Origin: Flavobacteriales bacterium
Lineage (GTDB): Bacteria; Bacteroidota; Bacteroidia; Flavobacteriales_D; Sanyastnellaceae
DNA length: 64,000 nucleotides
Direction of reading: 5' to 3'
Assembly (NCBI GenBank): GCA_947488195.1
Contig: CANKYR010000001.1
Coordinates: forward strand, 59,645-123,644
Shown here: one piece after another, positions 1 to 64,000 of the stretch
Numbering within the stretch: the first letter of the stretch is position 1
Layout of the letters: each line of letters opens with the position of its first letter
Notes under the pieces: model-generated
What the model was told of the DNA's origin: nothing
Databases searched by the model: none
The model's input: only the letters and a program-made list of their open reading frames with translations
Program-made: the position numbers and the translations under genes

Positions 1-350
1 GCATTCAGCTGCATGGGAATTTTGTTCGCTTCGGCGGTATCTGTATTCATGGAAACGAGATACCTTCCATTCAAATCGTAAATGGTAATGAAGAGATTAT
101 TTACCTCGGAGAGTTCACAAACCTTATCTCCCAAAAGCATTGAAATGGAGTCTGGGGCAATGAATCCACCATTTTGAAGTAGCAAGTATTCCAGTGACGC
201 ACGTATAGACTTTTCTTTCTCTGCAATGCGTTCTTCATTGTAGGTAATGTCATGCTCGTAATGGTCGAGCCACGCCACAATTCCTGTTGCCACAAACGAG
301 ATGACAATGACGGAAAAAAGCGAAACGTATATGCGCGAGCGTAAAGTCAT
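1..350 (-). CDS. Partial membrane sensor protein, probably a sensor histidine kinase (N-terminus only)
   Basis: Reading leftwards from an ATG at 350-348, the frame stays open to the window edge (116 codons), so only the N-terminus is visible. It begins MTLRSRIYVSLF, followed by one hydrophobic helix at about residues 8-28. A charged segment comes next (EERIAEKEKSIRASLEYLL) and then a globular part containing ITIYDLNGRYLVSMN. One membrane helix, a linker and a periplasmic sensor-like region are typical of the N-terminus of Bacteroidota sensor histidine kinases. The kinase core lies outside the window, so this is inference. The start lies 4 nt after the stop of the upstream exported protein (355-1170), so the two are probably co-transcribed. 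It could instead be another single-pass sensor or a diguanylate-cyclase-like protein. Confidence 0.6.
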   Translation of the reverse strand, partial: MTLRSRIYVSLFSVIVISFVATGIVAWLDHYEHDITYNEERIAEKEKSIRASLEYLLLQNGGFIAPDSISMLLGDKVCELSEVNNLFITIYDLNGRYLVSMNTDTAEANKIPMQLN

Positions 351-354
351 GGGA

Positions 355-1170
355 TTAAAAATCGAAATTATCTGAATCGCGTGGTTTTGTGTTGGCTGGA
401 ATAATGCTCAACCCAATGACCATTGGATAAATTTCAGTTTGAAATTTATTGTTGCAAAAAAGTGGAGTTAAGGATCGCGAAGCGAAGAATATTAGATTCT
501 GAAACCCCACGCGCAAGCACGCTTCCGTGTTGAATCTATTGACATAAATTTCTTCGCTGTTTTTTCGAATGATGGTGGCTTCATTGGTCTTGTGCATTTG
601 ATACGTGCTGTTCGCATAGCGATAGCTCTCTTGCACGCCAAAGGCAACATGCACATTATTCTTGAAGGTGTTCTTGCTATTTATTTCAAACATAAATGGA
701 ACAGAAACCGAAAAAGAACGCAGCTGGTTTTTCAAATAATTGATTGTATCAGTATGCATTTGGGTTTCTGTGCCGGTATTAATGAACTTGAAATTATCTT
801 GGAATCCGATTTGCTGATAGCCCAATGAAATTCCAGAAAAAAATCCGAATCTATTCCCAATCAATTGCTTTTTGTATTCAACAAGATTTAAACGAATTGA
901 GAAAGATTGCTTCGGCTGTATAGGAAACGTTTCGTTTTGCAATGAAACCAGCCCGAAATCAACACCAGTGAAGAAGCACATGTATCGAATATAGTCTTTG
1001 GAATTGTAATCGTCTTCTAGAATTTGCAGAGGAGCCAATTCGAAGTCCTCGACATTAATTTCCGGAAAAGGCACCACCGTATCGGGGGGTAGAACAAAGT
1101 CAAGGCTATCAGTTTGCCCGAAACAGATTATCGCAGGGGAAAAGATGAATATAAAAATCAGTCGCTTCAT
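355..1170 (-). CDS. Exported protein, probable outer-membrane beta-barrel (uncharacterised)
   Basis: A 271-residue protein that starts MKRLIFIFIFSPAIICFGQ, a clear signal peptide with likely cleavage after FGQ. The mature part alternates polar and hydrophobic residues, as in GFFSGISLGYQQIGF, YRYANSTYQMH and ACLRVGFQNLIFFAS. This pattern fits short beta strands of the PorT-like outer-membrane barrels common in Bacteroidota. No catalytic motif is visible. It precedes the partial sensor gene by 4 nt, so the pair may form an envelope-sensing operon. Its start region overlaps, on the opposite strand, only the discarded upstream extension of rlmN. Function unknown. Confidence 0.75.
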   Translation of the reverse strand: MKRLIFIFIFSPAIICFGQTDSLDFVLPPDTVVPFPEINVEDFELAPLQILEDDYNSKDYIRYMCFFTGVDFGLVSLQNETFPIQPKQSFSIRLNLVEYKKQLIGNRFGFFSGISLGYQQIGFQDNFKFINTGTETQMHTDTINYLKNQLRSFSVSVPFMFEINSKNTFKNNVHVAFGVQESYRYANSTYQMHKTNEATIIRKNSEEIYVNRFNTEACLRVGFQNLIFFASRSLTPLFCNNKFQTEIYPMVIGLSIIPANTKPRDSDNFDF

Positions 1171-1202
1171 GAAAAGTCAATGTGATTCAAATGTAAGCTA
1201 TC

Positions 1203-1210
1203 TATCTTTG
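1203..1210 (+). promoter_or_regulatory. -7 promoter element TAnnTTTG of rlmN
   Basis: The octamer TATCTTTG matches the Bacteroidota sigma-A -7 consensus TAnnTTTG. Its last base is only 6 nt before the rlmN ATG at 1217. A transcript starting the usual few bases downstream would have almost no 5' leader. No clear -33 TTTG was seen. Confidence 0.55.
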
Positions 1211-1216
1211 CACGGC

Positions 1217-2281
1217 ATGAATACAAAAAAGGATTTGCGAGAATTGAGTTCGGAAGAACTAATGTCCGAGTTGAAAGAATTGGGCGCACCTTCGTTTCGT
1301 GCGAAGCAGATTCGAGAATGGATGTGGCAGAGAGGTGCTGCAAGTATTTCAGAGATGCAGAATTTGCCCAAAGAATTACGTGAGGTACTCGATGGGAAGT
1401 ATTACTTAACTAAAGCCGTCTTGCATGAGCAACAAATAAGCGCGGACAAGACCATTAAATGTGCGTTCAAGGTAGACGGAGACAAGGTTGTAGAAGGGGT
1501 GCTAATTCCTTCAACGAAGCGCATGACGGCTTGTATTTCTTCGCAAGTGGGCTGCAGCTTGGCGTGTAAATTCTGTGCTACAGGCAGATTGAAAATGTTG
1601 CGCAATTTAACAGGAGGAGAGATTTTCGATCAGGTGAATTATTTGCGCAACGAGGCGCTTACGCGATACAAGACTCCGCTTACAAACATTGTGTATATGG
1701 GCATGGGAGAGCCGTTGCTCAATTACAACAACATGATGCATTCCATTCAATGGATTACCAGTCCGGAAGGATTGGGCATGTCGCCTCAGCGCATTACTGT
1801 GAGCACAGCGGGAATAGCCAAAATGATTAAAAAGCTTGGCGACGATAAGGTTAAGTTTAACCTAGCGCTTTCGCTGCACGCAGCGAACGACGTGAAGCGC
1901 AGCAAGATCATGGAGATTAACGACTCGAATAACTTGGCCGCTCTTTCCGAAGCCTTGAAGTATTTCCATGAGGCTACAGGAACACGCATAACGTTCGAAT
2001 ACATCATTTTCAAAGACTTCAACGATACAATCCAAGATGCAAAAGAATTGGCTGAATTTTGCAAGCAGCTTCCAGTTAAAATAAATATTATAGAATACAA
2101 TCCGATCGATGACGGGGAGTTTCAACAGGCCAGTCCTGAGCGCGTAGATGCTTTTGCGAAATTTTTGGAAAGCAAGAATATGATTGTGAATGTTCGTCGT
2201 TCAAGAGGAAAAGATATTGATGCGGCGTGCGGACAATTGGCCAACAAGAACAAATCTGCTGGTGAACGTGTTTTTAAATAA
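1217..2281 (+). CDS. rlmN: Dual-specificity RNA methyltransferase RlmN (radical SAM)
   Basis: RlmN methylates C2 of A2503 in 23S rRNA and of A37 in some tRNAs by radical SAM chemistry. The protein has 355 residues from the ATG chosen here. The [4Fe-4S]-binding CxxxCxxC motif appears as CSLACKFCATG near residues 112-119. The family signatures YMGMGEPLLNY and LSLHAAND follow, and the C-terminal cysteine that carries the transient methyl group lies in AACGQL near residue 337. An upstream in-frame ATG at 1145 would add 24 residues unlike the family and would overlap the divergent gene. The ATG at 1217 sits just behind a TAnnTTTG element and begins with the typical MNTKKDLRELSSEEL region. Identification is secure. 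Confidence 0.97.
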   Translation: MNTKKDLRELSSEELMSELKELGAPSFRAKQIREWMWQRGAASISEMQNLPKELREVLDGKYYLTKAVLHEQQISADKTIKCAFKVDGDKVVEGVLIPSTKRMTACISSQVGCSLACKFCATGRLKMLRNLTGGEIFDQVNYLRNEALTRYKTPLTNIVYMGMGEPLLNYNNMMHSIQWITSPEGLGMSPQRITVSTAGIAKMIKKLGDDKVKFNLALSLHAANDVKRSKIMEINDSNNLAALSEALKYFHEATGTRITFEYIIFKDFNDTIQDAKELAEFCKQLPVKINIIEYNPIDDGEFQQASPERVDAFAKFLESKNMIVNVRRSRGKDIDAACGQLANKNKSAGERVFK

Positions 2282-2312
2282 TTGAGTAAACTTTAAAACT
2301 AAATATTTCAAC

Positions 2313-2681
2313 ATGAAAAAAGTAATATTATTCGCCGCAATTGCGGTAGGTCTTGCATCATGCGGTGGATGGAACGACGAAAAACGCGCAGAGGTTAAAT
2401 CTGAATGCGGGAAAACTGTGGGCAGTCTTTATTCGAAAGAGGACGGCGTGAAAATTTGCGATTGCGTTTCGACAAAGATCTCAGAGAAATTTCCGAAGGC
2501 AGATTACAAGCCAAGCGATGTAAACGACCAAACGAAAGAGTGTATCAAAGACGGGAAATATGTTGATATTTTGACCAAAGAATTGGAGGAGTCTTTCAAT
2601 AAGTTAGAAAGCGATGCTGACTCTTTAACAAAAGCCTTGGAGTCTCAGATGGACGATGAAATGAGTAAGCTTACTGAGTAA
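2313..2681 (+). CDS. Small lipoprotein, uncharacterised
   Basis: A 122-residue protein starting MKKVILFAAIAVGLASCGG, a type II signal peptide with lipobox LASC, so it should be lipidated at Cys17. The rest is strongly charged and has four more cysteines (CGK, CDC, CIK), which could form two disulfides or bind metal. The C-terminal third is an acidic, helical, Glu/Asp/Lys/Ser-rich stretch. It lies 31 nt after rlmN, and its stop codon directly abuts the ispG start codon, so it is likely co-transcribed with ispG. No named family is recognised. Confidence 0.8.
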   Translation: MKKVILFAAIAVGLASCGGWNDEKRAEVKSECGKTVGSLYSKEDGVKICDCVSTKISEKFPKADYKPSDVNDQTKECIKDGKYVDILTKELEESFNKLESDADSLTKALESQMDDEMSKLTE

Positions 2682-4595
2682 ATGAAACCATTCTGCGAAG
2701 ATTTATTTGGCTACAAGCGTATTAAAACGAGCCATGTAACCATAGGTGAATTAACCATGGGAGGCGATGCGCCCATTCGCGTCCAGTCCATGACCACGGC
2801 AGACACCATGAATACTGAAGCTACCGTTGCTGAAAGTATTCGCATGATTGAAGCCGGTTGTGAGTTGGTGCGAATTACCGCTCCTAGTAAAAATGAAGCT
2901 GAAAATCTTCGCAACATTCGCGAAGAACTTCAAAAAGCTGGTTATAACATTCCCCTTGTGGCAGATATTCACTTCACTCCGAACGCCGCCGAAATAGCGG
3001 CTCGCATAGTAGAGAAGGTTCGTGTGAATCCGGGGAATTACGCGGACAAAAAGAAATTTGAGGAAATTGTATACACAGATGAATCTTACGCTGCTGAATT
3101 GAAGCGCATTCGCGAGCGATTCATTCCACTTGTAGAAATTTGCAAAGAACACGGAACAGCAATGCGCATTGGAACGAACCATGGTTCCCTCTCTGATCGC
3201 ATTCTTAGTCGTTATGGAGACACCCCTGAAGGCATGGTGGAATCGGCCATGGAGTTCATTCGCATTTGTCTCGATTGCAATTACAAGAATTTGGTTATTT
3301 CCATGAAAGCGTCTAATCCGCAAGTGATGGTGCAAGCCTATCGTTTGTTGGTTCAAACACTTTTGGAAGCGGGTGAAGTTTTTCCTTTGCACCTCGGTGT
3401 TACAGAGGCGGGTGATGGTGAAGATGGAAGAATTAAATCGGCTATTGGAATTGGTACTTTGTTGGAAGACGGCATTGGCGATACCGTTCGTGTTTCATTG
3501 ACTGAAGCCCCGGAAGCAGAGATGCCTGTAGCGAAATTGTTGGTTGATCGTTATGCGAATAGAACGCTTGGATTACACATTCCTGCGGAAGAAATTCCAA
3601 TTGATTTTTTCTCTTATTCAAGAAGACACACACACGAAGTTTTAAATATTGGAGGAAAAAATGTTCCGCGTGTTTTCGCGGATTATTCGAACCGCGAATC
3701 GATTACTGCGGCTTCACTTTTCGCAGTGGGTTACGCATATTCAATAGATATGGACAAGTGGAATTTGTCTGATTCGGCTTGCGATTATTTGTTTGTTGGA
3801 AAGAACACGGTGAATTTTGAAATTCCTGGAACCCTTGGTGTTGCTATGGAACACGCAGCATGGCTTCAACATAAAAATAGAGATCGTCATTATCCAGTTT
3901 TATCTTCAAGCGAATACACCCAACCGAATGAACGTTCGGGCGAGTTGAATTTTGTTGAAGTTGAATTGGAAGATTTAACAGAAAGTTTTTTAGCCGTGTT
4001 GAAACAAGATTCAACTGTTGTGTTGTTGTTGAAGTCTTCGCATGAGTATGTTGTGCAGCACAGAAGAACGGCGATTTTCCGTTTGATGAATCACGGCGTC
4101 ACTTGTCCGGTTGTTCTTTCTTCCACCTACAACATCGAAGAGGAAGCGTACACGCTTTATTCTTCAACCGACGTAGGAGCCTTGTTACTAGACGGATTGG
4201 GCGATGGCGTTCTTATTTCTAGCAGTCAATCTTCTTTGGCGAAATCGAATGCGATTGCATTTGGAATTCTTCAAGCCACGCGCACACGTATTTCAAGAAC
4301 AGAGTATATTTCTTGTCCAAGTTGTGGAAGAACGCTTTTCGATCTTCAAGAGACTACGGCTAAGATTCGTTCACGCACCTCGCATTTGAAGGGCGTGAAG
4401 ATCGGAATCATGGGTTGCATTGTGAACGGTCCGGGTGAAATGGCCGATGCCGATTACGGATACGTTGGAACAGGCGTTGGTAAGATTACGCTTTACAAAG
4501 AGAAGAATGTGGTGAAGAAAAACATTGACGAAGCACAAGCTGTTGATGAGCTTATCTCACTTATTAAGGAATATGGCGATTGGGTTGAACCCTGA
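2682..4595 (+). CDS. ispG: 4-hydroxy-3-methylbut-2-en-1-yl diphosphate synthase IspG (long, insert-bearing form)
   Basis: IspG (GcpE) catalyses the penultimate step of the MEP isoprenoid pathway, the reductive opening of methylerythritol cyclodiphosphate to HMBPP. At 637 residues it is far longer than the roughly 370-residue E. coli enzyme. This is the form with a large middle domain, known from plants, Chlamydiae and Bacteroidota. The N-terminal TIM barrel shows GGDAPIRVQSMTTADT, VADIHF and VRVNPGN. The iron-sulfur ligands are CPSC near residues 544-548 and the Cys of GIMGCIVNGPGEMADADYG near 578. The ATG immediately follows the lipoprotein stop with no gap, suggesting translational coupling. 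The MEP gene dxr is also in this window but is not linked. Confidence 0.97.
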   Translation: MKPFCEDLFGYKRIKTSHVTIGELTMGGDAPIRVQSMTTADTMNTEATVAESIRMIEAGCELVRITAPSKNEAENLRNIREELQKAGYNIPLVADIHFTPNAAEIAARIVEKVRVNPGNYADKKKFEEIVYTDESYAAELKRIRERFIPLVEICKEHGTAMRIGTNHGSLSDRILSRYGDTPEGMVESAMEFIRICLDCNYKNLVISMKASNPQVMVQAYRLLVQTLLEAGEVFPLHLGVTEAGDGEDGRIKSAIGIGTLLEDGIGDTVRVSLTEAPEAEMPVAKLLVDRYANRTLGLHIPAEEIPIDFFSYSRRHTHEVLNIGGKNVPRVFADYSNRESITAASLFAVGYAYSIDMDKWNLSDSACDYLFVGKNTVNFEIPGTLGVAMEHAAWLQHKNRDRHYPVLSSSEYTQPNERSGELNFVEVELEDLTESFLAVLKQDSTVVLLLKSSHEYVVQHRRTAIFRLMNHGVTCPVVLSSTYNIEEEAYTLYSSTDVGALLLDGLGDGVLISSSQSSLAKSNAIAFGILQATRTRISRTEYISCPSCGRTLFDLQETTAKIRSRTSHLKGVKIGIMGCIVNGPGEMADADYGYVGTGVGKITLYKEKNVVKKNIDEAQAVDELISLIKEYGDWVEP

Positions 4596-4603
4596 CGCAG
4601 AGC

Positions 4604-5746
4604 CTAGGATACAATCCTTATCTCTTTCAAGAATTTTCTAGCTATATCCTTCGCTTCTTCAATATTCGTGTTACACACTGTAATGTGTCCCATTTTACGG
4701 AAGGGCTTGGTGTCTTCTTTTCCGTATAAATGAATATAAGCACCTTCGGTGTGAAGGACTTCTTCTATGTTTTCGTAGCGTGCTTTTCCTTCAAATCCTT
4801 TTTCACCCAACAGGTTAATCATGACGGCTGGTGTGCGCAGTCCTGCGCTACCTAGAGGCATATTCAAGATTGCACGAAGGTGCATGCCGTATTGCGAAAC
4901 GAAGCACGCTTCAATGGTATGGTGGCCGCTGTTGTGTGGGCGCGGAGCGATTTCATTCACCAATAAGTTTCCATCTTCCGTAAGGAATAATTCAATGGCT
5001 AATAACCCAACGTGTTCGAGTTTGTTGGCGATGTCGGTTGCTATTTTTTTCGCGTTGTTTTCAATTTCAACGTTCACGTTGGCTGGAGAGAAAATGAATT
5101 CTACTAAGTTCGCTTCCGGATTGAATTCCATTTCAACCAAAGGAAAAGTAGTCAGTGCCCCGCTTTCATTTCGAGCAACAATCACTGCAAGTTCTTTCAC
5201 GAAAGGAACGAATTCTTCCAACACGCTGGGGGCATCGAACGCGGCGTTAAACTCTGCTTCTGTGCGAAGAGGAGTTACGCCTTTCCCGTCGTATCCGCCT
5301 TTGCGAAGCTTCTGCATGAACGGTCCTTTTTCCTTAAAAAGTAAAGCGTCTTCAGCGTTGTCTATCAAATGAAAAGGCGCGGTTGGTATGTTATTCGCTT
5401 TGTAAAATTGTTTTTGAAGTCCTTTGTCTTGTATGGTGCGAAGCGCTTGTGGCGTTGGAAATACTTTTTTTCCAAGACGTTCCAATTCTTCAAGAGCTTC
5501 AATATTTACGTGTTCAATTTCAATAGTCAGAACATCTAACGTTTTTCCGAAATCGAGTACGGTTTGATAGTCGTTGAAATTTCCAACAACGAAATTATTC
5601 GCAAGGTCAGCGCAGGGCGCATTAACCGAAGGGTCTAATACAGCAATGTAAATGTTGAAGTTAACAGCTTCTTGAATGAGCATTCTGCCTAACTGTCCTC
5701 CACCTAAAATTCCAAGTTTGGTTGTAAGATCTACTTGATGATTCAT
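4604..5746 (-). CDS. purK: N5-carboxyaminoimidazole ribonucleotide synthase PurK
   Basis: PurK uses ATP and bicarbonate to carboxylate AIR to N5-CAIR in purine synthesis. The 380-residue length is normal. The N-terminal nucleotide-binding region is LGILGGGQLGRMLIQEA, the ATP-grasp core includes LRKGGYDGKGV, and the metal-binding end of the active site is VNEIAPRPHNSGHHTIEA. The gene is convergent with ispG, with only 8 nt between the stops, so there is little room for a terminator. Its ATG lies 4 nt behind a perfect TAnnTTTG box, suggesting a leaderless or near-leaderless message. PurE is not in the window. Confidence 0.97.
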   Translation of the reverse strand: MNHQVDLTTKLGILGGGQLGRMLIQEAVNFNIYIAVLDPSVNAPCADLANNFVVGNFNDYQTVLDFGKTLDVLTIEIEHVNIEALEELERLGKKVFPTPQALRTIQDKGLQKQFYKANNIPTAPFHLIDNAEDALLFKEKGPFMQKLRKGGYDGKGVTPLRTEAEFNAAFDAPSVLEEFVPFVKELAVIVARNESGALTTFPLVEMEFNPEANLVEFIFSPANVNVEIENNAKKIATDIANKLEHVGLLAIELFLTEDGNLLVNEIAPRPHNSGHHTIEACFVSQYGMHLRAILNMPLGSAGLRTPAVMINLLGEKGFEGKARYENIEEVLHTEGAYIHLYGKEDTKPFRKMGHITVCNTNIEEAKDIARKFLKEIRIVS

Positions 5747-5750
5747 TTTT

Positions 5751-5758
5751 CAAAGATA
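5751..5758 (-). promoter_or_regulatory. -7 promoter element of purK
   Basis: On the minus strand this reads TATCTTTG, a perfect TAnnTTTG. Only 4 nt separate it from the purK ATG, so transcription would begin at or very near the start codon. Confidence 0.6.
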
Positions 5759-5817
5759 GAATTTCTTTCGCGGAAATAGATTTACATGTGTAAATTGCCG
5801 CTCATATAAACTTCAAC

Positions 5818-6888
5818 ATGAAAAAAATTCTATTTTTTGTTTTAGCCTTAAGTGCTAGTCTAACACAAGCTCAATCCTTAACCGACATTGAAGGAGTTGA
5901 ATACGACCCGACCAATCAGATCTTTTTAGTTGGAAATGGAAACAACGTCGTGCGTATGCACAGCGATGCAGTTCCACAGGGCACGTTGGGTGCAGCGAAA
6001 TCGAATTACGGTATGGAAGTCATGAACGGCGTATTATTTTCTATAGTTGGAAGTGCAGTGAAGGGTTACGATGTGACCACTGGCGCGCAGGTTATGACCA
6101 TTACACTTTCGGGTACTACATTTCTGAACGGAATGGCAAGTAACGGAACCGACAAATTGTGGGTGTCTGATTTTTCGGCGAAGAAAATTCATGAAGTGAA
6201 TGTTGCAGATCTTGCAGCACCTTCAAGTTCTATTGTTGTTGCGAATACCACGAGCACGCCGAACGGATTGACTTACGACGCAGCAAACAACAGATTGGTT
6301 ATGGTAAGTTGGGGCGCGAACGCATCTATCAAAGCGATTGATTTAGCAACGTACACGCTATCTGTTATCACCACAACTAACCTCGGAAATTGCGACGGTG
6401 TTGATCACGATTCTTATGGAAATTACTACGTGAGTTCTTGGAGTCCGAATGCGATTACGAAGTTCTCTAACGACTTTACCACAACGTCTACAGTAACTGT
6501 TACAGGCGGTGTTTCTAGCGCGGCAGATATTTGTTACGCTGAAGAGTTAGATACCTTGGCTATTCCATGTACAGGAAACAACGTGGTGAAATTCGTAGGA
6601 TTTAATCCGTCGTTTGTTGTGGAAGGAAACGCCTCTGAATTTCAGGCCTACGGATATCCAACTGAAGTAAAAGACATGTTCACCGTTGGATTCGATTTGC
6701 CTCAGGCTGTTGATGTAAACATTCGTTTATTCGATGTGAATGGAAGATTGGTGAATGAAGTCATAAATAGAACGTTTCCACAAGGAAATAATCAGGTGGT
6801 TTTAACTGAACTTCCTTCTGAAAGCGGAATATACTTCGTTCAAGTTTGGGCAGGAACGCACCTTTCAGTGGTTTCATTCATTCGCTAA
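5818..6888 (+). CDS. Secreted beta-propeller protein with T9SS sorting domain
   Basis: A 356-residue protein. The signal peptide is MKKILFFVLALSASLTQAQS. The body has repeated motifs of SMP-30/NHL-like propellers: IEGVEYDPTNQIFLVGNGN, NGMASNGTDKLWVSDFSAK, PNGLTYDAANNRLVMVSW and DGVDHDSYGNYYVSSW. The last 75 or so residues form a type A T9SS C-terminal domain, with the hallmark VNIRLFDVNGRLVNEV and the ending ESGIYFVQVWAG. It should pass through the Sec and type IX systems and be anchored or released at the cell surface. Substrate unknown. The downstream gene starts inside its stop codon, so the two are translationally coupled. Confidence 0.85.
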   Translation: MKKILFFVLALSASLTQAQSLTDIEGVEYDPTNQIFLVGNGNNVVRMHSDAVPQGTLGAAKSNYGMEVMNGVLFSIVGSAVKGYDVTTGAQVMTITLSGTTFLNGMASNGTDKLWVSDFSAKKIHEVNVADLAAPSSSIVVANTTSTPNGLTYDAANNRLVMVSWGANASIKAIDLATYTLSVITTTNLGNCDGVDHDSYGNYYVSSWSPNAITKFSNDFTTTSTVTVTGGVSSAADICYAEELDTLAIPCTGNNVVKFVGFNPSFVVEGNASEFQAYGYPTEVKDMFTVGFDLPQAVDVNIRLFDVNGRLVNEVINRTFPQGNNQVVLTELPSESGIYFVQVWAGTHLSVVSFIR

Positions 6889-7466
6889 TGAGAGTCTTTC
6901 TATTCTGTAGTTTTTTGTTGTTCGGGTTAAATGGCATTGCCCAGCCCGACGACTACGTGAATGCACTTCCTTCGAATGATAGTCAGAAGGAAAATATGAA
7001 TGATCTCACGAACAGAGAGCGTACAGTTGTTGGCGGCTCATTGGGCCTTGGATTAAGCTCTTCGAATGGATCAGGCATGTTCTATGGGGCTTTAACACCA
7101 CTTGTTGGATATAGAGTTACGGAGAGACTTTCTGCAGGAGTTGGATTCAATTACACCTATTACAAAACACGTCTTTACGAAGAGCAGATATACGCAGGTA
7201 TTGCTTGGGCACGATTCGGATTGTTCAATGGATTATTTGCTTGCGCAGAGATTAATCAAGTGAATGCACCTACTTATTCCTTTGGAGGAATGCAAAGAGA
7301 AACCTTTCCTTTGGTTTTAGCCGGCGGAGGAATATCGCAAGGTATTGGACACGGATTGGGTACCTATTTCCAAATCATGTACGACTTTACAGAAGAAGAG
7401 CGGTCACCTTATGGACCGCTCGTTATTCGTGGTGGGTTGCTTATTCCCTTGAGCCCAAGGAAATAA
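6888..7466 (+). CDS. Exported outer-membrane-like protein, uncharacterised
   Basis: A 192-residue protein from the ATG at 6888, which overlaps the upstream TAA by one base (TAATG). A longer frame begins at 6846, but the signal peptide MRVFLFCSFLLFGLNGIAQ fits the internal start exactly. The mature part has Gly-rich, alternating strands (GGSLGLGLSSSNGSGMFYG, LSAGVGFNYTYYKT) and ends with RGGLLIPLSPRK, the profile of a small outer-membrane beta-barrel. Coupling to the propeller protein suggests a shared role at the surface. No family name can be given. Confidence 0.75.
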   Translation: MRVFLFCSFLLFGLNGIAQPDDYVNALPSNDSQKENMNDLTNRERTVVGGSLGLGLSSSNGSGMFYGALTPLVGYRVTERLSAGVGFNYTYYKTRLYEEQIYAGIAWARFGLFNGLFACAEINQVNAPTYSFGGMQRETFPLVLAGGGISQGIGHGLGTYFQIMYDFTEEERSPYGPLVIRGGLLIPLSPRK

Positions 7467-7467
7467 A

Positions 7468-8532
7468 TTACAATCCCAGTTTCGCAGCAATCTCTTTCGG
7501 AAGAGCGTCTTTGTGCACAATCATACAAACCGTTTTGTAACGGAAGTAAGGAACTGAGATGTATTGGAATCCTTCATTGGCAAGTCCTTCCGTGCCCCAA
7601 GAGTTTTTCACCAAGTAATACGAATTTCCTTTTTCGTCTTTCGCTGTTCCTGTAATGTGCATGAGGTGGTCGTCTGTTGTTTCGAAGCTATCGAATGCCT
7701 CTTGTCTTTTTGTTTGATCGATCTTCGGTTCGTTTTGAAACGATTCAACAAACGCGAATCCCTTTCTTGCATCGAAAGTTTTTTCGCTCACATCGGCATC
7801 CCAAGCAATGGTGTATCCCTTGCCTAGTGCAAAGTCTGCAACGCTTTGAAACTCGTCGAGCGGTAAATTGTAATAAGATTTTTTCGCCCAGTTGTCTGGA
7901 ATTTCCAAAACGAAAGACGAATAGAAAGGATGGTGTGCGAAGGATGTTAGGCACACATATTCTTTCGCATTAATTTTCATTGCATCTCGAAAAGATGCAG
8001 GGGTGTATGACGCTCCGTTGTATTTGAATTCGGCAGGAGCAGCTCCAATCTCGTTATCTAGAATTCCAGTTACATATTTTTGATATCCGTTGGTTGGAGA
8101 TGATACAGCCTCGTTTATCATGGCCATTAGTTTTTCGTCTAATGCATCGTGATTGTAGGTAGAAGCTCCGTTTACAAATCCAGAATATGCTTCTTCCGGA
8201 ACAATTCCGTATTCTTCAATGATTGAAAGCACATCGTGACTCAATCCACCTGGACCGAATTGTTGTTTGCCTTGAAAGCGCACATAGCTCTCGGCTTTCT
8301 TCGGATATGTTAGACGTACATTGTACATTTCTGAAAGGTCAACAGCTTTGTTTCCTTTGCGAATAATTTCAGATTCAATGAACGAAGTGGTAGCGAAGCT
8401 CCAGCACGTGCCTGTCTTACATTGGTCTTCAACGTTACCATGTGCGTTGTCTTTAGCAACTTTAAATTCTTGTGCAGAAGAAGTAAACGTTGCTGCTAGA
8501 ATGATGAAAGAAAAAAGAATTGATTTTTTCAC
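7468..8532 (-). CDS. Secreted papain-like cysteine peptidase (C1, bleomycin-hydrolase/PepC type)
   Basis: The active-site cysteine motif QCKTGTCWSFA lies near the mature N-terminus. The catalytic His and Asn are in DDHLMHITGTAKD and YLVKNSWG near the C-terminus. The order Cys, His, Asn and the wording TGTCWSF match the C1B bleomycin hydrolase/aminopeptidase C branch. Unlike cytosolic PepC it has a signal peptide (KKSILFSFIILAATFTSSAQ), so it acts outside the cytoplasm. I chose the GTG at 8532 because it puts the signal peptide at the very N-terminus. An ATG at 8568 would add 12 residues and leave 20 nt to the divergent ddl start. The gene is convergent with the upstream barrel gene, separated by one base. 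Confidence 0.85.
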   Translation of the reverse strand: MKKSILFSFIILAATFTSSAQEFKVAKDNAHGNVEDQCKTGTCWSFATTSFIESEIIRKGNKAVDLSEMYNVRLTYPKKAESYVRFQGKQQFGPGGLSHDVLSIIEEYGIVPEEAYSGFVNGASTYNHDALDEKLMAMINEAVSSPTNGYQKYVTGILDNEIGAAPAEFKYNGASYTPASFRDAMKINAKEYVCLTSFAHHPFYSSFVLEIPDNWAKKSYYNLPLDEFQSVADFALGKGYTIAWDADVSEKTFDARKGFAFVESFQNEPKIDQTKRQEAFDSFETTDDHLMHITGTAKDEKGNSYYLVKNSWGTEGLANEGFQYISVPYFRYKTVCMIVHKDALPKEIAAKLGL

Positions 8533-8588
8533 AACAAATAATTTTTGGAAAGTTAAGGAGATTGTCATCTTTGTAAAAACAAATACGA

Positions 8589-9557
8589 ATGAAAAATATT
8601 GCAGTGGTCTGCGGTGGTTACAGTGGCGAGTCTGTTGTTTCTATGCGTAGCGCGATGATGGTGATGGAGAACATAGACCGTTCGAAGTTCACACCGACAC
8701 AGATTGTGATTGAGCAAGAGCGTTGGTATGCGTTGGTGAATGAAGTGGAAGTTACAGTTGATCGCAACGATTTTTCTGTGGAAGTAGATGGAATGAAAAC
8801 CACGTTCGACGCAGTGTTCATGATTGTTCATGGTACTCCGGGAGAGAACGGATTGTTGCAAGGATATTTCGATACCATAGGCATGAAGTACACCACGGGT
8901 GATGTGTTAAATATGGCATTAACGTTCAACAAGAAAGCAACGACGCGTACGTTGGGTTCTATGGGTTATCGCGTTGCGCGATCCATTGTTGTTCGAAAGG
9001 AAGAAATAATTACAGCCAAAGAAGTGGTTGCAAAAGTGGGATTGCCATGTTTCGTAAAACCGAATTGTGGTGGAAGTTCAATAGGAACATCACGCGTGAA
9101 TAAGTTGGAAGAAGTTATGGACGCTATTTCTCGCGCTAGAAACGAAGATGAGGATATTATTGTTGAAGAATTTATTTCAGGAAGGGAAGTCACGTGTGGG
9201 GTGATCGTCATGAATGGAAAGCCAACGGCCTTGCCTGTTACAGAGATTGTGAGTGAGACTGAATTTTTCGATTTTCAAGCGAAATATGAAGGGAAGAGCA
9301 AGGAGATTACTCCGGCGCCAATTAGTGAGTTTCATTATGCCCGTGTTCAGGAATTAGCTGCTCGTATTTATACCGACTTGAATTGCGGCGGAATGATACG
9401 CGTAGACTTTTTGTTACCCGACGAAGAACCTTCTGTGATTGAAGTGAATACCGTACCTGGCTTCAGTGCGGCCTCTATTATTCCTCAGCAAGCTGCGGTG
9501 ATAGGTATGAGTAAGATGGAGTTGATTTCCGCGGTGCTAGGAACTACGTTGTTGTAA
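8589..9557 (+). CDS. ddl: D-alanine--D-alanine ligase
   Basis: Ddl joins two D-alanines with ATP to form the dipeptide at the end of the peptidoglycan stem. The 322-residue length is normal. The N-terminus KNIAVVCGGYSGESVVSMRS is the usual substrate loop, and HGTPGENGLLQGYFD is the conserved second motif. The ATP-grasp domain includes KPNCGGSSIGTS, and the metal site is MIRVDFLLP followed by VIEVNTVPGFS. Its last five residues and stop codon are encoded by the first unit of a 14-bp tandem repeat, so the repeat has become part of the coding end. Confidence 0.97.
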   Translation: MKNIAVVCGGYSGESVVSMRSAMMVMENIDRSKFTPTQIVIEQERWYALVNEVEVTVDRNDFSVEVDGMKTTFDAVFMIVHGTPGENGLLQGYFDTIGMKYTTGDVLNMALTFNKKATTRTLGSMGYRVARSIVVRKEEIITAKEVVAKVGLPCFVKPNCGGSSIGTSRVNKLEEVMDAISRARNEDEDIIVEEFISGREVTCGVIVMNGKPTALPVTEIVSETEFFDFQAKYEGKSKEITPAPISEFHYARVQELAARIYTDLNCGGMIRVDFLLPDEEPSVIEVNTVPGFSAASIIPQQAAVIGMSKMELISAVLGTTLL

Positions 9558-9597
9558 CTTCGTTGTTAGAACTTCGTTGTTGGAACTGCGTTGTTAT
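9542..9597 (+). repeat. Tandem 14-bp repeat, four units, starting inside the ddl 3' end
   Basis: Units start at 9542, 9556, 9570 and 9584, exactly 14 bp apart. Each is AAC-N3-GTT followed by a 5-nt spacer (GTTGT, GTTAG, GTTGG, GTTAT). The three variable bases are TAC, TTC, TTC and TGC. The first unit encodes the end of Ddl, and the TAA stop falls at a unit junction. The same family occurs at 14295 and, in inverted orientation, at 15005. Confidence 0.85.
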
Positions 9598-9647
9598 ATC
9601 TTCCCCCCTCTTACCTTTTCTTAACCTTTCTTACCTTTTAAAAAGAC

Positions 9648-9737
9648 ATTCGCCGAAGGCATTCGTGTTTTCACATTCGTTGCTTCGCAACATTCGTGCT
9701 TGCACATTCGTTGCTAGGCAACATTCGCCCGCAGGGC
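9648..9737. repeat. Mini-hairpin array A (ATTC linker), six units
   Basis: The 4-nt linker ATTC alternates with six different short inverted repeats: GCC-GAA-GGC (9652), GTG-TTTT-CAC (9665), GTTGC-TTC-GCAAC (9679), GTGC-TT-GCAC (9696), GTTGC-TAG-GCAAC (9710) and GCCC-GCA-GGGC (9727). Every stem is perfect although the arms differ. The last hairpin ends at 9737, directly against the glyQS stop codon (9738-9740). The stretch 9598-9647 before it is pyrimidine-rich and shows no gene. Confidence 0.88.
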
Positions 9738-11267
9738 TCAGAAATACTGATCCAACGCCACCACCTTCCTAACCGCTTCATGCAAGTCTGCAATTGGAAT
9801 GCGCTCCTGTTGCATGCTGTCGCGGTGACGAATGGTTACGCAATTGTCTTCCAAGGTTTCGTTGTCTACTGTTACGCAAATAGGAGTTCCAATAGCGTCT
9901 TGTCTTCTGTATCTGCGACCAATGGCGTCTTTGTCGTCGTATTGTAAGTTGAAGTCTAACTTCAACAGATCTACAATTTCTTTTGCTTTTTCAGGAAGCC
10001 CGTCTTTCTTCACCAACGGCAATACCGCCACTTTCACAGGAGCCAAGGCCGCTGGAATGCGAAGCACCGTGCGCTCACTTCCATCTTCCAACTTCTCTTC
10101 CACAAATGAACTCGACAACACAGCCAAGAACATGCGGTCTAATCCGATGGAGGTTTCAATCACATACGGAACAAAACTCTCGTTCGTTTCCGGATCGAAA
10201 TAACGCAATTTCTTCCCACTGAATTCTTCGTGTTTTTTCAAATCGAAATCAGTACGAGAATGTATTCCTTCCAACTCTTTGAATCCCATTGGGAAGTTGA
10301 ACTCAATGTCGCAAGCCGCATTGGCGTAGTGCGCCAGCTTCAAGTGGTCGTGGAACTTGTAATTTCCTTCACCCAATCCTAAAGCGTTGTGCCACTTAAT
10401 ACGCTCGTTCTTCCAGTAGTTGTACCATTCCATCTCTGTACCCGGCTTCACGAAATATTGCATTTCCATTTGCTCGAATTCGCGCATGCGGAAAATGAAC
10501 TGACGTGCAATAATTTCATTGCGAAACGCCTTTCCAATTTGTGCAATTCCGAATGGAAGTTTCATTCTTCCTGTCTTCTGAACGTTCAAGAAATTCACGA
10601 AAATTCCTTGCGCCGTTTCCGGACGCAAATAAATAATTCCAGCATCGCCGCTTACTGCGCCGAGCTCTGTTTTGAACATGAGGTTAAACTGACGAACATC
10701 TGTCCAGTTGCGCGATCCAGTCTCTGGATCAGCAATTTCACAGTCTTCAATCAATTGCTTCAATCCTTCTAAATCGCTTGCTTCCAAGGCCGCTTTCATG
10801 CGTCCTTTTACCGCGTCTATTTTCTCTTGAGCGCGAAGGACATTCGGATTGGTTGCGCGGAATTGTTCTTCATCGAACGCATCTCCGAAACGGTTCTTCG
10901 CTTTCTCTATTTCTTTGGTGATTTTCGCTTCGCTTTTCGCCATGTAATCTTCCAACAAAACATCGGCGCGGTAACGCTTCTTGCTGTCTTTGTTGTCGAT
11001 CAACGGATCGTTGAACGCATCTACGTGTCCGCTTGCTTTCCAAGTGGTCGGATGCATGAAAATAGACGCATCTATTCCCACAATGTTTTGGTGCATGCGG
11101 GTCATGGCGGTCCACCAGTAGTTCTTGATGTTGTTTTTCAATTCAACACCCAACTGACCGTAGTCGTAGGCGGCCGAAAGGCCATCGTAAATTTCAGAGG
11201 AAGGAAATACAAATCCGTATTCCTTTGCGTGCGAGATTACCGCTTTTAATTTGTCTTCTTGTGCCAT
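9738..11267 (-). CDS. glyQS: Glycyl-tRNA synthetase (single-chain, dimeric type)
   Basis: A class II synthetase that charges tRNA-Gly. It has 509 residues from the ATG chosen, the normal size of the alpha2 enzyme. The N-terminus has SSEIYDGLSAAYDYGQLGVE. The catalytic core includes LRPETAQGIFVNF and FRNEIIARQFIFRMREFEQ (motif 2), and motif 3 is ETSIGLDRMFLAVL. The anticodon-binding domain has VAVLPLVKKDGLPEKAKEI. A longer frame to 11360 would add 31 unrelated residues, and the ATG at 11267 lies 8 nt from a TAnnTTTG box. The gene is downstream of purQ on the same strand, with 22 nt between. Its stop codon directly abuts mini-hairpin array A. Confidence 0.96.
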   Translation of the reverse strand: MAQEDKLKAVISHAKEYGFVFPSSEIYDGLSAAYDYGQLGVELKNNIKNYWWTAMTRMHQNIVGIDASIFMHPTTWKASGHVDAFNDPLIDNKDSKKRYRADVLLEDYMAKSEAKITKEIEKAKNRFGDAFDEEQFRATNPNVLRAQEKIDAVKGRMKAALEASDLEGLKQLIEDCEIADPETGSRNWTDVRQFNLMFKTELGAVSGDAGIIYLRPETAQGIFVNFLNVQKTGRMKLPFGIAQIGKAFRNEIIARQFIFRMREFEQMEMQYFVKPGTEMEWYNYWKNERIKWHNALGLGEGNYKFHDHLKLAHYANAACDIEFNFPMGFKELEGIHSRTDFDLKKHEEFSGKKLRYFDPETNESFVPYVIETSIGLDRMFLAVLSSSFVEEKLEDGSERTVLRIPAALAPVKVAVLPLVKKDGLPEKAKEIVDLLKLDFNLQYDDKDAIGRRYRRQDAIGTPICVTVDNETLEDNCVTIRHRDSMQQERIPIADLHEAVRKVVALDQYF

Positions 11268-11275
11268 AACGGCTG

Positions 11276-11283
11276 CAAAGATA
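11276..11283 (-). promoter_or_regulatory. -7 promoter element of glyQS
   Basis: TATCTTTG on the minus strand, 8 nt before the glyQS ATG and inside the 22-nt gap after purQ. It suggests that glyQS has its own start site with a minimal leader. Confidence 0.55.
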
Positions 11284-11289
11284 GGACTA

Positions 11290-11976
11290 TTAAATTCTTT
11301 CGAGAAGCGCTTCGAAGATTTCTCTTCCGTCGGTGTTTTCCAATTCGAAATCGGCTGCACGCTCAGGGTGAGGCATCATTCCAAATACATTTTTACCTGC
11401 ATTGCAAATACCTGCGATGTTGTTCAATGAACCATTCGGATTGAAGTCTTCACTTACCACACCGTCTGCAGAGCAATAGCGGAACAACACTTGGTCGTTG
11501 TCTTCAATTTGCTTCAACACATCGGCTGGAGCAAAGAAGTTTCCTTCTCCGTGTGCAATTGGAATTTGAAATGCTTTTTCGCGATCCAAACCAGCAGTTA
11601 AAACCGCGCTAGTTGAAGCCGCTTTCAAATGAACATTTTTGCAAATGAATTTTCTAGTAGTGTTGTGCAACAAGGCTCCAGGAAGCAATTTCGCTTCTGT
11701 TAAGATTTGAAATCCGTTGCAAATTCCCATTACATATCCGCCGCGATTTGCGTGTGCCACCACTTCTTCCATAATCGGAGAAAAGCGCGCAATAGCGCCG
11801 CTGCGTAGGTAATCGCCGTAGCTGAATCCACCTGGAACAAATATGAAATCACAACCTTGAAGGTCGCGGTCTTTGTGCCAAAGTTTTACCACTTCTTGTC
11901 CCATGATGTGCGACATGGAATACACCAAATCTTCATCACAATTGCTACCTGGAAAAACGACGACACCAAATTTCAT
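11290..11976 (-). CDS. purQ: Phosphoribosylformylglycinamidine synthase glutaminase subunit PurQ
   Basis: PurQ supplies ammonia from glutamine to the FGAM synthase complex. The protein has 228 residues from MKFGVVVFPGSNCDEDLVY, the usual N-terminus of the small stand-alone form. The class I amidotransferase nucleophile is the Cys of MGICNGFQILTEA. The partner His and Glu are in MMPHPERAAD at the C-terminus. An upstream in-frame start at 12048 would overlap the neighbouring membrane-protein gene and is rejected. It implies separate PurS and PurL proteins elsewhere in the genome. Confidence 0.96.
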   Translation of the reverse strand: MKFGVVVFPGSNCDEDLVYSMSHIMGQEVVKLWHKDRDLQGCDFIFVPGGFSYGDYLRSGAIARFSPIMEEVVAHANRGGYVMGICNGFQILTEAKLLPGALLHNTTRKFICKNVHLKAASTSAVLTAGLDREKAFQIPIAHGEGNFFAPADVLKQIEDNDQVLFRYCSADGVVSEDFNPNGSLNNIAGICNAGKNVFGMMPHPERAADFELENTDGREIFEALLERI

Positions 11977-11991
11977 AGAAGAGAATTTTTG

Positions 11992-11999
11992 CAAAAGTA
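11992..11999 (-). promoter_or_regulatory. -7 promoter element of purQ
   Basis: TACTTTTG on the minus strand, a perfect TAnnTTTG, 15 nt before the purQ ATG and within the 34-nt gap after the DUF6427-like gene. Confidence 0.5.
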
Positions 12000-12010
12000 A
12001 GCTAAACTTT

Positions 12011-13015
12011 TCACCACTGAAACACAGGAATGAGTTGTGTTTGTTCAATCAATATCCAAAGGCTTATGGCCACTGAGATGTAAAAGAATGCTGGAGCGAA
12101 AAGCGAGACGCGATAATTGGAATACCAGTAGGAAAGACATAAAATAAGTCCGAGTCCAACCCCTTCAATAATAAGCTGATTCAAGAATAGCCATCCCACT
12201 GTCACCGAGCCAAGCATGGCGAAACACAGGAAGACAATGATCCATTTCGAGTTTCGGTTTTTGTTGGTGTTTCGGTCGCCGGAAGCAATAAGTGATTGCA
12301 TAGAGAACAGTAATGACAAGGCACACAGGGCGTAGAATGACAGTTTCGAGTAAGAATGAATCATCCAATTGTCTTGCGTGTTCAAACTAATAATACGCTT
12401 GAATAAATAGAAATTCCAGTTATCCATAAACAAATACTGAATGGAAAAGCAATACATGATAGGGAATACAAATCCAGCTAGTGGCATAATGTATTCTCTA
12501 AAATTATATCCCCTTGTGAAGATTACTGCAACAAGCAGCATTGGGAACAAAGTCAGATACAATGGGAAACACAGCGCTGCTAATCCGAACCAAAATCCAG
12601 CACGGAAGTACGGGTCTAGCGCCGTTTTCTGTCGGTATACTTCCAACAAACGATTCGCTCCCATGGTTAAAAAAATCTGCGCGAAGAGAAAAGTAATACT
12701 GTGATTCAGGAGGAAAATTACGGTGAAGAGATTCGAGAAAACGATTGCTGGGACGTAGGTCGGACCGTTGTGCAGCTCGTGCCTGTTGTACACCCAGTTG
12801 AACAAGATGGCACCCAAGGTTATCACAACCCAGGCAATACCTGCACCGAGCCAAGGCGTAAGAACGCATTCGAGATTTATAATATCGAAAGGAAACTGCT
12901 GCTGCACCTCAGGAATAACATATCCGAAAAGGCACGGCACGAAAACCAGAAGGTTTAGGAATGGCAATACAAACAGGAGGTAAGGTTGATTGCTTGAAAA
13001 TTGCCGTAGGATCAT
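12011..13015 (-). CDS. Polytopic membrane protein, DUF6427-like
   Basis: A 334-residue protein with about ten hydrophobic segments, for example YLLFVLPFLNLLVFVP, WVVITLGAILFNWVYN and YLTLFPMLLVAVIF. The element RGYNFREYIMPLAGFVFPI resembles the flavobacterial DUF6427 family of inner-membrane proteins, whose function is unknown. It is divergent from a 62-residue membrane protein that resembles DUF6341, and these two families often lie together in Flavobacteriia (from memory). No transporter signature was recognised. Confidence 0.75.
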   Translation of the reverse strand: MILRQFSSNQPYLLFVLPFLNLLVFVPCLFGYVIPEVQQQFPFDIINLECVLTPWLGAGIAWVVITLGAILFNWVYNRHELHNGPTYVPAIVFSNLFTVIFLLNHSITFLFAQIFLTMGANRLLEVYRQKTALDPYFRAGFWFGLAALCFPLYLTLFPMLLVAVIFTRGYNFREYIMPLAGFVFPIMYCFSIQYLFMDNWNFYLFKRIISLNTQDNWMIHSYSKLSFYALCALSLLFSMQSLIASGDRNTNKNRNSKWIIVFLCFAMLGSVTVGWLFLNQLIIEGVGLGLILCLSYWYSNYRVSLFAPAFFYISVAISLWILIEQTQLIPVFQW

Positions 13016-13098
13016 GGATTTGTTATTGCAGCAAAATTGAGGCGAAATGTTCCATATTCAAAAGGATTGCTTAAATTCGCCATGAAAATAATTCAATC

Positions 13099-13287
13099 AT
13101 GAACTTACAAACTGTCCTTGCACCAATCGTAGACATTTCACAATGGTTCTTCCGTAACGTTATGGAGCCGCTTGGAAACACTTTCAGCATCATTTGTATC
13201 ATAGGCGCTTTCGGCGGTATTTACTTGTGGATTAGCATGCAAAAGCGTTTCACTGCCGAAGCAAAAAAGAACGGTACAATAATCTAA
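13099..13287 (+). CDS. Small single-pass membrane protein, DUF6341-like
   Basis: A 62-residue protein with one strong helix (FSIICIIGAFGGIYLWIS). Before it is an amphipathic N-terminus containing DISQWFFRNVMEPLG, and after it a short charged tail. Its size, topology and position opposite a DUF6427-like gene fit the DUF6341 family of flavobacterial membrane proteins. An earlier ATG at 13081 gives only a six-codon frame and was rejected. A strong hairpin with a T-tract follows 33 nt after the stop. Confidence 0.7.
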   Translation: MNLQTVLAPIVDISQWFFRNVMEPLGNTFSIICIIGAFGGIYLWISMQKRFTAEAKKNGTII

Positions 13288-13293
13288 GAAATA

Positions 13294-14292
13294 TTGGCTT
13301 CGGCCTACCTAAACATATTGAAACCCCGCTGGTTCGAGAACTTTCGAATCGTTGGGGTTTTTCTTTTTCTTTTTTTTCTAGTTGGAAGTGCATCGTTCGC
13401 GCAGTCTGAAAATCGTTTGGGTTATTTCGAATTGGATCAAACACTGCAGACTTCAACAGGTGAATTATCGGGAACGCTTACGGTTCCCATCTTGAAGGGA
13501 ACCTTTCCTGTTGCCTTGATTATCGCGGGCTCCGGACCAACGGACCGCAACGGGAACAATGCTCAAATGAAAAACAATTCGTTGCAAATGCTCGCTCACG
13601 AGTTAGCTGCTCAAGGAATTGCATCGATTCGTTATGATAAGCGAGGCATTGGCGCAAGTAAGGATGCACTCGTTTCAGAAAAGAATCTTCGATTTGAAAA
13701 TTATTCTGAAGACGCGAAGGCCTGGGCGGCTCAACTGAAGGCTGATGCGCGTTTCAACAAGCTCATTATCATCGGACACAGCGAAGGTTCTTTGTTGGGG
13801 CTCTTAGCGTGCGAACAAGCCGATGTTTTTGTTTCGCTCGCTGGAGCGGGAAGACCCATTGATGTTATTTTGAAGGAACAATTGGCTGCGCAGCTAAGTG
13901 GAAAAAAGAAATTGCTTCGCGCAGTAGATGAAGGTATTTCTAAATTGAAGAAAGGAGAATTGGTGGAAGACGCTCCGGTAGAGCTGTTCTCGCTGTTTCG
14001 TCCAAGCATTCAGCCTTATCTTATTTCCTGGATGAAATACGATCCGGCAGTTGAAATTTCGAATTTGAAAATTCCGATTGTCATTGTCCAAGGCACTACC
14101 GACCTTCAGGTTCAGGTGAAGGATGCAGAGTTACTTCACGCCGCCTCTCCAGACTCTCGGTATATTTTAATTGAAGGAATGAATCACATTTTGAAACTCG
14201 CACCTTTAGATCGAGCGAAGAATATTGAGACGTATTCGAATCCGGAGTTGCCTTTGGCATCTGAGCTTTGCAGAGTGCTTGGAACGCTTTGA
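13294..14292 (+). CDS. Secreted alpha/beta hydrolase (serine aminopeptidase S33-like)
   Basis: A 332-residue protein with TTG as first codon; a second in-frame TTG at 13318 is equally possible. The N-terminus carries a signal peptide with a Phe-rich core (GVFLFLFFLVGSASFAQ). The fold is shown by VALIIAGSGPTDRNGNN (oxyanion loop), SIRYDKRGIGASKD and the nucleophile elbow GHSEG. A likely catalytic Asp lies in VQGTTDLQVQV and the His in GMNHILK. It is similar to extracellular esterase/peptidase proteins of Bacteroidota. The hydrophobic core is encoded by the T-tract of a terminator-like hairpin that probably belongs to the previous gene. The gene ends 2 nt before a 14-bp repeat cluster. Confidence 0.85.
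   Translation: MASAYLNILKPRWFENFRIVGVFLFLFFLVGSASFAQSENRLGYFELDQTLQTSTGELSGTLTVPILKGTFPVALIIAGSGPTDRNGNNAQMKNNSLQMLAHELAAQGIASIRYDKRGIGASKDALVSEKNLRFENYSEDAKAWAAQLKADARFNKLIIIGHSEGSLLGLLACEQADVFVSLAGAGRPIDVILKEQLAAQLSGKKKLLRAVDEGISKLKKGELVEDAPVELFSLFRPSIQPYLISWMKYDPAVEISNLKIPIVIVQGTTDLQVQVKDAELLHAASPDSRYILIEGMNHILKLAPLDRAKNIETYSNPELPLASELCRVLGTL
13321..13379 (+). terminator. Rho-independent-like terminator overlapping the hydrolase signal sequence
   Basis: The arms AAACCCC (13321-13327) and GGGGTTT (13354-13360) are perfectly complementary. An inner TTCGA/TCGAA stem lies between them, followed by a long T-rich run to about 13379. It is well placed to end the DUF6341-like transcript, but it lies wholly inside the 5' coding part of the hydrolase frame. 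Confidence 0.6.
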
Positions 14293-14294
14293 TG

Positions 14295-14337
14295 AACTTC
14301 GTTGTTGGAATTTCATTGTTAGAACTGACGTTGTTAA
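14295..14337 (+). repeat. 14-bp repeat cluster, three units, after the hydrolase stop
   Basis: Units at 14295 (AAC-TTC-GTT-GTTGG), 14309 (AAT-TTC-ATT-GTTAG) and 14323 (AAC-TGAC-GTT-GTTAA). The middle unit changes both arms together, AAC/GTT to AAT/ATT, which keeps the dyad. Same family as 9542 and 15005. Confidence 0.8.
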
Positions 14338-14339
14338 AC

Positions 14340-14410
14340 CCTCGTCCGAAGGACCCTCGTGAAGAATTCACCCTCGCAAAGTCATTTGCCCTCGCAACGC
14401 AAACTGTTTG
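14340..14410. repeat. Mini-hairpin array B (CCTC linker)
   Basis: CCTC linkers alternate with GTCC-GAA-GGAC (14344), GTGAA-GAA-TTCAC (14359) and GCAAA-GTCA-TTTGC (14376). A degenerate last unit at 14394 ends with a small CAAAC-T-GTTTG dyad (14400-14410). It fills the gap between the 14-bp repeats and the region just upstream of the DUF1456 gene. Confidence 0.85.
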
Positions 14411-14437
14411 TAAGTTCGCAAAACATTATTATCAGCC

Positions 14438-14914
14438 ATGACCAACAACAGTATCTTCCGTCGCATTCGATTTATTTACGACTTCTCTGATCAACAGATG
14501 ATAGACATTTTCGGATTGACCGATGTTATGGTTACGCGTTCTGATGTAAGTGATTGGTTGAAGAAGGAAGATCACGAAGAGTATCTCGACATTAACGATG
14601 AAATGCTTTCCATTTTTCTGAACGGATTTATCATTCATAAACGCGGACGAAAAGACGGACCATTGCCTGTTCCAGAGAAACGCTTAACGAATAACCTCAT
14701 CTTCCGAAAGATGCGCATCGCGCTGAATTTAATTGACGAAGACATTATTCAAATCCTTGCTCTTGCGGAAATGAAAATGAGCAAGCACGAACTCAGCGCC
14801 TTTTTCCGCAGCCCCACGCAAAGACAGTATGTCGAATGCAACAATCAGGTGATTCGCAATTTCTTTCAAGGGTTGGAGAAGCGCGAGGGGAGGGAGGAGC
14901 AGCGCAAGTCCTAA
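14438..14914 (+). CDS. yehS: DUF1456 family protein (YehS-like)
   Basis: A 158-residue protein made of two tandem copies of the DUF1456 domain, a conserved bacterial family without an assigned biochemical role. The first copy has FRRIRFIYDFSDQQMIDIFG, then VTRSDVSDWLKKEDHEEY and FLNGFIIHKRGRKDGPLP. The second has FRKMRIALNLIDEDIIQILA and SKHELSAFFRSPTQRQYVE. These match the YehS pattern closely. The last 12 or so residues (KREGREEQRKS) extend beyond the family's usual end. They are encoded by GAGG-rich sequence like the adjacent hairpin array, and the TAA stop sits in the loop of the array's first hairpin. Confidence 0.9.
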   Translation: MTNNSIFRRIRFIYDFSDQQMIDIFGLTDVMVTRSDVSDWLKKEDHEEYLDINDEMLSIFLNGFIIHKRGRKDGPLPVPEKRLTNNLIFRKMRIALNLIDEDIIQILALAEMKMSKHELSAFFRSPTQRQYVECNNQVIRNFFQGLEKREGREEQRKS

Positions 14915-14998
14915 GGACGAGGGCAACTGGCGTTGCGAGGGCGAATTGCTTCGCGAAGGTCTTACAGACGAGGGTTGCAAGCAACGAGGGTCTTCGAC
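14908..14998. repeat. Mini-hairpin array C (GAGG linker), six units
   Basis: Hairpins GTCC-TAA-GGAC (14908, loop is the stop codon of the DUF1456 gene), GCAAC-TGGC-GTTGC (14923), GCGAA-TTGC-TTCGC (14941), GTCT-TAC-AGAC (14959), GTTGC-AA-GCAAC (14974) and GTC-TTC-GAC (14990), joined by GAGG or GAAG. This is the strand complement of the CCTC design. It runs straight into the 14-bp tandem array at 15005. Confidence 0.88.
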
Positions 14999-15004
14999 GA
15001 TTTA

Positions 15005-15158
15005 ACAACGTAGTTCCCACAACGCAGTTCTCACAACGTAGTTCTCACAACGCAGTTCCAACAACGCAGTTCTCACAACGCAGTTCCCACAACGCAGTTC
15101 TAACAACGCAGTTCCAACAACGCAGTTCCAACAACGAAGTTCTAATAACGAAGTTCCT
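15005..15158. repeat. 14-bp tandem repeat, 11 units
   Basis: Eleven head-to-tail units of exactly 14 bp (154 bp), consensus ACAACGNAGTTCYH. Each contains the dyad AAC-GNA-GTT with loop GCA, GTA or GAA. It is the reverse-strand version of the units at 9542 and 14295. The last units run into the 3' end of rlmF, whose final residues ELRY and stop are repeat-encoded. Confidence 0.92.
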
Positions 15159-16059
15159 TCTGAAAAGACCAACAGACAATCCGACTCACTTTATTTCCGA
15201 GTTGCATTGGAAGAATTTTCATCTCTCTGGCATCTACGTATTCGAGTTTGAGTTGAATTTTTTTCAGGGTGCTTTCTTTTGAAACGAGGGTGCTGAACCA
15301 GAGCACTTGATTTGAGTAGGCAGCGCTTTGAAGTATCATTTTTTCAATGAAGGTTTCTTCTCCGCCTTCGCACCAGAGTTCGGTTCCTTGTCCGCCGAAA
15401 TTCAATTGCACTTTGGTGTTGCGCGTGTTTTTCAGGTTTCTGTTTTTGCGAAGATTCCCTTGTTGCGATTCTTGAAGAGATGCGTGGAAAGGCGGATTGC
15501 AAACCGTGAGGTGGAATTTTTCATTGGGAAGAATAATTCCGTGAAAGATGTCGTGCGCATTTTTTTGATGGCGCAGTTCAATTTTATGTTGAAGTGAATC
15601 GTTCTCGTTTACAATTTTTTGTGAAGCGGCAATGGCTTTTTCATCGATGTCGGTTCCAACGAAATTCCAGTTGTAATCGTGCACGCCAACAATGGGGTAG
15701 ATGCAGTTCGCGCCCACACCCACATCGAGCACGCGAATGTTGTTTCCTAATTTTTTATCTTTAAGATATTCTGGGTTGTTCTTGTACAACAGATCGGCTA
15801 CTTGGTGCATGTATTCTGCTCTTCCCGGAATGGGAGGACACAAATAATTTGCCGGAATGTCCCAATGCGCAATGCCGTAGTTGCTTTTCAGCAGCGCTTT
15901 ATTCAGCAGTTTCACCGCTTCCGCATTGAAGAAATCTATGCTCTCATTTCCGTAAGCATTCATTTTCACAAACGCCCCTAACTCTGGAACGGCTTGAATG
16001 AGTTCAAGGAAGTTGTAGTTTTCTTTGTGTTGATTTCTTGGGTGCATTTTTTTGTTCAT
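15142..16059 (-). CDS. rlmF: 23S rRNA (adenine(1618)-N6)-methyltransferase RlmF
   Basis: RlmF methylates N6 of A1618 in 23S rRNA using SAM. It has 305 residues from the ATG at 16059; an alternative ATG lies at 16047, and a TTG at 16080 would overlap the tRNA terminator region. Family hallmarks are MHPRNQHKENYNF at the N-terminus, HWDIPANYLCPPIPGRAEY, the SAM-binding VLDVGVGANCIYPIVG and the catalytic NPPFHAS. The extreme C-terminus is encoded by the 14-bp repeat array, so it differs from other family members and is probably not functionally important. Confidence 0.93.
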   Translation of the reverse strand: MNKKMHPRNQHKENYNFLELIQAVPELGAFVKMNAYGNESIDFFNAEAVKLLNKALLKSNYGIAHWDIPANYLCPPIPGRAEYMHQVADLLYKNNPEYLKDKKLGNNIRVLDVGVGANCIYPIVGVHDYNWNFVGTDIDEKAIAASQKIVNENDSLQHKIELRHQKNAHDIFHGIILPNEKFHLTVCNPPFHASLQESQQGNLRKNRNLKNTRNTKVQLNFGGQGTELWCEGGEETFIEKMILQSAAYSNQVLWFSTLVSKESTLKKIQLKLEYVDAREMKILPMQLGNKVSRIVCWSFQKELRY

Positions 16060-16069
16060 TTTTTGTACT

Positions 16070-16101
16070 TCAAAAAACAAAACCCTTGATTTTCAAGGGT
16101 T
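16070..16101 (-). terminator. Terminator of tRNA-Pro
   Basis: A perfect 9-bp inverted repeat, AACCCTTGA-TTT-TCAAGGGTT, at 16081-16101. It is followed on the minus strand by a T-rich tract (TTTTGTTTTTT). It lies 15 nt beyond the 3' end of the tRNA and just upstream of rlmF. Confidence 0.8.
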
Positions 16102-16116
16102 ACAAGGAGTTTTTAG

Positions 16117-16189
16117 TCGGGATGACAGGACTTGAACCTGCGACCACACGCCCCCCAGACGTGTACTCTACCAACTGAGCTACATCCCG
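16117..16189 (-). tRNA. tRNA-Pro (anticodon GGG)
   Basis: A 73-nt cloverleaf on the minus strand. The acceptor stem pairs CGGGATG with CATCCCG, with discriminator A. The D arm contains GTAGCTCAGTTGGTAGAG. The anticodon stem is CACGT/GCGTG with the seven-base loop CTGGGGG, so the anticodon is GGG. The T arm is GCAGGTTCAAGTCCTGT. CCA is not encoded. It has its own terminator at 16070-16101. Confidence 0.95.
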
Positions 16190-16246
16190 TTTTTGAAGAG
16201 GAGCAAAAGTAAGAAAATTCTAAGCCCTTACCCCCGCGTTTGTCTT

Positions 16247-16254
16247 TATTTTTG
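16247..16254 (+). promoter_or_regulatory. -7 promoter element of pheT
   Basis: TATTTTTG matches TAnnTTTG, 17 nt before the pheT ATG. Confidence 0.5.
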
Positions 16255-16271
16255 TAGTCTAATTCGCGAAC

Positions 16272-18689
16272 ATGAAAATCTCTTATAAACTGCTTTCTCA
16301 ATTGGTGCAACCACTTCCGTCTCACGACCTAGTTGCTGCAACCCTTACCCGAACAGGGCTAGAAGTGGAAGGTGTAGAAAGCGTTGAGAAAATTCCAGGC
16401 GGATTGAAAGGCGTGGTAGTCGGACATGTAATCGAATGCGCAAAGCATCCCGATGCCGATCGTTTGTCTATCACGAAAGTGAATCTAGGCGAAGGTGAAC
16501 CCGTACAAATTGTTTGCGGTGCACCGAACGTAGCAGCCGGACAAAAAGTTTTAGTGGCTACCGTTGGAACCACATTGTACCCCTCATCTGGCGAGGCCTT
16601 CACCATTAAGAAAAGTAAAATTCGCGGAGCAGAATCAATAGGTATGATCTGCGCCGAAGATGAACTTGGCCTAGGCGCTTCACACGACGGTATTCTTATT
16701 CTTCCAGAAGAAACAGAAGTGGGAACTCCGGCAGCCGTTGCACTCAATATTGAAAGCGACGTATGCCTTGAAATTGGTATTACTCCAAATAGAACAGATG
16801 CCCTTTCACACGCCGGTGTGGCGCGCGATTTCGCGGCAGCGTGGAATCTAGAGAACGATGAAAAAGTTACTCTAACTTCCACCGAGGCGAAGCCGATTTC
16901 CTTCCAACAAAAAAATTGGAAATTAGATTTTCACGAAAACACCGAGTGTTCGCGCTATGCTTTCGTGGTAATCAAAGGAATTGAAAACCAAGAGACGCCA
17001 ACCTTCATTAAGGAAACCCTTGCCGTTATTGGCGTGAAGAGCGTGAACTTGTGTGTAGATGTAACGAACTATGTTCAACATGAATTGGGTCAACCGCTGC
17101 ACGTGTTCAAGGCGAATGATTTTCCGAATCAGACCATCACGGTTCGAAATGCAAATACAGATGAAGCGTTGGAAACCCTCGATGGTGTTTCGCGCAAACT
17201 CACCAGCGAAGACGTGGTTATTTCCAACCAAAACGAAGTTCTTTGCATGGGCGGTGTTATGGGTGGAAAAAATGCGGGCGTGAGCGCTGAAGATTCGTTC
17301 GTTGTTTTTGAAAGTGCATGTTTCAATGCGGTGCGTGTGCGCAAGAGCGCGAAGCGCAATCAGATACATTCCGATTCTTCGTTCCGCTTTGAAAGAGGCG
17401 TGGCTGTAAACGGAATTCCAAATGCGTTAGCACGTGCTTGGGAATTAATTCAAGCGGAAAATCCGAATGCAGAGTTGATTGAAGCGCAAGATGTTTATCC
17501 GGTTGTACTTCCAAAAACAGAAATTTCAGTTCAGAAAAATTTTTTGAAATCGTTGTTGGGAATTGACATTCCTAGCGAAACGGTTGTTTCCATATTGAAC
17601 GATTTGCAGTTCGAAGTTACTTCATCCGAAGACGGCTGGAAGGTACTTGTGCCTTACAATCGCGTTGAAGTAACGCGTCCGGCAGACGTTGCGGAGGAGG
17701 TGCTTCGTATTTACGGATACGACAGAGTAGAGCTTCCTTCGCGCATGACGCTTTCCTTGAATACCAAGGGAAAAACGGAGAGCTTGCATTTCCGTCTTGC
17801 CGACTTGTTGGTGGCAGAGGGCTACACTGAAATCATGAACATGTCGCTTACAAAAAGCAAGTACGCTGAAGCGTTCGATGCAGCGTTAGGTGTGAACAGT
17901 GTTTCGTTGTTGAATCCGTTGAGCAAAGATTTGTCGCACATGCGCAGCACGTTGTTGTTTGGTGGAATGGAAAGTATTTCGTTGAATGAAAAGCATCGTG
18001 CTACGGATCTTCGTTTGTTTGAAATTGGAAAGGAGTACCGCAAGACGGAAAACGGATACAAAGAGAAGCGCAAACTGGCGTTGTGGTTGTGTGGAAAGGA
18101 AAGCGCTGAGTCTTGGAAGAACAGCGGCAATGCTTCGTCGTTGGCGCAGTTGAGAGCAGTGATAGAGAATATTTTGAATGCGTTGGGCATTCAGCAAGTC
18201 GATGTGATTTCGATTCAAGACTCTCCCATTTTCGCTTATGGAATGGAACTTTCTTCTCAGAAAAAATCGTTGGTGAAGTTGGGAAGAGTGAACGGTGCTA
18301 TTCAGGAAATGACCGATGTTGAGCAAGAAGTATTCTATGCTGAATTTGATTTCGATACATTAGAGAAATTGAAAACGCAGCAGCGCAATGCTTTCCAACC
18401 GTTGAATAAATTCCCTTGGGTTCGCAGAGATTTATCGTTGTTGTTGAACAAGGAAATATCGTTCGAAAGTCTTCGTCAGTCTGCCCTTAAAAGCGAAAAG
18501 AAATTATTGAAGGAAGTGAATTTGTTCGACGTTTACGAAGGCAAGAATCTTCCGGAAGGAAAGAAATCATACGCTTTGAAATTCATTCTTCAAGACGCTC
18601 AGCAAACTCTAACCGATGAGGTTGTAGAGAAGAGCATGCAACGCATTTTGCAAGGCTTGCAGATTGAGTGTTCGGCTGAGTTGAGGTAG
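16272..18689 (+). CDS. pheT: Phenylalanyl-tRNA synthetase beta subunit
   Basis: The beta chain of the alpha2-beta2 enzyme that charges tRNA-Phe. At 805 residues it is of normal length. The N-terminal tRNA-binding (EMAP/Csa3-like) domain has VVGHVIECAKHPDADRLSI and QIVCGAPNV near residues 45-85. The editing B3/4 region includes RFERGVAVNGIPNALARA. The B5 domain has VPYNRVEVTRPADVAEEVLR, and the C-terminal FDX-ACB anticodon-binding domain has FPWVRRDLSLLLNKEISFE. pheS is not adjacent, as is common in Bacteroidota. It is divergent from the tRNA-Pro gene. Confidence 0.97.
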   Translation: MKISYKLLSQLVQPLPSHDLVAATLTRTGLEVEGVESVEKIPGGLKGVVVGHVIECAKHPDADRLSITKVNLGEGEPVQIVCGAPNVAAGQKVLVATVGTTLYPSSGEAFTIKKSKIRGAESIGMICAEDELGLGASHDGILILPEETEVGTPAAVALNIESDVCLEIGITPNRTDALSHAGVARDFAAAWNLENDEKVTLTSTEAKPISFQQKNWKLDFHENTECSRYAFVVIKGIENQETPTFIKETLAVIGVKSVNLCVDVTNYVQHELGQPLHVFKANDFPNQTITVRNANTDEALETLDGVSRKLTSEDVVISNQNEVLCMGGVMGGKNAGVSAEDSFVVFESACFNAVRVRKSAKRNQIHSDSSFRFERGVAVNGIPNALARAWELIQAENPNAELIEAQDVYPVVLPKTEISVQKNFLKSLLGIDIPSETVVSILNDLQFEVTSSEDGWKVLVPYNRVEVTRPADVAEEVLRIYGYDRVELPSRMTLSLNTKGKTESLHFRLADLLVAEGYTEIMNMSLTKSKYAEAFDAALGVNSVSLLNPLSKDLSHMRSTLLFGGMESISLNEKHRATDLRLFEIGKEYRKTENGYKEKRKLALWLCGKESAESWKNSGNASSLAQLRAVIENILNALGIQQVDVISIQDSPIFAYGMELSSQKKSLVKLGRVNGAIQEMTDVEQEVFYAEFDFDTLEKLKTQQRNAFQPLNKFPWVRRDLSLLLNKEISFESLRQSALKSEKKLLKEVNLFDVYEGKNLPEGKKSYALKFILQDAQQTLTDEVVEKSMQRILQGLQIECSAELR

Positions 18690-18780
18690 GAAGGAATTTA
18701 TTCACCGCGAGTCACCGCGCCTTAAACCATTTGTTATGATAACTGTTTGCAGCTGCCATTAGTAAATTTTGCACAGTTTG

Positions 18781-19326
18781 TTATTGAGCTTTGATATATT
18801 TTTTACCGTTCTTGATGTAGAGAGAATGTATTGGGTATGTTGTTATGTCCTTAATTTCTCTACCCAATAAATCGTAGTATTTATCAGTCGTGAATGACGA
18901 ATTTAGAGTTTCTTCAGTAATTGACACCGAATTGCAGTCGTCAAGATTTGTGTTTAATCGAACAAAAGTAGCCATATTTTGGGATGTAACTATTTCATAA
19001 ATGTTTCCTTCACACGAAAATGTAACAGAACCTAAAGCAAAACCGGGGTCAGTATCATTTATATCATTGTCAATTGTTAGAATGCCATTCTGAAGCGTAT
19101 ATCCATCTATTCCTGGTATATGATTGCCATCGGCAGCTTCATAAGTATTATACAAAGAATCACAATTGCCCGTTGTGCAATAGTATGTATATATGAGGCC
19201 ATTTTCATATATTCTGAGCGTATTTGAAAATCCGGCTTGTGACCATTTACCTTCAATTGTGTCATTTTGTGAGAATATGTTGGTTGTGCTCAATAGTAGT
19301 ACAGCTCCTAGTAATAATCTTTTCAT
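18781..19326 (-). CDS. Small secreted protein with a T9SS-like C-terminus
   Basis: A 181-residue protein with signal peptide MKRLLLGAVLLLSTTNIFSQ. The middle resembles a lipocalin-like wound-sheet pattern: IEGKWSQAGFSNTLRIYENG, then LTIDNDINDTDPG. It has four cysteines after the signal. The C-terminus YYDLLGREIKDITTYP and LYIKNGKKYIKAQ is a short form of the type A T9SS sorting signal, suggesting export by type IX secretion. Ligand and role unknown. The 91 nt after pheT hold no gene, only a short CACCGCG direct repeat. Confidence 0.75.
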   Translation of the reverse strand: MKRLLLGAVLLLSTTNIFSQNDTIEGKWSQAGFSNTLRIYENGLIYTYYCTTGNCDSLYNTYEAADGNHIPGIDGYTLQNGILTIDNDINDTDPGFALGSVTFSCEGNIYEIVTSQNMATFVRLNTNLDDCNSVSITEETLNSSFTTDKYYDLLGREIKDITTYPIHSLYIKNGKKYIKAQ

Positions 19327-19453
19327 GTTTTGTTTGTTTTTAATTGTTTAACGATTGGGCAATTGGATTGAGAGCTTGCCCTTATTTTTATCTGCTCAGT
19401 CTTTAGACCTTCTTATGATTGATTTAGTTGCATACACCCGAAGATAACTATCC

Positions 19454-19475
19454 TTTACACACAATTGAGTGTAAA
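19454..19475. promoter_or_regulatory. Imperfect 22-bp palindrome, possible operator
   Basis: TTTACAC (19454-19460) and GTGTAAA (19469-19475) flank a central CAATTG; 20 of 22 positions are symmetrical. It lies in the 276-nt gap (19327-19602) between a divergent pair of exported-protein genes, where I found no ORF. No T-tract follows, so an operator is more likely than a terminator. The cognate regulator is unknown. Confidence 0.35.
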
Positions 19476-19602
19476 ATTTCCGCAGGTGTTTTGCGAGTCA
19501 GCTTGCATTAATCTGAAAGAATGCTGACATTAAACACTACATTTAAGGAAATTTACAATTAGGTTGGCCTGTTTGTAGACTAGCATTTTTCGAATAAAAT
19601 TT

Positions 19603-19932
19603 ATGAAGACAATCCTAACTATACTTTTTGCGTCTTTGACGCTCCTTTCTTGTTCCAAGGAGGAACATCCAAGAGTTGAATACAAAGTGAGTTCTAGTGG
19701 ATCCGCATTAATTGCATATACAATGGTTACAACATCGGTGCGACAAGAAACTGTTTCAGGTAGCTGGGACGTTTCTTTTAGACATTCCAAAGGCGGCAAT
19801 GTATTTCTTTCTGCTATCAACACAGGAATTGGCACAACAAGCATCTCTGTTTATGTAAACAAGGAATTGCTCTACACCGAAACAACGCAAATTCCTGGTG
19901 GTTTGATTGAAATTTCAGAAGTTTTGCCTTAG
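19603..19932 (+). CDS. Small lipoprotein, MmpS-like fold suspected
   Basis: A 109-residue protein. The type II signal peptide MKTILTILFASLTLLSCSK has its lipid-anchor Cys in LLSC. The mature part contains VEYKVSSSGSALIAYT, WDVSFRHSKGGNVFLSAIN and SISVYVNKELLYTETT. This resembles the beta-sandwich of MmpS-like accessory proteins and related small Bacteroidota lipoproteins. That link is from memory and low in certainty. No operon partners: dxr is convergent 27 nt away. Confidence 0.7.
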   Translation: MKTILTILFASLTLLSCSKEEHPRVEYKVSSSGSALIAYTMVTTSVRQETVSGSWDVSFRHSKGGNVFLSAINTGIGTTSISVYVNKELLYTETTQIPGGLIEISEVLP

Positions 19933-19959
19933 CGCATGCAAACCGTTTGTTCTGCGGAG

Positions 19960-21111
19960 TTACGCTAAAGAAATTTCTACCGCAATCCCCCTCGCCTCCG
20001 CATCACTCGCAATTAAATCTTCCAACGAGGGCTTTGCGATGAAGGCTGCTTTCTGAAGCGTCTTCTCTACGGTTTCGGCTATTTGAAGGAATTTAATTTC
20101 GTCGTTTAAGAATCGAGCAACCGCAATTTCATTTGCGGCATTCAAAATACACGGAGCATTGCCGCCTTGTTCCAAAGCCTCGAAGGCAAGACCCAAACAA
20201 CGGAAGACTTCAATGCGTGGCTTTTCAAAGGTAAACTGCGGATAATCCATGAAGTTAAATCGCGGCCAGTCGGTCTTTACGCGCTGCGGATAGGCCATGG
20301 CATACAAGATCGGTAACTTCATTTCGGGCAAGCCCAACTGCGCTTTCATGCTGCCGTCTTCGAACTGAACCAGGCTGTGAATAATACTTTGCGGATGAAC
20401 AACCACGTCTATTTGTGAAGGTTTCAAATTGAATAACCACTTCGCTTCAATAACCTCTAACCCTTTGTTCATAAGGGTTGCAGAGTCAATGGTAATCTTT
20501 GCGCCCATGGTCCAATTTGGATGCTTCAAGGCTTGCGCCTTCGTTACTTCTGCCAACTCTTCAGCAGGCTTCTGTCTAAAAGGACCACCACTCGCGGTAA
20601 GAACAATCTTCTCAATAGGGTTGTGCCACTCGCCAGCCAAACACTGGAAAATAGCGCTGTGCTCGCTGTCGACCGGATAAATATTCACCCCGTTTTCTTT
20701 CGCTAACTGCGTGATAATTTCTCCCGCAACAACCAAGGTTTCTTTGTTCGCGAGTGCAATGTTTTTCTTCGCAAGAATAGCGCGTACCGTTGGCGGAAGT
20801 CCCGCTGCGCCTACCAATGCGGTAAGCACAATGTCTATGCTGTCCATCTCTACAATCTGCTCCAACGCTTGCTTTCCTGCAAACACCTTAATGTCTGTGG
20901 AAGCGAGCCCCTCCTTCACTTCGGCGTATTTCGATTCGTCGGAAATAACCACTGCATTCGGATTGAACTTCAACGCTTGCTGAATAAGCAGCGCGCTATT
21001 GCTGTGTGCCGTTAACACTTCCACACAAAATTGATCGAGATGTTCTTGAATCACTTCAAGAGTTTGTGTACCTATTGATCCAGTTGAACCGAGAATAGCA
21101 ATGTTTTTCAA
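19960..21111 (-). CDS. dxr: 1-deoxy-D-xylulose-5-phosphate reductoisomerase
   Basis: Dxr converts DXP to MEP with NADPH, the committed step of the MEP pathway. The protein has 383 residues if it begins at the TTG at 21111, giving the standard N-terminus KNIAILGSTGSIGTQTLEVI. Another in-frame TTG at 21129 adds six residues, and no ATG is available, so a TTG start is required either way. Conserved active-site motifs are LANKETLVVAGE, YPVDSEHSAIFQCL, TASGGPFR, MGAKITIDSATLMNKGLEVIE and VHPQSIIHSLV. Secure identification. The rare start codon may limit expression. Confidence 0.96.
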   Translation of the reverse strand: MKNIAILGSTGSIGTQTLEVIQEHLDQFCVEVLTAHSNSALLIQQALKFNPNAVVISDESKYAEVKEGLASTDIKVFAGKQALEQIVEMDSIDIVLTALVGAAGLPPTVRAILAKKNIALANKETLVVAGEIITQLAKENGVNIYPVDSEHSAIFQCLAGEWHNPIEKIVLTASGGPFRQKPAEELAEVTKAQALKHPNWTMGAKITIDSATLMNKGLEVIEAKWLFNLKPSQIDVVVHPQSIIHSLVQFEDGSMKAQLGLPEMKLPILYAMAYPQRVKTDWPRFNFMDYPQFTFEKPRIEVFRCLGLAFEALEQGGNAPCILNAANEIAVARFLNDEIKFLQIAETVEKTLQKAAFIAKPSLEDLIASDAEARGIAVEISLA

Positions 21112-21136
21112 TGCGAATATTTTTTGCAAATTAAGA

Positions 21137-21168
21137 ATAAAAAAAGCCGCTTCAATGAAGCGGCTTTT
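21137..21168 (-). terminator. Terminator of tRNA-Gln
   Basis: A nearly perfect 13-bp inverted repeat. AAAAGCCGCTTCA at 21142-21154 pairs with TGAAGCGGCTTTT at 21156-21168. On the minus strand it is followed by a run of T. It lies 6 nt past the tRNA 3' end and also separates the tRNA from dxr. Confidence 0.85.
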
Positions 21169-21174
21169 CGATCG

Positions 21175-21245
21175 TTGCCCGAACAGGATTCGAACCTATA
21201 TAAACTGCACCAAAAACAGTTGTCCTGCCATTAGACGATCGGGCA
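21175..21245 (-). tRNA. tRNA-Gln (anticodon TTG)
   Basis: A 71-nt cloverleaf on the minus strand. The acceptor arms are TGCCCGA/TCGGGCA with discriminator A. The anticodon stem is ACTGT/GCAGT with loop TTTTGGT, so the anticodon is TTG. The T arm contains GGTTCGAATCC. CCA is not encoded. Confidence 0.95.
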
Positions 21246-21345
21246 ATCTCACTTCTCCTTCGAAAAGCGACTGCAAAATAAATACTTTCTTTTCATAACA
21301 CCAAGTATTTTTCTGTTTCTATCTTCGTTTTATAATAATAAGCCT

Positions 21346-22794
21346 GTGATTTCACTTCAGAACTACATCAACGGAGAATTCGTTTCTGCCGTTTCGGGAA
21401 AGACCCTTGACAACGTAGATCCTTCTACCGGCAAGGTGTACAGTCTTATTCCGCGCAGCGAACAAGCCGATGTAGACGCGGCGGTTACGGCCGCTGAAGC
21501 GGCCTTCCCTTCGTGGTCGAATCTTTCTGTGGAAAAGCGCTCAGAAGTACTTATTCGCCTTGCAGATCTTATAAAATCGAACGCCGAGGCTCTTGCGCAA
21601 GCCGAAACCCTCGACAACGGAAAACCCATTTCGCTTTCTCGGGCAGTGGACATTCCGCGTGCTGAAGCCAACATTCGCTTCTTCGCAACAGGCATTTTGC
21701 ACTTCGCCAGCGAGGCGCATCCGAATACCGAATACATCAACTACACCTTGCGCAAGCCCATTGGCGTGGTCGGATGCATCTCACCTTGGAACCTTCCGTT
21801 GTATTTATTCACTTGGAAAATAGCGCCGGCTTTGGCCGCAGGAAACTGCGTGGTGGCGAAGCCTTCAGAAATTACTCCGTATACCGCCTATCTGTTTTCA
21901 AAACTCTGCGCTGAAGCAGGCATGCCTGCAGGTGTATTGAACATTGTTCACGGTTACGGCCCGGAAGCCGGAGAGGCCATTGTGCAACACGACGGGATTA
22001 AAGCCATTTCATTCACCGGCGGAACCGCAACAGGCGCGCACATTGCTTCAGTCGTGGCTCCGAAATTCAAGAAAATGTCGTTGGAGTTGGGTGGAAAAAA
22101 TGCGAACATCATCTTCAACGATTGCGATTTCGATGAGGCGCTTTCAACCACCGTTCGCACGTCTTTCGCAAACCAAGGACAGATTTGTTTGTGTGGCTCT
22201 AGACTCTATGTTCAGATCGGCATCTATGAAAAATTCAAAGCCGCTTTAATTGAAAAAGTTTCACGCATCGTACCAGGAAATCCTTCCGAAGACAAAACGA
22301 AAATGGGCGCATTAGTCAGCGAACCACACTTGAACAAGGTGTTGTCGTTTGTTGAATTGGCGAAGCAAGAAGGTGGAACCGTCCTTTGTGGCGGCGAGCG
22401 AGTAATGCTAGAAGGAGAAAATGCAGGCGGATATTTTATGCTTCCAACCATTATAGAAGGATTGAACGCGCATTGCAGAACCAATCAGGAAGAAATCTTC
22501 GGTCCAGTGATTACTCTTCAACCCTTCGAAACGGAAGAGGAAGTTCAAGCGTTAGCGAACAGCACGAAGTACGGATTGGCAGCCAGCATCTGGACCACCA
22601 ACGTTACAGTAGCACATCGTCTTGCAGGAAATCTTCAAACCGGAATTGTGTGGGTGAACTGTTGGTTGGAAAGAGATTTGCGCACGCCCTTCGGCGGAGT
22701 GAAACAATCGGGTGTTGGACGCGAAGGCGGTTGGGAAGCACTTCGCTTCTTTACTGAAGCTCAAAACGTTTGTATTTCCATTCCGAAAAAATAA
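21346..22794 (+). CDS. Aldehyde dehydrogenase, ALDH8-like (2-aminomuconate/2-hydroxymuconate semialdehyde type)
   Basis: A 482-residue NAD-dependent aldehyde dehydrogenase starting at GTG. The motifs are ISPWNLPLYLFTWKIAPALA, the cofactor GGTATG, the general base in LELGGKNANIIF, and the nucleophile Cys in NQGQICLCGSR. The wording ICLC and the C-terminus GVKQSGVGREGGWEALRFFT are characteristic of the ALDH8 group, which includes 2-aminomuconic semialdehyde dehydrogenase of tryptophan catabolism. No other kynurenine-pathway gene lies nearby, so the substrate is uncertain. The next gene follows after 46 nt. Confidence 0.88.
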   Translation: MISLQNYINGEFVSAVSGKTLDNVDPSTGKVYSLIPRSEQADVDAAVTAAEAAFPSWSNLSVEKRSEVLIRLADLIKSNAEALAQAETLDNGKPISLSRAVDIPRAEANIRFFATGILHFASEAHPNTEYINYTLRKPIGVVGCISPWNLPLYLFTWKIAPALAAGNCVVAKPSEITPYTAYLFSKLCAEAGMPAGVLNIVHGYGPEAGEAIVQHDGIKAISFTGGTATGAHIASVVAPKFKKMSLELGGKNANIIFNDCDFDEALSTTVRTSFANQGQICLCGSRLYVQIGIYEKFKAALIEKVSRIVPGNPSEDKTKMGALVSEPHLNKVLSFVELAKQEGGTVLCGGERVMLEGENAGGYFMLPTIIEGLNAHCRTNQEEIFGPVITLQPFETEEEVQALANSTKYGLAASIWTTNVTVAHRLAGNLQTGIVWVNCWLERDLRTPFGGVKQSGVGREGGWEALRFFTEAQNVCISIPKK

Positions 22795-22840
22795 ATGTCA
22801 AACAAATTCGTTTGTACCTTTCAATGCTGAAGAAAGTGGC

Positions 22841-25800
22841 ATGAACGCATACGAACAACTCATACAACGCTTAGACGACTTCATTCGGAAGTACTACAAG
22901 AACCGCATGGTTCAAGGGCTTTTGTATGTTGCTGCACTTTTTTTAGGTTTGTATCTCATTCTCGTTACTCTTGAATTTTTCGGTCACTTCGGTCCAACGG
23001 TTCGCACCATTTTCTTCTTCGGATTTTTAGCCTCTGCTACTTACTTCTTCGTTTCAAGAATTGCATTGCCATTTTTTTCTATGTTGAAGTTGGGAAAGCA
23101 CATTTCCTATGAGCAAGCGGCTTCCATTATCGGGAAGCACTTTCCTGAAGTAGACGATCGACTTCTGAATACCCTTCAACTTCAGACACAATTGAACGAA
23201 CATGCGGAAAGCAGTCTCCTTCAAGCCAGCATAGCACAGCGTATGCAATCGCTTCGCCCGGTGCCTTTCACAGCGGCCATTGACGTGAAGAAGAACAAAA
23301 AATATTTGCGCTATTTGCTTCCGTTGGTTGCTGTTTTCGGAGTGCTGTTTTTAATCACGCCTTCATTCATTCTAAAACCTACCGACCGCTTGCTGCGCTA
23401 CAACGAGATCATTGAAGAGGAGGCGCCTTTCACCATGGACATGTTGAACGACACGTTAACGGCGATTGAAAACACAGATTACGAAGTGCGCATGCAAGTG
23501 ACAGGAAAAGAAATTCCAGCGCAGGTATTCATTGAAGTAAACGGACAGAAATTTCAGATGGTGAAGAAGAGTAATATCGAATTCTCCTACACGCTCACCA
23601 ATGTGAAAGATGACGCAACGATTGTTTTTCATGGTGGAAAATTTCACAGCAAAGGATATAACCTCGACGTTCTCCAAATGCCTAAGCTGACTCTGTTTCA
23701 GATTGAAGTGAATTACCCTTCCTACCTGAAAAAAGAAAACGCTGTGGTGAACAACACCGGCGATTTGCTTGTCCCTGAAGGAACACAACTCATCTGGAAA
23801 ATCGCCGGAGAAAACACTTCTTCCGTTTTATTTGAAACTACCGCTGGCAAATTGCCTTTCGAAGAAACGTCAGAAGGATTCGAGCACCGCGAAAATGCTT
23901 CGCAGAATTTTGCATACAGCGTCATTCCACAAAACGATCAAGTGCAAAATGGAAACGCCCTGTCGTATCAAGTGAACGTAGTTGCCGACGGTTACCCGAG
24001 CATTAGTATTCAAGATGAAACAGATTCTACTTCACGTTACGTTCACTATTTCACCGGAGGTATTCAAGACGATTACGGCCTTACGAAACTCACCTTCACC
24101 GCCGTTCAAATGCGCGACGGTAAGGCCGTAGAAAGCGCAACCGTGTTGCCCATTCAGTTTGAAGTGGGTACAACCGGAGATCAGTTTTTCCACGCAGTAG
24201 ATTTCTCCATCTTCAACCTAGAGCCCGGCGACGAAGTGAATTACTTCTTCGAAGTGTGGGACAACGACGGGGTGCACGGCGCGAAGAGCACGCGCTCCCA
24301 AGTAAGACAATTCGTGAATCCTACGGAAGAAGAACTGAAGGAAATGCGCAACGAGCAGAGCGAAAGCATCAAAGACCAGTTGGAATCGAGCCTTCGCGAA
24401 GCGGAAAAATTGCAAAAGGAAATGAAGCAACTCGAACGCGAAATGCTCGAGAAGCAAAATTTGAATTGGCAGGAGAAGAAAAAATTGGAGGACCTGATTG
24501 AGCGTCAGAAAAAATTGGAAGAGCAAGTTCAGAAAATTCAAGAGCAGAACCAACAACGCAATCAAGAGCAGAAAGACGAACAACTCGCAGAGAAGCAAAA
24601 AGAGCTGGAGCGTCTGATGAACGAAATGCTCAGTCCTGAAATGAAGGAAATGATGCAGGAACTTCAGAAGCTTATGAACGAACTGAACAAAGACGAGCTT
24701 CGAAAAGAAATAGAGAAAATGAATCTTTCGACCGAAGATTTAGAGAAAGAATTAGACCGCGCCTTGGAGCAATTCAAAGAATTGGAAGTTGAAGAAAAAC
24801 TGAAAGAAGCCACCGAGAAGTTGAAGGAATTGGCCGACAAGCAAGAGAAATTAGCCAACGACGAATCGAAGAGTGCGGAAGAAAAACTGAAAGAGCAAGA
24901 GCAGTTGAACAAGGAGTTCGAAGACGTGAAAAAGGAATTGAAAGAGGCGGAAGAATTGAACAAAGAATTGGAAACTCCACAAGAGATTCCGGATACAGAA
25001 GGATTGAAAAAAGAAATCGACGACGAGCAAGAAAAGTCTTCTTCCGAATTGAAACAAAACAAAAAAGCCAACGCTGCGAAGTCGCAGAAGAAAGCCGCAG
25101 AGAAGATGAAGCAGATGGCTCAAGAGATGCAAGACGGTGCGGAAGCCGCAGAGCAAGAGCAGCACGAAGAAGACATGGCTGCCATGCGCGCCTTGTTGGA
25201 AAACATTTTATCTGTGAGCTTCGATCAAGAGGCGCTCATGGAAGAGACGAAGAAGACCCAGGCGAACGATCCGCGCATGAAGACCTTAGCACAACGTCAG
25301 CGTAAGTTGAAAGACGATTCGCGCATGATTGAAGACAGTCTATTTGCTTTAAGCAAACGTGTGCCCGAGATTAGCTCAACGGTGAATCACGAAATCAATG
25401 AGATTAACGCGAACCTCGACCGCGTGATGAAAGATTTTCCAGATGGAAACATGCCGCGCATTACTCAGAATCAGCAGTCGGCCATGACGGGTTACAACAA
25501 TTTAGCGTTGCTGTTAGACGATGCCCTTCAACAGATGCAAGCTCAAATGCAGTCTGAATCGAAATCGAAAAAAGAAGGCAAAGGCAGTTGCCACAAGCCC
25601 GGCGGAAAGGGCAAAGGAAAAGGCAAGAGCAAAGCATCTGCTGCGCAGATGAAGCGCATGCAAGAAGGCTTGCAGAAGCAGTTGGAAGAAGCGAAGAAAA
25701 AAGGACAGAATCAAGGGAAGAACAATTCTGGCGGATCGAAGAGCGGCGGAGACGAAGGCATGGCGAAGGAATTGGCTCAGATGGCCGCGAAGCAAGCCGC

Positions 25801-26179
25801 TATTCGCAAGATGATGGAAGAGAAGGGCAATGAGTTGAACGAAGACGGAAGCGGCGCGGGGAATGAAATGAAGCAGATTGCAAAAGAGATGGAGAAGCTT
25901 CAGCGCGACATCGTGAACAATCAGGTTACCGAGGAAAGTATTCGCAGACAGAACGACATCATGATTCGCTTGTTGAAAGCCGAGGAAGCCGAACGTGTTC
26001 GCGAGATGGACGAAGAGCGCAAAAGCAACGAGGCAGTGAATGCTCCTGTTGGAAACCCAAAGAAATATGAGGATTTTTTGAAGAACAAACAGAAGGGAGT
26101 CGAGACTTTGCGTTCTGTTTCACCCAACTTAAAACCCTATTATAAAGAGAAGGCGCAACGCTATTTCAGAAATTCCTGA
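22841..26179 (+). CDS. Large membrane-anchored coiled-coil protein, DUF4175 family
   Basis: 1112 residues from the ATG chosen. A longer frame from 22712 would run through the ALDH 3' end and is rejected. Two or three membrane helices lie at the N-terminus (VQGLLYVAALFLGLYLILVT, TIFFFGFLASATYFF) and a further one near residues 150-170. A beta-rich, probably periplasmic region follows to about residue 490. Residues 495-770 or so form a very long Glu/Lys/Gln-rich coiled coil. The tail has a Gly/Lys-rich segment (GGKGKGKGKS) and more helices. This layout is that of the Bacteroidota DUF4175 proteins, whose function is unknown. A structural role linking membrane and envelope is inference. Confidence 0.88.
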   Translation: MNAYEQLIQRLDDFIRKYYKNRMVQGLLYVAALFLGLYLILVTLEFFGHFGPTVRTIFFFGFLASATYFFVSRIALPFFSMLKLGKHISYEQAASIIGKHFPEVDDRLLNTLQLQTQLNEHAESSLLQASIAQRMQSLRPVPFTAAIDVKKNKKYLRYLLPLVAVFGVLFLITPSFILKPTDRLLRYNEIIEEEAPFTMDMLNDTLTAIENTDYEVRMQVTGKEIPAQVFIEVNGQKFQMVKKSNIEFSYTLTNVKDDATIVFHGGKFHSKGYNLDVLQMPKLTLFQIEVNYPSYLKKENAVVNNTGDLLVPEGTQLIWKIAGENTSSVLFETTAGKLPFEETSEGFEHRENASQNFAYSVIPQNDQVQNGNALSYQVNVVADGYPSISIQDETDSTSRYVHYFTGGIQDDYGLTKLTFTAVQMRDGKAVESATVLPIQFEVGTTGDQFFHAVDFSIFNLEPGDEVNYFFEVWDNDGVHGAKSTRSQVRQFVNPTEEELKEMRNEQSESIKDQLESSLREAEKLQKEMKQLEREMLEKQNLNWQEKKKLEDLIERQKKLEEQVQKIQEQNQQRNQEQKDEQLAEKQKELERLMNEMLSPEMKEMMQELQKLMNELNKDELRKEIEKMNLSTEDLEKELDRALEQFKELEVEEKLKEATEKLKELADKQEKLANDESKSAEEKLKEQEQLNKEFEDVKKELKEAEELNKELETPQEIPDTEGLKKEIDDEQEKSSSELKQNKKANAAKSQKKAAEKMKQMAQEMQDGAEAAEQEQHEEDMAAMRALLENILSVSFDQEALMEETKKTQANDPRMKTLAQRQRKLKDDSRMIEDSLFALSKRVPEISSTVNHEINEINANLDRVMKDFPDGNMPRITQNQQSAMTGYNNLALLLDDALQQMQAQMQSESKSKKEGKGSCHKPGGKGKGKGKSKASAAQMKRMQEGLQKQLEEAKKKGQNQGKNNSGGSKSGGDEGMAKELAQMAAKQAAIRKMMEEKGNELNEDGSGAGNEMKQIAKEMEKLQRDIVNNQVTEESIRRQNDIMIRLLKAEEAERVREMDEERKSNEAVNAPVGNPKKYEDFLKNKQKGVETLRSVSPNLKPYYKEKAQRYFRNS

Positions 26180-26237
26180 AAGAAATAAATTGAACATGGC
26201 GTTTTTTTTCTCATTTTTGATACGCAAAAATTAATTC

Positions 26238-26660
26238 ATGATCCAAGGTCGCAGACAACTTCGTTTTCCATCCGTGCTTGAAAGCATACATTTAGCTGAA
26301 AAGCTTGTAGACGATGTTTGCAGTGAATACCGTGTGAAGGAAGATTATTACGGGGAAGTATTGATCTGTCTTACGGAAGCGGTTAACAACGCAGTTGTTC
26401 ACGGAAACCGCATGAGCACAGACCTTCAGGTTTCGTTGACCTTCGAGTTGGAGAATGAAAAGACTTTGCGATTTATTATTTGTGATGAGGGTCCGGGTTT
26501 CGATTACGAAAGTCTGCCAGACCCCACCGCTCCTGAAAACATTGAATTGCCTCACGGAAGAGGCGTCTTTTTGATGCAACGCTTGGCCGACAGATGCATG
26601 TTTAACAACGGCGGAACGGAAGTCGTTGTGGAATTCGATGTAGCTGGCACGGCGGAATAA
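26238..26660 (+). CDS. Anti-sigma-factor-like serine kinase / HATPase domain protein
   Basis: A 140-residue stand-alone GHKL ATPase. The N box is LTEAVNNAVVHGN, the G1 box CDEGPGFDYESLP and the G2 box HGRGVFLMQRLAD, the arrangement of RsbW/SpoIIAB-type kinases. Such proteins usually bind a sigma factor or phosphorylate a STAS partner, but neither is encoded nearby. Short single-domain members are common in Bacteroidota and their targets are mostly unknown. It lies between the DUF4175 gene (58 nt) and the acyl-CoA carboxylase gene (15 nt), but the latter has its own -7 box. Confidence 0.88.
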   Translation: MIQGRRQLRFPSVLESIHLAEKLVDDVCSEYRVKEDYYGEVLICLTEAVNNAVVHGNRMSTDLQVSLTFELENEKTLRFIICDEGPGFDYESLPDPTAPENIELPHGRGVFLMQRLADRCMFNNGGTEVVVEFDVAGTAE

Positions 26661-26663
26661 TCT

Positions 26664-26671
26664 TAAATTTG
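26664..26671 (+). promoter_or_regulatory. -7 promoter element of the acyl-CoA carboxylase gene
   Basis: TAAATTTG, a perfect TAnnTTTG, 4 nt before the ATG at 26676. Its start overlaps the end of the short HATPase-carboxylase gap. The spacing predicts a leaderless mRNA. Confidence 0.55.
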
Positions 26672-26675
26672 CCGC

Positions 26676-28217
26676 ATGCAAGAAAAATTAGCCAATCTCG
26701 AACAGAAGAAGCAAGAAGCTTTATTGGGTGGTGGTGCGAAGCGTATAGAGTCGCAACACAAAAAAGGTAAACTCACAGCTCGTGAGCGTTTAGAGGTATT
26801 GTTAGATTCAAACTCTTTCGAAGAAATCGGAATGCTGGTAACGCATCGCAACACCAATTTCGGATTAGAAAATGAAAAATATTTGGGCGACGGTGTGGTT
26901 ACCGGATACGGTAAAATTAACGGACGTTTGGTGTATGTTTTCTCTCAAGATTTTACCGTAATGGGCGGATCGCTTGCAGAAGCGCACGCGCAGAAGATCT
27001 GCAAAATCATGGACTTGTCCATGAAAAACGGCGCGCCGTTGATTGGTCTTAACGACAGTGGTGGTGCGCGTATTCAGGAAGGCGTGGTGAGTCTTGGCGG
27101 CTACGCCGACATCTTCTACAAGAATGTTCAAGCTAGCGGCGTTGTGCCACAGTTGAGTGGTATCATGGGACCTTGCGCTGGCGGTGCTGTGTATTCTCCG
27201 GCCTTAACAGATTTCATTGTTATGGTGGAAAACACGAGCTACATGTTTGTGACTGGTCCGAACGTAGTGAGGACCGTAACACACGAAGAAGTAAGCAGTG
27301 AAGATTTGGGCGGTGCAAGTGCACACAGCACGAAAAGTGGTGTTACGCATTTGACGGCAGAGAACGATGTTGCTGCGTTGAAAGTGATTCGTCAAATGCT
27401 TTCGTACATGCCGCAAAACTGCGAGGAAACTCCAGCGCGCTTGCCTTACGAAGCGGGCAATGAAAGAAGAGAAGGGTTGAATGGAATTATTCCTGCGAAT
27501 CCGAACCAACCTTACGATATCAAAGAAGTTATTTCCGCTGTTGTAGACGAAGAGTCTTGGTTGGAAGTGCATAAGGATTATGCTGAAAATATTGTGGTTG
27601 GTTTCGCGCGCCTGGCGGGAAGAAGCATTGGTATTGTTGCTAATCAGCCTGCTTTCTTAGCGGGTGTATTGGACATTAAGAGCAGCAACAAGGCTGCTCG
27701 CTTCGTAAGATTCTGCGATGCGTTTAATATTCCATTATTGGTGTTGGAAGACGTTCCTGGATTCTTACCGGGTACCGATCAAGAGTGGAACGGAATTATT
27801 TCTAACGGAGCGAAATTGCTTTACGCGTTTAGCGAAGCAACGGTTCCGCGTGTAACTGTCATTACCCGCAAAGCCTACGGCGGAGCGTATGATGTAATGA
27901 ACAGCAAGCACATAGGTGCAGACATGAACTTCGCTTGGCCTTCGGCAGAGATTGCAGTAATGGGCGCGAAAGGCGCGGCTGAAATTATTTTCAAAAAGGA
28001 AATTGGAGAGGCAGCAGACAAAGACGCGAAGTGGAAAGAGAAAGAAGCTGAGTATGCGACGCTATTCGCAAACCCTTACAGCGCGGCTGAACGTGGATAT
28101 GTAGACGAAGTGATAGAGCCAGCAGTGACTCGCGAGAAGTTAATTCGTGCATTTGAAATGCTCGAAAACAAAGTAGAGAAAATGCCTCGCAAGAAGCACG
28201 GAAATATTCCATTGTAA
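26676..28217 (+). CDS. pccB: Acyl-CoA carboxylase carboxyltransferase subunit (propionyl-CoA carboxylase beta type)
   Basis: A 513-residue carboxyltransferase that moves the biotin-bound carboxyl to propionyl-CoA or a related acyl-CoA. Conserved elements are [64 protein letters not shown], and the C-terminal [16 protein letters not shown] and [19 protein letters not shown]. Methylmalonyl-CoA decarboxylase alpha (MmdA) belongs to the same family and cannot be excluded. The biotin carboxylase and BCCP subunits are not adjacent. A gamma carbonic anhydrase follows after 10 nt and could supply bicarbonate, which is inference. Confidence 0.92.
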
Positions 28218-28227
28218 TTTTTAGCCC

Positions 28228-28749
28228 ATGCCTTTGATATTGCCTGTTAACGGTGTTTCTCCAACTTGGGGCGACGAATGTTTCATTGCTGAAAACGCAA
28301 CGATTGTTGGTCAAGTTACCATGGGAAATCAATGCAGTGTGTGGTTCACCGCTGTTGTTCGCGGCGATGTGAACACCATTGAAATAGGCAACAAAGTGAA
28401 CATTCAAGACGGTGCTATTATTCACGGCACCTATCAAAAGGCTTCAACAAAAATTGGCAACAATGTTAGCATTGGTCACAGGGCCATGGTTCACGGATGC
28501 ACCATTCACGACAATGTGCTTATTGGAATGGGTGCAATAGTCATGGACAATTGTGTGATTGAAGAGAACTGCATTATAGCAGCCGGAGCTGTTCTTACAG
28601 AGGGAATGCATGTAAAAAGTGGAAGTGTGTACGCAGGAATTCCAGCTAAAAAAATCAAAGACCTTTCTCCGGAATTGTTTCAAGGTGAAGTGCAGCGCAT
28701 AGCGAATAACTATGTCCTATATTCATCGTGGTTTCAACCTAAAAAATAA
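28228..28749 (+). CDS. Gamma carbonic anhydrase family protein
   Basis: A 173-residue left-handed beta-helix protein with repeating hexapeptides (VGQVTMG, VVRGDVNTIEIGNKVNIQD, VIEENCIIAAGAVLTEG). The zinc ligands of the family are the histidines in IIHGTYQK, GHRAMVHGCTIHD. It is similar to PaaY/YrdA. It may hydrate CO2, which would suit the upstream acyl-CoA carboxylase, but many family members have other or no measured activity. Same strand, 10 nt after the carboxylase. Confidence 0.9.
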   Translation: MPLILPVNGVSPTWGDECFIAENATIVGQVTMGNQCSVWFTAVVRGDVNTIEIGNKVNIQDGAIIHGTYQKASTKIGNNVSIGHRAMVHGCTIHDNVLIGMGAIVMDNCVIEENCIIAAGAVLTEGMHVKSGSVYAGIPAKKIKDLSPELFQGEVQRIANNYVLYSSWFQPKK

Positions 28750-28755
28750 TATTTT

Positions 28756-29640
28756 ATGTGGAAAAAGTTGCTTGTCGTTGTTTGCGCAATTGCGCCTGCA
28801 TTTGCTTTCGCACAGTCGAAAGACACCCTAATTAATTTCCGTGGAATGAACATCCCAATGAAACTTGCGTTCAGCGATGAGTTCGACGGGGCGAAGCTGG
28901 ATGAAAAAAAATGGGACTTACGCGAGGGCGTAACGCGTGATGCAGACCAGAAGATTACGCAGCAATGGCTTATCAAGGAGAGTGTGGTGGTGAAGAATGG
29001 AAGGGTAACTATTACGACACTTCCAAAAGAAAGAAAAGATCAAACCTTCTATGTTTGGATTACCGACGGAATGAAAGAACGTAAGGGTAATTTCAATTAC
29101 GACACAGGCGAGTTCGAATCGAAAGAATTGTTCCATTGGGGGTATTATGAAATTCGTTGTGAGCTTCCGAAGGGAAGAGATGCTTGGCCGGCGTTCTGGC
29201 TGTATGGAGAATCAGATGGAACGAACAACGAGATTGACGTTTTCGAATTTTGGAATGAAGAGAATTTATTTGGTGGATTTAGTCAGAAAAAGCTATCACG
29301 GATTCAACATATGACCACGCATTATAATAAAAAAATGTCAGGTGCAGGAACGAAGCTCCCTTTCGATGGATCAGAAGGCATGCACACCTATGGCGTGTTG
29401 TGGACAGAGAATGCGATTGTGTGGTACACAGATGGAAAAGAAATGCGCACGTTGTATCGATACAAAAAAGCCAGTGATCGCAAAGACGGTAAGATTATTC
29501 CAGGAAGAGAAGAAAATGTCTTCCCGCAATCACCTATGAAACTCTTGGTAGATATGGCTGTTCAACAATCGAATGAACGTTCGGTTTTTGAAAAGAACAC
29601 CTTTGTGGTGGATTATGTTAGGGGGTATTCAATAAAATAA
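28756..29640 (+). CDS. Secreted glycoside hydrolase family 16 (laminarinase/beta-glucanase type)
   Basis: A 294-residue protein with signal peptide MWKKLLVVVCAIAPAFAFAQ. GH16 features are LAFSDEFDGAKLDEKKWDL at the start, WGYYEIRCELPKGRDAWPAFWLYG, and the catalytic ExDxxE as NNEIDVFEFWNE, with nucleophile and acid/base glutamates. It should cut beta-1,3 or mixed-linkage glucans, or algal galactans, outside the cell. Exact specificity cannot be read from the sequence. It starts 6 nt after the carbonic anhydrase gene, so it may share its transcript. No SusCD-type polysaccharide locus is nearby. Confidence 0.88.
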   Translation: MWKKLLVVVCAIAPAFAFAQSKDTLINFRGMNIPMKLAFSDEFDGAKLDEKKWDLREGVTRDADQKITQQWLIKESVVVKNGRVTITTLPKERKDQTFYVWITDGMKERKGNFNYDTGEFESKELFHWGYYEIRCELPKGRDAWPAFWLYGESDGTNNEIDVFEFWNEENLFGGFSQKKLSRIQHMTTHYNKKMSGAGTKLPFDGSEGMHTYGVLWTENAIVWYTDGKEMRTLYRYKKASDRKDGKIIPGREENVFPQSPMKLLVDMAVQQSNERSVFEKNTFVVDYVRGYSIK

Positions 29641-29685
29641 ATTCAGGCTTCAGGAATTGTCTTAAATTGAAAAAAATATCTAAAT

Positions 29686-30108
29686 ATGAATAATGAAGCT
29701 TTGGAATTATTGTTGGGAATAGGGATTGTAGTTCTTCTCTTTTCAGCACTTATTGGAATTGTTGTAGCAGTCCTATACCTGCTTAATCTTCAGAATCTTT
29801 TAAAGAGAATTTCCCCTGAAAATAGGGCCGTTGAGCCTAGTAACGTTTGGCTAATGTTGATACCCCTTTTTAATTTAGTTTACGCGTTTATTTTGTATCC
29901 CAAAATATCGGAATCAGTGAAAAATGAATTTTCTAAAAGAGGGTTAACTGATGGTGGTGATTATGGAAAGTCTTTAGGAACTGCGATGGCAGTGCTAGGC
30001 CTATGTGGATTTATTCCGATTTTCGGAGGGTTTGCTAGCATAGCACATTTGGTAATTTGGATAATTTATTGGGTGAAAATGTCGGAGTATAAATCCAAAT
30101 TGTCTTAA
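29686..30108 (+). CDS. Small integral membrane protein, uncharacterised
   Basis: A 140-residue protein with a long N-terminal helix (LGIGIVVLLFSALIGIVVAV), a second at VWLMLIPLFNLVYAFILYP and a third at LVIWIIYWVKMSEYK. The pattern, with a WLMLIP-type motif, is like small DUF4328-related membrane proteins, but I cannot assign a family. Its A+T content is higher than that of its neighbours. Its stop codon directly abuts the stop of the convergent EamA transporter gene (30108/30109), with no gap. Confidence 0.7.
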   Translation: MNNEALELLLGIGIVVLLFSALIGIVVAVLYLLNLQNLLKRISPENRAVEPSNVWLMLIPLFNLVYAFILYPKISESVKNEFSKRGLTDGGDYGKSLGTAMAVLGLCGFIPIFGGFASIAHLVIWIIYWVKMSEYKSKLS

Positions 30109-30981
30109 TTATTTTCTGACCCTTTTCCTCAACAAACTCTCTAGCCAAACACTTGAAAGAATAAGCAGTGCTCCTAAATAAAAAAGTGGACGCATGTGTT
30201 CCGATTGTCCGTAAAAAAGTAAAGCAAGCACAATCGTATAAACAGGCTCGAGGTTAATGGCAATGGCGCAGGAGAATGGAGAGAGATGCTTCATGACATT
30301 CACACTCGCAATGAACGCGAAGGCCGTTGTAACTGTTCCAAGTAAAACAACTAAGAGCCAGTCGTAGCTCGATAATTCTGATATAATGTGCCATTCGTGT
30401 TGAAGTGAAATGACAGCAACGAGGACGACGCTTCCTCCTAACATTTCATAAAAAGCAATGTTGCTAGCGTGAATGGTGCGAATGAATTTCCCATTGAACG
30501 AAGAGAAAATGGCTGCGAACAAAGCGGCTAACAGCGCGAAGACGATGCCCCAAGCGTATTCCATTTCAACATTGAAAATAACTGCAACCCCCGCGGTTAC
30601 TAGAGTTCCAAGCGCAAGTTCCTTCCACACAAATTTCTTTCTCGTGAATAACGGTGAAACTAGCGCAACGAAAAAAGCTGTTGTGCTAATAACCGCAAGA
30701 GCAGTACTGACGTTACTGATGTGAATGCTGTAAAAGAAACACAGCCAATGCGCGGCTGTTAGCACACCCACGAACAATAGTTTGGTAAGATCGAAACGCG
30801 AAACCACAAACGATTTCTTCCACAAAAATTTATAGATCGCAATGGATACCAGCGCCACCATCATGCGCAAGAAAACCAATATCGTCACAGAAAAGCTTAG
30901 TTCCTTTCCAAGGATACCTGTAAAGCCCCAAAGAAATACAATGAAGTGAAGTAAGACGAGTGCTCTATTTCTCTCCTTCAT
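30109..30981 (-). CDS. EamA/DMT-family transporter
   Basis: A 290-residue protein with ten predicted membrane helices in two EamA halves, the drug/metabolite transporter superfamily layout. Examples are LLHFIVFLWGFTGILGKELS at the start, ALLAALFAAIFSSFNGK in the middle and SPFSCAIAINLEPVYTIVLA in the second half. Such proteins export amino acids or metabolites, and the substrate is not predictable here. The ATG at 30981 was preferred to a TTG at 31008. It overlaps the upstream DUF502 gene by 17 nt, so the two are probably coupled. Confidence 0.88.
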   Translation of the reverse strand: MKERNRALVLLHFIVFLWGFTGILGKELSFSVTILVFLRMMVALVSIAIYKFLWKKSFVVSRFDLTKLLFVGVLTAAHWLCFFYSIHISNVSTALAVISTTAFFVALVSPLFTRKKFVWKELALGTLVTAGVAVIFNVEMEYAWGIVFALLAALFAAIFSSFNGKFIRTIHASNIAFYEMLGGSVVLVAVISLQHEWHIISELSSYDWLLVVLLGTVTTAFAFIASVNVMKHLSPFSCAIAINLEPVYTIVLALLFYGQSEHMRPLFYLGALLILSSVWLESLLRKRVRK

Positions 30982-31561
30982 TTTTTTCGTGCTCGAATTC
31001 AACAACACCGCCGCTTACAACATACTTCATGAGTTCAAGAGAATTTCCTGTAATAAGCTTTACGTTGCTGCGCGGAACAATGACTAAGTGTCCAGAAAAA
31101 CTGTAGCTCATTGGAATATAAACCCCAACTTTTCCTGCTTCTGCTTCTCCGATTTCTTGAAGATCTTCGTCGGTAATAAACCCAATAACTTCCACTTCGT
31201 GATCTTTACTTAATCGCACCAAAACAGGTTTGTTGAAGCGTTTCTTATTTCCTACAAATGCCCCCAACATATCGGTAATGCTTTTGTAAATGGTTTTAAT
31301 AAAGGGAATACGATCTAAGAATTTTAAAAAGCGACTTCTAATTTGGTCGTTAATAATTTTCGCTCCTAAGAAACCAAGGATCACCAGGGCCACTAACAAA
31401 AGTAAAATTCCAAGTCCAGGGTATTTGTGTTCTATTGGTAAAATGCGATCCAAAGAATCAAAGATTGTGTACAAAACATATCCCGTAATGTATACGGGAA
31501 GAGCAAGCACCAAACCGTTTACGAGGTAGGCGAATAATTTTCTGGAAAAAGACTGTTTCAT
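30965..31561 (-). CDS. DUF502 family membrane protein
   Basis: A 198-residue protein with two N-terminal membrane helices (LFAYLVNGLVLALPVYITGY, LGILLLLVALVILGFLGAKI). A soluble region follows with RIPFIKTIYKSITDMLGAF, VGVYIPMSYSFSGHLVIVPR and VKYVVSGGV-like wording near the end. These are the hallmarks of DUF502, related to plant COV/LCV membrane proteins. Its biochemical role is unknown. It is upstream of and overlapping an EamA transporter gene. Confidence 0.9.
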   Translation of the reverse strand: MKQSFSRKLFAYLVNGLVLALPVYITGYVLYTIFDSLDRILPIEHKYPGLGILLLLVALVILGFLGAKIINDQIRSRFLKFLDRIPFIKTIYKSITDMLGAFVGNKKRFNKPVLVRLSKDHEVEVIGFITDEDLQEIGEAEAGKVGVYIPMSYSFSGHLVIVPRSNVKLITGNSLELMKYVVSGGVVEFEHEKNEGEK

Positions 31562-31667
31562 AGTGCTAGCGAAGATAGAATCTCTTTGGTGGTTTTATTG
31601 TGGAAAGCATTGCACAATTAGAAAAAAATGATTAATCTTGAATGAGCGTTAGCTCTAACCTTAACCT

Positions 31668-33404
31668 ATGAAAAATATCTACTTCTTTTTTGCTGTGTTC
31701 TTTGTTGGAATTATTTCCGCAAACGCACAATGTCCAACATGTGCTCCTGACCCCACCTGCACAAACACAACGGGCACACCCATGATTTGTCCTGCTATTC
31801 CGCCGAATGCCACCACAGGTGTTTATTACGAACAGGTCATGACGTTCTTTATTCCAACGGATGTTACAGACCCTGGTTCAGGAGTGAATGCAACGTTGCT
31901 TCAGTTAACCATTACCGATGTTTCAGGATTACCTTTTGGATTGGAATTTACGTTGAACGACGCTGACGGAATTTTTTATCCGCCTCAAGGAGAGAATTCA
32001 GGATGTGCTACGATTTGTGGAGTTCCTGTATTACCAGGCACTTATGATATTGTCATCAGTATTACCGCACTTGCGGAAGCGTTTGGATTTGAAGTCACTC
32101 AAAACGACAGTTTTATTATTACGCTAATTGTTGAACAAGGTCCTGGCGGAACGTCAACGTTTACATTTGACCAATCTGCAGGATGCGGTTCTATCGATGT
32201 TGATTATGTTGCAACAATAGGCGGCGACGCGGGACAACTTACGACGTATACATGGGATTTTGGAAATGGTCAAACGGGCACAGATGCTGATCCAGCTCCT
32301 GTGAATTATGGTGCGCCGGGAACATACACTGCTTCTCTTCAAACCATTATTTCCAACTATGTTATTACATCTGTAAACCTTGCTGGAGTTAACGGAAACT
32401 GGAATGGTGATGCTGATGATTTGTTCAGTACTGCAGACCCTTACTTCACTATTAACAACGGCGCTGGAAGCGCTGTTTACACCAGTGGAACAGTGAACAA
32501 CCAAACAAACGCTTCGTATTCCAATGTCAACTTTACTCTTTCAAATCCTCCATACACGATTACGTTTTGGGATGCCGACGACATTACCCAAGACGATAAT
32601 TTAGGAACATCTTCTTTCAACATTGCAGTAGGTTCTCAATCATTCAATTCAGGGAACGGAACTTCTGGCACCATTAACATTTCATTGAACGAAGTGACGA
32701 ATATTTCGGCATCAACTGCAATCAGCGTCTTCCCGCAGCCCGATGCAACAGTAAGCGTGAGCGGAGATGTTATCTCTTGTTCCAACGACACCATGCCAAC
32801 CTACTTCTGGTATTACGACGGCATATTAATTTCAGGTGAATCGGGCTCAAGTTTAACCATGACTGAATCTGGTTATTATTCTGTTTATGTGCAGAATGAA
32901 TTCGGATGTTCTTCAACCAGTGAGCCTTATTTGTATTGTGCGCCTGTTGAAGTCTTTTGGAATGCTGCAGCCGACCAATTGTCAGTTGCAGATACTTACG
33001 ACACTTACCAATGGTTCTACAACGGGTTGTTGCTTCAGGGTGCTATAACGTATTATTTAATCAGTCCTCCGAACGGAGTGTATGCTGTTCAAGTCACAAA
33101 CAGCTATGGCTGCACGCTTACTTCAGACATTATTACTGTAAACGTTGGGGTGGAAGAAATTGCCCTAGAAGACCAATTGAACATTTACCCGAATCCGGTT
33201 ACCGATGTATTGAATGTTCAATGGAACAACACAACGGAAACTGCAACCCTTTATATTCACGACCTTTCAGGAAGACTGGTTCTTTCAGAGCGCGTAGCGA
33301 ATGGAAACGCTGTACTTGATCTTTCGAATCTCTCTTCAGGAAATTATATTCTTGAATTGCAAACGGGAGAAGGTTCCTTAAGAAAACAAGTAGTGAAACT
33401 TTGA
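31668..33404 (+). CDS. Large secreted protein with PKD domain and T9SS type A sorting domain
   Basis: 578 residues. Signal peptide MKNIYFFFAVFFVGIISANAQ, then a Cys/Pro-rich N-terminus. A PKD domain lies at about residues 165-240 with the hallmark YTWDFGNGQTGTDADPAPVN and a Gly-Thr-Tyr ending. Ig-like segments follow (YFWYYDGILISGESGSSL, YQWFYNGLLLQGA). The C-terminal 75 residues (LNIYPNPVTDVLNVQW, IHDLSGRLVLSE, LSSGNYILELQ) are a classic T9SS type A sorting domain. It is probably an adhesin or surface protein. Its stop codon supplies the first base of mini-hairpin array D. Confidence 0.9.
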   Translation: MKNIYFFFAVFFVGIISANAQCPTCAPDPTCTNTTGTPMICPAIPPNATTGVYYEQVMTFFIPTDVTDPGSGVNATLLQLTITDVSGLPFGLEFTLNDADGIFYPPQGENSGCATICGVPVLPGTYDIVISITALAEAFGFEVTQNDSFIITLIVEQGPGGTSTFTFDQSAGCGSIDVDYVATIGGDAGQLTTYTWDFGNGQTGTDADPAPVNYGAPGTYTASLQTIISNYVITSVNLAGVNGNWNGDADDLFSTADPYFTINNGAGSAVYTSGTVNNQTNASYSNVNFTLSNPPYTITFWDADDITQDDNLGTSSFNIAVGSQSFNSGNGTSGTINISLNEVTNISASTAISVFPQPDATVSVSGDVISCSNDTMPTYFWYYDGILISGESGSSLTMTESGYYSVYVQNEFGCSSTSEPYLYCAPVEVFWNAAADQLSVADTYDTYQWFYNGLLLQGAITYYLISPPNGVYAVQVTNSYGCTLTSDIITVNVGVEEIALEDQLNIYPNPVTDVLNVQWNNTTETATLYIHDLSGRLVLSERVANGNAVLDLSNLSSGNYILELQTGEGSLRKQVVKL

Positions 33405-33468
33405 TCCGAAGGATTTGATGTGTAAACACGAATGTCGCTGACGAATGCCTTCGGCGAATGTCTTCGAC
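33404..33468. repeat. Mini-hairpin array D (GAAT linker), five units
   Basis: ATCC-GAA-GGAT (33404), GTGT-AA-ACAC (33420), GTC-GCT-GAC (33434), GCC-TTC-GGC (33447) and GTC-TTC-GAC (33460), joined by GAAT after a TTGAT spacer. The first base is the A of the upstream TGA stop. The array ends at 33468, the base before the yraN stop (33469). It thus fills the whole gap between two convergent stop codons. Confidence 0.88.
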
Positions 33469-33834
33469 TTATTTAGCAATAGGATAAAACGCCTCTTCGA
33501 AATGAAAGATTTTTGTAGAGGCGTTTTCTTGTTCTACAATAGAAATCACGTCGAACCTGGGTTCTAGCGAATAGTTGTGCAGCACAATGAACAAGTGCGC
33601 TGCACGAATCAATTTCTGTCGCTTACGCGGATTCACCGCATCTAACGGATTACCGAAGGCATCGGTGCTGCGTGTTTTTACTTCAACAAAGACTAAATAA
33701 TCATGATCAATCATGATTAAGTCAACTTCATACGGATCTATTCGCCAATTCATGGCGACTTCCTTATATCCTTTTTTCTTTAAAAATTCAAGCGCCTGCG
33801 CTTCGCCTTTTTTTCCTAATGCGGTGTGATTCAT
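33469..33834 (-). CDS. yraN: YraN family protein (UPF0102, endonuclease-like fold)
   Basis: A 121-residue protein with the UPF0102 pattern: GKKGEAQALEFLKKKGYKEV, NWRIDPYEVDLIMIDHDYLV, FVEVKTRSTDAFGNPLDAVN and KRQKLIRAAHLFI. The E-x-D-x-(I/V)...E-V-K arrangement is the restriction-endonuclease-like metal site. A cellular role has not been firmly established; a link to recombination or DNA uptake has been suggested for family members. Convergent with the PKD/T9SS gene, with a hairpin array between the two stops. Confidence 0.93.
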   Translation of the reverse strand: MNHTALGKKGEAQALEFLKKKGYKEVAMNWRIDPYEVDLIMIDHDYLVFVEVKTRSTDAFGNPLDAVNPRKRQKLIRAAHLFIVLHNYSLEPRFDVISIVEQENASTKIFHFEEAFYPIAK

Positions 33835-33845
33835 GGTTAAGCATT

Positions 33846-33853
33846 TACATTTG
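33846..33853 (+). promoter_or_regulatory. -7 promoter element of the outer-membrane protein gene at 33873
   Basis: TACATTTG, a perfect TAnnTTTG, 19 nt before the ATG at 33873, in the 38-nt divergent gap with yraN. Confidence 0.5.
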
Positions 33854-33872
33854 CTGCAAATTATTTCATTCT

Positions 33873-34763
33873 ATGAAAAATCTTCTTGCTTTCCTGTTTG
33901 TGTTTATGGGCATAACAACTTTAGCTCAGAGTTCGAACGAGCCACAATCTTCATGGGGCGGGGTTTCCGATCGCAAGGGTCAGAATTATTTTTATTGGGG
34001 TTATAACCGTGCTTCATATCTAAGAAGCTACATTCATTTCAAGGGAGATGGATACGATTTCGAATTGAAAGAGGTGAGTGCAACTGACATGCCCGCGAAG
34101 TTTGATCCAAACGTTTACCTAAATATTAAGTATTTCAGTGTGCCGCAATTCAATGTTCGCTTTGGACGATTCATTACCGATCAGTTTTCTGTTTCAGTGG
34201 GTTGGGATCACATGAAGTACAGACTAACGCCATTGCAGTCATGTATTTTGGATGGATACGTTGATCCAGCCAAATATGATCCAATGGTATTGAATAATCC
34301 TACCGGTAATTTTAACAATCAACAAATTACTTATACCTCGGATTTCATGGACTTTCACCACAGCAACGGATTCAATTTTGTCCGCGCAGCCGCAGAATAC
34401 CGCGCTCCGGTTTGGAGAAACAAAACCAATCAGTGCGGATTGTACATGTGGTGCTCTGGAAACCTCGGGTTCTTCTTACCTTGGACAGACTTCACCTTTT
34501 ACGGTGAACGCCACTTGAATTGGCTGCATGTTGCAGGATGGGGCTGGAGCGCCTCTTCAGGTCTTCGCTTCGAAGCAGGTAAACACTTCTTTGCACAAGT
34601 GGGTGCACAATTCGGAAGATCTTACTTAGGTGACATCATGTTGGAAGACGGCGACAAAAACGCACGCGCTCAACAAGCCATTACCTTCATGGAACGCTCA
34701 TGGTCTATCGGAACCTACTTTGGTGGAGGGAAGAAGAAACATCCTGCGGATCAATCGAAATAA
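33873..34763 (+). CDS. Outer-membrane beta-barrel protein, uncharacterised
   Basis: 296 residues from MKNLLAFLFVFMGITTLAQ, a signal peptide. A frame extending to 33819 would overlap yraN. The mature protein starts with SSWGGVSDRKGQNYFYWGYN. It has many aromatic-rich alternating strands such as FNVRFGRFITDQFSVSVGW, FNFVRAAAEYRAPVW and GLRFEAGKHFFAQVGAQFGR, typical of a 10-14 strand barrel. No porin family name is assigned. The final codons (HPADQSK) lie inside the first hairpin and linker of mini-hairpin array E. Confidence 0.78.
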   Translation: MKNLLAFLFVFMGITTLAQSSNEPQSSWGGVSDRKGQNYFYWGYNRASYLRSYIHFKGDGYDFELKEVSATDMPAKFDPNVYLNIKYFSVPQFNVRFGRFITDQFSVSVGWDHMKYRLTPLQSCILDGYVDPAKYDPMVLNNPTGNFNNQQITYTSDFMDFHHSNGFNFVRAAAEYRAPVWRNKTNQCGLYMWCSGNLGFFLPWTDFTFYGERHLNWLHVAGWGWSASSGLRFEAGKHFFAQVGAQFGRSYLGDIMLEDGDKNARAQQAITFMERSWSIGTYFGGGKKKHPADQSK

Positions 34764-34933
34764 CCTCACTCCTCCGGATCAATCGAAATAAATTTCGATC
34801 AATCTCTTCGAGATCAATCTGACGTTGTCAGAGAATCAAATCGTCGAAGACCCTCGTTGCTTGCAACCCTCGTCCAAAGGACCTTCGCAAAGCTATTTGC
34901 CCTCGCGTAGCAATACGCCCTCGTCCTTCGTAC
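34741..34933. repeat. Mini-hairpin array E (TCAA linker, then CCTC linker), 11 units
   Basis: The first part uses TCAA: ATCC-TGC-GGAT (34741), TCC-TCC-GGA (34770), TCGAAAT-AA-ATTTCGA (34783), TCTC-TTC-GAGA (34803), TCTGAC-GTT-GTCAGA (34818). The second uses CCTC or CTTC: GTC-GAA-GAC (34843), GTTGC-TT-GCAAC (34856), GTCC-AAA-GGAC (34872), GCAAA-GCTA-TTTGC (34887), GCGTA-GCAA-TACGC (34905), and an imperfect GTCC-TTC-GTAC (34923). It spans from the 3' end of the barrel gene to the lpd stop. Confidence 0.88.
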
Positions 34934-36339
34934 TAAATGTGAATCGCCCGCTTCGCCGTCGCATCCAACGCCGCTTCCTTGAAGCTCTCGGTGAATGTTG
35001 GGTGAGCGTGAGAGATGCGTCCAATGTCTTCCGCGCTTGCACGGAATTCCATGGCTACAACCGCTTCAGCAATCATGTCTGCGCAACGCGGACCAATCAT
35101 GTGAACGCCTAGGATTTCATCGGTGTCTTTGTCTGCTAACACTTTCACCAATCCATCGGTGTCCATACTCGCACGCGCTCTTCCGCTGGCCTTGAATGGG
35201 AAGCTTCCTACTTTGTAGTTCTTGCCCATCTCTTTCAATTGTTCTTCGGTATATCCAACGCTTGCAACCTCTGGCCAAGTGTAAACCACACCAGGGATTA
35301 AGTTGTAATTGATGTGCGGTTTTTGTCCAGCAATAACTTCAGCCACAAACGTTCCTTCCTCTTCCGCTTTGTGCGCAAGCATAGCGCCTTTCACCACATC
35401 GCCTATGGCGTAGATGTTCGCAACACTTGATTGAAGGTGATCGTTCGTTACAATTCTTCCGCGCTCGTCTAACTGAACTCCCGCTTTGTCTAATCCGAGG
35501 TTATCGGTGTAGGGCTTTCTTCCAACCGAAACAAGAACGTAATCACCTTCAAGGGTAAGTTCTTCTCCTTTCGCGTTATCTGCTTTCACCGTAACTGTTT
35601 TTCCTTTCGCCGTTACTTCTTTCACTTTGTGTGAAAGGAAGAATTCGAATCCAATGGCTGTCAATGATTTTTGAAGTTCTTTTCCCATTGTTTTATCCAT
35701 GGTCGGGATAATGCCGTCCATGAATTCCACCACACTCACTTTCGAACCGAGACGCGCATAAACGCTACCGAGTTCAAGTCCAATTACACCACCACCAATC
35801 ACAATCAAGTGCTTCGGAACTTCTTCCAACTTCAACGCTTCGGTGCTTGTGATAACGCGTTTTTTATCGATTTGAATGAAAGGCAAGTTCGCCGGTTTTG
35901 ATCCGGTTGCTATTATGAAATTCTTTCCGCTTACCTCTTCGTTTGTTCCGTCTGCTTTCGCAATGGAAAGAGCAGTTGAAGAAGTGAAAGTACCGTGTCC
36001 GTGAAGAACAGTCACTTTGTTTTTCTTCATCAAATAATCAATGCCCTTTGTTGTTTGGTCTACCACGTCTTGCTTACGCTTCACCATCTGTGTCAAGTTC
36101 ACTTTAGGTTTTGAACCTAGATCAATACCATGTTCTTCGAACGTGTGAACCGCTTGGTGGTAGTGTTCGCTAGAGTCTAATAGGGCTTTTGAAGGAATAC
36201 ATCCAACATTCAGACAAGTTCCTCCCAGTGTTGAATAACGCTCAACCAAGGCGGTTTTCATACCCAATTGCGCGCAACGAATAGCAGCAACGTATCCGCC
36301 TGGACCCGCGCCAACAACTACAACATCGAAATTTTCCAT
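34933..36339 (-). CDS. lpdA: Dihydrolipoyl dehydrogenase (E3 / L-protein)
   Basis: A 468-residue flavoprotein disulfide reductase that reoxidises dihydrolipoamide in 2-oxoacid dehydrogenase complexes and the glycine cleavage system. It shows the FAD-binding VVVGAGPGGYVAAIRCAQLG, the redox disulfide in GGTCLNVGCIPSKALLDS, the NAD-binding VIGGGVIGLELGSVYARLG, and the C-terminal His/Glu pair in HAHPTFTESFKEAALDA. Length is normal. gcvP is in the same window, about 5.5 kb away. A TAnnTTTG box lies 4 nt upstream of the ATG. Confidence 0.97.
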   Translation of the reverse strand: MENFDVVVVGAGPGGYVAAIRCAQLGMKTALVERYSTLGGTCLNVGCIPSKALLDSSEHYHQAVHTFEEHGIDLGSKPKVNLTQMVKRKQDVVDQTTKGIDYLMKKNKVTVLHGHGTFTSSTALSIAKADGTNEEVSGKNFIIATGSKPANLPFIQIDKKRVITSTEALKLEEVPKHLIVIGGGVIGLELGSVYARLGSKVSVVEFMDGIIPTMDKTMGKELQKSLTAIGFEFFLSHKVKEVTAKGKTVTVKADNAKGEELTLEGDYVLVSVGRKPYTDNLGLDKAGVQLDERGRIVTNDHLQSSVANIYAIGDVVKGAMLAHKAEEEGTFVAEVIAGQKPHINYNLIPGVVYTWPEVASVGYTEEQLKEMGKNYKVGSFPFKASGRARASMDTDGLVKVLADKDTDEILGVHMIGPRCADMIAEAVVAMEFRASAEDIGRISHAHPTFTESFKEAALDATAKRAIHI

Positions 36340-36343
36340 GGTG

Positions 36344-36351
36344 CAAAGATA
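36344..36351 (-). promoter_or_regulatory. -7 promoter element of lpd
   Basis: TATCTTTG on the minus strand, 4 nt before the lpd ATG and within the 18-nt gap after the DedA-family gene. It predicts a leaderless lpd transcript. Confidence 0.55.
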
Positions 36352-36357
36352 AGCACG

Positions 36358-37008
36358 TCAATCGATGACCTCGCTTTCTTTTGCCTTTGATTTTTTGCGC
36401 TCTTTGAGATAGGCGCGAACAACGAATCCGTTCGTTACGACAATGAATCCAAGAATAATATATTCGAGGTAGTCCTTTATTCCGGGGAATTTTTCACCCA
36501 AAAAGAACCCCAAAAGAGTGAGAGAACAAACCCAAGCAATAGCACCAACAACGTTGAAGCCTAAAAATGATTTGAACGGGACATGAATAACACCGGCTAA
36601 TATGGGCGCGAAGGTTCGTATGTAGGGAAGGAATTTCCCAAGTATGAGGGTCTTTCCTCCGTGTCTTTCGTAGAAGGTTCTCGTGACGTCTACGTATTTC
36701 TTTTTGAAGAAGAACGAATCTTTTCGGTTGAAAATTGCCGGCCCAAGGCGCCAACCGAAGTAATAACCAAAGAGACATCCGCATAGCGAGGCTATAGACA
36801 TATACAAAAGTAAATTAACGATGGGAGTATCGAGAAGTTGCGGTTGAGTGGAAGTGATAAGCCCTGTGAAGAACAAAAGCGAATCTCCCGGAAGAAAGAA
36901 ACCAATGATAATCCCGTTTTCAGCAAATAGAATAATGAGCACAAGCGCTAGTCCGCCAATGTGCAAAATTTGCTCAGGGTTGGTAATACTTTGAATGAAA
37001 TCCCACAT
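36358..37008 (-). CDS. DedA family membrane protein (VTT/SNARE-associated domain)
   Basis: A 216-residue polytopic protein with the DedA signatures FAENGIIIGFFLPGDSLLFF near the N-terminus, LGYYFGWRLGP-like wording, KKKYVDVTRTFYERHGGKTL, GKFLPYIRTFAPILAGV and FLGFNVVGAIAWV. The reentrant-helix glycine/proline motif F-(L/I)-P-x-(I/V)-R is present. DedA proteins act in membrane homeostasis; some move undecaprenyl phosphate or phospholipids. Which applies here is not known. Upstream of lpd on the same strand. Confidence 0.92.
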   Translation of the reverse strand: MWDFIQSITNPEQILHIGGLALVLIILFAENGIIIGFFLPGDSLLFFTGLITSTQPQLLDTPIVNLLLYMSIASLCGCLFGYYFGWRLGPAIFNRKDSFFFKKKYVDVTRTFYERHGGKTLILGKFLPYIRTFAPILAGVIHVPFKSFLGFNVVGAIAWVCSLTLLGFFLGEKFPGIKDYLEYIILGFIVVTNGFVVRAYLKERKKSKAKESEVID

Positions 37009-37078
37009 ACTTCCGCAAATTAGGTTTTTCTTCCTTCAGAATCCGTATTGATAATCCGATTCTAACAACACCTATTCG

Positions 37079-37417
37079 TTAGGAAGTTTTTTTCGGGTAT
37101 TCAACCCGAATCGTTTTGAAGTTTGCCGGATCGTATTTCACCGTTACCGCTGAGCCTACCGCATAAATTGGTTCTTTTTCGCAGCGGTCTTCAGTTCGGA
37201 CACGAATCGTTTCACTTCCTTGCGGAGTGTATTCAATAACCGGATAGAAATATTTCTTACCCTTTTCGGTAGCGCTCATCCAATTGACAATTCTTCCTGG
37301 GGTCTTTTGACTTTTTAGTGCGAAGCGAACGGTGTCTTTGAATATGTAGACACCAATTCCAATCGATAGTAACACTAGAAAAGTATAGGGAATGAAATCT
37401 GGAATGTTGTCTATCAT
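37079..37417 (-). CDS. Single-pass membrane protein, DUF3592-like
   Basis: 112 residues from MIDNIPDFIPYTFLVLL. A longer frame to 37474 lacks a matching start context. One N-terminal helix (YTFLVLLSIGIGVYIF) is followed by a small beta domain: PGRIVNWMSATEKGKKYFYP, IEYTPQGSETIRVRT and VKYDPANFKTIRVEYPKK. This is the order seen in DUF3592 proteins, which have no known function. It is divergent from porX, with 116 nt between starts. Confidence 0.75.
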   Translation of the reverse strand: MIDNIPDFIPYTFLVLLSIGIGVYIFKDTVRFALKSQKTPGRIVNWMSATEKGKKYFYPVIEYTPQGSETIRVRTEDRCEKEPIYAVGSAVTVKYDPANFKTIRVEYPKKTS

Positions 37418-37533
37418 GATGAAGTTTAAGTGAGTCGAACAAATATAGTCTTCATAATTTTTACCGCCATGCAATTTATTCGCTTTACTTCGTTACGACA
37501 TTTGCACTGTTGCTTTCAACATAAAAATTAGAA

Positions 37534-39093
37534 ATGAATCCTGTAAAAATACTTTGGGCCGACGACGAGATAGAATTGCTTAAACCGCACATTCTTTACC
37601 TCGAACAAAAAGGCTATGTGCTGACTACCGTGAACAATGGCCGTTCTGCTATTGATTGGGTGAAAAAAGAGTTTTTCGACATCGTATTTTTAGATGAGAA
37701 CATGCCTGGACTTAGCGGTTTGCAGGTGCTTCAAGACATGAAGGCAATTGACTCTTCTCTTCCCATTGTTATGATTACGAAGAGCGAAGAAGAGCACATT
37801 ATGGAAGATGCCATCGGTTCGAAAATTTCCGATTACCTCATTAAACCCGTTAATCCTAATCAGATCTTATTGACCATTAAAAAGAATCTCGATGAAAAAC
37901 GATTGGTGAGTGAAAAGACCACCAATGATTATCGTCAGGAATTTCGCGAGATAAGTATGCAGCTCGGTCAACGCATGAACGCCGAAGAATGGAAAAATTT
38001 CTTCAAGAAAATGACATTCTGGGCGCAAGAACTTCGCGGGTCGAACGACGAAGGGATGAATGAAATTTTCAAGACGCAAAGAAGAGAAGCCAATGAGCAA
38101 TTCTCGAAATTCATAAAGCAGAATTACCTCGAATGGATGAAAGATTTTTCGAAGGCACCTTTGCTTACGAATTCTGTTTTTCGTCAGCGCGTCGCGCCGT
38201 TAGTTGCTTCCGCGAAGGCCGATGAGTCCGTGTTTATGTTGGTCATAGACAACTTGCGTTACGATCAATGGAAGACGCTTATTCCTCATATAAAACCGTA
38301 TTATAGAATTGAAGAAGAAGACTTATTCTTCAGCATTCTTCCTACAGCCACGCACTACGCGCGCAATGCCCTTTTCTCTGGATTAATGCCATCAGAAATG
38401 CAAAAGCTTTATCCGAATTGGTGGATGAGTGAAGAAGATGAAGGCGGAAAAAACATGCACGAAGAAGATTTCTTAGGCACGCAATTGAAGCGTTTGGGTC
38501 TCGATGTGAAGTGGTCATACAATAAGATTACGAATTACCATGCTGGAAAGAAATTAGCCGATTCATACACGAATTTGTTGAAGAACAACTTGAATGTGAT
38601 CGTTTACAATTTCGTTGACATGCTAAGTCATGCGCGAACAGAGATGGACGTGATAAAAGAGTTGGCAGACGATGAGCCAGCATATCTTTCACTAACCGAA
38701 AGTTGGTTCGAGCACAGTGCGCTGTTAGAAATGCTGAAGCATTTATCTGAGAAGAAGTGCAAGGTTATTATTACAACTGATCACGGAACAGTTCGTGTTG
38801 AAAATCCGATTCGCATAGTTGGAGATCGAAATACCAATTCAAATTTGCGCTACAAAGCTGGAAGAAATTTAGATTACAATCCGAAAGATGTATTTGAAAT
38901 TCGCAACCCAAGTGAAGTACATTTGCCGAAGCAGAACATCAGCACCGCCTACGTATTCGCCACGAACAACGATTTCTTTGTTTATCCGAATAACTACAAT
39001 CAGTTCATGAACTACTATCAAAACACCTTTCAGCACGGAGGTATTTCGTTGGAGGAAATGATCATTCCATTCATCGTGTTACAATCGAAATAA
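37534..39093 (+). CDS. porX: T9SS regulator PorX (response regulator with PglZ-type domain)
   Basis: A 519-residue two-domain protein. Residues 1-125 are a receiver domain with acidic pocket Asp10/Asp11, phosphoacceptor Asp54 in FDIVFLDENMPGL and the Lys of SDYLIKPVNP. The rest is an alkaline-phosphatase-like PglZ domain, with FMLVIDNLRYDQWKTL, THYARNALFSGLMP and the metal-binding ITTDHGTVRVENP. In Porphyromonas and Flavobacterium relatives, PorX with PorY and a sigma factor controls type IX secretion genes, and the PglZ domain cleaves oligonucleotides (established for the family). It fits the four T9SS cargo genes seen here. tsaE starts 1 nt after its stop. Confidence 0.95.
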   Translation: MNPVKILWADDEIELLKPHILYLEQKGYVLTTVNNGRSAIDWVKKEFFDIVFLDENMPGLSGLQVLQDMKAIDSSLPIVMITKSEEEHIMEDAIGSKISDYLIKPVNPNQILLTIKKNLDEKRLVSEKTTNDYRQEFREISMQLGQRMNAEEWKNFFKKMTFWAQELRGSNDEGMNEIFKTQRREANEQFSKFIKQNYLEWMKDFSKAPLLTNSVFRQRVAPLVASAKADESVFMLVIDNLRYDQWKTLIPHIKPYYRIEEEDLFFSILPTATHYARNALFSGLMPSEMQKLYPNWWMSEEDEGGKNMHEEDFLGTQLKRLGLDVKWSYNKITNYHAGKKLADSYTNLLKNNLNVIVYNFVDMLSHARTEMDVIKELADDEPAYLSLTESWFEHSALLEMLKHLSEKKCKVIITTDHGTVRVENPIRIVGDRNTNSNLRYKAGRNLDYNPKDVFEIRNPSEVHLPKQNISTAYVFATNNDFFVYPNNYNQFMNYYQNTFQHGGISLEEMIIPFIVLQSK

Positions 39094-39094
39094 C

Positions 39095-39496
39095 ATGCAG
39101 CAGTTTGAAGTTTCTTCGTTAGAAGAATTAGAGCCGCTCGCTCAGCAATTCATTCAGAAACATCCAACGGGTGTGTTTTGTGTGGAAGGGGAAATGGGCG
39201 TGGGCAAGACAACCTTCATATCACTTATTGCAAAATTATTGGGGGAAGAAAATACAAGTTCGCCCACTTTTTCCTTAGTGAATGAATACCATTTGCGCAA
39301 CGACGAGCGCATGTATCATTTCGATCTATATCGTGTAAAATCAAAAGCCGAACTGCAAGAGTTCGGCTTCGAAGATTATTTATTCGGCGCTCGGTATGTT
39401 TTTATCGAATGGCCACAAGTGGCTTTCGACTATTTAGACAATCCTAGTTTTCTTCGCATTCGCGAGGAAGAAGGAAAGCGCGTGTTTGAGTTTTAG
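39095..39496 (+). CDS. tsaE: tRNA threonylcarbamoyladenosine biosynthesis ATPase TsaE
   Basis: A 133-residue P-loop ATPase needed with TsaB and TsaD for t6A37 modification of tRNA. The Walker A motif is GEMGVGKTTFISLIA near residue 37. Further motifs are TSSPTFSLVNEY, MYHFDLYRVKSKAELQEFG and FIEWPQ. It lies directly behind porX, a pairing I recall from other Bacteroidota. Its TAG stop overlaps by 4 nt the stop of the gene on the opposite strand. Confidence 0.95.
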   Translation: MQQFEVSSLEELEPLAQQFIQKHPTGVFCVEGEMGVGKTTFISLIAKLLGEENTSSPTFSLVNEYHLRNDERMYHFDLYRVKSKAELQEFGFEDYLFGARYVFIEWPQVAFDYLDNPSFLRIREEEGKRVFEF

Positions 39497-39783
39497 TGAG
39501 CTGGTTTGGGAGTTGGAGCAACGTGTTTAGCAGGAGCAACTTCAGCTTTAACCTCTTCAACTTTAGCACCTTCAGCAGCATGCGCAGTAGTATCAGCTGC
39601 AGCTTTGTGGTCTTCGTGTTTCACTTCTTCCACCTCTTTCGCAGGAACAGAACCGGGAAGTTTAGTCATTGGCACTGCAGCGTTGTTGTTAATGTTCACG
39701 AACATCAAAGTTAGAATTGCAGCGGCTGGAATGATGAACCATAAGAACAATGAACCTTGCTTCGGAGAATCTGAATGTGACAT
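39493..39783 (-). CDS. Small membrane protein with Ala/Glu/Lys-rich tail, uncharacterised
   Basis: 96 residues from MSHSDSPKQGSLFLWFIIPA. One membrane helix (LFLWFIIPAAAILTLMFV) is followed by a low-complexity tail rich in Ala, Glu, Lys and Pro (VEEVKAEVAPAKHVAPTPKP). The tail could span the periplasm like a short TonB-type linker. A frame reaching 39972 adds an unrelated segment and is rejected. The stop codons of this gene and tsaE overlap tail to tail. No family recognised. Confidence 0.65.
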   Translation of the reverse strand: MSHSDSPKQGSLFLWFIIPAAAILTLMFVNINNNAAVPMTKLPGSVPAKEVEEVKHEDHKAAADTTAHAAEGAKVEEVKAEVAPAKHVAPTPKPAH

Positions 39784-39879
39784 AGTTTTTAATTTGAGCC
39801 CCAAAAATAGCAGATAATTCCGTCCTTTCAAAAATAATAAGCAAGGTTTCGTAACTTCGGTGATGAGAATACTCATCCT

Positions 39880-41100
39880 ATGGCCCTTCCGAATAAACAT
39901 TATCATTCTATTGCGCACGAAGCGGCGCTTGCTCCGCAAGAAGAAATGCTGCATGTTGGAAAGAACATGCAACGTTTAACCATTGGGATTCCCAAGGAAA
40001 CTTCTTTTCAAGAACGTCGCGTGGCTCTTGCTCCCGAAAGTGTTGGCTTATTAGTGAGCCGAGGCCATGATGTAATCATAGAATCAGGCGCTGGTAACGA
40101 GAGTAATTTTTTAGATCACGACTACAGCGAATGTGGCGCAACGATCGTGTATGACCGCAAGCAAGTCTTTCAAGCCAACGTTATCATGAAAGTGGCTCCG
40201 CCAAGTTTGGAGGAAATAGAGTTGATGCCCGGAAAGCAAACGCTTATTTCAGCATTGAATTTACCGGTTCAATCGAAGGAGTGTTTCGTTCAACTTTCAG
40301 CAAAGAAGATCACAGCCATCGCTTGGGATTACATTCAAGATAAAAAAGGAATTTACCCCATTGTTCGCGCAATGGCAGAAATAGCAGGCAATACATCCAT
40401 TATGCTAGCCGCGGAATACCTAAGTCACCACACCGGTGGAAGAGGACTTATGCTCGGCGGAATAACAGGTGTTCGTCCAACGGAGGTAGTGATCATTGGC
40501 GCGGGAACGGTTGGAGAAAACGCGGCACGTGCGGCTCTCGGTTTGGGAGCAAGTGTGAAGCTTTTCGATAACAGTATTTATAAATTGAAACGTATTCAGA
40601 ATGATTTGGGTGTTCACTTGTGGACGAGTACCATTCAGCCATCTGAATTGAAACGTGCGTTGACATATGCCGATGTTGTGATAGGCGCTATTCGCGCGAA
40701 GAAAGGAAGAACACCGGTTGTGGTCTCTGACGAGATGGTTCAAGGAATGAAAGAAGGAAGTGTGATTGTAGACGTGAGTATTGACCGCGGTGGGTGTTTT
40801 GAAACTTCGGAAGTCACCAATCACGAGAACCCTACTTTCCGCAAGCACGGTGTTATTCATTATTGTGTCCCGAACATTGCAGCGCGCGTTTCAAGAACAG
40901 CGTCGTATGCGCTCTCGAATATTTTCGCTCCTGTCATTTTAGACTTAGGCGACGAAGGTGGAATCGTGAATCTGATTCGAAATCAGAAAGGGTTCCGCAA
41001 TGGAGTTTACCTCTATCACGGAACCCTTACCAATGAAGACATTGCCACGACATTCGATTTGTCGTGGAAGCCGTTGGAATTGCTTATTGAGGCGATCTAG
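39880..41100 (+). CDS. ald: Alanine dehydrogenase
   Basis: A 406-residue NAD-dependent enzyme that interconverts L-alanine with pyruvate and ammonia. It is longer than the roughly 370-residue Bacillus type because of a 30-residue N-terminal extension before LTIGIPKETSFQERRVALAP. Active-site wording includes VIMKVAPPSLEE, and the cofactor fold is VVIIGAGTVGENAARAALGLG. The C-terminal part has HYCVPNIAARVSRTASYALSN. Members of the same superfamily (PntA-like) could be confused, but length and motifs favour Ald. Its 3' end overlaps the convergent gene by 17 nt. Confidence 0.92.
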   Translation: MALPNKHYHSIAHEAALAPQEEMLHVGKNMQRLTIGIPKETSFQERRVALAPESVGLLVSRGHDVIIESGAGNESNFLDHDYSECGATIVYDRKQVFQANVIMKVAPPSLEEIELMPGKQTLISALNLPVQSKECFVQLSAKKITAIAWDYIQDKKGIYPIVRAMAEIAGNTSIMLAAEYLSHHTGGRGLMLGGITGVRPTEVVIIGAGTVGENAARAALGLGASVKLFDNSIYKLKRIQNDLGVHLWTSTIQPSELKRALTYADVVIGAIRAKKGRTPVVVSDEMVQGMKEGSVIVDVSIDRGGCFETSEVTNHENPTFRKHGVIHYCVPNIAARVSRTASYALSNIFAPVILDLGDEGGIVNLIRNQKGFRNGVYLYHGTLTNEDIATTFDLSWKPLELLIEAI

Positions 41101-41767
41101 ATTCGTCTCCTTTCGACAATAGAAATCCGATTGAAAAATTCAAGCGAAGCGCAATACCGTTCTTCACCGAATTGGTGAAACCACCCGTTAACATTGAATT
41201 TCCATCTGTATATTTTCTGGAAGTGATTTTCGTTCCACCCCCAGCGTATACATCAATAATGAAACGGTCATCTTTTCCTTGGAATTTTTGATATCCGATT
41301 TGTGCTCCGTAAATGGAAACACGCGTGTTTAAATTTTGGAATCCGCCAGTTGGATTAGCGTAATAGTATGTTGAATCTGCAGGATCCATTAAATAATCGG
41401 TGTACTCATCTAACTGATTGCTCGAAAAGCGTTGTGAACTGTATAATCCGAAATAAAATCCCTCCATGTTTTTTCTAGTATACATGCGTACTTCAGGATC
41501 TAGAGAAATTCCAGCATTGCTGTTGTCTGTGTTTTGCTGAAAGTAGGTTCCTCCAGCTAGGTTTTCAAGTCCAGAAGATTTTGGAACAAGGTTTTGGCTG
41601 AATCCCAACGCAACTGAAATACGCGGTGAATTCGGAATCATGTATTCCGCATGAACAGTGTACTTCATGTTTCTGAAGAACACGATGGGGGTGTATTTGA
41701 TTGCAAATTGTGCGCTTGAAGCAAAAGAGGCAAGTACAATAGAAAAAAGTAAAATTGTTTTTTTCAT
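41084..41767 (-). CDS. Exported outer-membrane-like protein, uncharacterised
   Basis: 227 residues from MKKTILLFSIVLASFASSAQ, a clean signal peptide. The mature chain has strand-like repeats (YTVHAEYMIPNSPRISVALG, GFYFGLYSSQRFS, FIIDVYAGGGTKITSRKYT) and ends in LRLNFSIGFLLSKGDES, typical of a DUF3575-like or OMP_b-brl barrel. No family is assigned. It lies downstream of gcvP on the same strand but is separated from it by a terminator hairpin. Confidence 0.75.
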   Translation of the reverse strand: MKKTILLFSIVLASFASSAQFAIKYTPIVFFRNMKYTVHAEYMIPNSPRISVALGFSQNLVPKSSGLENLAGGTYFQQNTDNSNAGISLDPEVRMYTRKNMEGFYFGLYSSQRFSSNQLDEYTDYLMDPADSTYYYANPTGGFQNLNTRVSIYGAQIGYQKFQGKDDRFIIDVYAGGGTKITSRKYTDGNSMLTGGFTNSVKNGIALRLNFSIGFLLSKGDESRSPQ

Positions 41768-41796
41768 AGAATGAATTTTTATTTGAAGTAAAGGTA

Positions 41797-41826
41797 ACAA
41801 AAAGCCCCACCGAAGTGAGGCCTTTT
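41797..41826 (-). terminator. Terminator downstream of gcvP
   Basis: On the minus strand GCCTCAC (41821-41815), loop TTCG, then GTGGGGC (41810-41804), followed by TTTTTG. The C(TTCG)G loop corresponds to a stable UUCG tetraloop in RNA. The position directly after gcvP suits termination. Confidence 0.8.
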
Positions 41827-41845
41827 CAAATGTTTGAGGTCTGTC

Positions 41846-44677
41846 TTACATGAACGCTTCCATTGGCGGACAAGTACATACCAAGTTTCTATCTCCGTAG
41901 GCGTTGTCTACACGCCCCACGCTGGTCCAGAATTTACTTTCACGCAAACCAGGCATTGGATAAGCAGCAGCGCTTCTTGAGTATGGGTGAGTCCACTCGT
42001 CGGCAGTTAATTCTTGCGCAGTGTGTGGAGCCATCTTCAACATGTTGTCATGCTTATCTGCAGCACCACTTTCAACATCTAAAATCTCCTTTTTAATGTG
42101 AATCATCGCATCGCAGAATCGATCCAATTCAACCAATGGCTCACTCTCTGTTGGTTCAATCATAACTGTTCCAGCTACCGGGAAAGAGACAGTTGGTGCG
42201 TGGAATCCATAGTCCATCAAACGCTTCGCGATGTCTTCCACTTCCACCCCGAAAGATTTGAATGAGCGACAATCTAAAATCATTTCGTGTGCAACGTGTC
42301 CGTTCGTGCCGGTATACAAAACATCGTAATGATCTTTCAATTTCGCTTTCATGTAGTTCGCGTTAAGGATGGCGTACTTTGTTGCATCAGCCACTCCGTC
42401 GAAACCTAACATCTTAATGTATCCGTATGAAATCAATAAGATCATTGCGCTTCCAAATGGCGCAGAACTAACACCGTTAATTGCCTGCTCTCCACCTGTT
42501 TTCACAAATGCATTTGAAGGAAGGAATGGCTTCAAGTGCGCTGCAACGCCAATAGGTCCCATGCCAGGTCCACCGCCTCCGTGAGGAATTGCGAAGGTCT
42601 TGTGTAAGTTCAAGTGACAAACGTCTGCGCCAATTTTACCAGGATTGGTAAGACCAACCTGAGCGTTCATGTTCGCACCGTCCATGTATACTTGTCCGCC
42701 GTTGGCGTGAATGATATCTGTAATTTCATTGATGGCCTCTTCGAATACACCGTGTGTAGAAGGATAAGTAACCATTAATGCTGCAAGATTGTCTTTGTGT
42801 AATTCTGCTTTCTCGCGAAGATCCACAACGTCTACGTTTCCGTTTTCGTCACACTTCGTTACAACAACGTTCAATCCAGCCATTACAGCAGATGCCGGGT
42901 TGGTTCCGTGTGCAGAAGAAGGGATTAAACAGATGTTTCTATGTCCGTCACCTCTGCTTCTATGATAAGCCATGATTACTAACAATCCAGACAACTCACC
43001 TTGTGCACCGGAGTTCGGTTGAAGTGAAACACCAGCAAAACCAGTACATTCACAAAGATCTCTTTCGAGTTCTTCCAACATCTTGTTGTATCCCAATGTT
43101 TGATTCGCTGGCGCGAAAGGATGAATGCTGTTGAATTCAGGCCAAGACAATGGCATCATTTCACTTGTAGCATTCAATTTCATGGTGCAAGACCCCAATG
43201 GAATCATGGCGTGAGTCAAAGACAAATCTTTGTTCTCTAATTTTTTCATGTAACGCAACATTTCTGTTTCACTGTGGTGTGAATTGAAATGCGGATGGGT
43301 CATGTATGACGATGTTCTAGCCATTGAACCGAATGAACATTCGGTAGTTAAACTTACTGATCCTTCTTTTCCGGTTAGAATGAAATACAATTCATTCAAG
43401 TCTGCCGGCTTCGTTGCTTCATTCAAAGAAAGACTTAAACCACCAGCGTGGAAATACATGTTCACGTTGTGTGAAGCTGCACGCTCTTGAATTCCTGCGT
43501 CTGTTGAAGCAATAGTTAACGTATCGTAAAACGAAGTATTCACCACATTCATTCCTGCACTTCCTAATGCGTTGCGTAACGAATGCGTGTACGTATGAAT
43601 GCGCGTTGCAATGCTCTTCACGCCTTTCGGTCCGTGATACACACCATACATAGAAGCCATGACAGCCAACAAGGCTTGCGCCGTACAAATGTTCGAAGTT
43701 GCTTTCTCTCTGCGAATGTGTTGCTCGCGTGTCTGAAGCGCCATGCGATAAGCCGTGTTACCGTGACGATCTTTCGAAACACCGATGATACGTCCTGGCA
43801 TATTGCGTTTGAAATCTTCTTTCGTTGCGAAGAAGGCTGCGTGTGGTCCGCCGAAGCCCATTGGAACTCCGAAACGTTGCGAATTACCGAAACACAAATC
43901 TGCTCCCCACTCACCCGGAGGTGTTAGAGTGGCCAACGCCATTAAATCCGACGCTACAGAAACGAATACATCGTTCGCATGTGCACCTTCACAAAAAAGT
44001 GAATAATCTTCTACGCTTCCTTCAGCATTCGGGAATTGAACACAAGCTCCGAAAAACTCTGGAGTGAATACATGCGTCTTATAATCGCCAATCACCAATT
44101 CAATGCCGAGGTGGAAGGCGCGTCCTGTCAATACATCTATGGTTTGTGGAAAAGTCTTCGCGTCTACGAAATACTTGTTCGCTCCCGCTTGCTCTTTCGC
44201 TCTTGAACGGCTGTGGAAGAACAAGATCATAGCTTCCGCTCCTGCAGTTCCCTCATCCAATAAACTTCCATTTGCAATAGGCAATGAAGTTAAATCGGTA
44301 ACCATGGTTTGGAAGTTCAATATTGCTTCTAGACGACCTTGTGCAATCTCTGCTTGGTATGGCGTGTATGCTGTGTACCAGCCTGGATTTTCGAAAATAT
44401 TTCTTAAGATAACCGTCGGAGTAAAGGTCGGGTGGTAACCCAAACCGATGTAGTTTTTCGCAACGACGTTCATTTTTCCTAGTTCCCAAACGTGACTTAA
44501 ATACTCGTCTTCGCTGAGCGCGCTCGTTATATTTAACGGAGCTTTCAAGCGTATGTGCGCTGGAACAGTCTCGTTAATCAATTGGTCAATAGAGTTCACA
44601 CCAATGGTTTGTAACATGTGCGAGACTTCTTCTTGGCGAGGGCCATTGTGGCGATCTCTAAAATTAGTTGATGACAT
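41846..44677 (-). CDS. gcvP: Glycine dehydrogenase (decarboxylating), P-protein of glycine cleavage
   Basis: A 943-residue single-chain P-protein that decarboxylates glycine with PLP and passes the aminomethyl group to the lipoyl H-protein. The N-terminal half shows RHNGPRQEEVSHML, YHPTFTPTVILRNIFENPGW and YQAEIAQGRLEAILNFQT. The C-terminal half has the PLP lysine in NLHKTFAIPHGGGGPGMGPI, preceded by STHGVFEEAINEI. Length is normal for the fused form. gcvT and gcvH are not in the window; the L-protein gene lpd is. No glycine riboswitch was recognised in the 89-nt divergent region. Confidence 0.98.
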   Translation of the reverse strand: MSSTNFRDRHNGPRQEEVSHMLQTIGVNSIDQLINETVPAHIRLKAPLNITSALSEDEYLSHVWELGKMNVVAKNYIGLGYHPTFTPTVILRNIFENPGWYTAYTPYQAEIAQGRLEAILNFQTMVTDLTSLPIANGSLLDEGTAGAEAMILFFHSRSRAKEQAGANKYFVDAKTFPQTIDVLTGRAFHLGIELVIGDYKTHVFTPEFFGACVQFPNAEGSVEDYSLFCEGAHANDVFVSVASDLMALATLTPPGEWGADLCFGNSQRFGVPMGFGGPHAAFFATKEDFKRNMPGRIIGVSKDRHGNTAYRMALQTREQHIRREKATSNICTAQALLAVMASMYGVYHGPKGVKSIATRIHTYTHSLRNALGSAGMNVVNTSFYDTLTIASTDAGIQERAASHNVNMYFHAGGLSLSLNEATKPADLNELYFILTGKEGSVSLTTECSFGSMARTSSYMTHPHFNSHHSETEMLRYMKKLENKDLSLTHAMIPLGSCTMKLNATSEMMPLSWPEFNSIHPFAPANQTLGYNKMLEELERDLCECTGFAGVSLQPNSGAQGELSGLLVIMAYHRSRGDGHRNICLIPSSAHGTNPASAVMAGLNVVVTKCDENGNVDVVDLREKAELHKDNLAALMVTYPSTHGVFEEAINEITDIIHANGGQVYMDGANMNAQVGLTNPGKIGADVCHLNLHKTFAIPHGGGGPGMGPIGVAAHLKPFLPSNAFVKTGGEQAINGVSSAPFGSAMILLISYGYIKMLGFDGVADATKYAILNANYMKAKLKDHYDVLYTGTNGHVAHEMILDCRSFKSFGVEVEDIAKRLMDYGFHAPTVSFPVAGTVMIEPTESEPLVELDRFCDAMIHIKKEILDVESGAADKHDNMLKMAPHTAQELTADEWTHPYSRSAAAYPMPGLRESKFWTSVGRVDNAYGDRNLVCTCPPMEAFM

Positions 44678-44697
44678 ACATTTTGTCTTTAGGTCAG

Positions 44698-44705
44698 CAA
44701 ATATA
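44698..44705 (-). promoter_or_regulatory. -7 promoter element of gcvP
   Basis: TATATTTG on the minus strand, a perfect TAnnTTTG, 20 nt before the gcvP ATG. Confidence 0.5.
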
Positions 44706-44751
44706 GGTAACGGCTTTCAGTACAAATCAACAGATTTTTGTCATCGTGTTG

Positions 44752-44759
44752 TACTTTTG
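44752..44759 (+). promoter_or_regulatory. -7 promoter element of the free-Met sulfoxide reductase gene
   Basis: TACTTTTG, a perfect TAnnTTTG, 7 nt before the ATG at 44767. The divergent gcvP element lies about 46 nt away, so the two promoters share one short region. Confidence 0.55.
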
Positions 44760-44766
44760 AACTTCT

Positions 44767-45252
44767 ATGTCTGAATTACCAACTATTTCGAAAGAACTTT
44801 CGAAGGAAAAACGCTACAAGGCGGCCTGCGCGCAGGCCTTTGCGCTGTGTAACGGCGAGCCCAACTTTATTGCGAAGGCTGGAAATGTGATGGCCTTGTT
44901 GAAAGAAAATTTCGATTTTCTTTGGGTGGGGGCCTATATCGTGAATAACAACGCCTTGAACCTCTTTGTATTTCAAGGCCCTGTGGCCTGCACGCAAATT
45001 GCACACGGCAAAGGTGTTTGCGGAACATCTTGGGCGAATGCCGCTTCGATTATTGTTCCCAACGTAGATGAATTTCCCGGACACATTGCCTGCAGCAGCG
45101 CTTCAAAAAGCGAAATTGTAGTTCCGATCATGAAGGGAAATGAGGTGATTGGTGTGTTAGATGTTGACAGCGAACATCTCGATTTTTTCGACGAAGATGA
45201 TCTAACAGGTTTGGAAGAAATAGCGAATATTTTAGCGAATGAAGTTTTTTAA
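44767..45252 (+). CDS. msrC: GAF-domain free methionine-(R)-sulfoxide reductase
   Basis: A 161-residue single GAF domain of the fRMsr (YebR/MsrC) type, which reduces free Met-R-sulfoxide. The three conserved cysteines are present: GPVACTQIAHGKGVCGTSW gives two and HIACSSASKSEIVVPI the third. WVGAYIVNNN and VIGVLDVDSEHLDFFDEDD complete the family pattern. This is an oxidative-stress repair enzyme of the cytosol. The next gene starts 14 nt before its stop, so the two are probably translationally coupled. Confidence 0.92.
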   Translation: MSELPTISKELSKEKRYKAACAQAFALCNGEPNFIAKAGNVMALLKENFDFLWVGAYIVNNNALNLFVFQGPVACTQIAHGKGVCGTSWANAASIIVPNVDEFPGHIACSSASKSEIVVPIMKGNEVIGVLDVDSEHLDFFDEDDLTGLEEIANILANEVF

Positions 45253-46807
45253 CCTTCGAAATAGCATCGTTATTGGAAGCGCACTCTTCGCAGTGGGTTG
45301 CGCGCAAGTGCGCGGATTGAACGGCGGAGCGAAAGATGTCACTCCTCCGAAATTGCTCGCGCAAAGCATAGACTCATTCGCCACGAACGTGGCTACAAAC
45401 ACACTCGTGTTGAACTTCGATGAATTTGTTCAGGCAGGGGCTGCGAATGAAGTGATTATCTCTCCAGCTTTGAAACAGCCAGCTACATTGATTTGCAACA
45501 AGCGACTAGCTATGCTTTCGTGGAACGATACGCTGAAAGCGAACACGACTTACACGATAGAATTAGGCAATGCCATTTCAGATATTACGGAAGGAAATAA
45601 GGCTTCATTGAATTTTGTTTTTTCTACTGGGAGCACGCTCGATTCGGCGTCTATTAATGGGGCGGTATACGATGCACAAAAAGGCGGAGTGCCTGAGAAG
45701 GCAGTGGTAATTTTGTATTCAGATAGTTTATTGGGTGAAGTGGCGTATGCGAAAAAGGTGAATGACAAAGGCGAGTTTGTTTTCAATTATTTACCGAAAG
45801 CAAATTTCCACATAGCTGCATTTTCCGATTTGAATGAAAACAGAATTTGGGATGAAAATGAAGTCGGCGATTTCATGGAGCAACCCATTTCAACAGAACA
45901 AATTTACCCGTTGAATTTGCGCTTCTCTCCAAAGAAAGTTGATAAGATTACAGAGGAAATGTTCAAGACAGATTCTGTTGGAAGTGGCTTCATTGTTGGC
46001 GCTCACGGCATGATTGAAAAAATAAAACTGTCTGCAACAACGGTGAGTGTGCCTTTCAGATATGGATCATTGAACAACAGCGACACCTTGTTTTTTGCTT
46101 TAGGTGGAAGAGAGGGGCTGACGCTTATCAATAATTTCGAAGGCGTTACTTATTCGTTCAACGAACAACCCGCAGATACCTTGAGTGTTTTTGTGGCCAA
46201 GTCGCCGAAGATGAAAAAGTTTAAATTTTCAGGAAGCGTTCAACAAAACCCAAAGGAATTGGCGTTGGTGAAATCCCCGTCTTACGCGATTTTAAAGCGA
46301 AGTTCTTGTGAAATAACACTGCATGGAATTCAAGGTTCTGCAACTATTGTTGAAACGGATTCACCGCTTCATTACGCCATTCAATTAGAAGCCAATGCGA
46401 GCGAGTTCACCGGAAAGGGAAGCATACGTATTTTACCTGGCGCTTGGGAAACAGCATACGGCACCACGAACGATACCCTTCAATTGAATTTTGAATTTCC
46501 ATCCGCTGAAAAATTAGGAAATCTTGAATTGTCCATTCCGGTGCTTGAAGACAAAAGCTTCAAGAAATTCGTTGAACTTCGGAATGAAAAAGGAACTGTT
46601 GTTCGAAAGGTAGACTATTCGGAAACGCTTGTTTTCACGGGTATTCAGCCAGGGAAGTATACCGTTCGATTGGTGCACGATGTGAATCGAAACGGTCAAT
46701 GGGACATTGCAGATCTTCAACAAAAAATAAGATGCGAACCTGTGAATGTTTTTTCAAAACCCATTGAAGTGCGCGCCAATTGGAGCGTGAAGGTGGCGTT
46801 GAATTAA
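45239..46807 (+). CDS. Ig-like (Big_5) domain lipoprotein
   Basis: A 522-residue protein with a lipoprotein signal (SIVIGSALFAVGCAQ, Cys in AVGC). It begins with a Big_5-type domain: GGAKDVTPPKLLAQSI, NTLVLNFDEFVQ and the repeat-typical LKANTTYTIELGNAISD. A carboxypeptidase-regulatory-like beta domain follows (INGAVYDAQKGGVPEKAVVI, FSDLNENRIWDENEVGDF), and the C-terminus repeats the DVNRNGQWDIAD motif. Such proteins are common exported lipoproteins in Bacteroidota with no defined activity. It overlaps the upstream Msr gene by 14 nt. Confidence 0.85.
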   Translation: MKFFNLRNSIVIGSALFAVGCAQVRGLNGGAKDVTPPKLLAQSIDSFATNVATNTLVLNFDEFVQAGAANEVIISPALKQPATLICNKRLAMLSWNDTLKANTTYTIELGNAISDITEGNKASLNFVFSTGSTLDSASINGAVYDAQKGGVPEKAVVILYSDSLLGEVAYAKKVNDKGEFVFNYLPKANFHIAAFSDLNENRIWDENEVGDFMEQPISTEQIYPLNLRFSPKKVDKITEEMFKTDSVGSGFIVGAHGMIEKIKLSATTVSVPFRYGSLNNSDTLFFALGGREGLTLINNFEGVTYSFNEQPADTLSVFVAKSPKMKKFKFSGSVQQNPKELALVKSPSYAILKRSSCEITLHGIQGSATIVETDSPLHYAIQLEANASEFTGKGSIRILPGAWETAYGTTNDTLQLNFEFPSAEKLGNLELSIPVLEDKSFKKFVELRNEKGTVVRKVDYSETLVFTGIQPGKYTVRLVHDVNRNGQWDIADLQQKIRCEPVNVFSKPIEVRANWSVKVALN

Positions 46808-46871
46808 AACTTCAATCGCGAAGAGCGTATTTTGAAAATAGGCGTCTTCTTGTTTTCGCACCACGTGCGAA

Positions 46872-47009
46872 CTATTTCCTTCGAATCGTAATCTCCCTCG
46901 TCGGCTGCTGCTTTTCTAGTAAGTGCTTGATGAAATAATGATAAGAACCGATTTTTTTAAAAAGAAGAGTGTTCAACACTTTTTGAATTACCGCCTGTTT
47001 TTCGAACAT
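46872..47009 (-). CDS. Possible small protein of 45 residues
   Basis: In the 252-nt gap between two plus-strand genes there is a complete minus-strand frame from ATG 47009 to TAG 46872. The product begins MFEKQAVIQKVLNTLLFKK and ends REITIRRK. It is basic and likely helical, with codon choice like that of the neighbours. I found no TAnnTTTG box and no recognisable family. It could be chance, a remnant or a real microprotein. Otherwise the gap holds nothing I can identify. Confidence 0.3.
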   Translation of the reverse strand: MFEKQAVIQKVLNTLLFKKIGSYHYFIKHLLEKQQPTREITIRRK

Positions 47010-47059
47010 AATGGCCTTACTTTACGACACTAAAACCATGATTAAGTAAACTAAATCTC

Positions 47060-49594
47060 ATGAAAAGAATCTTACTTCTCGTTTTTTCTGCGCTGTACCT
47101 TGTTGGCGCTCAAGCTCAAGATCTCTTGGGTATTAGCTCGAGCAACTTCGGTGGGCTCTCGAGTGTGTATATAAATCCAGCGAACCTTGCCGACAACCGA
47201 TTGAAATTTGAAATCCAATTGGGTGGGACGGGATTTGCTTTTGCAAATAATTTCATGGGCTTCAAACCTAGTTATTTAGTTCGCGATGGAGGATTAACAT
47301 CAACAACTTACCCGTTGTTAGACCCAACACCGCCAACAGAGGATTTCACAACTGCGAATTTCCAAGACAACAGAAGGGCGTTTGTAAATAATAATATTTA
47401 TTTGCCAAGCTTGTTGGTTTCAATCAATGAAAAAAATTCGATTTCGCTTTCAGCAAGGGCAAGAACCTATTTGAATGTAGATGGGGTTGGAGGTGACTTG
47501 TTTCGTTTTGCCTACAATTCGTTGAACTACCCTTCGCTCTACAACACAAGAATTACCAACGAAAAGCTATCTATTCAAACCATGTCGTGGATGGAATATG
47601 CGCTTGGGTATGGAAGAGTTTTGATAGACAAAGAAAAACATTTCTTGAAGGCCGGCGTGACCTTAAAAGCTTTGCAAGGATTGCAGTCTGCCTATTTGTT
47701 CATAGACAATCTCGACTATGCAGTGAATTCCGATTCAACGGTTTCGTTGTACAACGCAGAGGTGCAATACGGACACTCCACGAATTTCGAAGCTAACCAA
47801 AATAACGCGAATTATCGTGTGGTATCAAATCTCGGAATCGGATTTGACTTTGGATTGATTTACGAATGGCGCCCCGATTATGCGAAGCACAAACATGACA
47901 TGGATGGTGAGACGAATGTGTGGAAGCGTAACGAGAACAAGTACAAGTTGAAAGTGGGTGTGTCTATGACTGACCTTGGTGGAGTGAAGTTTTCTAAAGG
48001 TGGTCAAAGTGGCGACTTCACGGCAAACACAAGCAATTGGGATATTTCGAAATTAGATTTCGGAACAACACCAATAGCTGCATTGGACGACACGCTGAGC
48101 GCACGTTTCGGAGGCACGAATACTGGAGCGAATTACAAAATGAATTTACCAACGGCTTTCAGCACGCAAATCGATTATCACATTTGGAGAGACTTGTACA
48201 TCAATCAAACGAACTTCATTGCGTTCGGATTTAATTCCAACCCGAATAAAATTCATGATTTCACAACCATTTCCGTAACTCCACGTTGGGATCATCGCAT
48301 TGCTGGAGTTTCAATTCCAATTAGCTACAACAGCTTAATGGGAACGCGCACAGGTCTAGCGTTGCGCTTGGGTCCTGTAACTTTCGGAACAAGCAGCATG
48401 TATCCGTACCGCGCATTTCTTCGCGGAGATGGTTTTGGAAAGAAGGACATCACAGGCTTAGACGCCTATGTTTTGGTTCGAATTCCAATCGCATACAAGC
48501 GCATTAAAGACCGCGATGAGGATAAAGTGTCTGACCGTAAAGACCAATGTGTGAAAGTGCCCGGTACATGGGAATACCGCGGCTGTCCTGATAGAGACGG
48601 CGACCACATTCGCGATGAAGAGGACGATTGCCCGGATGTTCCTGGTTTAGCGAAACTACACGGCTGCCCCGATAAAGACGACGATGGCGTAACTGATCTA
48701 AAAGACGATTGTCCAGATGTTGCTGGATTACCAGAATTGAAAGGTTGTCCGGATAGAGACGGTGATGGAATTACCGATTCTAAAGACGATTGTCCCGATG
48801 AAAAAGGATTGGCCATCTTCAACGGTTGTCCAGACCGCGATTCAGACGGTGTAATGGATCGCAATGACGATTGTCCAGACACCAAAGGTTTGGTGCAATA
48901 CAACGGTTGTCCTGATACAGATGGAGACAACATCATAGACAAAGTAGACGAGTGTCCAACAGTTTATGGTATTGCTGAATTGAAAGGTTGTCCAGCTGCT
49001 GAGTTAACCTATTTCAATGTAGAAACACAAGTTGAAAAAGTGAAACAAGGCGGTGGCGTATACAGTTACGGAAACTCGGTAGAAACGAAAACGGCGAAGT
49101 TTAAGTTGGAAGGGTACAATGCAGACACGGTGAAAACGGTCTTCGTTACTTCACCAAACCTACGCGGAAAGAACGCATACAGAGAAGCTGATGGATTCTT
49201 CCGTTTTGCTAAGGAGGCTGAAGTTGTTATCTTGAAGGAAGAGGAGAAACAAGTGATGAAGAAGGCATTCGAAAACTTGGAATACAAGACCAACAGTGAT
49301 GTTATTCTTTCAAGTTCATTTAGCAGCTTAGATGAATTGGCGAAGCTTATGGGAATCAATTCAACATGGAAGCTTCGAATTTCAGGACACACAGACAATG
49401 TAGGATCACGTGATGCGAACCTGAACTTATCGAAGCGCAGATCTGAATCGGTGAAGAAATATTTAATGACGAAGGGAATTGCTGCCGATCGCTTCGAAGT
49501 CTTGTACTTCGGTCCAGACAAGCCAATTGCTCCGAACAATACCGAAGACGGAAGAGCTAGAAACCGCCGCGTAGAGATGCTTATTGTGGAATAA
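47060..49594 (+). CDS. Surface protein: DUF5723 barrel, six TSP3 calcium repeats and OmpA domain
   Basis: 844 residues. Signal peptide MKRILLLVFSALYLVGAQAQ. Residues 20-490 form a DUF5723-type outer-membrane barrel beginning LLGISSSNFGGLSSVYINPA. Six consecutive 27-residue thrombospondin type 3 repeats follow, pattern DxDGDGxxDxxDDCPxxxGLxxxxGCP, with calcium-binding Asp ladders. The C-terminal OmpA peptidoglycan-binding domain has KLRISGHTDNVGSRDANLNL, LSKRRSESVKKYL and ARNRRVEMLIVE. It should link the outer membrane to the cell wall. Its length and composition are typical for Bacteroidota. A strong terminator follows 20 nt after the stop. Confidence 0.92.
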   Translation: MKRILLLVFSALYLVGAQAQDLLGISSSNFGGLSSVYINPANLADNRLKFEIQLGGTGFAFANNFMGFKPSYLVRDGGLTSTTYPLLDPTPPTEDFTTANFQDNRRAFVNNNIYLPSLLVSINEKNSISLSARARTYLNVDGVGGDLFRFAYNSLNYPSLYNTRITNEKLSIQTMSWMEYALGYGRVLIDKEKHFLKAGVTLKALQGLQSAYLFIDNLDYAVNSDSTVSLYNAEVQYGHSTNFEANQNNANYRVVSNLGIGFDFGLIYEWRPDYAKHKHDMDGETNVWKRNENKYKLKVGVSMTDLGGVKFSKGGQSGDFTANTSNWDISKLDFGTTPIAALDDTLSARFGGTNTGANYKMNLPTAFSTQIDYHIWRDLYINQTNFIAFGFNSNPNKIHDFTTISVTPRWDHRIAGVSIPISYNSLMGTRTGLALRLGPVTFGTSSMYPYRAFLRGDGFGKKDITGLDAYVLVRIPIAYKRIKDRDEDKVSDRKDQCVKVPGTWEYRGCPDRDGDHIRDEEDDCPDVPGLAKLHGCPDKDDDGVTDLKDDCPDVAGLPELKGCPDRDGDGITDSKDDCPDEKGLAIFNGCPDRDSDGVMDRNDDCPDTKGLVQYNGCPDTDGDNIIDKVDECPTVYGIAELKGCPAAELTYFNVETQVEKVKQGGGVYSYGNSVETKTAKFKLEGYNADTVKTVFVTSPNLRGKNAYREADGFFRFAKEAEVVILKEEEKQVMKKAFENLEYKTNSDVILSSSFSSLDELAKLMGINSTWKLRISGHTDNVGSRDANLNLSKRRSESVKKYLMTKGIAADRFEVLYFGPDKPIAPNNTEDGRARNRRVEMLIVE

Positions 49595-49614
49595 AACAAA
49601 CCACTTCTGAATTG

Positions 49615-49647
49615 AAAGGCCCCGATAATCAGTTTATCGGGGCCTTT
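49615..49647 (+). terminator. Terminator of the OmpA-family gene
   Basis: A perfect 14-bp stem: AAAGGCCCCGATAA at 49615-49628 pairs with TTATCGGGGCCTTT at 49634-49647, loop TCAGT. The T-rich downstream arm ends CCTTT, then GCTTTATT. Confidence 0.85.
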
Positions 49648-49713
49648 GCTTTATTCCAAATATTTGCATGGAAGGTCTTTTACATTTTTGTTAAAAGAAA
49701 AAAGAAAACGACA

Positions 49714-49767
49714 ATGAAAAAGAACATAAACATCCAGCTTGGCGTTTGGATTTACGCCGACAGATAA
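49714..49767 (+). CDS. 17-codon ORF between two terminators (possible leader peptide or microprotein)
   Basis: ATG at 49714 to TAA at 49767 encodes 17 residues, MKKNINIQLGVWIYADR. It is preceded by A-rich DNA (AAAAGAAAAAAGAAAACGAC) and, about 24 nt upstream, by a -7-like CATTTTTG. It is followed 31 nt later by a strong terminator. It is isolated from the upstream gene by another terminator, so the whole unit would make an RNA of about 150 nt. No gene follows on the same strand (the next is convergent), so it is not an ordinary attenuator. It may instead be a small RNA or toxin-like peptide. Confidence 0.4.
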   Translation: MKKNINIQLGVWIYADR

Positions 49768-49798
49768 TACGATTTAGGTTATGAGGTTTGGTTTGGTT

Positions 49799-49834
49799 AA
49801 GCCCTTTCAACGTTGTTGAAGGGGCTTTTTCTTT
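49799..49834 (+). terminator. Terminator after the 17-codon ORF
   Basis: AAGCCCTTTCAAC (49799-49811), loop GTT, then GTTGAAGGGGCTT (49815-49827), a 13-bp stem with one G-T wobble, followed by a T-run to 49834. The stop of the convergent epimerase gene begins at 49836. Confidence 0.85.
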
Positions 49835-49835
49835 A

Positions 49836-50855
49836 CTAGTCAGCTTGCGAAGCGCCTTTCGATAGAACCTTGTAATACCTTACGGTATCTTCAATGCTCG
49901 AAAAAGTATTTCGGTATTCCAATCCGAATACGCGCGTGGCCTTGCTTCCATCGAATCGTTTCACCTCGTCGTAATTGCGAATTATCTCTCGCGTAATGGT
50001 TGCTCTTTTTCCAGTGAATAATTCCACTAATGCTTCCATGTAATAGAGCAGCACAATCTGCCATTTTTCGGCAATCGTTTTTCCAATTTTAACTTGAAGC
50101 ACAGCTGCAATTTTTGTGAAAAGTTCTGACATGCGAACGTTCTCTGCGCACAGAATGTAGCGCTCATTGGTCGGCTCTTGTTTCGCTGCGCGAATCATCA
50201 CTTCCACTACATCTAAAACAGAAACAATCCCGCTTCCACCGGCGGGCAAGGCCGGGAGGCCTTTTTCAATTCGAGCAATCATGGTTCCTGAACTGCGGGT
50301 GCAATTGTTCGGACCGAAGATGACACCCGGATTTAAAATCGTAGCATTCAATCCTTCTTGAATTCCACGCCAAACCTCTTGTTCAGAAAGATATTTTCCC
50401 TTCGAATAATTTGAATGATAATCATTGAAATCTCGAGGGGTTTCTTCATCAATAACTTCTCCTTTTGAATCGCCTAAAGCAGAAATTGAACTGACATGAA
50501 TCAAGTGTTTTACTTCATTTTCAATACACGCATTCACCACGTTTTTTGTTCCATTAATATTCACTTCCAACATACGCGTTGCTTCTTTTCTGTGATAAGA
50601 AACAATAGCGGCGCAATGAAATACCGAGTGCATTCCTTCGGTTAAATCGAACATATCGTCGGCATCTTCCACATCTCCTTTCACCCATTGAACCTGAGAA
50701 AATAGGTTTTCCTTTCCATAAAATTGAAACAAGTTGAAGACTTCGGATTTGCCATTTTCATTTCGAAATAAAGCAGAAACAGGGATTCCTTCTTCAGCCA
50801 ATCGAAGAACAAGATGACTTCCAATTAAACCTGTTGCCCCTGTTACAAAATTCAT
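49836..50855 (-). CDS. NAD-dependent epimerase/dehydratase (extended SDR)
   Basis: A 339-residue protein with the Rossmann start NFVTGATGLIGSHLVLRLAE, the GxxGxxG motif, the NAD-binding FHCAAIVSYH, Ser in HVSSISALGD and the catalytic YxxxK as YSKGKYLSE. ILNPGVIFGPNN is also typical. Extended SDRs of this kind act on nucleotide sugars, dihydroflavonol-like substrates or sterols; the substrate is not predictable. It is divergent from uvrC, with only 29 nt between the starts. Confidence 0.88.
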   Translation of the reverse strand: MNFVTGATGLIGSHLVLRLAEEGIPVSALFRNENGKSEVFNLFQFYGKENLFSQVQWVKGDVEDADDMFDLTEGMHSVFHCAAIVSYHRKEATRMLEVNINGTKNVVNACIENEVKHLIHVSSISALGDSKGEVIDEETPRDFNDYHSNYSKGKYLSEQEVWRGIQEGLNATILNPGVIFGPNNCTRSSGTMIARIEKGLPALPAGGSGIVSVLDVVEVMIRAAKQEPTNERYILCAENVRMSELFTKIAAVLQVKIGKTIAEKWQIVLLYYMEALVELFTGKRATITREIIRNYDEVKRFDGSKATRVFGLEYRNTFSSIEDTVRYYKVLSKGASQAD

Positions 50856-50884
50856 TGTGGCGAAGATATGCCGATATTTGTGTT

Positions 50885-52690
50885 GTGGAAGTTTCCGCTC
50901 ATATCAAAAGCATTTTAAAAGCCCTGCCTGAAAAGGCGGGTGTGTATCAGTTCTTCGACGAGAACGGTTCCATCTTGTATGTGGGCAAAGCAAAGGTGCT
51001 GAAGAACCGGGTGACGAGTTATTTCAACAAGAATAAATACGAGAGTATCAAGACCAAATTAATGGTCAAGAAAATTCGTGATATCAAGTATTCGGTCGTG
51101 GAAACAGAATCCGACGCTTTGTTGTTGGAAGATTCACTCATTAAAAAGTTCAAGCCGCGTTACAACATCTTGTTGAAGGACGATAAGTCTTATTCGAGCA
51201 TTGTAATTAAGAACGAACCCTTTCCGCGTGTGCAGAGTACACGTCAAATTTTAAACGACGGCTCGACCTATTTCGGTCCATACACTTCAGGAAAATCGTT
51301 GTATTCCATTCTCGATTTAATTAAGGAATTGTATCCTCTTCGAACCTGCACGCTGAATCTATCAAAGGCGAATATTCAAGCGAAAAAGTTCAAGGTGTGT
51401 TTGGAATATCATTTGGGAAATTGCTTGGGTCCTTGTGTGGGTAAGCAACGTGAAGAAGACTATCAACAAGGCGTTCAGCACATTAAGCGAATAATCAAAG
51501 GGGAATATTTAGAGGCAGTGAAGACCTTGAAAAAGGAGATGATTCAATTAGCTTCAGAACAAAAATTCGAGCAAGCGCAACAGCTGAAAGAGCGCATTCA
51601 AACCTTGGAAAATTTTCAAGCGAAGTCTACCATTGTAAATACAGACATTGACAATGTGGAAGTCTTTTCCATTGCATCTGACGCGCAGAGCATTTACGCG
51701 AATTACATGCACATCATGCGCGGAAGCATTGTGCACGTGTACACGGCAGAGGTGGTTCGTCAACTCGATGAGACCGACGAAGAAGTGTTAGCTTTCGTGA
51801 TTCGTTCGTTCCGAGAACGCATGAAGAGTCAAGCGAAGTCTGCGCTTATTCCCTTCGACATACATGAAAAAATTCCTGGATTGGAACTCCATGTTCCTCA
51901 GCGAGGAGATAAGAAAAAGTTAGTAGAACTTTCTTTAAAAAACGCGAATCACTTTTTGTTGGAAGCACGCAAGCGTGCGGCTTTCCTTGATCCCGAGCGG
52001 AACACACAGCGCATTTTGGAAACTATGAAAAAAGATTTGCGCCTTCCTGAATTGCCTGTTCACATTGAGTGTTTCGATAACTCCAACATTCAAGGAACTA
52101 ATCCGGTGAGTGCATGTGTGGTGTTTAAAAACGCAAAGCCGAGCAAGTCTGATTACCGCATCTTCAATATACAATCTGTTGTTGGTCCCGATGACTTTGC
52201 TTCTATGCGTGAAGCCGTTTACAGGAGGTATGCGCGATTGATTCAAGAGGAGCAGCCGCTGCCGCAGCTTTTGATTATTGATGGTGGAAAGGGACAGCTC
52301 TCTTCGGCCATGGAGTCGTTGGATTTGCTAGGGCTTCGTGGAAAGATTGCTGTAATTGGAATAGCGAAACGGTTGGAAGAAATCTTCTTTCCAGGCGACA
52401 GCATTCCCATTTATTTGGACAAGCGAAGCGAGAGTTTGAAGATCATTCAGCACTTGCGAAATGAAGCGCACAGATACGGATTGAGCAAACACAGACAACG
52501 TCGCAGCAAGGGTGCCATTCATTCTGAATTGGAAAACATTGCGGGTGTTGGAGCGAAGACCATTGAAAAATTACTTCAACATTTTTCATCTGTTTCAAGA
52601 ATTAAACTGGCTACGCAAAAAGAAATTGAACAAGTGGTAGGGGAAAAAATAGCTGAAAAAATAAAGAATTATTTCGCCAAGGCGCAGTAG
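50885..52690 (+). CDS. uvrC: Excinuclease ABC subunit C
   Basis: UvrC makes the two incisions in nucleotide excision repair. 601 residues from the GTG at 50885. An ATG at 50834 would add 17 residues and overlap the divergent epimerase gene, while the GTG follows a near-match -7 box (GATATTTG, 50873-50880). It has the GIY-YIG domain with GVYQFFDENGSILYVGKAK, the UVR motif (QLKERIQTLENFQAKS region), the RNase-H-like 3'/5' nuclease (IECFDNSNIQGTNPVSACVV, LLIIDGGKGQLSSA) and the C-terminal helix-hairpin-helix (LENIAGVGAKTIEKLL). Confidence 0.95.
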   Translation: MEVSAHIKSILKALPEKAGVYQFFDENGSILYVGKAKVLKNRVTSYFNKNKYESIKTKLMVKKIRDIKYSVVETESDALLLEDSLIKKFKPRYNILLKDDKSYSSIVIKNEPFPRVQSTRQILNDGSTYFGPYTSGKSLYSILDLIKELYPLRTCTLNLSKANIQAKKFKVCLEYHLGNCLGPCVGKQREEDYQQGVQHIKRIIKGEYLEAVKTLKKEMIQLASEQKFEQAQQLKERIQTLENFQAKSTIVNTDIDNVEVFSIASDAQSIYANYMHIMRGSIVHVYTAEVVRQLDETDEEVLAFVIRSFRERMKSQAKSALIPFDIHEKIPGLELHVPQRGDKKKLVELSLKNANHFLLEARKRAAFLDPERNTQRILETMKKDLRLPELPVHIECFDNSNIQGTNPVSACVVFKNAKPSKSDYRIFNIQSVVGPDDFASMREAVYRRYARLIQEEQPLPQLLIIDGGKGQLSSAMESLDLLGLRGKIAVIGIAKRLEEIFFPGDSIPIYLDKRSESLKIIQHLRNEAHRYGLSKHRQRRSKGAIHSELENIAGVGAKTIEKLLQHFSSVSRIKLATQKEIEQVVGEKIAEKIKNYFAKAQ

Positions 52691-52696
52691 ATAGTT

Positions 52697-52704
52697 TAGT
52701 TTTG
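52697..52704 (+). promoter_or_regulatory. -7 promoter element of the PBP1A operon
   Basis: TAGTTTTG, a perfect TAnnTTTG, 42 nt before the ATG of the PBP1A gene, just after the uvrC stop. Confidence 0.45.
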
Positions 52705-52746
52705 ATTGTTGAAATTTTACGCTAAAAAATGCGTTAAACCCTACCT

Positions 52747-55143
52747 ATGGAAAACACGCCCGAACAGGAAAAAAAATATGCTAAGATTCTTTGGTGGCTA
52801 GGAATGTCGCCATGGATTTTTTTCACCCTTGTCCTTGGTGCGGTGCTGTTAAGCGGACTTCCAAACATTGATTTATTGGCGAATCCAAAAATTGGACTGG
52901 CCTCTCAGATATACGCTTCAGACGGAACCACGATTGGTTCGTTCTACAAGGAAAATCGCTCAGACATTACTTATCAAGAAATTCCACCGCATGTTATTGA
53001 TGCGCTGCTCGCTACAGAGGACGTGCGTTTCAAGCAACACAGCGGAATTGATGTGCGTAGTTTAATTCGTGCTGCGGTATCGTTAGGAGCAGACGGAGGT
53101 GGAAGTACGATTACGCAACAGCTTGCGAAATTGCAATTCACACGTGACTTCGAAGACGTAACCATCTTTACGCGTATTGGTCAGAAATTACAAGAGTGGG
53201 TTATTGCTCTTCGCCTTGAACGCGTGTACACGAAGGAAGAAATTCTTACCATGTATTTGAATCAATACGACTTCTTGAATCAAGCGGTTGGATTGAAGAG
53301 TGCGGCCAATATCTACTTCTCTACATCGCCCGATTCGCTTACGATTCCTCAAGGCGCTATGTTGGTAGGTATGTTGAAGAATTCTTCGTTATTCAATCCA
53401 ATTAAACGCGATTCTTTGGTTACAAAAAGACGTGAAGTGGTTATGTCTCAAATGGTGAAATACGGAAAACTATCGGAAGCCGATTATGAAAAATATCGCG
53501 CAGAAACTTTGGGATTAAAGTATGCGCGTGTCTCTCACGACGAAGGACAAGCCCCTTATTTCCGCGAAGCGGTTCGACATAAACTCACAGAAATTTTAGA
53601 GACGCGCGATGCCAATGGCGAGCTGAAATACAAGAAGGGCGACGGCACTGCTTTCAACATATATGAAGACGGATTGAAGGTATATACCACCTTGGATAAA
53701 AACATGCAGATACACGCGGAAGCCGCTGTGGAAGAGCATTTGAGCAAGGAGCTTCAACCGGCGTTTACGAGAAACGTAAGACAACGTCCAAAAGATAAAT
53801 ATCCGTTTTATTCTGGTATCACAGCCGGAGACAAAGCGGCTATCATGAACAAAGCGATTATCACAAGTGATCGCTATAAAAAACTTTCGGGTAAGATGTG
53901 TCCAGATTGTGGACGACCTGCCTCTTACATCGAAACCAAGGACGGTCATTTTCATTGCAAAGAAGACGCGGGTGGTTGCGGACACACTTGGAACATACGT
54001 TCGGAGGAAGAGGTGCTTGCAGAATTCAATAAGCCAGTGCGCATGACGATATACAAGCACAAGGGATATCGCGACACGACCATGACACCTTACGACAGTA
54101 TTGTTTATCACAAAACAATTTTGCACGCGAGCTTAATGTCTGTAGATCCACGCAATGGATTTGTGAAAGCGTGGGTTGGAGGAATTGATTACAAGTACTT
54201 CAAATACGACAACGTATTTCTTTCGAAGCGTCAGGTTGGATCAACGTTCAAACCCTTCATTTACGCCATGGCTATGCGCATGGGCATGAAGCCGTGCGAT
54301 CAGATTACGGGAGCCGGATGTATAGATTTGCCGAACGGAACGCGTTGGTGCCCGAAGGGAGGAGCAGGCGGAACGTACACAATGGCAAAGGCTTTGGCAG
54401 GATCGGTGAACTCGATAGCAGCCACGCTAATTGCGCGTTTCGGGCCAGAGCCTGTGATTGCTATGATGCGGCACATGGGCGTGAAGAGTTTCATACCTAT
54501 GGCCTATTCGATAGCACTGGGAGCTTGCGAGCTTTCAGTCTTTGAATTGGTCGGAGCGCAGGCATCACTTGTTAATCATGGCTTGTACATAGAGCCCACT
54601 TTCATTATGCGTGTGGAAGACAAGAACGGAAATTTAATTTACGAAGCAGATCCGGTTATTGACCAAGCGTTGGAACCAGGCATTGCATACGAAACCGTGA
54701 AGCTCATGAAAGGGGTATGTGATTTAGGAACGGCAGCGCGTATTCGCTCCAATCCGAAGTACGGAAAGATTCCTTATCCGCTTGCAGGAAAGACGGGTAC
54801 TACTCAGAACAACACCGACGGTTGGTTTATTGGAATGACTCCAGACTTGGTAACAGGTGTTTGGGTAGGTGCACAAGATCCAACGATTCGTTTCTCTAGC
54901 ACAGGTCTTGGACAAGGGGCGAATACAGGGCTTCCGATATTCGGATATTACATGAATAGCATTTATAAAGATCAACGCATTTCCATTTCGAAGGGAGACT
55001 TCGAAGCGCCAACGGAATATGATCCGTTGCGGTTCCAATGCACAAGCGGCGCAATGGGCGATCTTTTCTACGAAGGGGAAGACGGCACTATGGAAGAATT
55101 TTTCAACGGTGAATTGGAATTTGACGGCGACGTGCCAGAATAA
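52747..55143 (+). CDS. Penicillin-binding protein 1A-type bifunctional transglycosylase/transpeptidase with inserted Cys4 segment
   Basis: A 798-residue class A PBP that polymerises and cross-links peptidoglycan. One N-terminal membrane helix (WIFFTLVLGAVLLSGLP). The GT51 domain has LLATEDVRFKQHSGIDVRSL and GGGSTITQQLAKLQF. The transpeptidase has the nucleophile in GSTFKPF near residue 499, SVN in LAGSVNSIAATLI and the AGKTGTTQNNT motif near 680. Between the two domains, at about residues 383-415, is an unusual zinc-ribbon-like insert with two cysteine pairs: MCPDCGRPASYI then HFHCKEDAGGCGHTW. scoA follows after 8 nt, a functionally odd neighbour. Confidence 0.93.
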   Translation: MENTPEQEKKYAKILWWLGMSPWIFFTLVLGAVLLSGLPNIDLLANPKIGLASQIYASDGTTIGSFYKENRSDITYQEIPPHVIDALLATEDVRFKQHSGIDVRSLIRAAVSLGADGGGSTITQQLAKLQFTRDFEDVTIFTRIGQKLQEWVIALRLERVYTKEEILTMYLNQYDFLNQAVGLKSAANIYFSTSPDSLTIPQGAMLVGMLKNSSLFNPIKRDSLVTKRREVVMSQMVKYGKLSEADYEKYRAETLGLKYARVSHDEGQAPYFREAVRHKLTEILETRDANGELKYKKGDGTAFNIYEDGLKVYTTLDKNMQIHAEAAVEEHLSKELQPAFTRNVRQRPKDKYPFYSGITAGDKAAIMNKAIITSDRYKKLSGKMCPDCGRPASYIETKDGHFHCKEDAGGCGHTWNIRSEEEVLAEFNKPVRMTIYKHKGYRDTTMTPYDSIVYHKTILHASLMSVDPRNGFVKAWVGGIDYKYFKYDNVFLSKRQVGSTFKPFIYAMAMRMGMKPCDQITGAGCIDLPNGTRWCPKGGAGGTYTMAKALAGSVNSIAATLIARFGPEPVIAMMRHMGVKSFIPMAYSIALGACELSVFELVGAQASLVNHGLYIEPTFIMRVEDKNGNLIYEADPVIDQALEPGIAYETVKLMKGVCDLGTAARIRSNPKYGKIPYPLAGKTGTTQNNTDGWFIGMTPDLVTGVWVGAQDPTIRFSSTGLGQGANTGLPIFGYYMNSIYKDQRISISKGDFEAPTEYDPLRFQCTSGAMGDLFYEGEDGTMEEFFNGELEFDGDVPE

Positions 55144-55151
55144 AATAGACT

Positions 55152-55856
55152 ATGGGATTTAATAAAGTAAGAGCTTCTGCATCGGAAGCATGTGAAGGTA
55201 TAACCTCAGGAATGACGCTCATGGTGGGCGGATTTGGCCTGTGTGGAATACCGGAGAATTGTATTAACGAATTGGTGAAGATGGGTGTGAAAGACCTCAC
55301 TTGCATTTCGAACAATGCGGGAGTAGATGACTTCGGATTGGGATTGTTACTTCAACAAAAACAAGTCAAGAAAATGATTAGCTCTTACGTTGGCGAGAAT
55401 GCCGAATTCGAGCGTCAGATGTTGAGTGGTGAGTTGGAAGTGGAATTGATTCCACAAGGAACCTTGGCTACGCGATGCATGGCAGCCGGATACGGAATGC
55501 CAGTCGTGTACACACCCGCAGGTGTTGGAACGGAAGTGGCGGAAGGAAAGGAGGTGCGAGAGTTTAAGGGGAAGAAGTATTTGATGGAAGAAGCTTTCGA
55601 CGCAGACTTCGCATTGGTGAAGGCTTGGAAGGGCGATGCTATGGGCAACTTGGTGTTTCGTTCTACGGCGCGCAACTTCAATCCGATGATGGCGATGGCC
55701 GGAAAGATTACCATTGTGGAAGTGGAAGAATTGGTTCCGCTTGGAGCGTTGGACCCCGATCACATTCACACGCCGGGCATTTATGTGCACCGCATTTTTC
55801 AGGGAGTGAATTACGAAAAAAGAATTGAGCAGCGTACTGTTCGTCAAAGAATATAA
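55152..55856 (+). CDS. scoA: 3-oxoacid (succinyl-) CoA-transferase subunit A
   Basis: A 234-residue CoA-transferase alpha subunit. Characteristic motifs are [19 protein letters not shown] (CoA-transferase signature 1 region), [26 protein letters not shown] and a C-terminal [20 protein letters not shown]. With ScoB it transfers CoA from succinyl-CoA to acetoacetate or a related oxoacid. Length and order (A before B, 2-nt gap) are standard. It sits 8 nt behind the PBP1A gene and probably shares its promoter, although the functions are unrelated. Confidence 0.94.
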
Positions 55857-55858
55857 TT

Positions 55859-56488
55859 ATGGCTTGGGATAAAATTGGAATAGCAAAGCGCATAGCGCAG
55901 GAGGTTCAAGACGGAACGTATGTGAACTTAGGCATTGGCATACCCACGTTGGTAGCGAATTACATTCCGGAAGGAATGGAAGTTGAATTGCAAAGTGAGA
56001 ACGGCATTTTGGGAATGGGGCCTTTTCCATTCGAAGGAGAAGAGGATGCAGACTTGATTAACGCAGGGAAGCAGACGGTTACTTTGCGTGACGGATCTTC
56101 CATTTTCGACAGTGCCATGAGCTTCGGAATGATTAGAGCGCAGAAGGTGGATCTTACTATTTTGGGCGCCATGGAAGTGAGTGAGAACGGCGACATTGCC
56201 AATTGGAAAGTTCCCGGTAAGATGGTGAAGGGCATGGGCGGCGCTATGGATTTAGTAGCCAGTGCGAAGAATATTATTGTCGCCATGCAGCATTGCGACA
56301 AGGCGGGTAACTCGAAGTTATTGCCACAGTGTTCTCTGCCGTTAACGGGCATTCATTGCATTAAAAAAGTAGTCACCGATTTAGGTGTATTCGATATTCG
56401 CGACGGCGCGTTTCATTTGGTTGAATTGGCTCCGGATGTTACGTTGGAAGAGGTGGTGGCGAAGACTGAAGGTAAACTGGTTGTGTAA
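55859..56488 (+). CDS. scoB: 3-oxoacid (succinyl-) CoA-transferase subunit B
   Basis: A 209-residue beta subunit. The catalytic glutamate is in LQSENGILGMGPFP (CoA-transferase signature 2). GIGIPTLVANYIP, GGAMDLVASAKNIIV and CSLPLTGIHCIKKVVTDLG also match the family. It pairs with ScoA. Its last codon and TAA stop lie inside the first mini-hairpin (GTGT-AA-ACAC) of array F. Confidence 0.95.
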   Translation: MAWDKIGIAKRIAQEVQDGTYVNLGIGIPTLVANYIPEGMEVELQSENGILGMGPFPFEGEEDADLINAGKQTVTLRDGSSIFDSAMSFGMIRAQKVDLTILGAMEVSENGDIANWKVPGKMVKGMGGAMDLVASAKNIIVAMQHCDKAGNSKLLPQCSLPLTGIHCIKKVVTDLGVFDIRDGAFHLVELAPDVTLEEVVAKTEGKLVV

Positions 56489-56675
56489 ACACGAGGGTCT
56501 TCGACGAAGGCAACTAGCGTTGCGAGGGTTTCACGAGGGTCTTTCAGACGAAGGCAACTGTCGTTGCGAGGGCGAAATGCTTCGCGAAGGCAACTTGCGT
56601 TGCGAGGGCAAATGACGTTGCGAGGGTCTGCGACGAGGGTGCTAACGCACGAAGGCCGATGGCGATAGTTCTATC
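56483..56675. repeat. Mini-hairpin array F (GAGG/GAAG linker), 13 units
   Basis: Hairpins start at 56483 (GTGT-AA-ACAC), 56497, 56510, 56528 (only GT-TTC-AC), 56539, 56554, 56572, 56590, 56608, 56626, 56639 (GTGC-TAAC-GCAC), 56655 and 56664 (GATAG-TT-CTATC). Linkers are GAGG or GAAG, except that the last two hairpins abut. GCAAC-N4-GTTGC recurs three times with loops TAGC, TGTC and TTGC. The array starts within scoB and runs into the end of the MNT gene, so both stop codons lie in hairpins. Confidence 0.9.
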
Positions 56676-56962
56676 TGAACGGAAAAACTCTCGATGTGCT
56701 TCAAAAGATTTTCATTCTTTATGGTTCGGAAATTCACCAAATCCACCAATTGAGGAATATTTAAATCTTCCAATTCACCTGCAATACAATTTAGATCGGA
56801 AAACGTTAGCTCCTCACCAAATAAACAAATGTCGATATCTGAACCCTCCCGGTAAGTTCCAATAGCGCGAGACCCGAAAATCTTCGCTTCTTGAACATGC
56901 GCATTCGAATAAATAACATCCGCTATTGCTCGAAGTGATTTCTGACTTAATCCCGTTTCCAT
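56642..56962 (-). CDS. MNT-type nucleotidyltransferase (antitoxin-like partner of HEPN protein)
   Basis: A 106-residue minimal nucleotidyltransferase. The active-site motif is IFGSRAIGTYREGSDIDICL, with GSR...DxD, and a third acidic residue in LVDLVNF. It lies 4 nt downstream of a HEPN gene. Such HEPN/MNT pairs form toxin-antitoxin modules in which the MNT enzyme AMPylates the HEPN RNase (established for HepT/MntA). The last residues SPSAFVR and the stop come from hairpin-array DNA, so the C-terminus has been rewritten by the repeat. Confidence 0.88.
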   Translation of the reverse strand: METGLSQKSLRAIADVIYSNAHVQEAKIFGSRAIGTYREGSDIDICLFGEELTFSDLNCIAGELEDLNIPQLVDLVNFRTIKNENLLKHIESFSVQIELSPSAFVR

Positions 56963-56966
56963 TTCA

Positions 56967-57377
56967 CTAAATTAATTCATTCATTCGAACTTCCAATTGC
57001 TCGAATAAAACAGGATATTGATTGATTACTTTTTCAAAGACTTCTTCCAAAATAGATTCATCATACAAATGAGACGTTTGATTTCGAGTTGAAATTGTTT
57101 CTAACCACAACTCCCCATTTAAAATTAATTGATTCTGATAAGCCAAACGAAAAGCATCACGAGATCCCACAATTTCTTTAATTCCCTGATGCTTCAAGTA
57201 ATCCTGCAAAACCTTCCACGACATCTCTTGCGTAAACTCAAAGGCTTGAATTAAACCCTGCTTTTCCAGCGATGAAAGCCCTCTCGATTTCGATAATTCC
57301 AATCCAGATAAAAATTGACTCCGAGCATTCTTAAAATTCTCGAAACGCTGCTTCCAACGAATTTCATTTGAATTCAT
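56967..57377 (-). CDS. HEPN domain protein, HI0074 family (HepT-like toxin candidate)
   Basis: A 136-residue all-helical protein of the nucleotidyltransferase-substrate-binding (HI0074) HEPN family. It contains EFTQEMSWKVLQDYLKHQGI and GSRDAFRLAYQNQLI. The RNase motif Rx4-6H reads TRNQTSHLYD near residues 96-105, so a catalytic Arg and His are both present. As the first gene of the pair it probably encodes the toxin. A perfect palindrome 5 nt before its ATG may be the autoregulatory operator. Confidence 0.88.
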   Translation of the reverse strand: MNSNEIRWKQRFENFKNARSQFLSGLELSKSRGLSSLEKQGLIQAFEFTQEMSWKVLQDYLKHQGIKEIVGSRDAFRLAYQNQLILNGELWLETISTRNQTSHLYDESILEEVFEKVINQYPVLFEQLEVRMNELI

Positions 57378-57382
57378 GATAC

Positions 57383-57399
57383 GAAATTCAATGAATTTC
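57383..57399. promoter_or_regulatory. Perfect 17-bp palindrome upstream of the HEPN/MNT operon
   Basis: GAAATTCA (57383-57390), a single A, then TGAATTTC (57392-57399). It lies between the HEPN start at 57377 and upstream DNA, where a toxin-antitoxin repressor would be expected to bind. No T-run follows, so a terminator is unlikely. Confidence 0.5.
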
Positions 57400-57490
57400 T
57401 AGATAAAAGCAAGTTTTGTTTATTCCAAGAAAAAGTAAATTATACTCTTCGTCTTAACAAAATCAAGCCTTTCAATTGACATAAATTTCT

Positions 57491-57652
57491 TCAATTCGTC
57501 CGAAGGACCCTCGTGAAACCCTCGCGAAGCATTCGCCCTCGCAACGCTAGTTGCCCTCGTCGAAGACCCTCAGCGTGCTTTGCTGCAGCTGCGAACGTAA
57601 TTCCCTTTTCGCGAATAGCGTTATCTAATATTTGTCCACGGTGCACAGCCAT
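57491..57652 (-). pseudogene. Truncated helix-turn-helix-like gene whose 3' end is replaced by hairpin array
   Basis: From ATG 57652 the frame reads MAVHRGQILDNAIREKGITF, then AAAAKHA. This resembles the first helices of small Bacteroidota XRE-type regulators, which start with HRGQIL...AI. After 27 residues it runs straight into array G (EGLRRGQLALRGRML...) and stops at 57491. The DNA-recognition helix is missing, so this is probably a broken gene. The upstream DNA contains further in-frame codons to 57691. The remaining part of the 375-nt gap (57378-57752) has the palindrome at 57383, this remnant and the promoter at 57723. Confidence 0.55.
57498..57567. repeat. Mini-hairpin array G (CCTC linker), five units
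   Basis: GTCC-GAA-GGAC (57498, preceded by ATTC), GT-GAA-AC (57513), GCGAA-GCA-TTCGC (57524), GCAAC-GCTA-GTTGC (57541) and GTC-GAA-GAC (57559), joined by CCTC. It begins inside the reading frame of the helix-turn-helix remnant. Confidence 0.88.
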
Positions 57653-57722
57653 GTGTGCAATTTCAAACCATTTGCCGAAAGATAAAAGCACAAATATTTA
57701 CAATAAGTGTAAAGAATCTATA

Positions 57723-57730
57723 TATATTTG
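57723..57730 (+). promoter_or_regulatory. -7 promoter element of the 57753-60739 operon
   Basis: TATATTTG, a perfect TAnnTTTG, 22 nt before the ATG at 57753, within an A+T-rich stretch. Confidence 0.55.
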
Positions 57731-57752
57731 AGTAACTAAACCTTAATCAAAA

Positions 57753-58304
57753 ATGAAAAAACTATTCTTAGCGCTTGTTATAAGTGCAATGTCGTTCGGT
57801 GCAGCTGTTGCACAAAGTGGAATGAAATCAAATGAATCAGAACTTTTTGCTCCACGCAGAAAAAGTGGAAACAGAACATTTGGTTTGGGACTGAATTACG
57901 CCTACCCTGCTTCTGGTTTAAGCGCTCGTTTTGGGCTGAGTGAAAAAGTTAAGGGACAAGTAACTTTTAACTATCGCAATTACGGCACAGGCTATTCTTG
58001 GTCGAACATTGGCGCTGAAATAGATTATTGCTTTGAAGAAAAGAATAATTTATCGCCGTTTCTTTATTTTGGAGTTGGACGCGGATCTATCAATTACGAC
58101 GATGCTATTTTCGGAACTACCGATAATTTCTCTTGGTTCGGTTGGAACTTAGGTGGTGGATTAGAGTGGTTTCCTCCTTTCCTAGGTGGGGATGTAGGCG
58201 TTAACTGGAAGCTTGGCGTTGGCTCTTATGGCTCTTTAGGTCTAACGGCGGGAACTGCAACAGGATTGTTATACGGTGGTGGAATCCATTATTATTTTAA
58301 GTAA
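57753..58304 (+). CDS. Outer-membrane beta-barrel protein (OMP_b-brl type), first gene of an envelope operon
   Basis: A 183-residue protein with signal peptide MKKLFLALVISAMSFGAAVAQ. The mature part is a small Gly/aromatic-rich barrel: FGLGLNYAYPASGLSARFGL, VTFNYRNYGTGYSWSNIGAE, SPFLYFGVGRGSINYD and a final GLLYGGGIHYYFK ending in Phe-Lys. It is the first of four tightly packed genes (gaps 1 and 2 nt, then a 4-nt overlap) that all encode exported proteins. Function unknown. Confidence 0.8.
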   Translation: MKKLFLALVISAMSFGAAVAQSGMKSNESELFAPRRKSGNRTFGLGLNYAYPASGLSARFGLSEKVKGQVTFNYRNYGTGYSWSNIGAEIDYCFEEKNNLSPFLYFGVGRGSINYDDAIFGTTDNFSWFGWNLGGGLEWFPPFLGGDVGVNWKLGVGSYGSLGLTAGTATGLLYGGGIHYYFK

Positions 58305-58305
58305 G

Positions 58306-59046
58306 ATGAAGCACTTCCTTTATTTTTTCGGGGCATTGATTCTATTTTCAGGATGCTCTCAGAACAAATTTTGGGTTGCTCCAAAATTTACAGATGTCAA
58401 TAAGATCGGCACCTTGAAAAAAGGGATGACCAAGGCAGAAGTAACTCAGAGTTTGGGTGTGGATGCGTTTGATGCGTTTTACAACGATGCGGGTAATGAA
58501 ATGTTCGTGTACAATTACCGTCTTGAAGAGAGAAGAGTTCCTGTTTCTAACAGTGGGAGATACGTTAATATGGATACTGCTCCATTAGACAAAACAGTGA
58601 ATAGTCAATCTGCTCAAAATGCTGGTACTGTTTATTACACAGATTGGCGGAAACTATACATCACTTATCAAGATGATAAGCTTGTAAATATTATAACCGA
58701 AGGGGGTATGCAGGATGCAAGCACAGTCTTATTGCTAGCGGCATCAGTTCAAAACTTGCGCACGAATCCAAATGTGAAAGTTATTCCTTATCAAGTTACC
58801 GATGAAAATTTTGTAACGCCATTAGATAAAAATGGACAATATATTTCTACTTCGGGTCAAACGGGTCAAACGGGAACGCCAGGCGCAAATGGGGTTGTAT
58901 ACGGTGTTGGTCATGCTGAAGTTGCTGTTATTCCTCAACATAGAACATATACCGAGGGTGAATACGAACATCGTGTAGAATTCAATAATAGAAGAAGGAA
59001 TAAACGCTGGGGTTTTCGTCAAACTGGAAGAGGTAAAATAAATTAA
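58306..59046 (+). CDS. Lipoprotein with SmpA/OmlA-like segment, second gene of the envelope operon
   Basis: 246 residues from MKHFLYFFGALILFSGCSQ. The lipobox is FSGC, and an earlier in-frame start at 58276 overlaps the previous gene. LKKGMTKAEVTQSLGVDAF resembles the start of SmpA/BamE-like domains (KxGMTxxxVxxxLG). Then come FVYNYRLEERRVPV and KLYITYQDDKLVNIITEGG, as in that fold, where a string of output strands follows. A Gly/Thr-rich linker (GQTGQTGTPGANG) and a basic tail end the protein. A BamE role is not claimed. Confidence 0.75.
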   Translation: MKHFLYFFGALILFSGCSQNKFWVAPKFTDVNKIGTLKKGMTKAEVTQSLGVDAFDAFYNDAGNEMFVYNYRLEERRVPVSNSGRYVNMDTAPLDKTVNSQSAQNAGTVYYTDWRKLYITYQDDKLVNIITEGGMQDASTVLLLAASVQNLRTNPNVKVIPYQVTDENFVTPLDKNGQYISTSGQTGQTGTPGANGVVYGVGHAEVAVIPQHRTYTEGEYEHRVEFNNRRRNKRWGFRQTGRGKIN

Positions 59047-59048
59047 TT

Positions 59049-59945
59049 ATGAAGAATTTAATAATTGCATTTTTATTGACGTTTATAGTTGGTGGAGTTT
59101 CTGCGCAAATACGCCAGGGCTCTTTCTTTCCCCAAACAGGAGATGGCCAATACATGAATAATAATCAACTGTTATTCATGAATGATAAGCCTTTCGAGGA
59201 TTTACGTGTTCACAACGCAGGGGCAAAGGCAATTGTCATTATGGGATTGCTTCCTTTTGATATTCCTGGAATTTTAGATGCTGGGGACACGACTTCGAAT
59301 AAACTGGACAATCGGCTTCCGGAGTATGTTTTTCCGAATTGGCGTGTTTACAAAAGTAAAAATAAGTGTGTGACATATGGTTTGGTTTATGCCAAAACAG
59401 GATACAACTATGAAGGTGAAGGCACAGAAGAATTGGGAAGTATCTATTCTTCAATTAAGGAAAGTGGGAAAAAAAGCAAGTTCGCATTTCGTGTGGCTAC
59501 AGACCACCATTTTAAACCATTGCGTTTAAGGATTTTGGACATTGATCCCTACGTGGGTTATTGCGGTAGTTTAGGTTTTTCTCCAACGGTTCGACTGAAA
59601 GAAGAAGAATACATCAACGGCGATTTCAGCAATATAAAAACTACTTCTAAGTACATAACTGCGGGAGCAGACATCTACACGGGGGTTAACTTAATGTTCG
59701 AACGGTTTTCGATTGGAGTTGAATTAATGGCATTCGGCGCTGACTTCCAATTTGGTGCTGGAAAAGAGAAAAATGTTGTAGAGCAAAGTATAGGTAATTT
59801 CAATAATAACCAAACCTACTATACTAGCTCTTCTTGGCAGTCCAATCAGAATTTCTCAAAATTGAAAATGTCTGACAACCAGATTTCCATGTATAAAGGA
59901 TTGCGATTTGTCTTCGCGTTTTACTTAGACAATTTCGACTCGTGA
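59049..59945 (+). CDS. Exported protein, uncharacterised, third gene of the envelope operon
   Basis: A 298-residue protein with signal peptide MKNLIIAFLLTFIVGGVSAQ. The body has strand-rich elements (YVGYCGSLGFSPTVRLKEEE, ITAGADIYTGVNLMFERFSI, GVELMAFGADFQFGAG) and ends with FVFAFYLDNFDS, as in outer-membrane barrels. Amino acid use is more Asn/Ser/Lys-rich than in the flanking housekeeping genes. Its stop overlaps the next gene's GTG (GTGA), so translation is coupled. Confidence 0.72.
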   Translation: MKNLIIAFLLTFIVGGVSAQIRQGSFFPQTGDGQYMNNNQLLFMNDKPFEDLRVHNAGAKAIVIMGLLPFDIPGILDAGDTTSNKLDNRLPEYVFPNWRVYKSKNKCVTYGLVYAKTGYNYEGEGTEELGSIYSSIKESGKKSKFAFRVATDHHFKPLRLRILDIDPYVGYCGSLGFSPTVRLKEEEYINGDFSNIKTTSKYITAGADIYTGVNLMFERFSIGVELMAFGADFQFGAGKEKNVVEQSIGNFNNNQTYYTSSSWQSNQNFSKLKMSDNQISMYKGLRFVFAFYLDNFDS

Positions 59946-60739
59946 AAAAACACATGTGTGGTTTACTGTTAGCAATAGCGGTATTGTTTAGTTCATGTGA
60001 AAAGGATGATTCTCCCACTATGGTATTTAATCCAAGTGGGAGTTTTTTCCAATCTGGCTTAGAGAATTTTTGGATGAATGTGAGTTGTTCCAGTACGAAT
60101 AATTTAGATCGTCTTGATGTTTATATATCAACTGAAACTCAACCAGAGCAACTTGACACAACTATTTCTTTATTTGGTCAAGAATACACGGCTATTTATG
60201 CAAAGAACTTTTCAAGTGGCTATGCCGAAGGTCAGACAGTTTATTTGAGATTTGTTCTGTACGATTCTAAGGGGGCTACTTCTATGGCCATAAAGCGGAT
60301 TGACTTAACAAGTTCACCGCTTCAGTTGCAAAGTGGTTTGGAGTTTTACTCTATTCATAATACTATCTTCAATGCATTTGATTTAACGGCCGGCTCGGCT
60401 TTGTTTTATAGCTCTGATCAACCTTCAGAATCTATTCCTCAACTGCAAGAATTTAGCACAGACACATTAGCAGGATCGAATGATTTAACCTACAAATGGT
60501 ATTCTCCAAGTAGCTGTCAATTTGCACATGTTCCATTGGTAAACTTCGATGAAGTTCAACGGACAGATTTACCATCATTATTTAATTCCACGCAACATTT
60601 GAATGTCACTGATTCGTTGTATGTCGGGGACATTTATATTTTGAAGGAATCTTCCTCAGCGACCTATTACATTTTTAAAATCACTGATATCATTGGCGGA
60701 TCTCAGCCAGGGAAATACACTTTTGATTTGAAGAAATAG
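59942..60739 (+). CDS. Lipoprotein, uncharacterised, last gene of the envelope operon
   Basis: A 265-residue protein starting at GTG, with a type II signal (CGLLLAIAVLFSSCEKDDSP, lipobox FSSC). The mature part is a beta-sandwich-like chain without recognised motifs: LDRLDVYISTETQPEQLDTT, QTVYLRFVLYDSKGATS and YYIFKITDIIGGSQPGKYTF. It might be a small adhesin-like or substrate-binding protein. It is co-transcribed with the three upstream exported-protein genes, so all four probably form one surface complex (inference). Confidence 0.72.
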   Translation: MKKHMCGLLLAIAVLFSSCEKDDSPTMVFNPSGSFFQSGLENFWMNVSCSSTNNLDRLDVYISTETQPEQLDTTISLFGQEYTAIYAKNFSSGYAEGQTVYLRFVLYDSKGATSMAIKRIDLTSSPLQLQSGLEFYSIHNTIFNAFDLTAGSALFYSSDQPSESIPQLQEFSTDTLAGSNDLTYKWYSPSSCQFAHVPLVNFDEVQRTDLPSLFNSTQHLNVTDSLYVGDIYILKESSSATYYIFKITDIIGGSQPGKYTFDLKK

Positions 60740-60743
60740 CACT

Positions 60744-60830
60744 ATGAAAAAGCAATTTACTTTTTTACAATTTTATTATTCAGTATTGCGCCCCATCGGG
60801 GCGACACAAACGCGGAGGCATGGGTGTTAG
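60744..60830 (+). pseudogene. Truncated leader-like ORF cut off by REP-like repeat
   Basis: ATG at 60744, directly after the operon, reads MKKQFTFLQFYYSVLRPIGA and enters a palindromic repeat before a stop at 60828-60830 (28 residues). The start looks like the beginning of an exported-protein gene, but the rest is missing. It may be the remains of a fifth operon gene replaced by repeats, or chance. Confidence 0.3.
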
Positions 60831-60895
60831 CCCATGCAAATGGTGATTAAGATTCAGAGTTGTTTTTGCGTGATGACGCCCATGCAAATGGTGAT
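60789..60895. repeat. REP-like palindromic element with duplicated end
   Basis: Two strong hairpins, CGCCCC-ATC-GGGGCG (60789-60803) and GCATGGG-TGTTAG-CCCATGC (60818-60837). A direct repeat of 17 bp, CCCATGCAAATGGTGAT, lies at 60831-60847 and 60879-60895. This looks like the short extragenic palindromes of Bacteroidota that are mobilised in trans by REP-associated transposases; that link is inference. No transposase gene is in the window. The rest of 60740-61168 holds array H and no gene. Confidence 0.6.
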
Positions 60896-60975
60896 CAAGC
60901 AAACGAACCCTCCTCGCGAGTTAACAACGGTTCAACTTTATGCGTATTTATGCGAAAACCGCTCCCTCTCGCAGG

Positions 60976-61103
60976 GCCCTTGGGCATCTGGCGTTGCGAG
61001 GGTCTTTCAGACGAAGGCAAATTCTTTGCGAGGGTTCTGCGAACGTATGATTAATACGCAACGCTAGTTGCCCTCGCGAAGTATTCGCCCTCTTTCGAAG
61101 AAA
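60976..61103. repeat. Mini-hairpin array H (linker switches from GAGG to CCTC), about eight units
   Basis: GCCC-TT-GGGC (60976), GTCT-TTC-AGAC (61002), GCAAA-TTC-TTTGC (61017), GTTC-TGC-GAAC (61034), GTAT-GATTA-ATAC (61045), GCAAC-GCTA-GTTGC (61058), GCGAA-GTA-TTCGC (61076) and TTTC-GAA-GAAA (61093). The left half uses GAGG/GAAG linkers and the right half CCTC, so array orientation flips near 61045-61057. Confidence 0.85.
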
Positions 61104-61168
61104 TTTTGCCCCCAGCGAACTTTGTTAAACCTTTTGTTGTCTTACATTTCGTTACGGAAAACCCAACA

Positions 61169-63841
61169 ATGAAAAAACTGATTTACCTCCTTCTGTTTAG
61201 TGCTTTGACTTTTAGTGCTTCTGCACAAGACTTCAGTTGTTACACTTTAGATATTCCGCAGGCTTCCACTTGGACAGTCTACAACTCGAATGGCGAAGTC
61301 TTCGCACAGGGTGTTTCTCCCGAGGCGAATGCTTTTTGTGTTCCCGGTGGATGCTTTCAGCTGAATGTTGAGCCTATGACCATGAACCCTCTTCCACTGC
61401 TTGTTACCGTTTATGACGCTTCAGCGAACGTAGTACCTTTTGAAAATTTCGGTAATGAATTTTATTTTGTTGGACTCATTTCAAACAACGCCGTAGAGGG
61501 ATGCACAGATCCTGGAGCATGTAACTTCAATCCGAACGCAACCTGCGCCAATTACACTTCCTGCGACTACTCTTGTTACGGATGCACCAATCCAGAGGCA
61601 TTCAACTTCAACCCAAATGCAACTGTAGATAACAATACTTGTTGCACAGACCATTGGGCGACGTTCAGCGTAGAACAGGGACAGGCAGGAATCTGGTTGT
61701 ACAGCGAGCAATACTTCATGACAGGCGGAGATAATTCCGTGAACAATCAGTTCTGTGTGAAAGAGGGTTGTTACAATCTTCAGGTCTATTCTTTTGATAA
61801 CCTCGCTTCCAACCAAAATTACACCGTTACTCTTGAAGACGGTTCGGTTTGGTTAACGGGGGTTGTGGATACGAACTATTTGTACACCACCGTTTCTTTG
61901 AATCCAATTTATGGTTGTGCAGATCCCATCGCTTGCAACTACACACCCAATGTAACCTGCAACGACGGTTCATGCGAATACGCTTCTTGCAGCGGTTGTA
62001 TGGATCCTCTTGCAACGAACTACAATCCAGATGCTACATCTGACAACGGAAAATGCTGTTACGCTGACATCGCCACCATTACTACATCGGTGCCTTCAAC
62101 ATGGACTATTCAGAGTTCATTGGGATATTACCAATACGGAACAACGCCGAACGATAGCACGCTTTGCATTAGCAGCGGCTGCTACACTTTGAGTTCTTTC
62201 CCAATTGCTTTCGATCCGTTCAATCAAAATGGAGAGACCACATATATCACAATTACAGATTCTACCGGTTATATTGTTTCTCAAGGTGCCACAAATGCTA
62301 TGGAAACAGGAATTCCATACACCTTCCTTTGGGGTGTTGTAGTACCGGGTTGCACCGAGCCTTCGGCGTGCAACTACAACCCACTTGCAACCTGCAATGA
62401 ACTTGCCTTTTGCGATTATTCTTGTCAAGGCTGCACAGACCCTACAGCGAACAACTACGATACAAACGCAACAGTTGATAATGGTACTTGCTGCTTCAAC
62501 AATTGGTACACCGTTGAATCTTCTTCTTGGTTGGAATGGTATGTTACTTCTTCAGACGGCTTAACACAACAGGGCGGATACAACAACATGCTTCAAGGAT
62601 TTTGCATGGAGCAAGATTGCTTCTCTTTCAGCGCATGGAGCTTAACCGTTCAGCCTTTCCAAATAACCATTTACGGTCCCGACGGAAGCGTATTCTATCA
62701 AACAATTGGAAATGTTAATCCTTATGTAAACGAGTACTTCTCGGTGAATGAAGTCGTTGGTTGCACCGATCTATTCGCTTGTAATTACAATCCAAATGCC
62801 ACCTGCACGAATGCAACGTTGTGCGATTATTCTTGTCAAGGCTGCACCGATCCTACCGCTCCGAATTACAACGCAGACGCTACCGTTGAAAATGGCACTT
62901 GCTGTTCATCAGAAAATTGGAACACTGTTACTTCAGGCGGACAGGTAATTTTCTACGCATTCAATCCGAATACGGGTGAGGGTGCCTTCAACGAGTACCC
63001 GTATGCTACAGGTTATTGCATGAACGCAACGGATTGCTACCAGTTGGTGTTGTATTCATTCATGCCCGATAACTCATCAGTTACAGTTACCAATGCACAA
63101 GGTGAAGTGGTTCTAAGTGGAAATTTAGCTGACTTCGGTTACTTGCAAGCGTATGTTTCAGGAGCGAATGAAATTGTGGGATGTACAGATCCAATGGCTT
63201 GTAACTACGACAGTTTAGCAACTTGTGATGTTGGAAGTTGTTTGTATTACTGCGGTGGATGTTTAGATCCAATGGCCTTGAACTACGGCGGAGATGCACA
63301 GTTCGACGATGGTTCATGTGTGTATGATGTTGAGCTTCCAAACATGGGAATGATATTAATGGAAGACCCTGCCAATGAACAGTTTTTCGTTTCAATGAAT
63401 CTGTCTTCAATGGGAACAGGTGGTCCATACGGCGTTGTCTCTTCTTTGAACGAACCTGTTTCAGTAATGAATGCAGCGGGACAAACATTGAAAGGTCCTT
63501 ATGCTTGCGGAACTGAGGTTCAGTATACTGTTCACGACATGGGCAACAATATGCAAACGGCAATGACCAGTCCGGTTTACACCATGGCATGTGGGGTTCA
63601 GGTGGAAGAAGCACCGGCTAAGAAAACAGAAGTTCAGTTGTATCCGAACCCGGCTACGAACAACGTTCAATTATCTGGAATTGAAAAAGGCACCTCTGTG
63701 GAAGTTTACGACTTAACCGGAAGAATCTTATTCAAAGACAAAGCCCAATCAGACCGCATGGAAATCTCTGTTGCTAAATGGAATGCTGGTGCTTACCTCG
63801 TAAGAGCCGGCGGAAAGACGTTGCGGTTAATTAGAGAATAA
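61169..63841 (+). CDS. Giant modular cysteine-rich secreted protein with T9SS sorting domain
   Basis: 890 residues from the ATG at 61169. Signal peptide MKKLIYLLLFSALTFSASAQ. It has five tandem modules, each a beta-sandwich of about 80-100 residues followed by a Cys-rich cassette of the type GCTDPxACNYNPxATC...C..C.GC.DPxAxNY, e.g. VVGCTDLFACNYNPNATC and YSCQGCTDPTANNYDTNATV. The cassettes are rich in Asp/Asn like calcium loops and have six to eight cysteines. The last 75 residues are a type A T9SS domain (VQLYPNPATNNVQLSG, VEVYDLTGRILFKD, WNAGAYLVRAGGK). It is probably a surface adhesin. Confidence 0.88.
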   Translation: MKKLIYLLLFSALTFSASAQDFSCYTLDIPQASTWTVYNSNGEVFAQGVSPEANAFCVPGGCFQLNVEPMTMNPLPLLVTVYDASANVVPFENFGNEFYFVGLISNNAVEGCTDPGACNFNPNATCANYTSCDYSCYGCTNPEAFNFNPNATVDNNTCCTDHWATFSVEQGQAGIWLYSEQYFMTGGDNSVNNQFCVKEGCYNLQVYSFDNLASNQNYTVTLEDGSVWLTGVVDTNYLYTTVSLNPIYGCADPIACNYTPNVTCNDGSCEYASCSGCMDPLATNYNPDATSDNGKCCYADIATITTSVPSTWTIQSSLGYYQYGTTPNDSTLCISSGCYTLSSFPIAFDPFNQNGETTYITITDSTGYIVSQGATNAMETGIPYTFLWGVVVPGCTEPSACNYNPLATCNELAFCDYSCQGCTDPTANNYDTNATVDNGTCCFNNWYTVESSSWLEWYVTSSDGLTQQGGYNNMLQGFCMEQDCFSFSAWSLTVQPFQITIYGPDGSVFYQTIGNVNPYVNEYFSVNEVVGCTDLFACNYNPNATCTNATLCDYSCQGCTDPTAPNYNADATVENGTCCSSENWNTVTSGGQVIFYAFNPNTGEGAFNEYPYATGYCMNATDCYQLVLYSFMPDNSSVTVTNAQGEVVLSGNLADFGYLQAYVSGANEIVGCTDPMACNYDSLATCDVGSCLYYCGGCLDPMALNYGGDAQFDDGSCVYDVELPNMGMILMEDPANEQFFVSMNLSSMGTGGPYGVVSSLNEPVSVMNAAGQTLKGPYACGTEVQYTVHDMGNNMQTAMTSPVYTMACGVQVEEAPAKKTEVQLYPNPATNNVQLSGIEKGTSVEVYDLTGRILFKDKAQSDRMEISVAKWNAGAYLVRAGGKTLRLIRE

Positions 63842-64000
63842 GCTTCGCGAGGAAAAATTTCTCAACCGTCGCACTCAATGCCGAAAGGTTATCGTGGTCA
63901 CTCGCTTTCGCGGCGTCAATGATTTCTCCGGTTTTCATCTTCACTAAGATGCCTTCATTCATGCTGTTGTAAGCACGGTTGTCTACCTTTCCGTTCAAAA
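63831..64000 (-). CDS. Partial gene at window edge, C-terminal 55 residues
   Basis: Of the three minus-strand frames, only this one is open from the window edge to the TAA at 63831-63833. It reads LNGKVDNRAYNSMNEGILVK, then MKTGEIIDAAKASDHDNLSA, then LSATVEKFFLAKLIL. The sequence is protein-like (Lys/Glu/Asn balance, amphipathic end), but no family was recognised. It overlaps the end of the T9SS gene by 11 nt tail to tail. Confidence 0.5.
   Translation of the reverse strand, partial: LNGKVDNRAYNSMNEGILVKMKTGEIIDAAKASDHDNLSALSATVEKFFLAKLIL

Follow-up and report, generated by a model that had tools for sequence, protein, structure and literature searches.

Short-hairpin arrays between convergent genes of a Flavobacteriales genome: a probable genus-specific class of DNA repeat

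In the stretch of Flavobacteriales DNA analysed here (64,000 nucleotides, hereafter the window), the gene for a T9SS-sorted protein with a PKD domain and yraN are convergent, and 64 bp separates their stop codons. The TGA of the T9SS/PKD gene occupies 33402-33404 and the yraN ORF stop starts at 33469. Between them, 33404-33468 consists of five short perfect hairpins, the first using the A of the TGA and the last ending on the base ahead of the yraN stop. The features of the locus are as follows:

31668-33404, forward strand: gene for the T9SS-sorted PKD-domain protein, left convergent neighbour (Por_Secre_tail 2.4e-14; PKD weak)
33404-33414, no strand assigned: first hairpin, ATCC-GAA-GGAT, sharing one base with the T9SS gene's TGA stop
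33420-33468, forward strand: GAAT-linker array of four hairpins (GTGTAAACAC, GTCGCTGAC, GCCTTCGGC and GTCTTCGAC), its last base adjoining the yraN stop
33469-33834, reverse strand: yraN (UPF0102, 1.6e-26), right convergent neighbour

The hairpins at 33420-33468 are, in order, GTG-TAAA-CAC, GTC-GCT-GAC, GCC-TTC-GGC and GTC-TTC-GAC, with gaat as the linker throughout, and the ATCC-GAA-GGAT hairpin is probably what remains of a TTGA-type array, of which relatives have a longer version. An earlier note on this DNA had described a first hairpin that borrows the A of the T9SS/PKD TGA and a last one that finishes one base short of the yraN stop, and both were seen. Comparison with shuffled sequence confirmed that the array at 33404-33468 is real: family-linker arrays numbered 53 in 1.17 Mb of the own genome (G000) and 68 in 1.19 Mb of the related genome G005, with 0 in the shuffles. 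Likewise, the own genome contained 31 chains in which four or more perfect hairpins shared a constant linker, and its Markov-shuffled version 0. A strict detector of chains, requiring 13 bp or more for four units, misses 33420-33468, which the family-linker detector catches with zero shuffled matches. The own-genome sample comprised 1.166 Mb in 37 contigs, with 984 genes from a purpose-written, uncurated gene caller; the genomes are draft MAGs, and sampling reached about half of G000, a similar share of G005 and less than one-fifth of G007. No terminator-like site was found within 33404-33468, and a scan of the window against Rfam at the gathering threshold returned two tRNAs only, leaving the arrays unmatched.

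The window holds further arrays, which belong to several linker families and to a 14-mer family:

9540-9595, reverse strand: 14-mer array (AAC-GNA-GTT hairpins), beginning within the ddl ORF, which ends at 9557
9652-9737, reverse strand: GAAT-type array (ATTC on the forward strand), six hairpins, adjoining the glyQS stop at 9738
14293-14389, no strand assigned: two copies of the 14-mer and a GAGG-type array (CCTC on the forward strand, four hairpins), co-directional gap
14908-14998, forward strand: GAGG-type array, six hairpins, the loop of the first being the DUF1456 stop TAA
15004-15157, forward strand: 14-mer array (AACAACGNAGTTCY), 11 copies, reaching 16 nt into the rlmF ORF
34770-34832, reverse strand: TTGA-type array (TCAA on the forward strand), four hairpins, downstream of the 33873-34763 gene
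34843-34918, reverse strand: GAGG-type array (CCTC on the forward strand), five hairpins, downstream of lpd
56483-56663, forward strand: a pair of GAGG-type arrays that starts at the scoB stop and reaches into the MNT ORF
57524-57567, reverse strand: GAGG-type array (CCTC on the forward strand), divergent gap, on the far side of the MNT/HepT pair
61002-61103, no strand assigned: GAGG array, then inverted CCTC array, co-directional gap

Arrays are thus present in the four other convergent gaps that the earlier note had named (ddl/glyQS, DUF1456/rlmF, barrel gene/lpd and scoB/MNT), and the gene identities were confirmed. Exact filling from stop to stop, which it had claimed for all five gaps, holds at T9SS/yraN and fails at the other four, where arrays overrun the ORFs or stop short. 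The ddl/glyQS array begins 18 nt within the ddl ORF; arrays intrude 7 nt into DUF1456 and 16 nt into rlmF, and 6 nt into scoB and 22 nt into MNT; those between the barrel gene and lpd fall short of the gene ends by 6 bp and 14 bp, respectively. The stop codon is often supplied by the repeat unit itself. Moreover, arrays occupy just 5 of the 14 convergent pairs of the window, a proportion that the note had omitted, and they also occur in the two co-directional gaps and the divergent gap listed above.

Each linker-hairpin array is built from perfect palindromes of 3 to 6 bp, mostly triloops, joined by a linker that is constant within the array, giving a unit of 12 to 18 bp. By linker, the families are GAGG (with GAAG), GAAT, ATGA, TTGA, AGA and AGG, to which the 14-mer family is added. 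The 14-mer family consists of head-to-tail copies of one unit, and the linker is the sole repeated part in the linker families. Within convergent gaps, the spacing from one hairpin to the next had its main peak at 4 nt (24 versus 1.3 in shuffled sequence) and a second at 2 nt (18 versus 3.3). The outer base pair is set by the family (G-C in GAGG and GAAT, C-G in ATGA and T-A in the others), loops are mostly 3 nt long, and CTTCG, or CGAAG as its complement, is the most frequent apex. To keep the pairing test non-circular, all segments between consecutive linkers were taken, with pairing not required. These linker-picked segments were paired in 76 to 100% of cases at depths 2 to 4 from the outer pair, compared to 27 to 50% expected from column composition, and the stems covaried, with up to four Watson-Crick types at one position. 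Non-Watson-Crick combinations made up 48 of 515 cells (10 G-T/T-G, 9 A-C/C-A and 29 others), revealing no wobble excess among the stem mismatches. Where an RNA helix is under selection, G-U pairs are usually tolerated on the transcribed strand; the lack of a G-U excess in array stems therefore indicates a DNA-level property. Arrays also have polarity, since the terminal hairpin GTCTTCGAC stands last in 9 of 22 GAAT and 9 of 28 GAGG arrays, compared to 2 of 49 (GAAT) and 6 of 84 (GAGG) positions in the middle of arrays. All nine TTGA arrays lying at most 40 bp from a gene 3' end in the own genome and G005 had the same orientation relative to the gene, unlike GAGG arrays near gene 3' ends, which were divided 7 and 7; the uniform orientation of the TTGA arrays speaks against the DNA-repeat explanation preferred below.

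Genome-wide, arrays were found in 19 of 149 convergent (12.8%), 6 of 149 divergent (4.0%) and 9 of 649 co-directional (1.4%) gene pairs of the own genome, and in 16 of 163 (9.8%), 9 of 162 (5.6%) and 20 of 672 (3.0%) pairs, respectively, of the 1.19 Mb sampled from G005. Relative to the length of array-free gap, the own genome contained 2.78 arrays per kb in convergent, 0.38 in co-directional and 0.33 in divergent gaps; the corresponding densities in G005 were 2.01, 0.62 and 0.65. The difference between convergent and co-directional pairs was significant in the own genome (p=8e-9) and in G005. Convergent pairs exceeded divergent ones in the own genome (p=0.011) and in the pooled data (p=0.005), while G005 alone gave no significance (p=0.21); equal frequency in divergent gaps, which the earlier note had regarded as contrary to its proposal, therefore does not hold in the own genome and is possible in G005. 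Hence, the orientation tendency seen in the window is borne out by convergent enrichment, yet arrays in co-directional gaps, in divergent gaps and in ORFs rule out exclusive convergent placement, which is a bias, not a rule.

From the placement in five convergent gaps, the earlier note had suggested a shared job at mRNA 3' ends. According to this explanation, many weak hairpins would terminate both convergent genes or block 3' exonucleases. Besides the convergent enrichment, closeness to gene ends speaks for it: of the ends of convergent genes with arrays, 33 of 38 in the own genome and 21 of 32 in G005 had the array overlapping the stop or at most 20 bp away from it, and in co-directional gaps 21 of 29 arrays were closer to the 3' end of the upstream gene (p=0.024). 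Arrays thus lie where an intrinsic terminator is expected, yet divergent gaps and ORFs carry them as well. Terminators were scanned for with Watson-Crick pairs only and with shuffled controls; a version allowing G-T matched often inside arrays. Among convergent gaps, classic stem-T terminators were present in 4 of 35 with arrays and in 42 of 89 that were array-free and 35 bp or longer (p=0.0002, pooled). This scarcity favours a 3'-end role insofar as it fits replacement of terminators by arrays, and it also agrees with an origin of most arrays at junctions where a terminator had never existed.

Orthologous junctions in G007, a genome that is ~75% identical in DNA, pointed in both directions. 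Within the part of G007 that was sampled, the orthologs of four own-genome array junctions were adjacent: three were -4 to 4 bp apart and one had a classic terminator; the orthologs of a fifth array pair were not adjacent. The two G005 array junctions with G007 orthologs corresponded to gaps of 4 and 13 bp, the 4-bp one being T9SS/yraN, which is also counted for the own genome. In support of a 3'-end role, the array at C18:9767 occupies the place of a classic terminator in G007. Against it, convergent gaps shorter than 20 bp, too short for such an array, made up 80 of 149 in the own genome and 95 of 163 in G005; with more than half of the convergent gaps offering no room, an array is not required.

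The energetics also argue against it. Single hairpins had median RNA folding energies of 0 to -2.2 kcal/mol; three of the genome's classic terminators, by comparison, lay at about -15 to -19 kcal/mol. Whole arrays mostly folded little better than shuffles, with z-scores that ranged from -0.4 to -2.6 and were in most cases close to -1. The arrays resemble known bidirectional intrinsic terminators (PMC5381666) in spanning a convergent gap from stop to stop and in their covarying stems. Those terminators are, however, one stable hairpin flanked by A- and T-tracts, whereas the arrays are many weak hairpins, and in the own genome terminators of the bidirectional type occur separately, mostly in array-free gaps. 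A classic bidirectional terminator was ruled out by the absence of T-tracts and the weak hairpins, and the weak z-scores together with the missing wobble excess argued against selection at the RNA level. The array-free convergent gap at 49594-49836 of the window, with two strong terminator-like hairpins (GGCCCCGATAA...TTATCGGGGCC; AGCCCTTTCAACGTTGTTGAAGGGGCT), is a useful control.

Arrays were furthermore found in frame within genes, namely within a gene for aspartate kinase, fdhD, an aroE-like gene (names that we take to apply from reading the protein sequences) and a membrane protein gene, which contains two. The fdhD products of G000 and G005 differ by a block of 25 residues, and 15 residues differ at one site of the membrane protein; the differences are whole-codon blocks and leave the reading frame intact. 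The second site of the membrane protein has an array of the CCTC (GAGG) family in G000 and of the ATTC (GAAT) family in G005. A strong terminator is not expected inside translated genes, though translation could mask one. Overall, the part of the 3'-end proposal that rests on convergent bias, closeness to 3' ends and few classic terminators stood, though these can be explained without the proposed job, and weak hairpins, in-gene arrays and short G007 junctions told against the rest. Termination as the arrays' reason for being is not supported, we regard the 3'-end explanation as doubtful, and on the sequence data any 3'-end role would be at most secondary.

The distribution among relatives was narrow. 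A CGAGGG pattern was abundant in eight of nine genomes of the genus and a CGAATG pattern in seven of nine, and both were almost missing from the other genomes searched (of the family and order in the case of CGAGGG). No chain of at least four units occurred in 580 kb of sequence taken from 80 further Bacteroidota contigs, and no family-linker array in the 375 kb sampled from G007. Among the genomes searched, the arrays are restricted to one genus, and no description of such arrays in Flavobacteriales turned up in the literature searched.

Within the genus, the sites persist and the families change. The T9SS/yraN junction carries arrays in G000, G004, G005, G006 and G008, with different lengths and different mixtures of TTGA and GAAT; in G001 it starts like the other array-bearing relatives and continues as a run of N, and in G007 it is 4 bp. 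Downstream of lpd, GAGG arrays are present in G000 and G002, GAAT arrays in G001, G003, G005 and G006, and none in G004; the first and last hairpins at this site are similar despite the GAGG/GAAT difference. The array downstream of glyQS is of the GAAT, GAGG or TTGA type depending on the genome, with proteins 99% identical. Genome-wide, GAGG and GAAT pattern matches stood at 119:22 in G000, G002 and G008 and at 63:334 in G001 and G003 to G006. A four-gene DNA tree, in which G002 and G008 had no sites in common and the root is unsure, split the former three from the other five with a support of 0.999. Of the convergent pairs whose adjacency is shared by G000 and G005, three had arrays in both, one in G000 and one in G005 only, and 46 in neither (p=0.0008), and repeat-like sequence was present in the other genome at both discordant sites. 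Such ortholog counts are small because cross-genome comparison was confined to reciprocal best hits within the sampled stretches. Conservation of array sites while the sequence changes counts in favour of a 3'-end function, since it could mean selection for an array there, and inheritance of the site predicts the same picture. One in-frame TGA each was seen in the glyQS match of G001 (C25) and the rlmF match of G004 (C64), which may be assembly errors.

The free variation of the palindromes and the block change of linkers between lineages point to a fast-evolving DNA repeat, not to a dedicated terminator. We consider it probable, with some reservation, that 33404-33468 is a copy of a genus-specific class of DNA repeats that turns over at the DNA level and is tolerated best at stop-stop junctions. 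In the mechanism that we propose, arrays would spread and turn over as DNA, with units gained and lost by slippage, arm complementarity maintained by hairpin-templated synthesis or correction, and linkers homogenised by recombination between arrays. They would build up where insertion is least harmful, chiefly at stop-stop junctions formerly with almost no intergenic DNA, and at some sites an array may have replaced a classic terminator. With stop codons contained in the units and arrays growing to or into gene ends, a gap would then seem filled from stop to stop. Neither an enzyme nor a target-site duplication nor a transposition event was identified, so that mobility of the arrays is inferred. 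A more far-reaching version, which is tentative and rather unlikely, would have a process of the genus's own write or edit the arrays as DNA, producing complementary arms, one dominant linker per lineage and replacement of families in place, even in frame, with arrays held at gene ends as sequence-independent 3' boundary elements.

Alternatively, the arrays could be DNA elements read by a protein, with a nucleoid, recombination or replication factor recognising the linker or extruded hairpins and a change of its specificity having shifted the linker throughout a lineage. Such reading would suit a constant linker next to stems that are free yet perfectly paired, the lineage-wide GAGG/GAAT difference, the bias of GTCTTCGAC to the last position and the dominance of CTTCG/CGAAG apexes, which are known for stable DNA triloops. 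A candidate protein was not found, however, and copies inside genes and the absence from G007 suggest that the function is dispensable in the wider genus; we regard this explanation as improbable. Classical REP/RAYT elements, i.e., tetranucleotide-tagged hairpins moved by a Y1 transposase, share the hairpin and tetranucleotide layout, lie likewise predominantly between convergent and unidirectional genes (PMC3733652) and could be connected with the Y1 (IS200/IS605-like) transposase genes of four of the nine genus genomes, one of them near a G005 array, but this identity is ruled out as highly improbable by tags that are neither GTAG nor CGTC, by stem sequences that are not conserved and by a Y1_Tnp search with 0 matches in the own genome (85% complete) and 0 in the array-rich G003 (96% complete). 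The Y1 gene in G005 (C14:11232-11655) lies ~0.2 to 0.3 kb from a GAAT array downstream of scoB.

A fast-evolving DNA repeat of this kind has partial counterparts elsewhere. Like REPs (PMC3733652), the arrays are short palindromes with a 4-nt tag, in high copy, mostly intergenic and sometimes in genes. Unlike REPs, which are GTAG- or CGTC-tagged and, for GTAG, linked to RAYTs (PMC3733652), array stems vary with pairing kept and the linker constant, the linkers are GAGG, GAAT, ATGA, TTGA and AGA, many different hairpins run head to tail, and the own genome is without a Y1 transposase. Rickettsia palindromic elements (reviewed in PMC10969869) are also palindromic repeats in frame within unrelated metabolic genes, with units of ~150 bp and conserved sequence, whereas the arrays have units of 12 to 18 bp and grow unit by unit. 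In excerpts of a report on Volvox organelle DNA (PMC2670323), palindromic repeats with loops of 3 to 5 nt, which are considered selfish, similarly fill nearly all longer intergenic DNA; unlike in the arrays, their stem sequence is common and they average 50 nt and are nested, and neither a constant linker nor a linker shift is reported in those excerpts. Tandem repeats of Borgs (PMC9879509) are likewise fast-evolving and head to tail, occur in gaps and as in-frame ORF copies and sometimes start from within a gene end, but their units are identical copies, whereas linker-hairpin units differ and the linker alone is constant.

What surprised us was the combination of fully covarying stems with linker switching by lineage. 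Usual repeats keep their sequence and lose their structure; the arrays keep structure and linker and lose the stem sequence, alike on both strands and between genomes that are ~90% identical in DNA. Copying, correction and homogenisation of palindromes thereby become testable through sequence comparison. The arrays also turn the requirements of convergent gene ends into a natural experiment, because at one and the same place relatives differ in having a classic terminator, an array of another family or almost no gap.

Some arrays may mark cassette boundaries. In the window, an MNT nucleotidyltransferase/HepT-like pair lies between inverted arrays, GAGG on the left and CCTC on the right, the whole spanning 56483-57567. 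Similar placing was observed for a four-helix-bundle-like gene (G000 C12:2856-3545), around which GAAT-type arrays lie in G005, and for ORF6N-like genes (G000 C29:17104-19357 and G005 C1:267784-269017). Inverted GAGG/CCTC pairs in co-directional gaps, at 61002-61103 of the window and at G000 C29:11905-12081, could form a long duplex.
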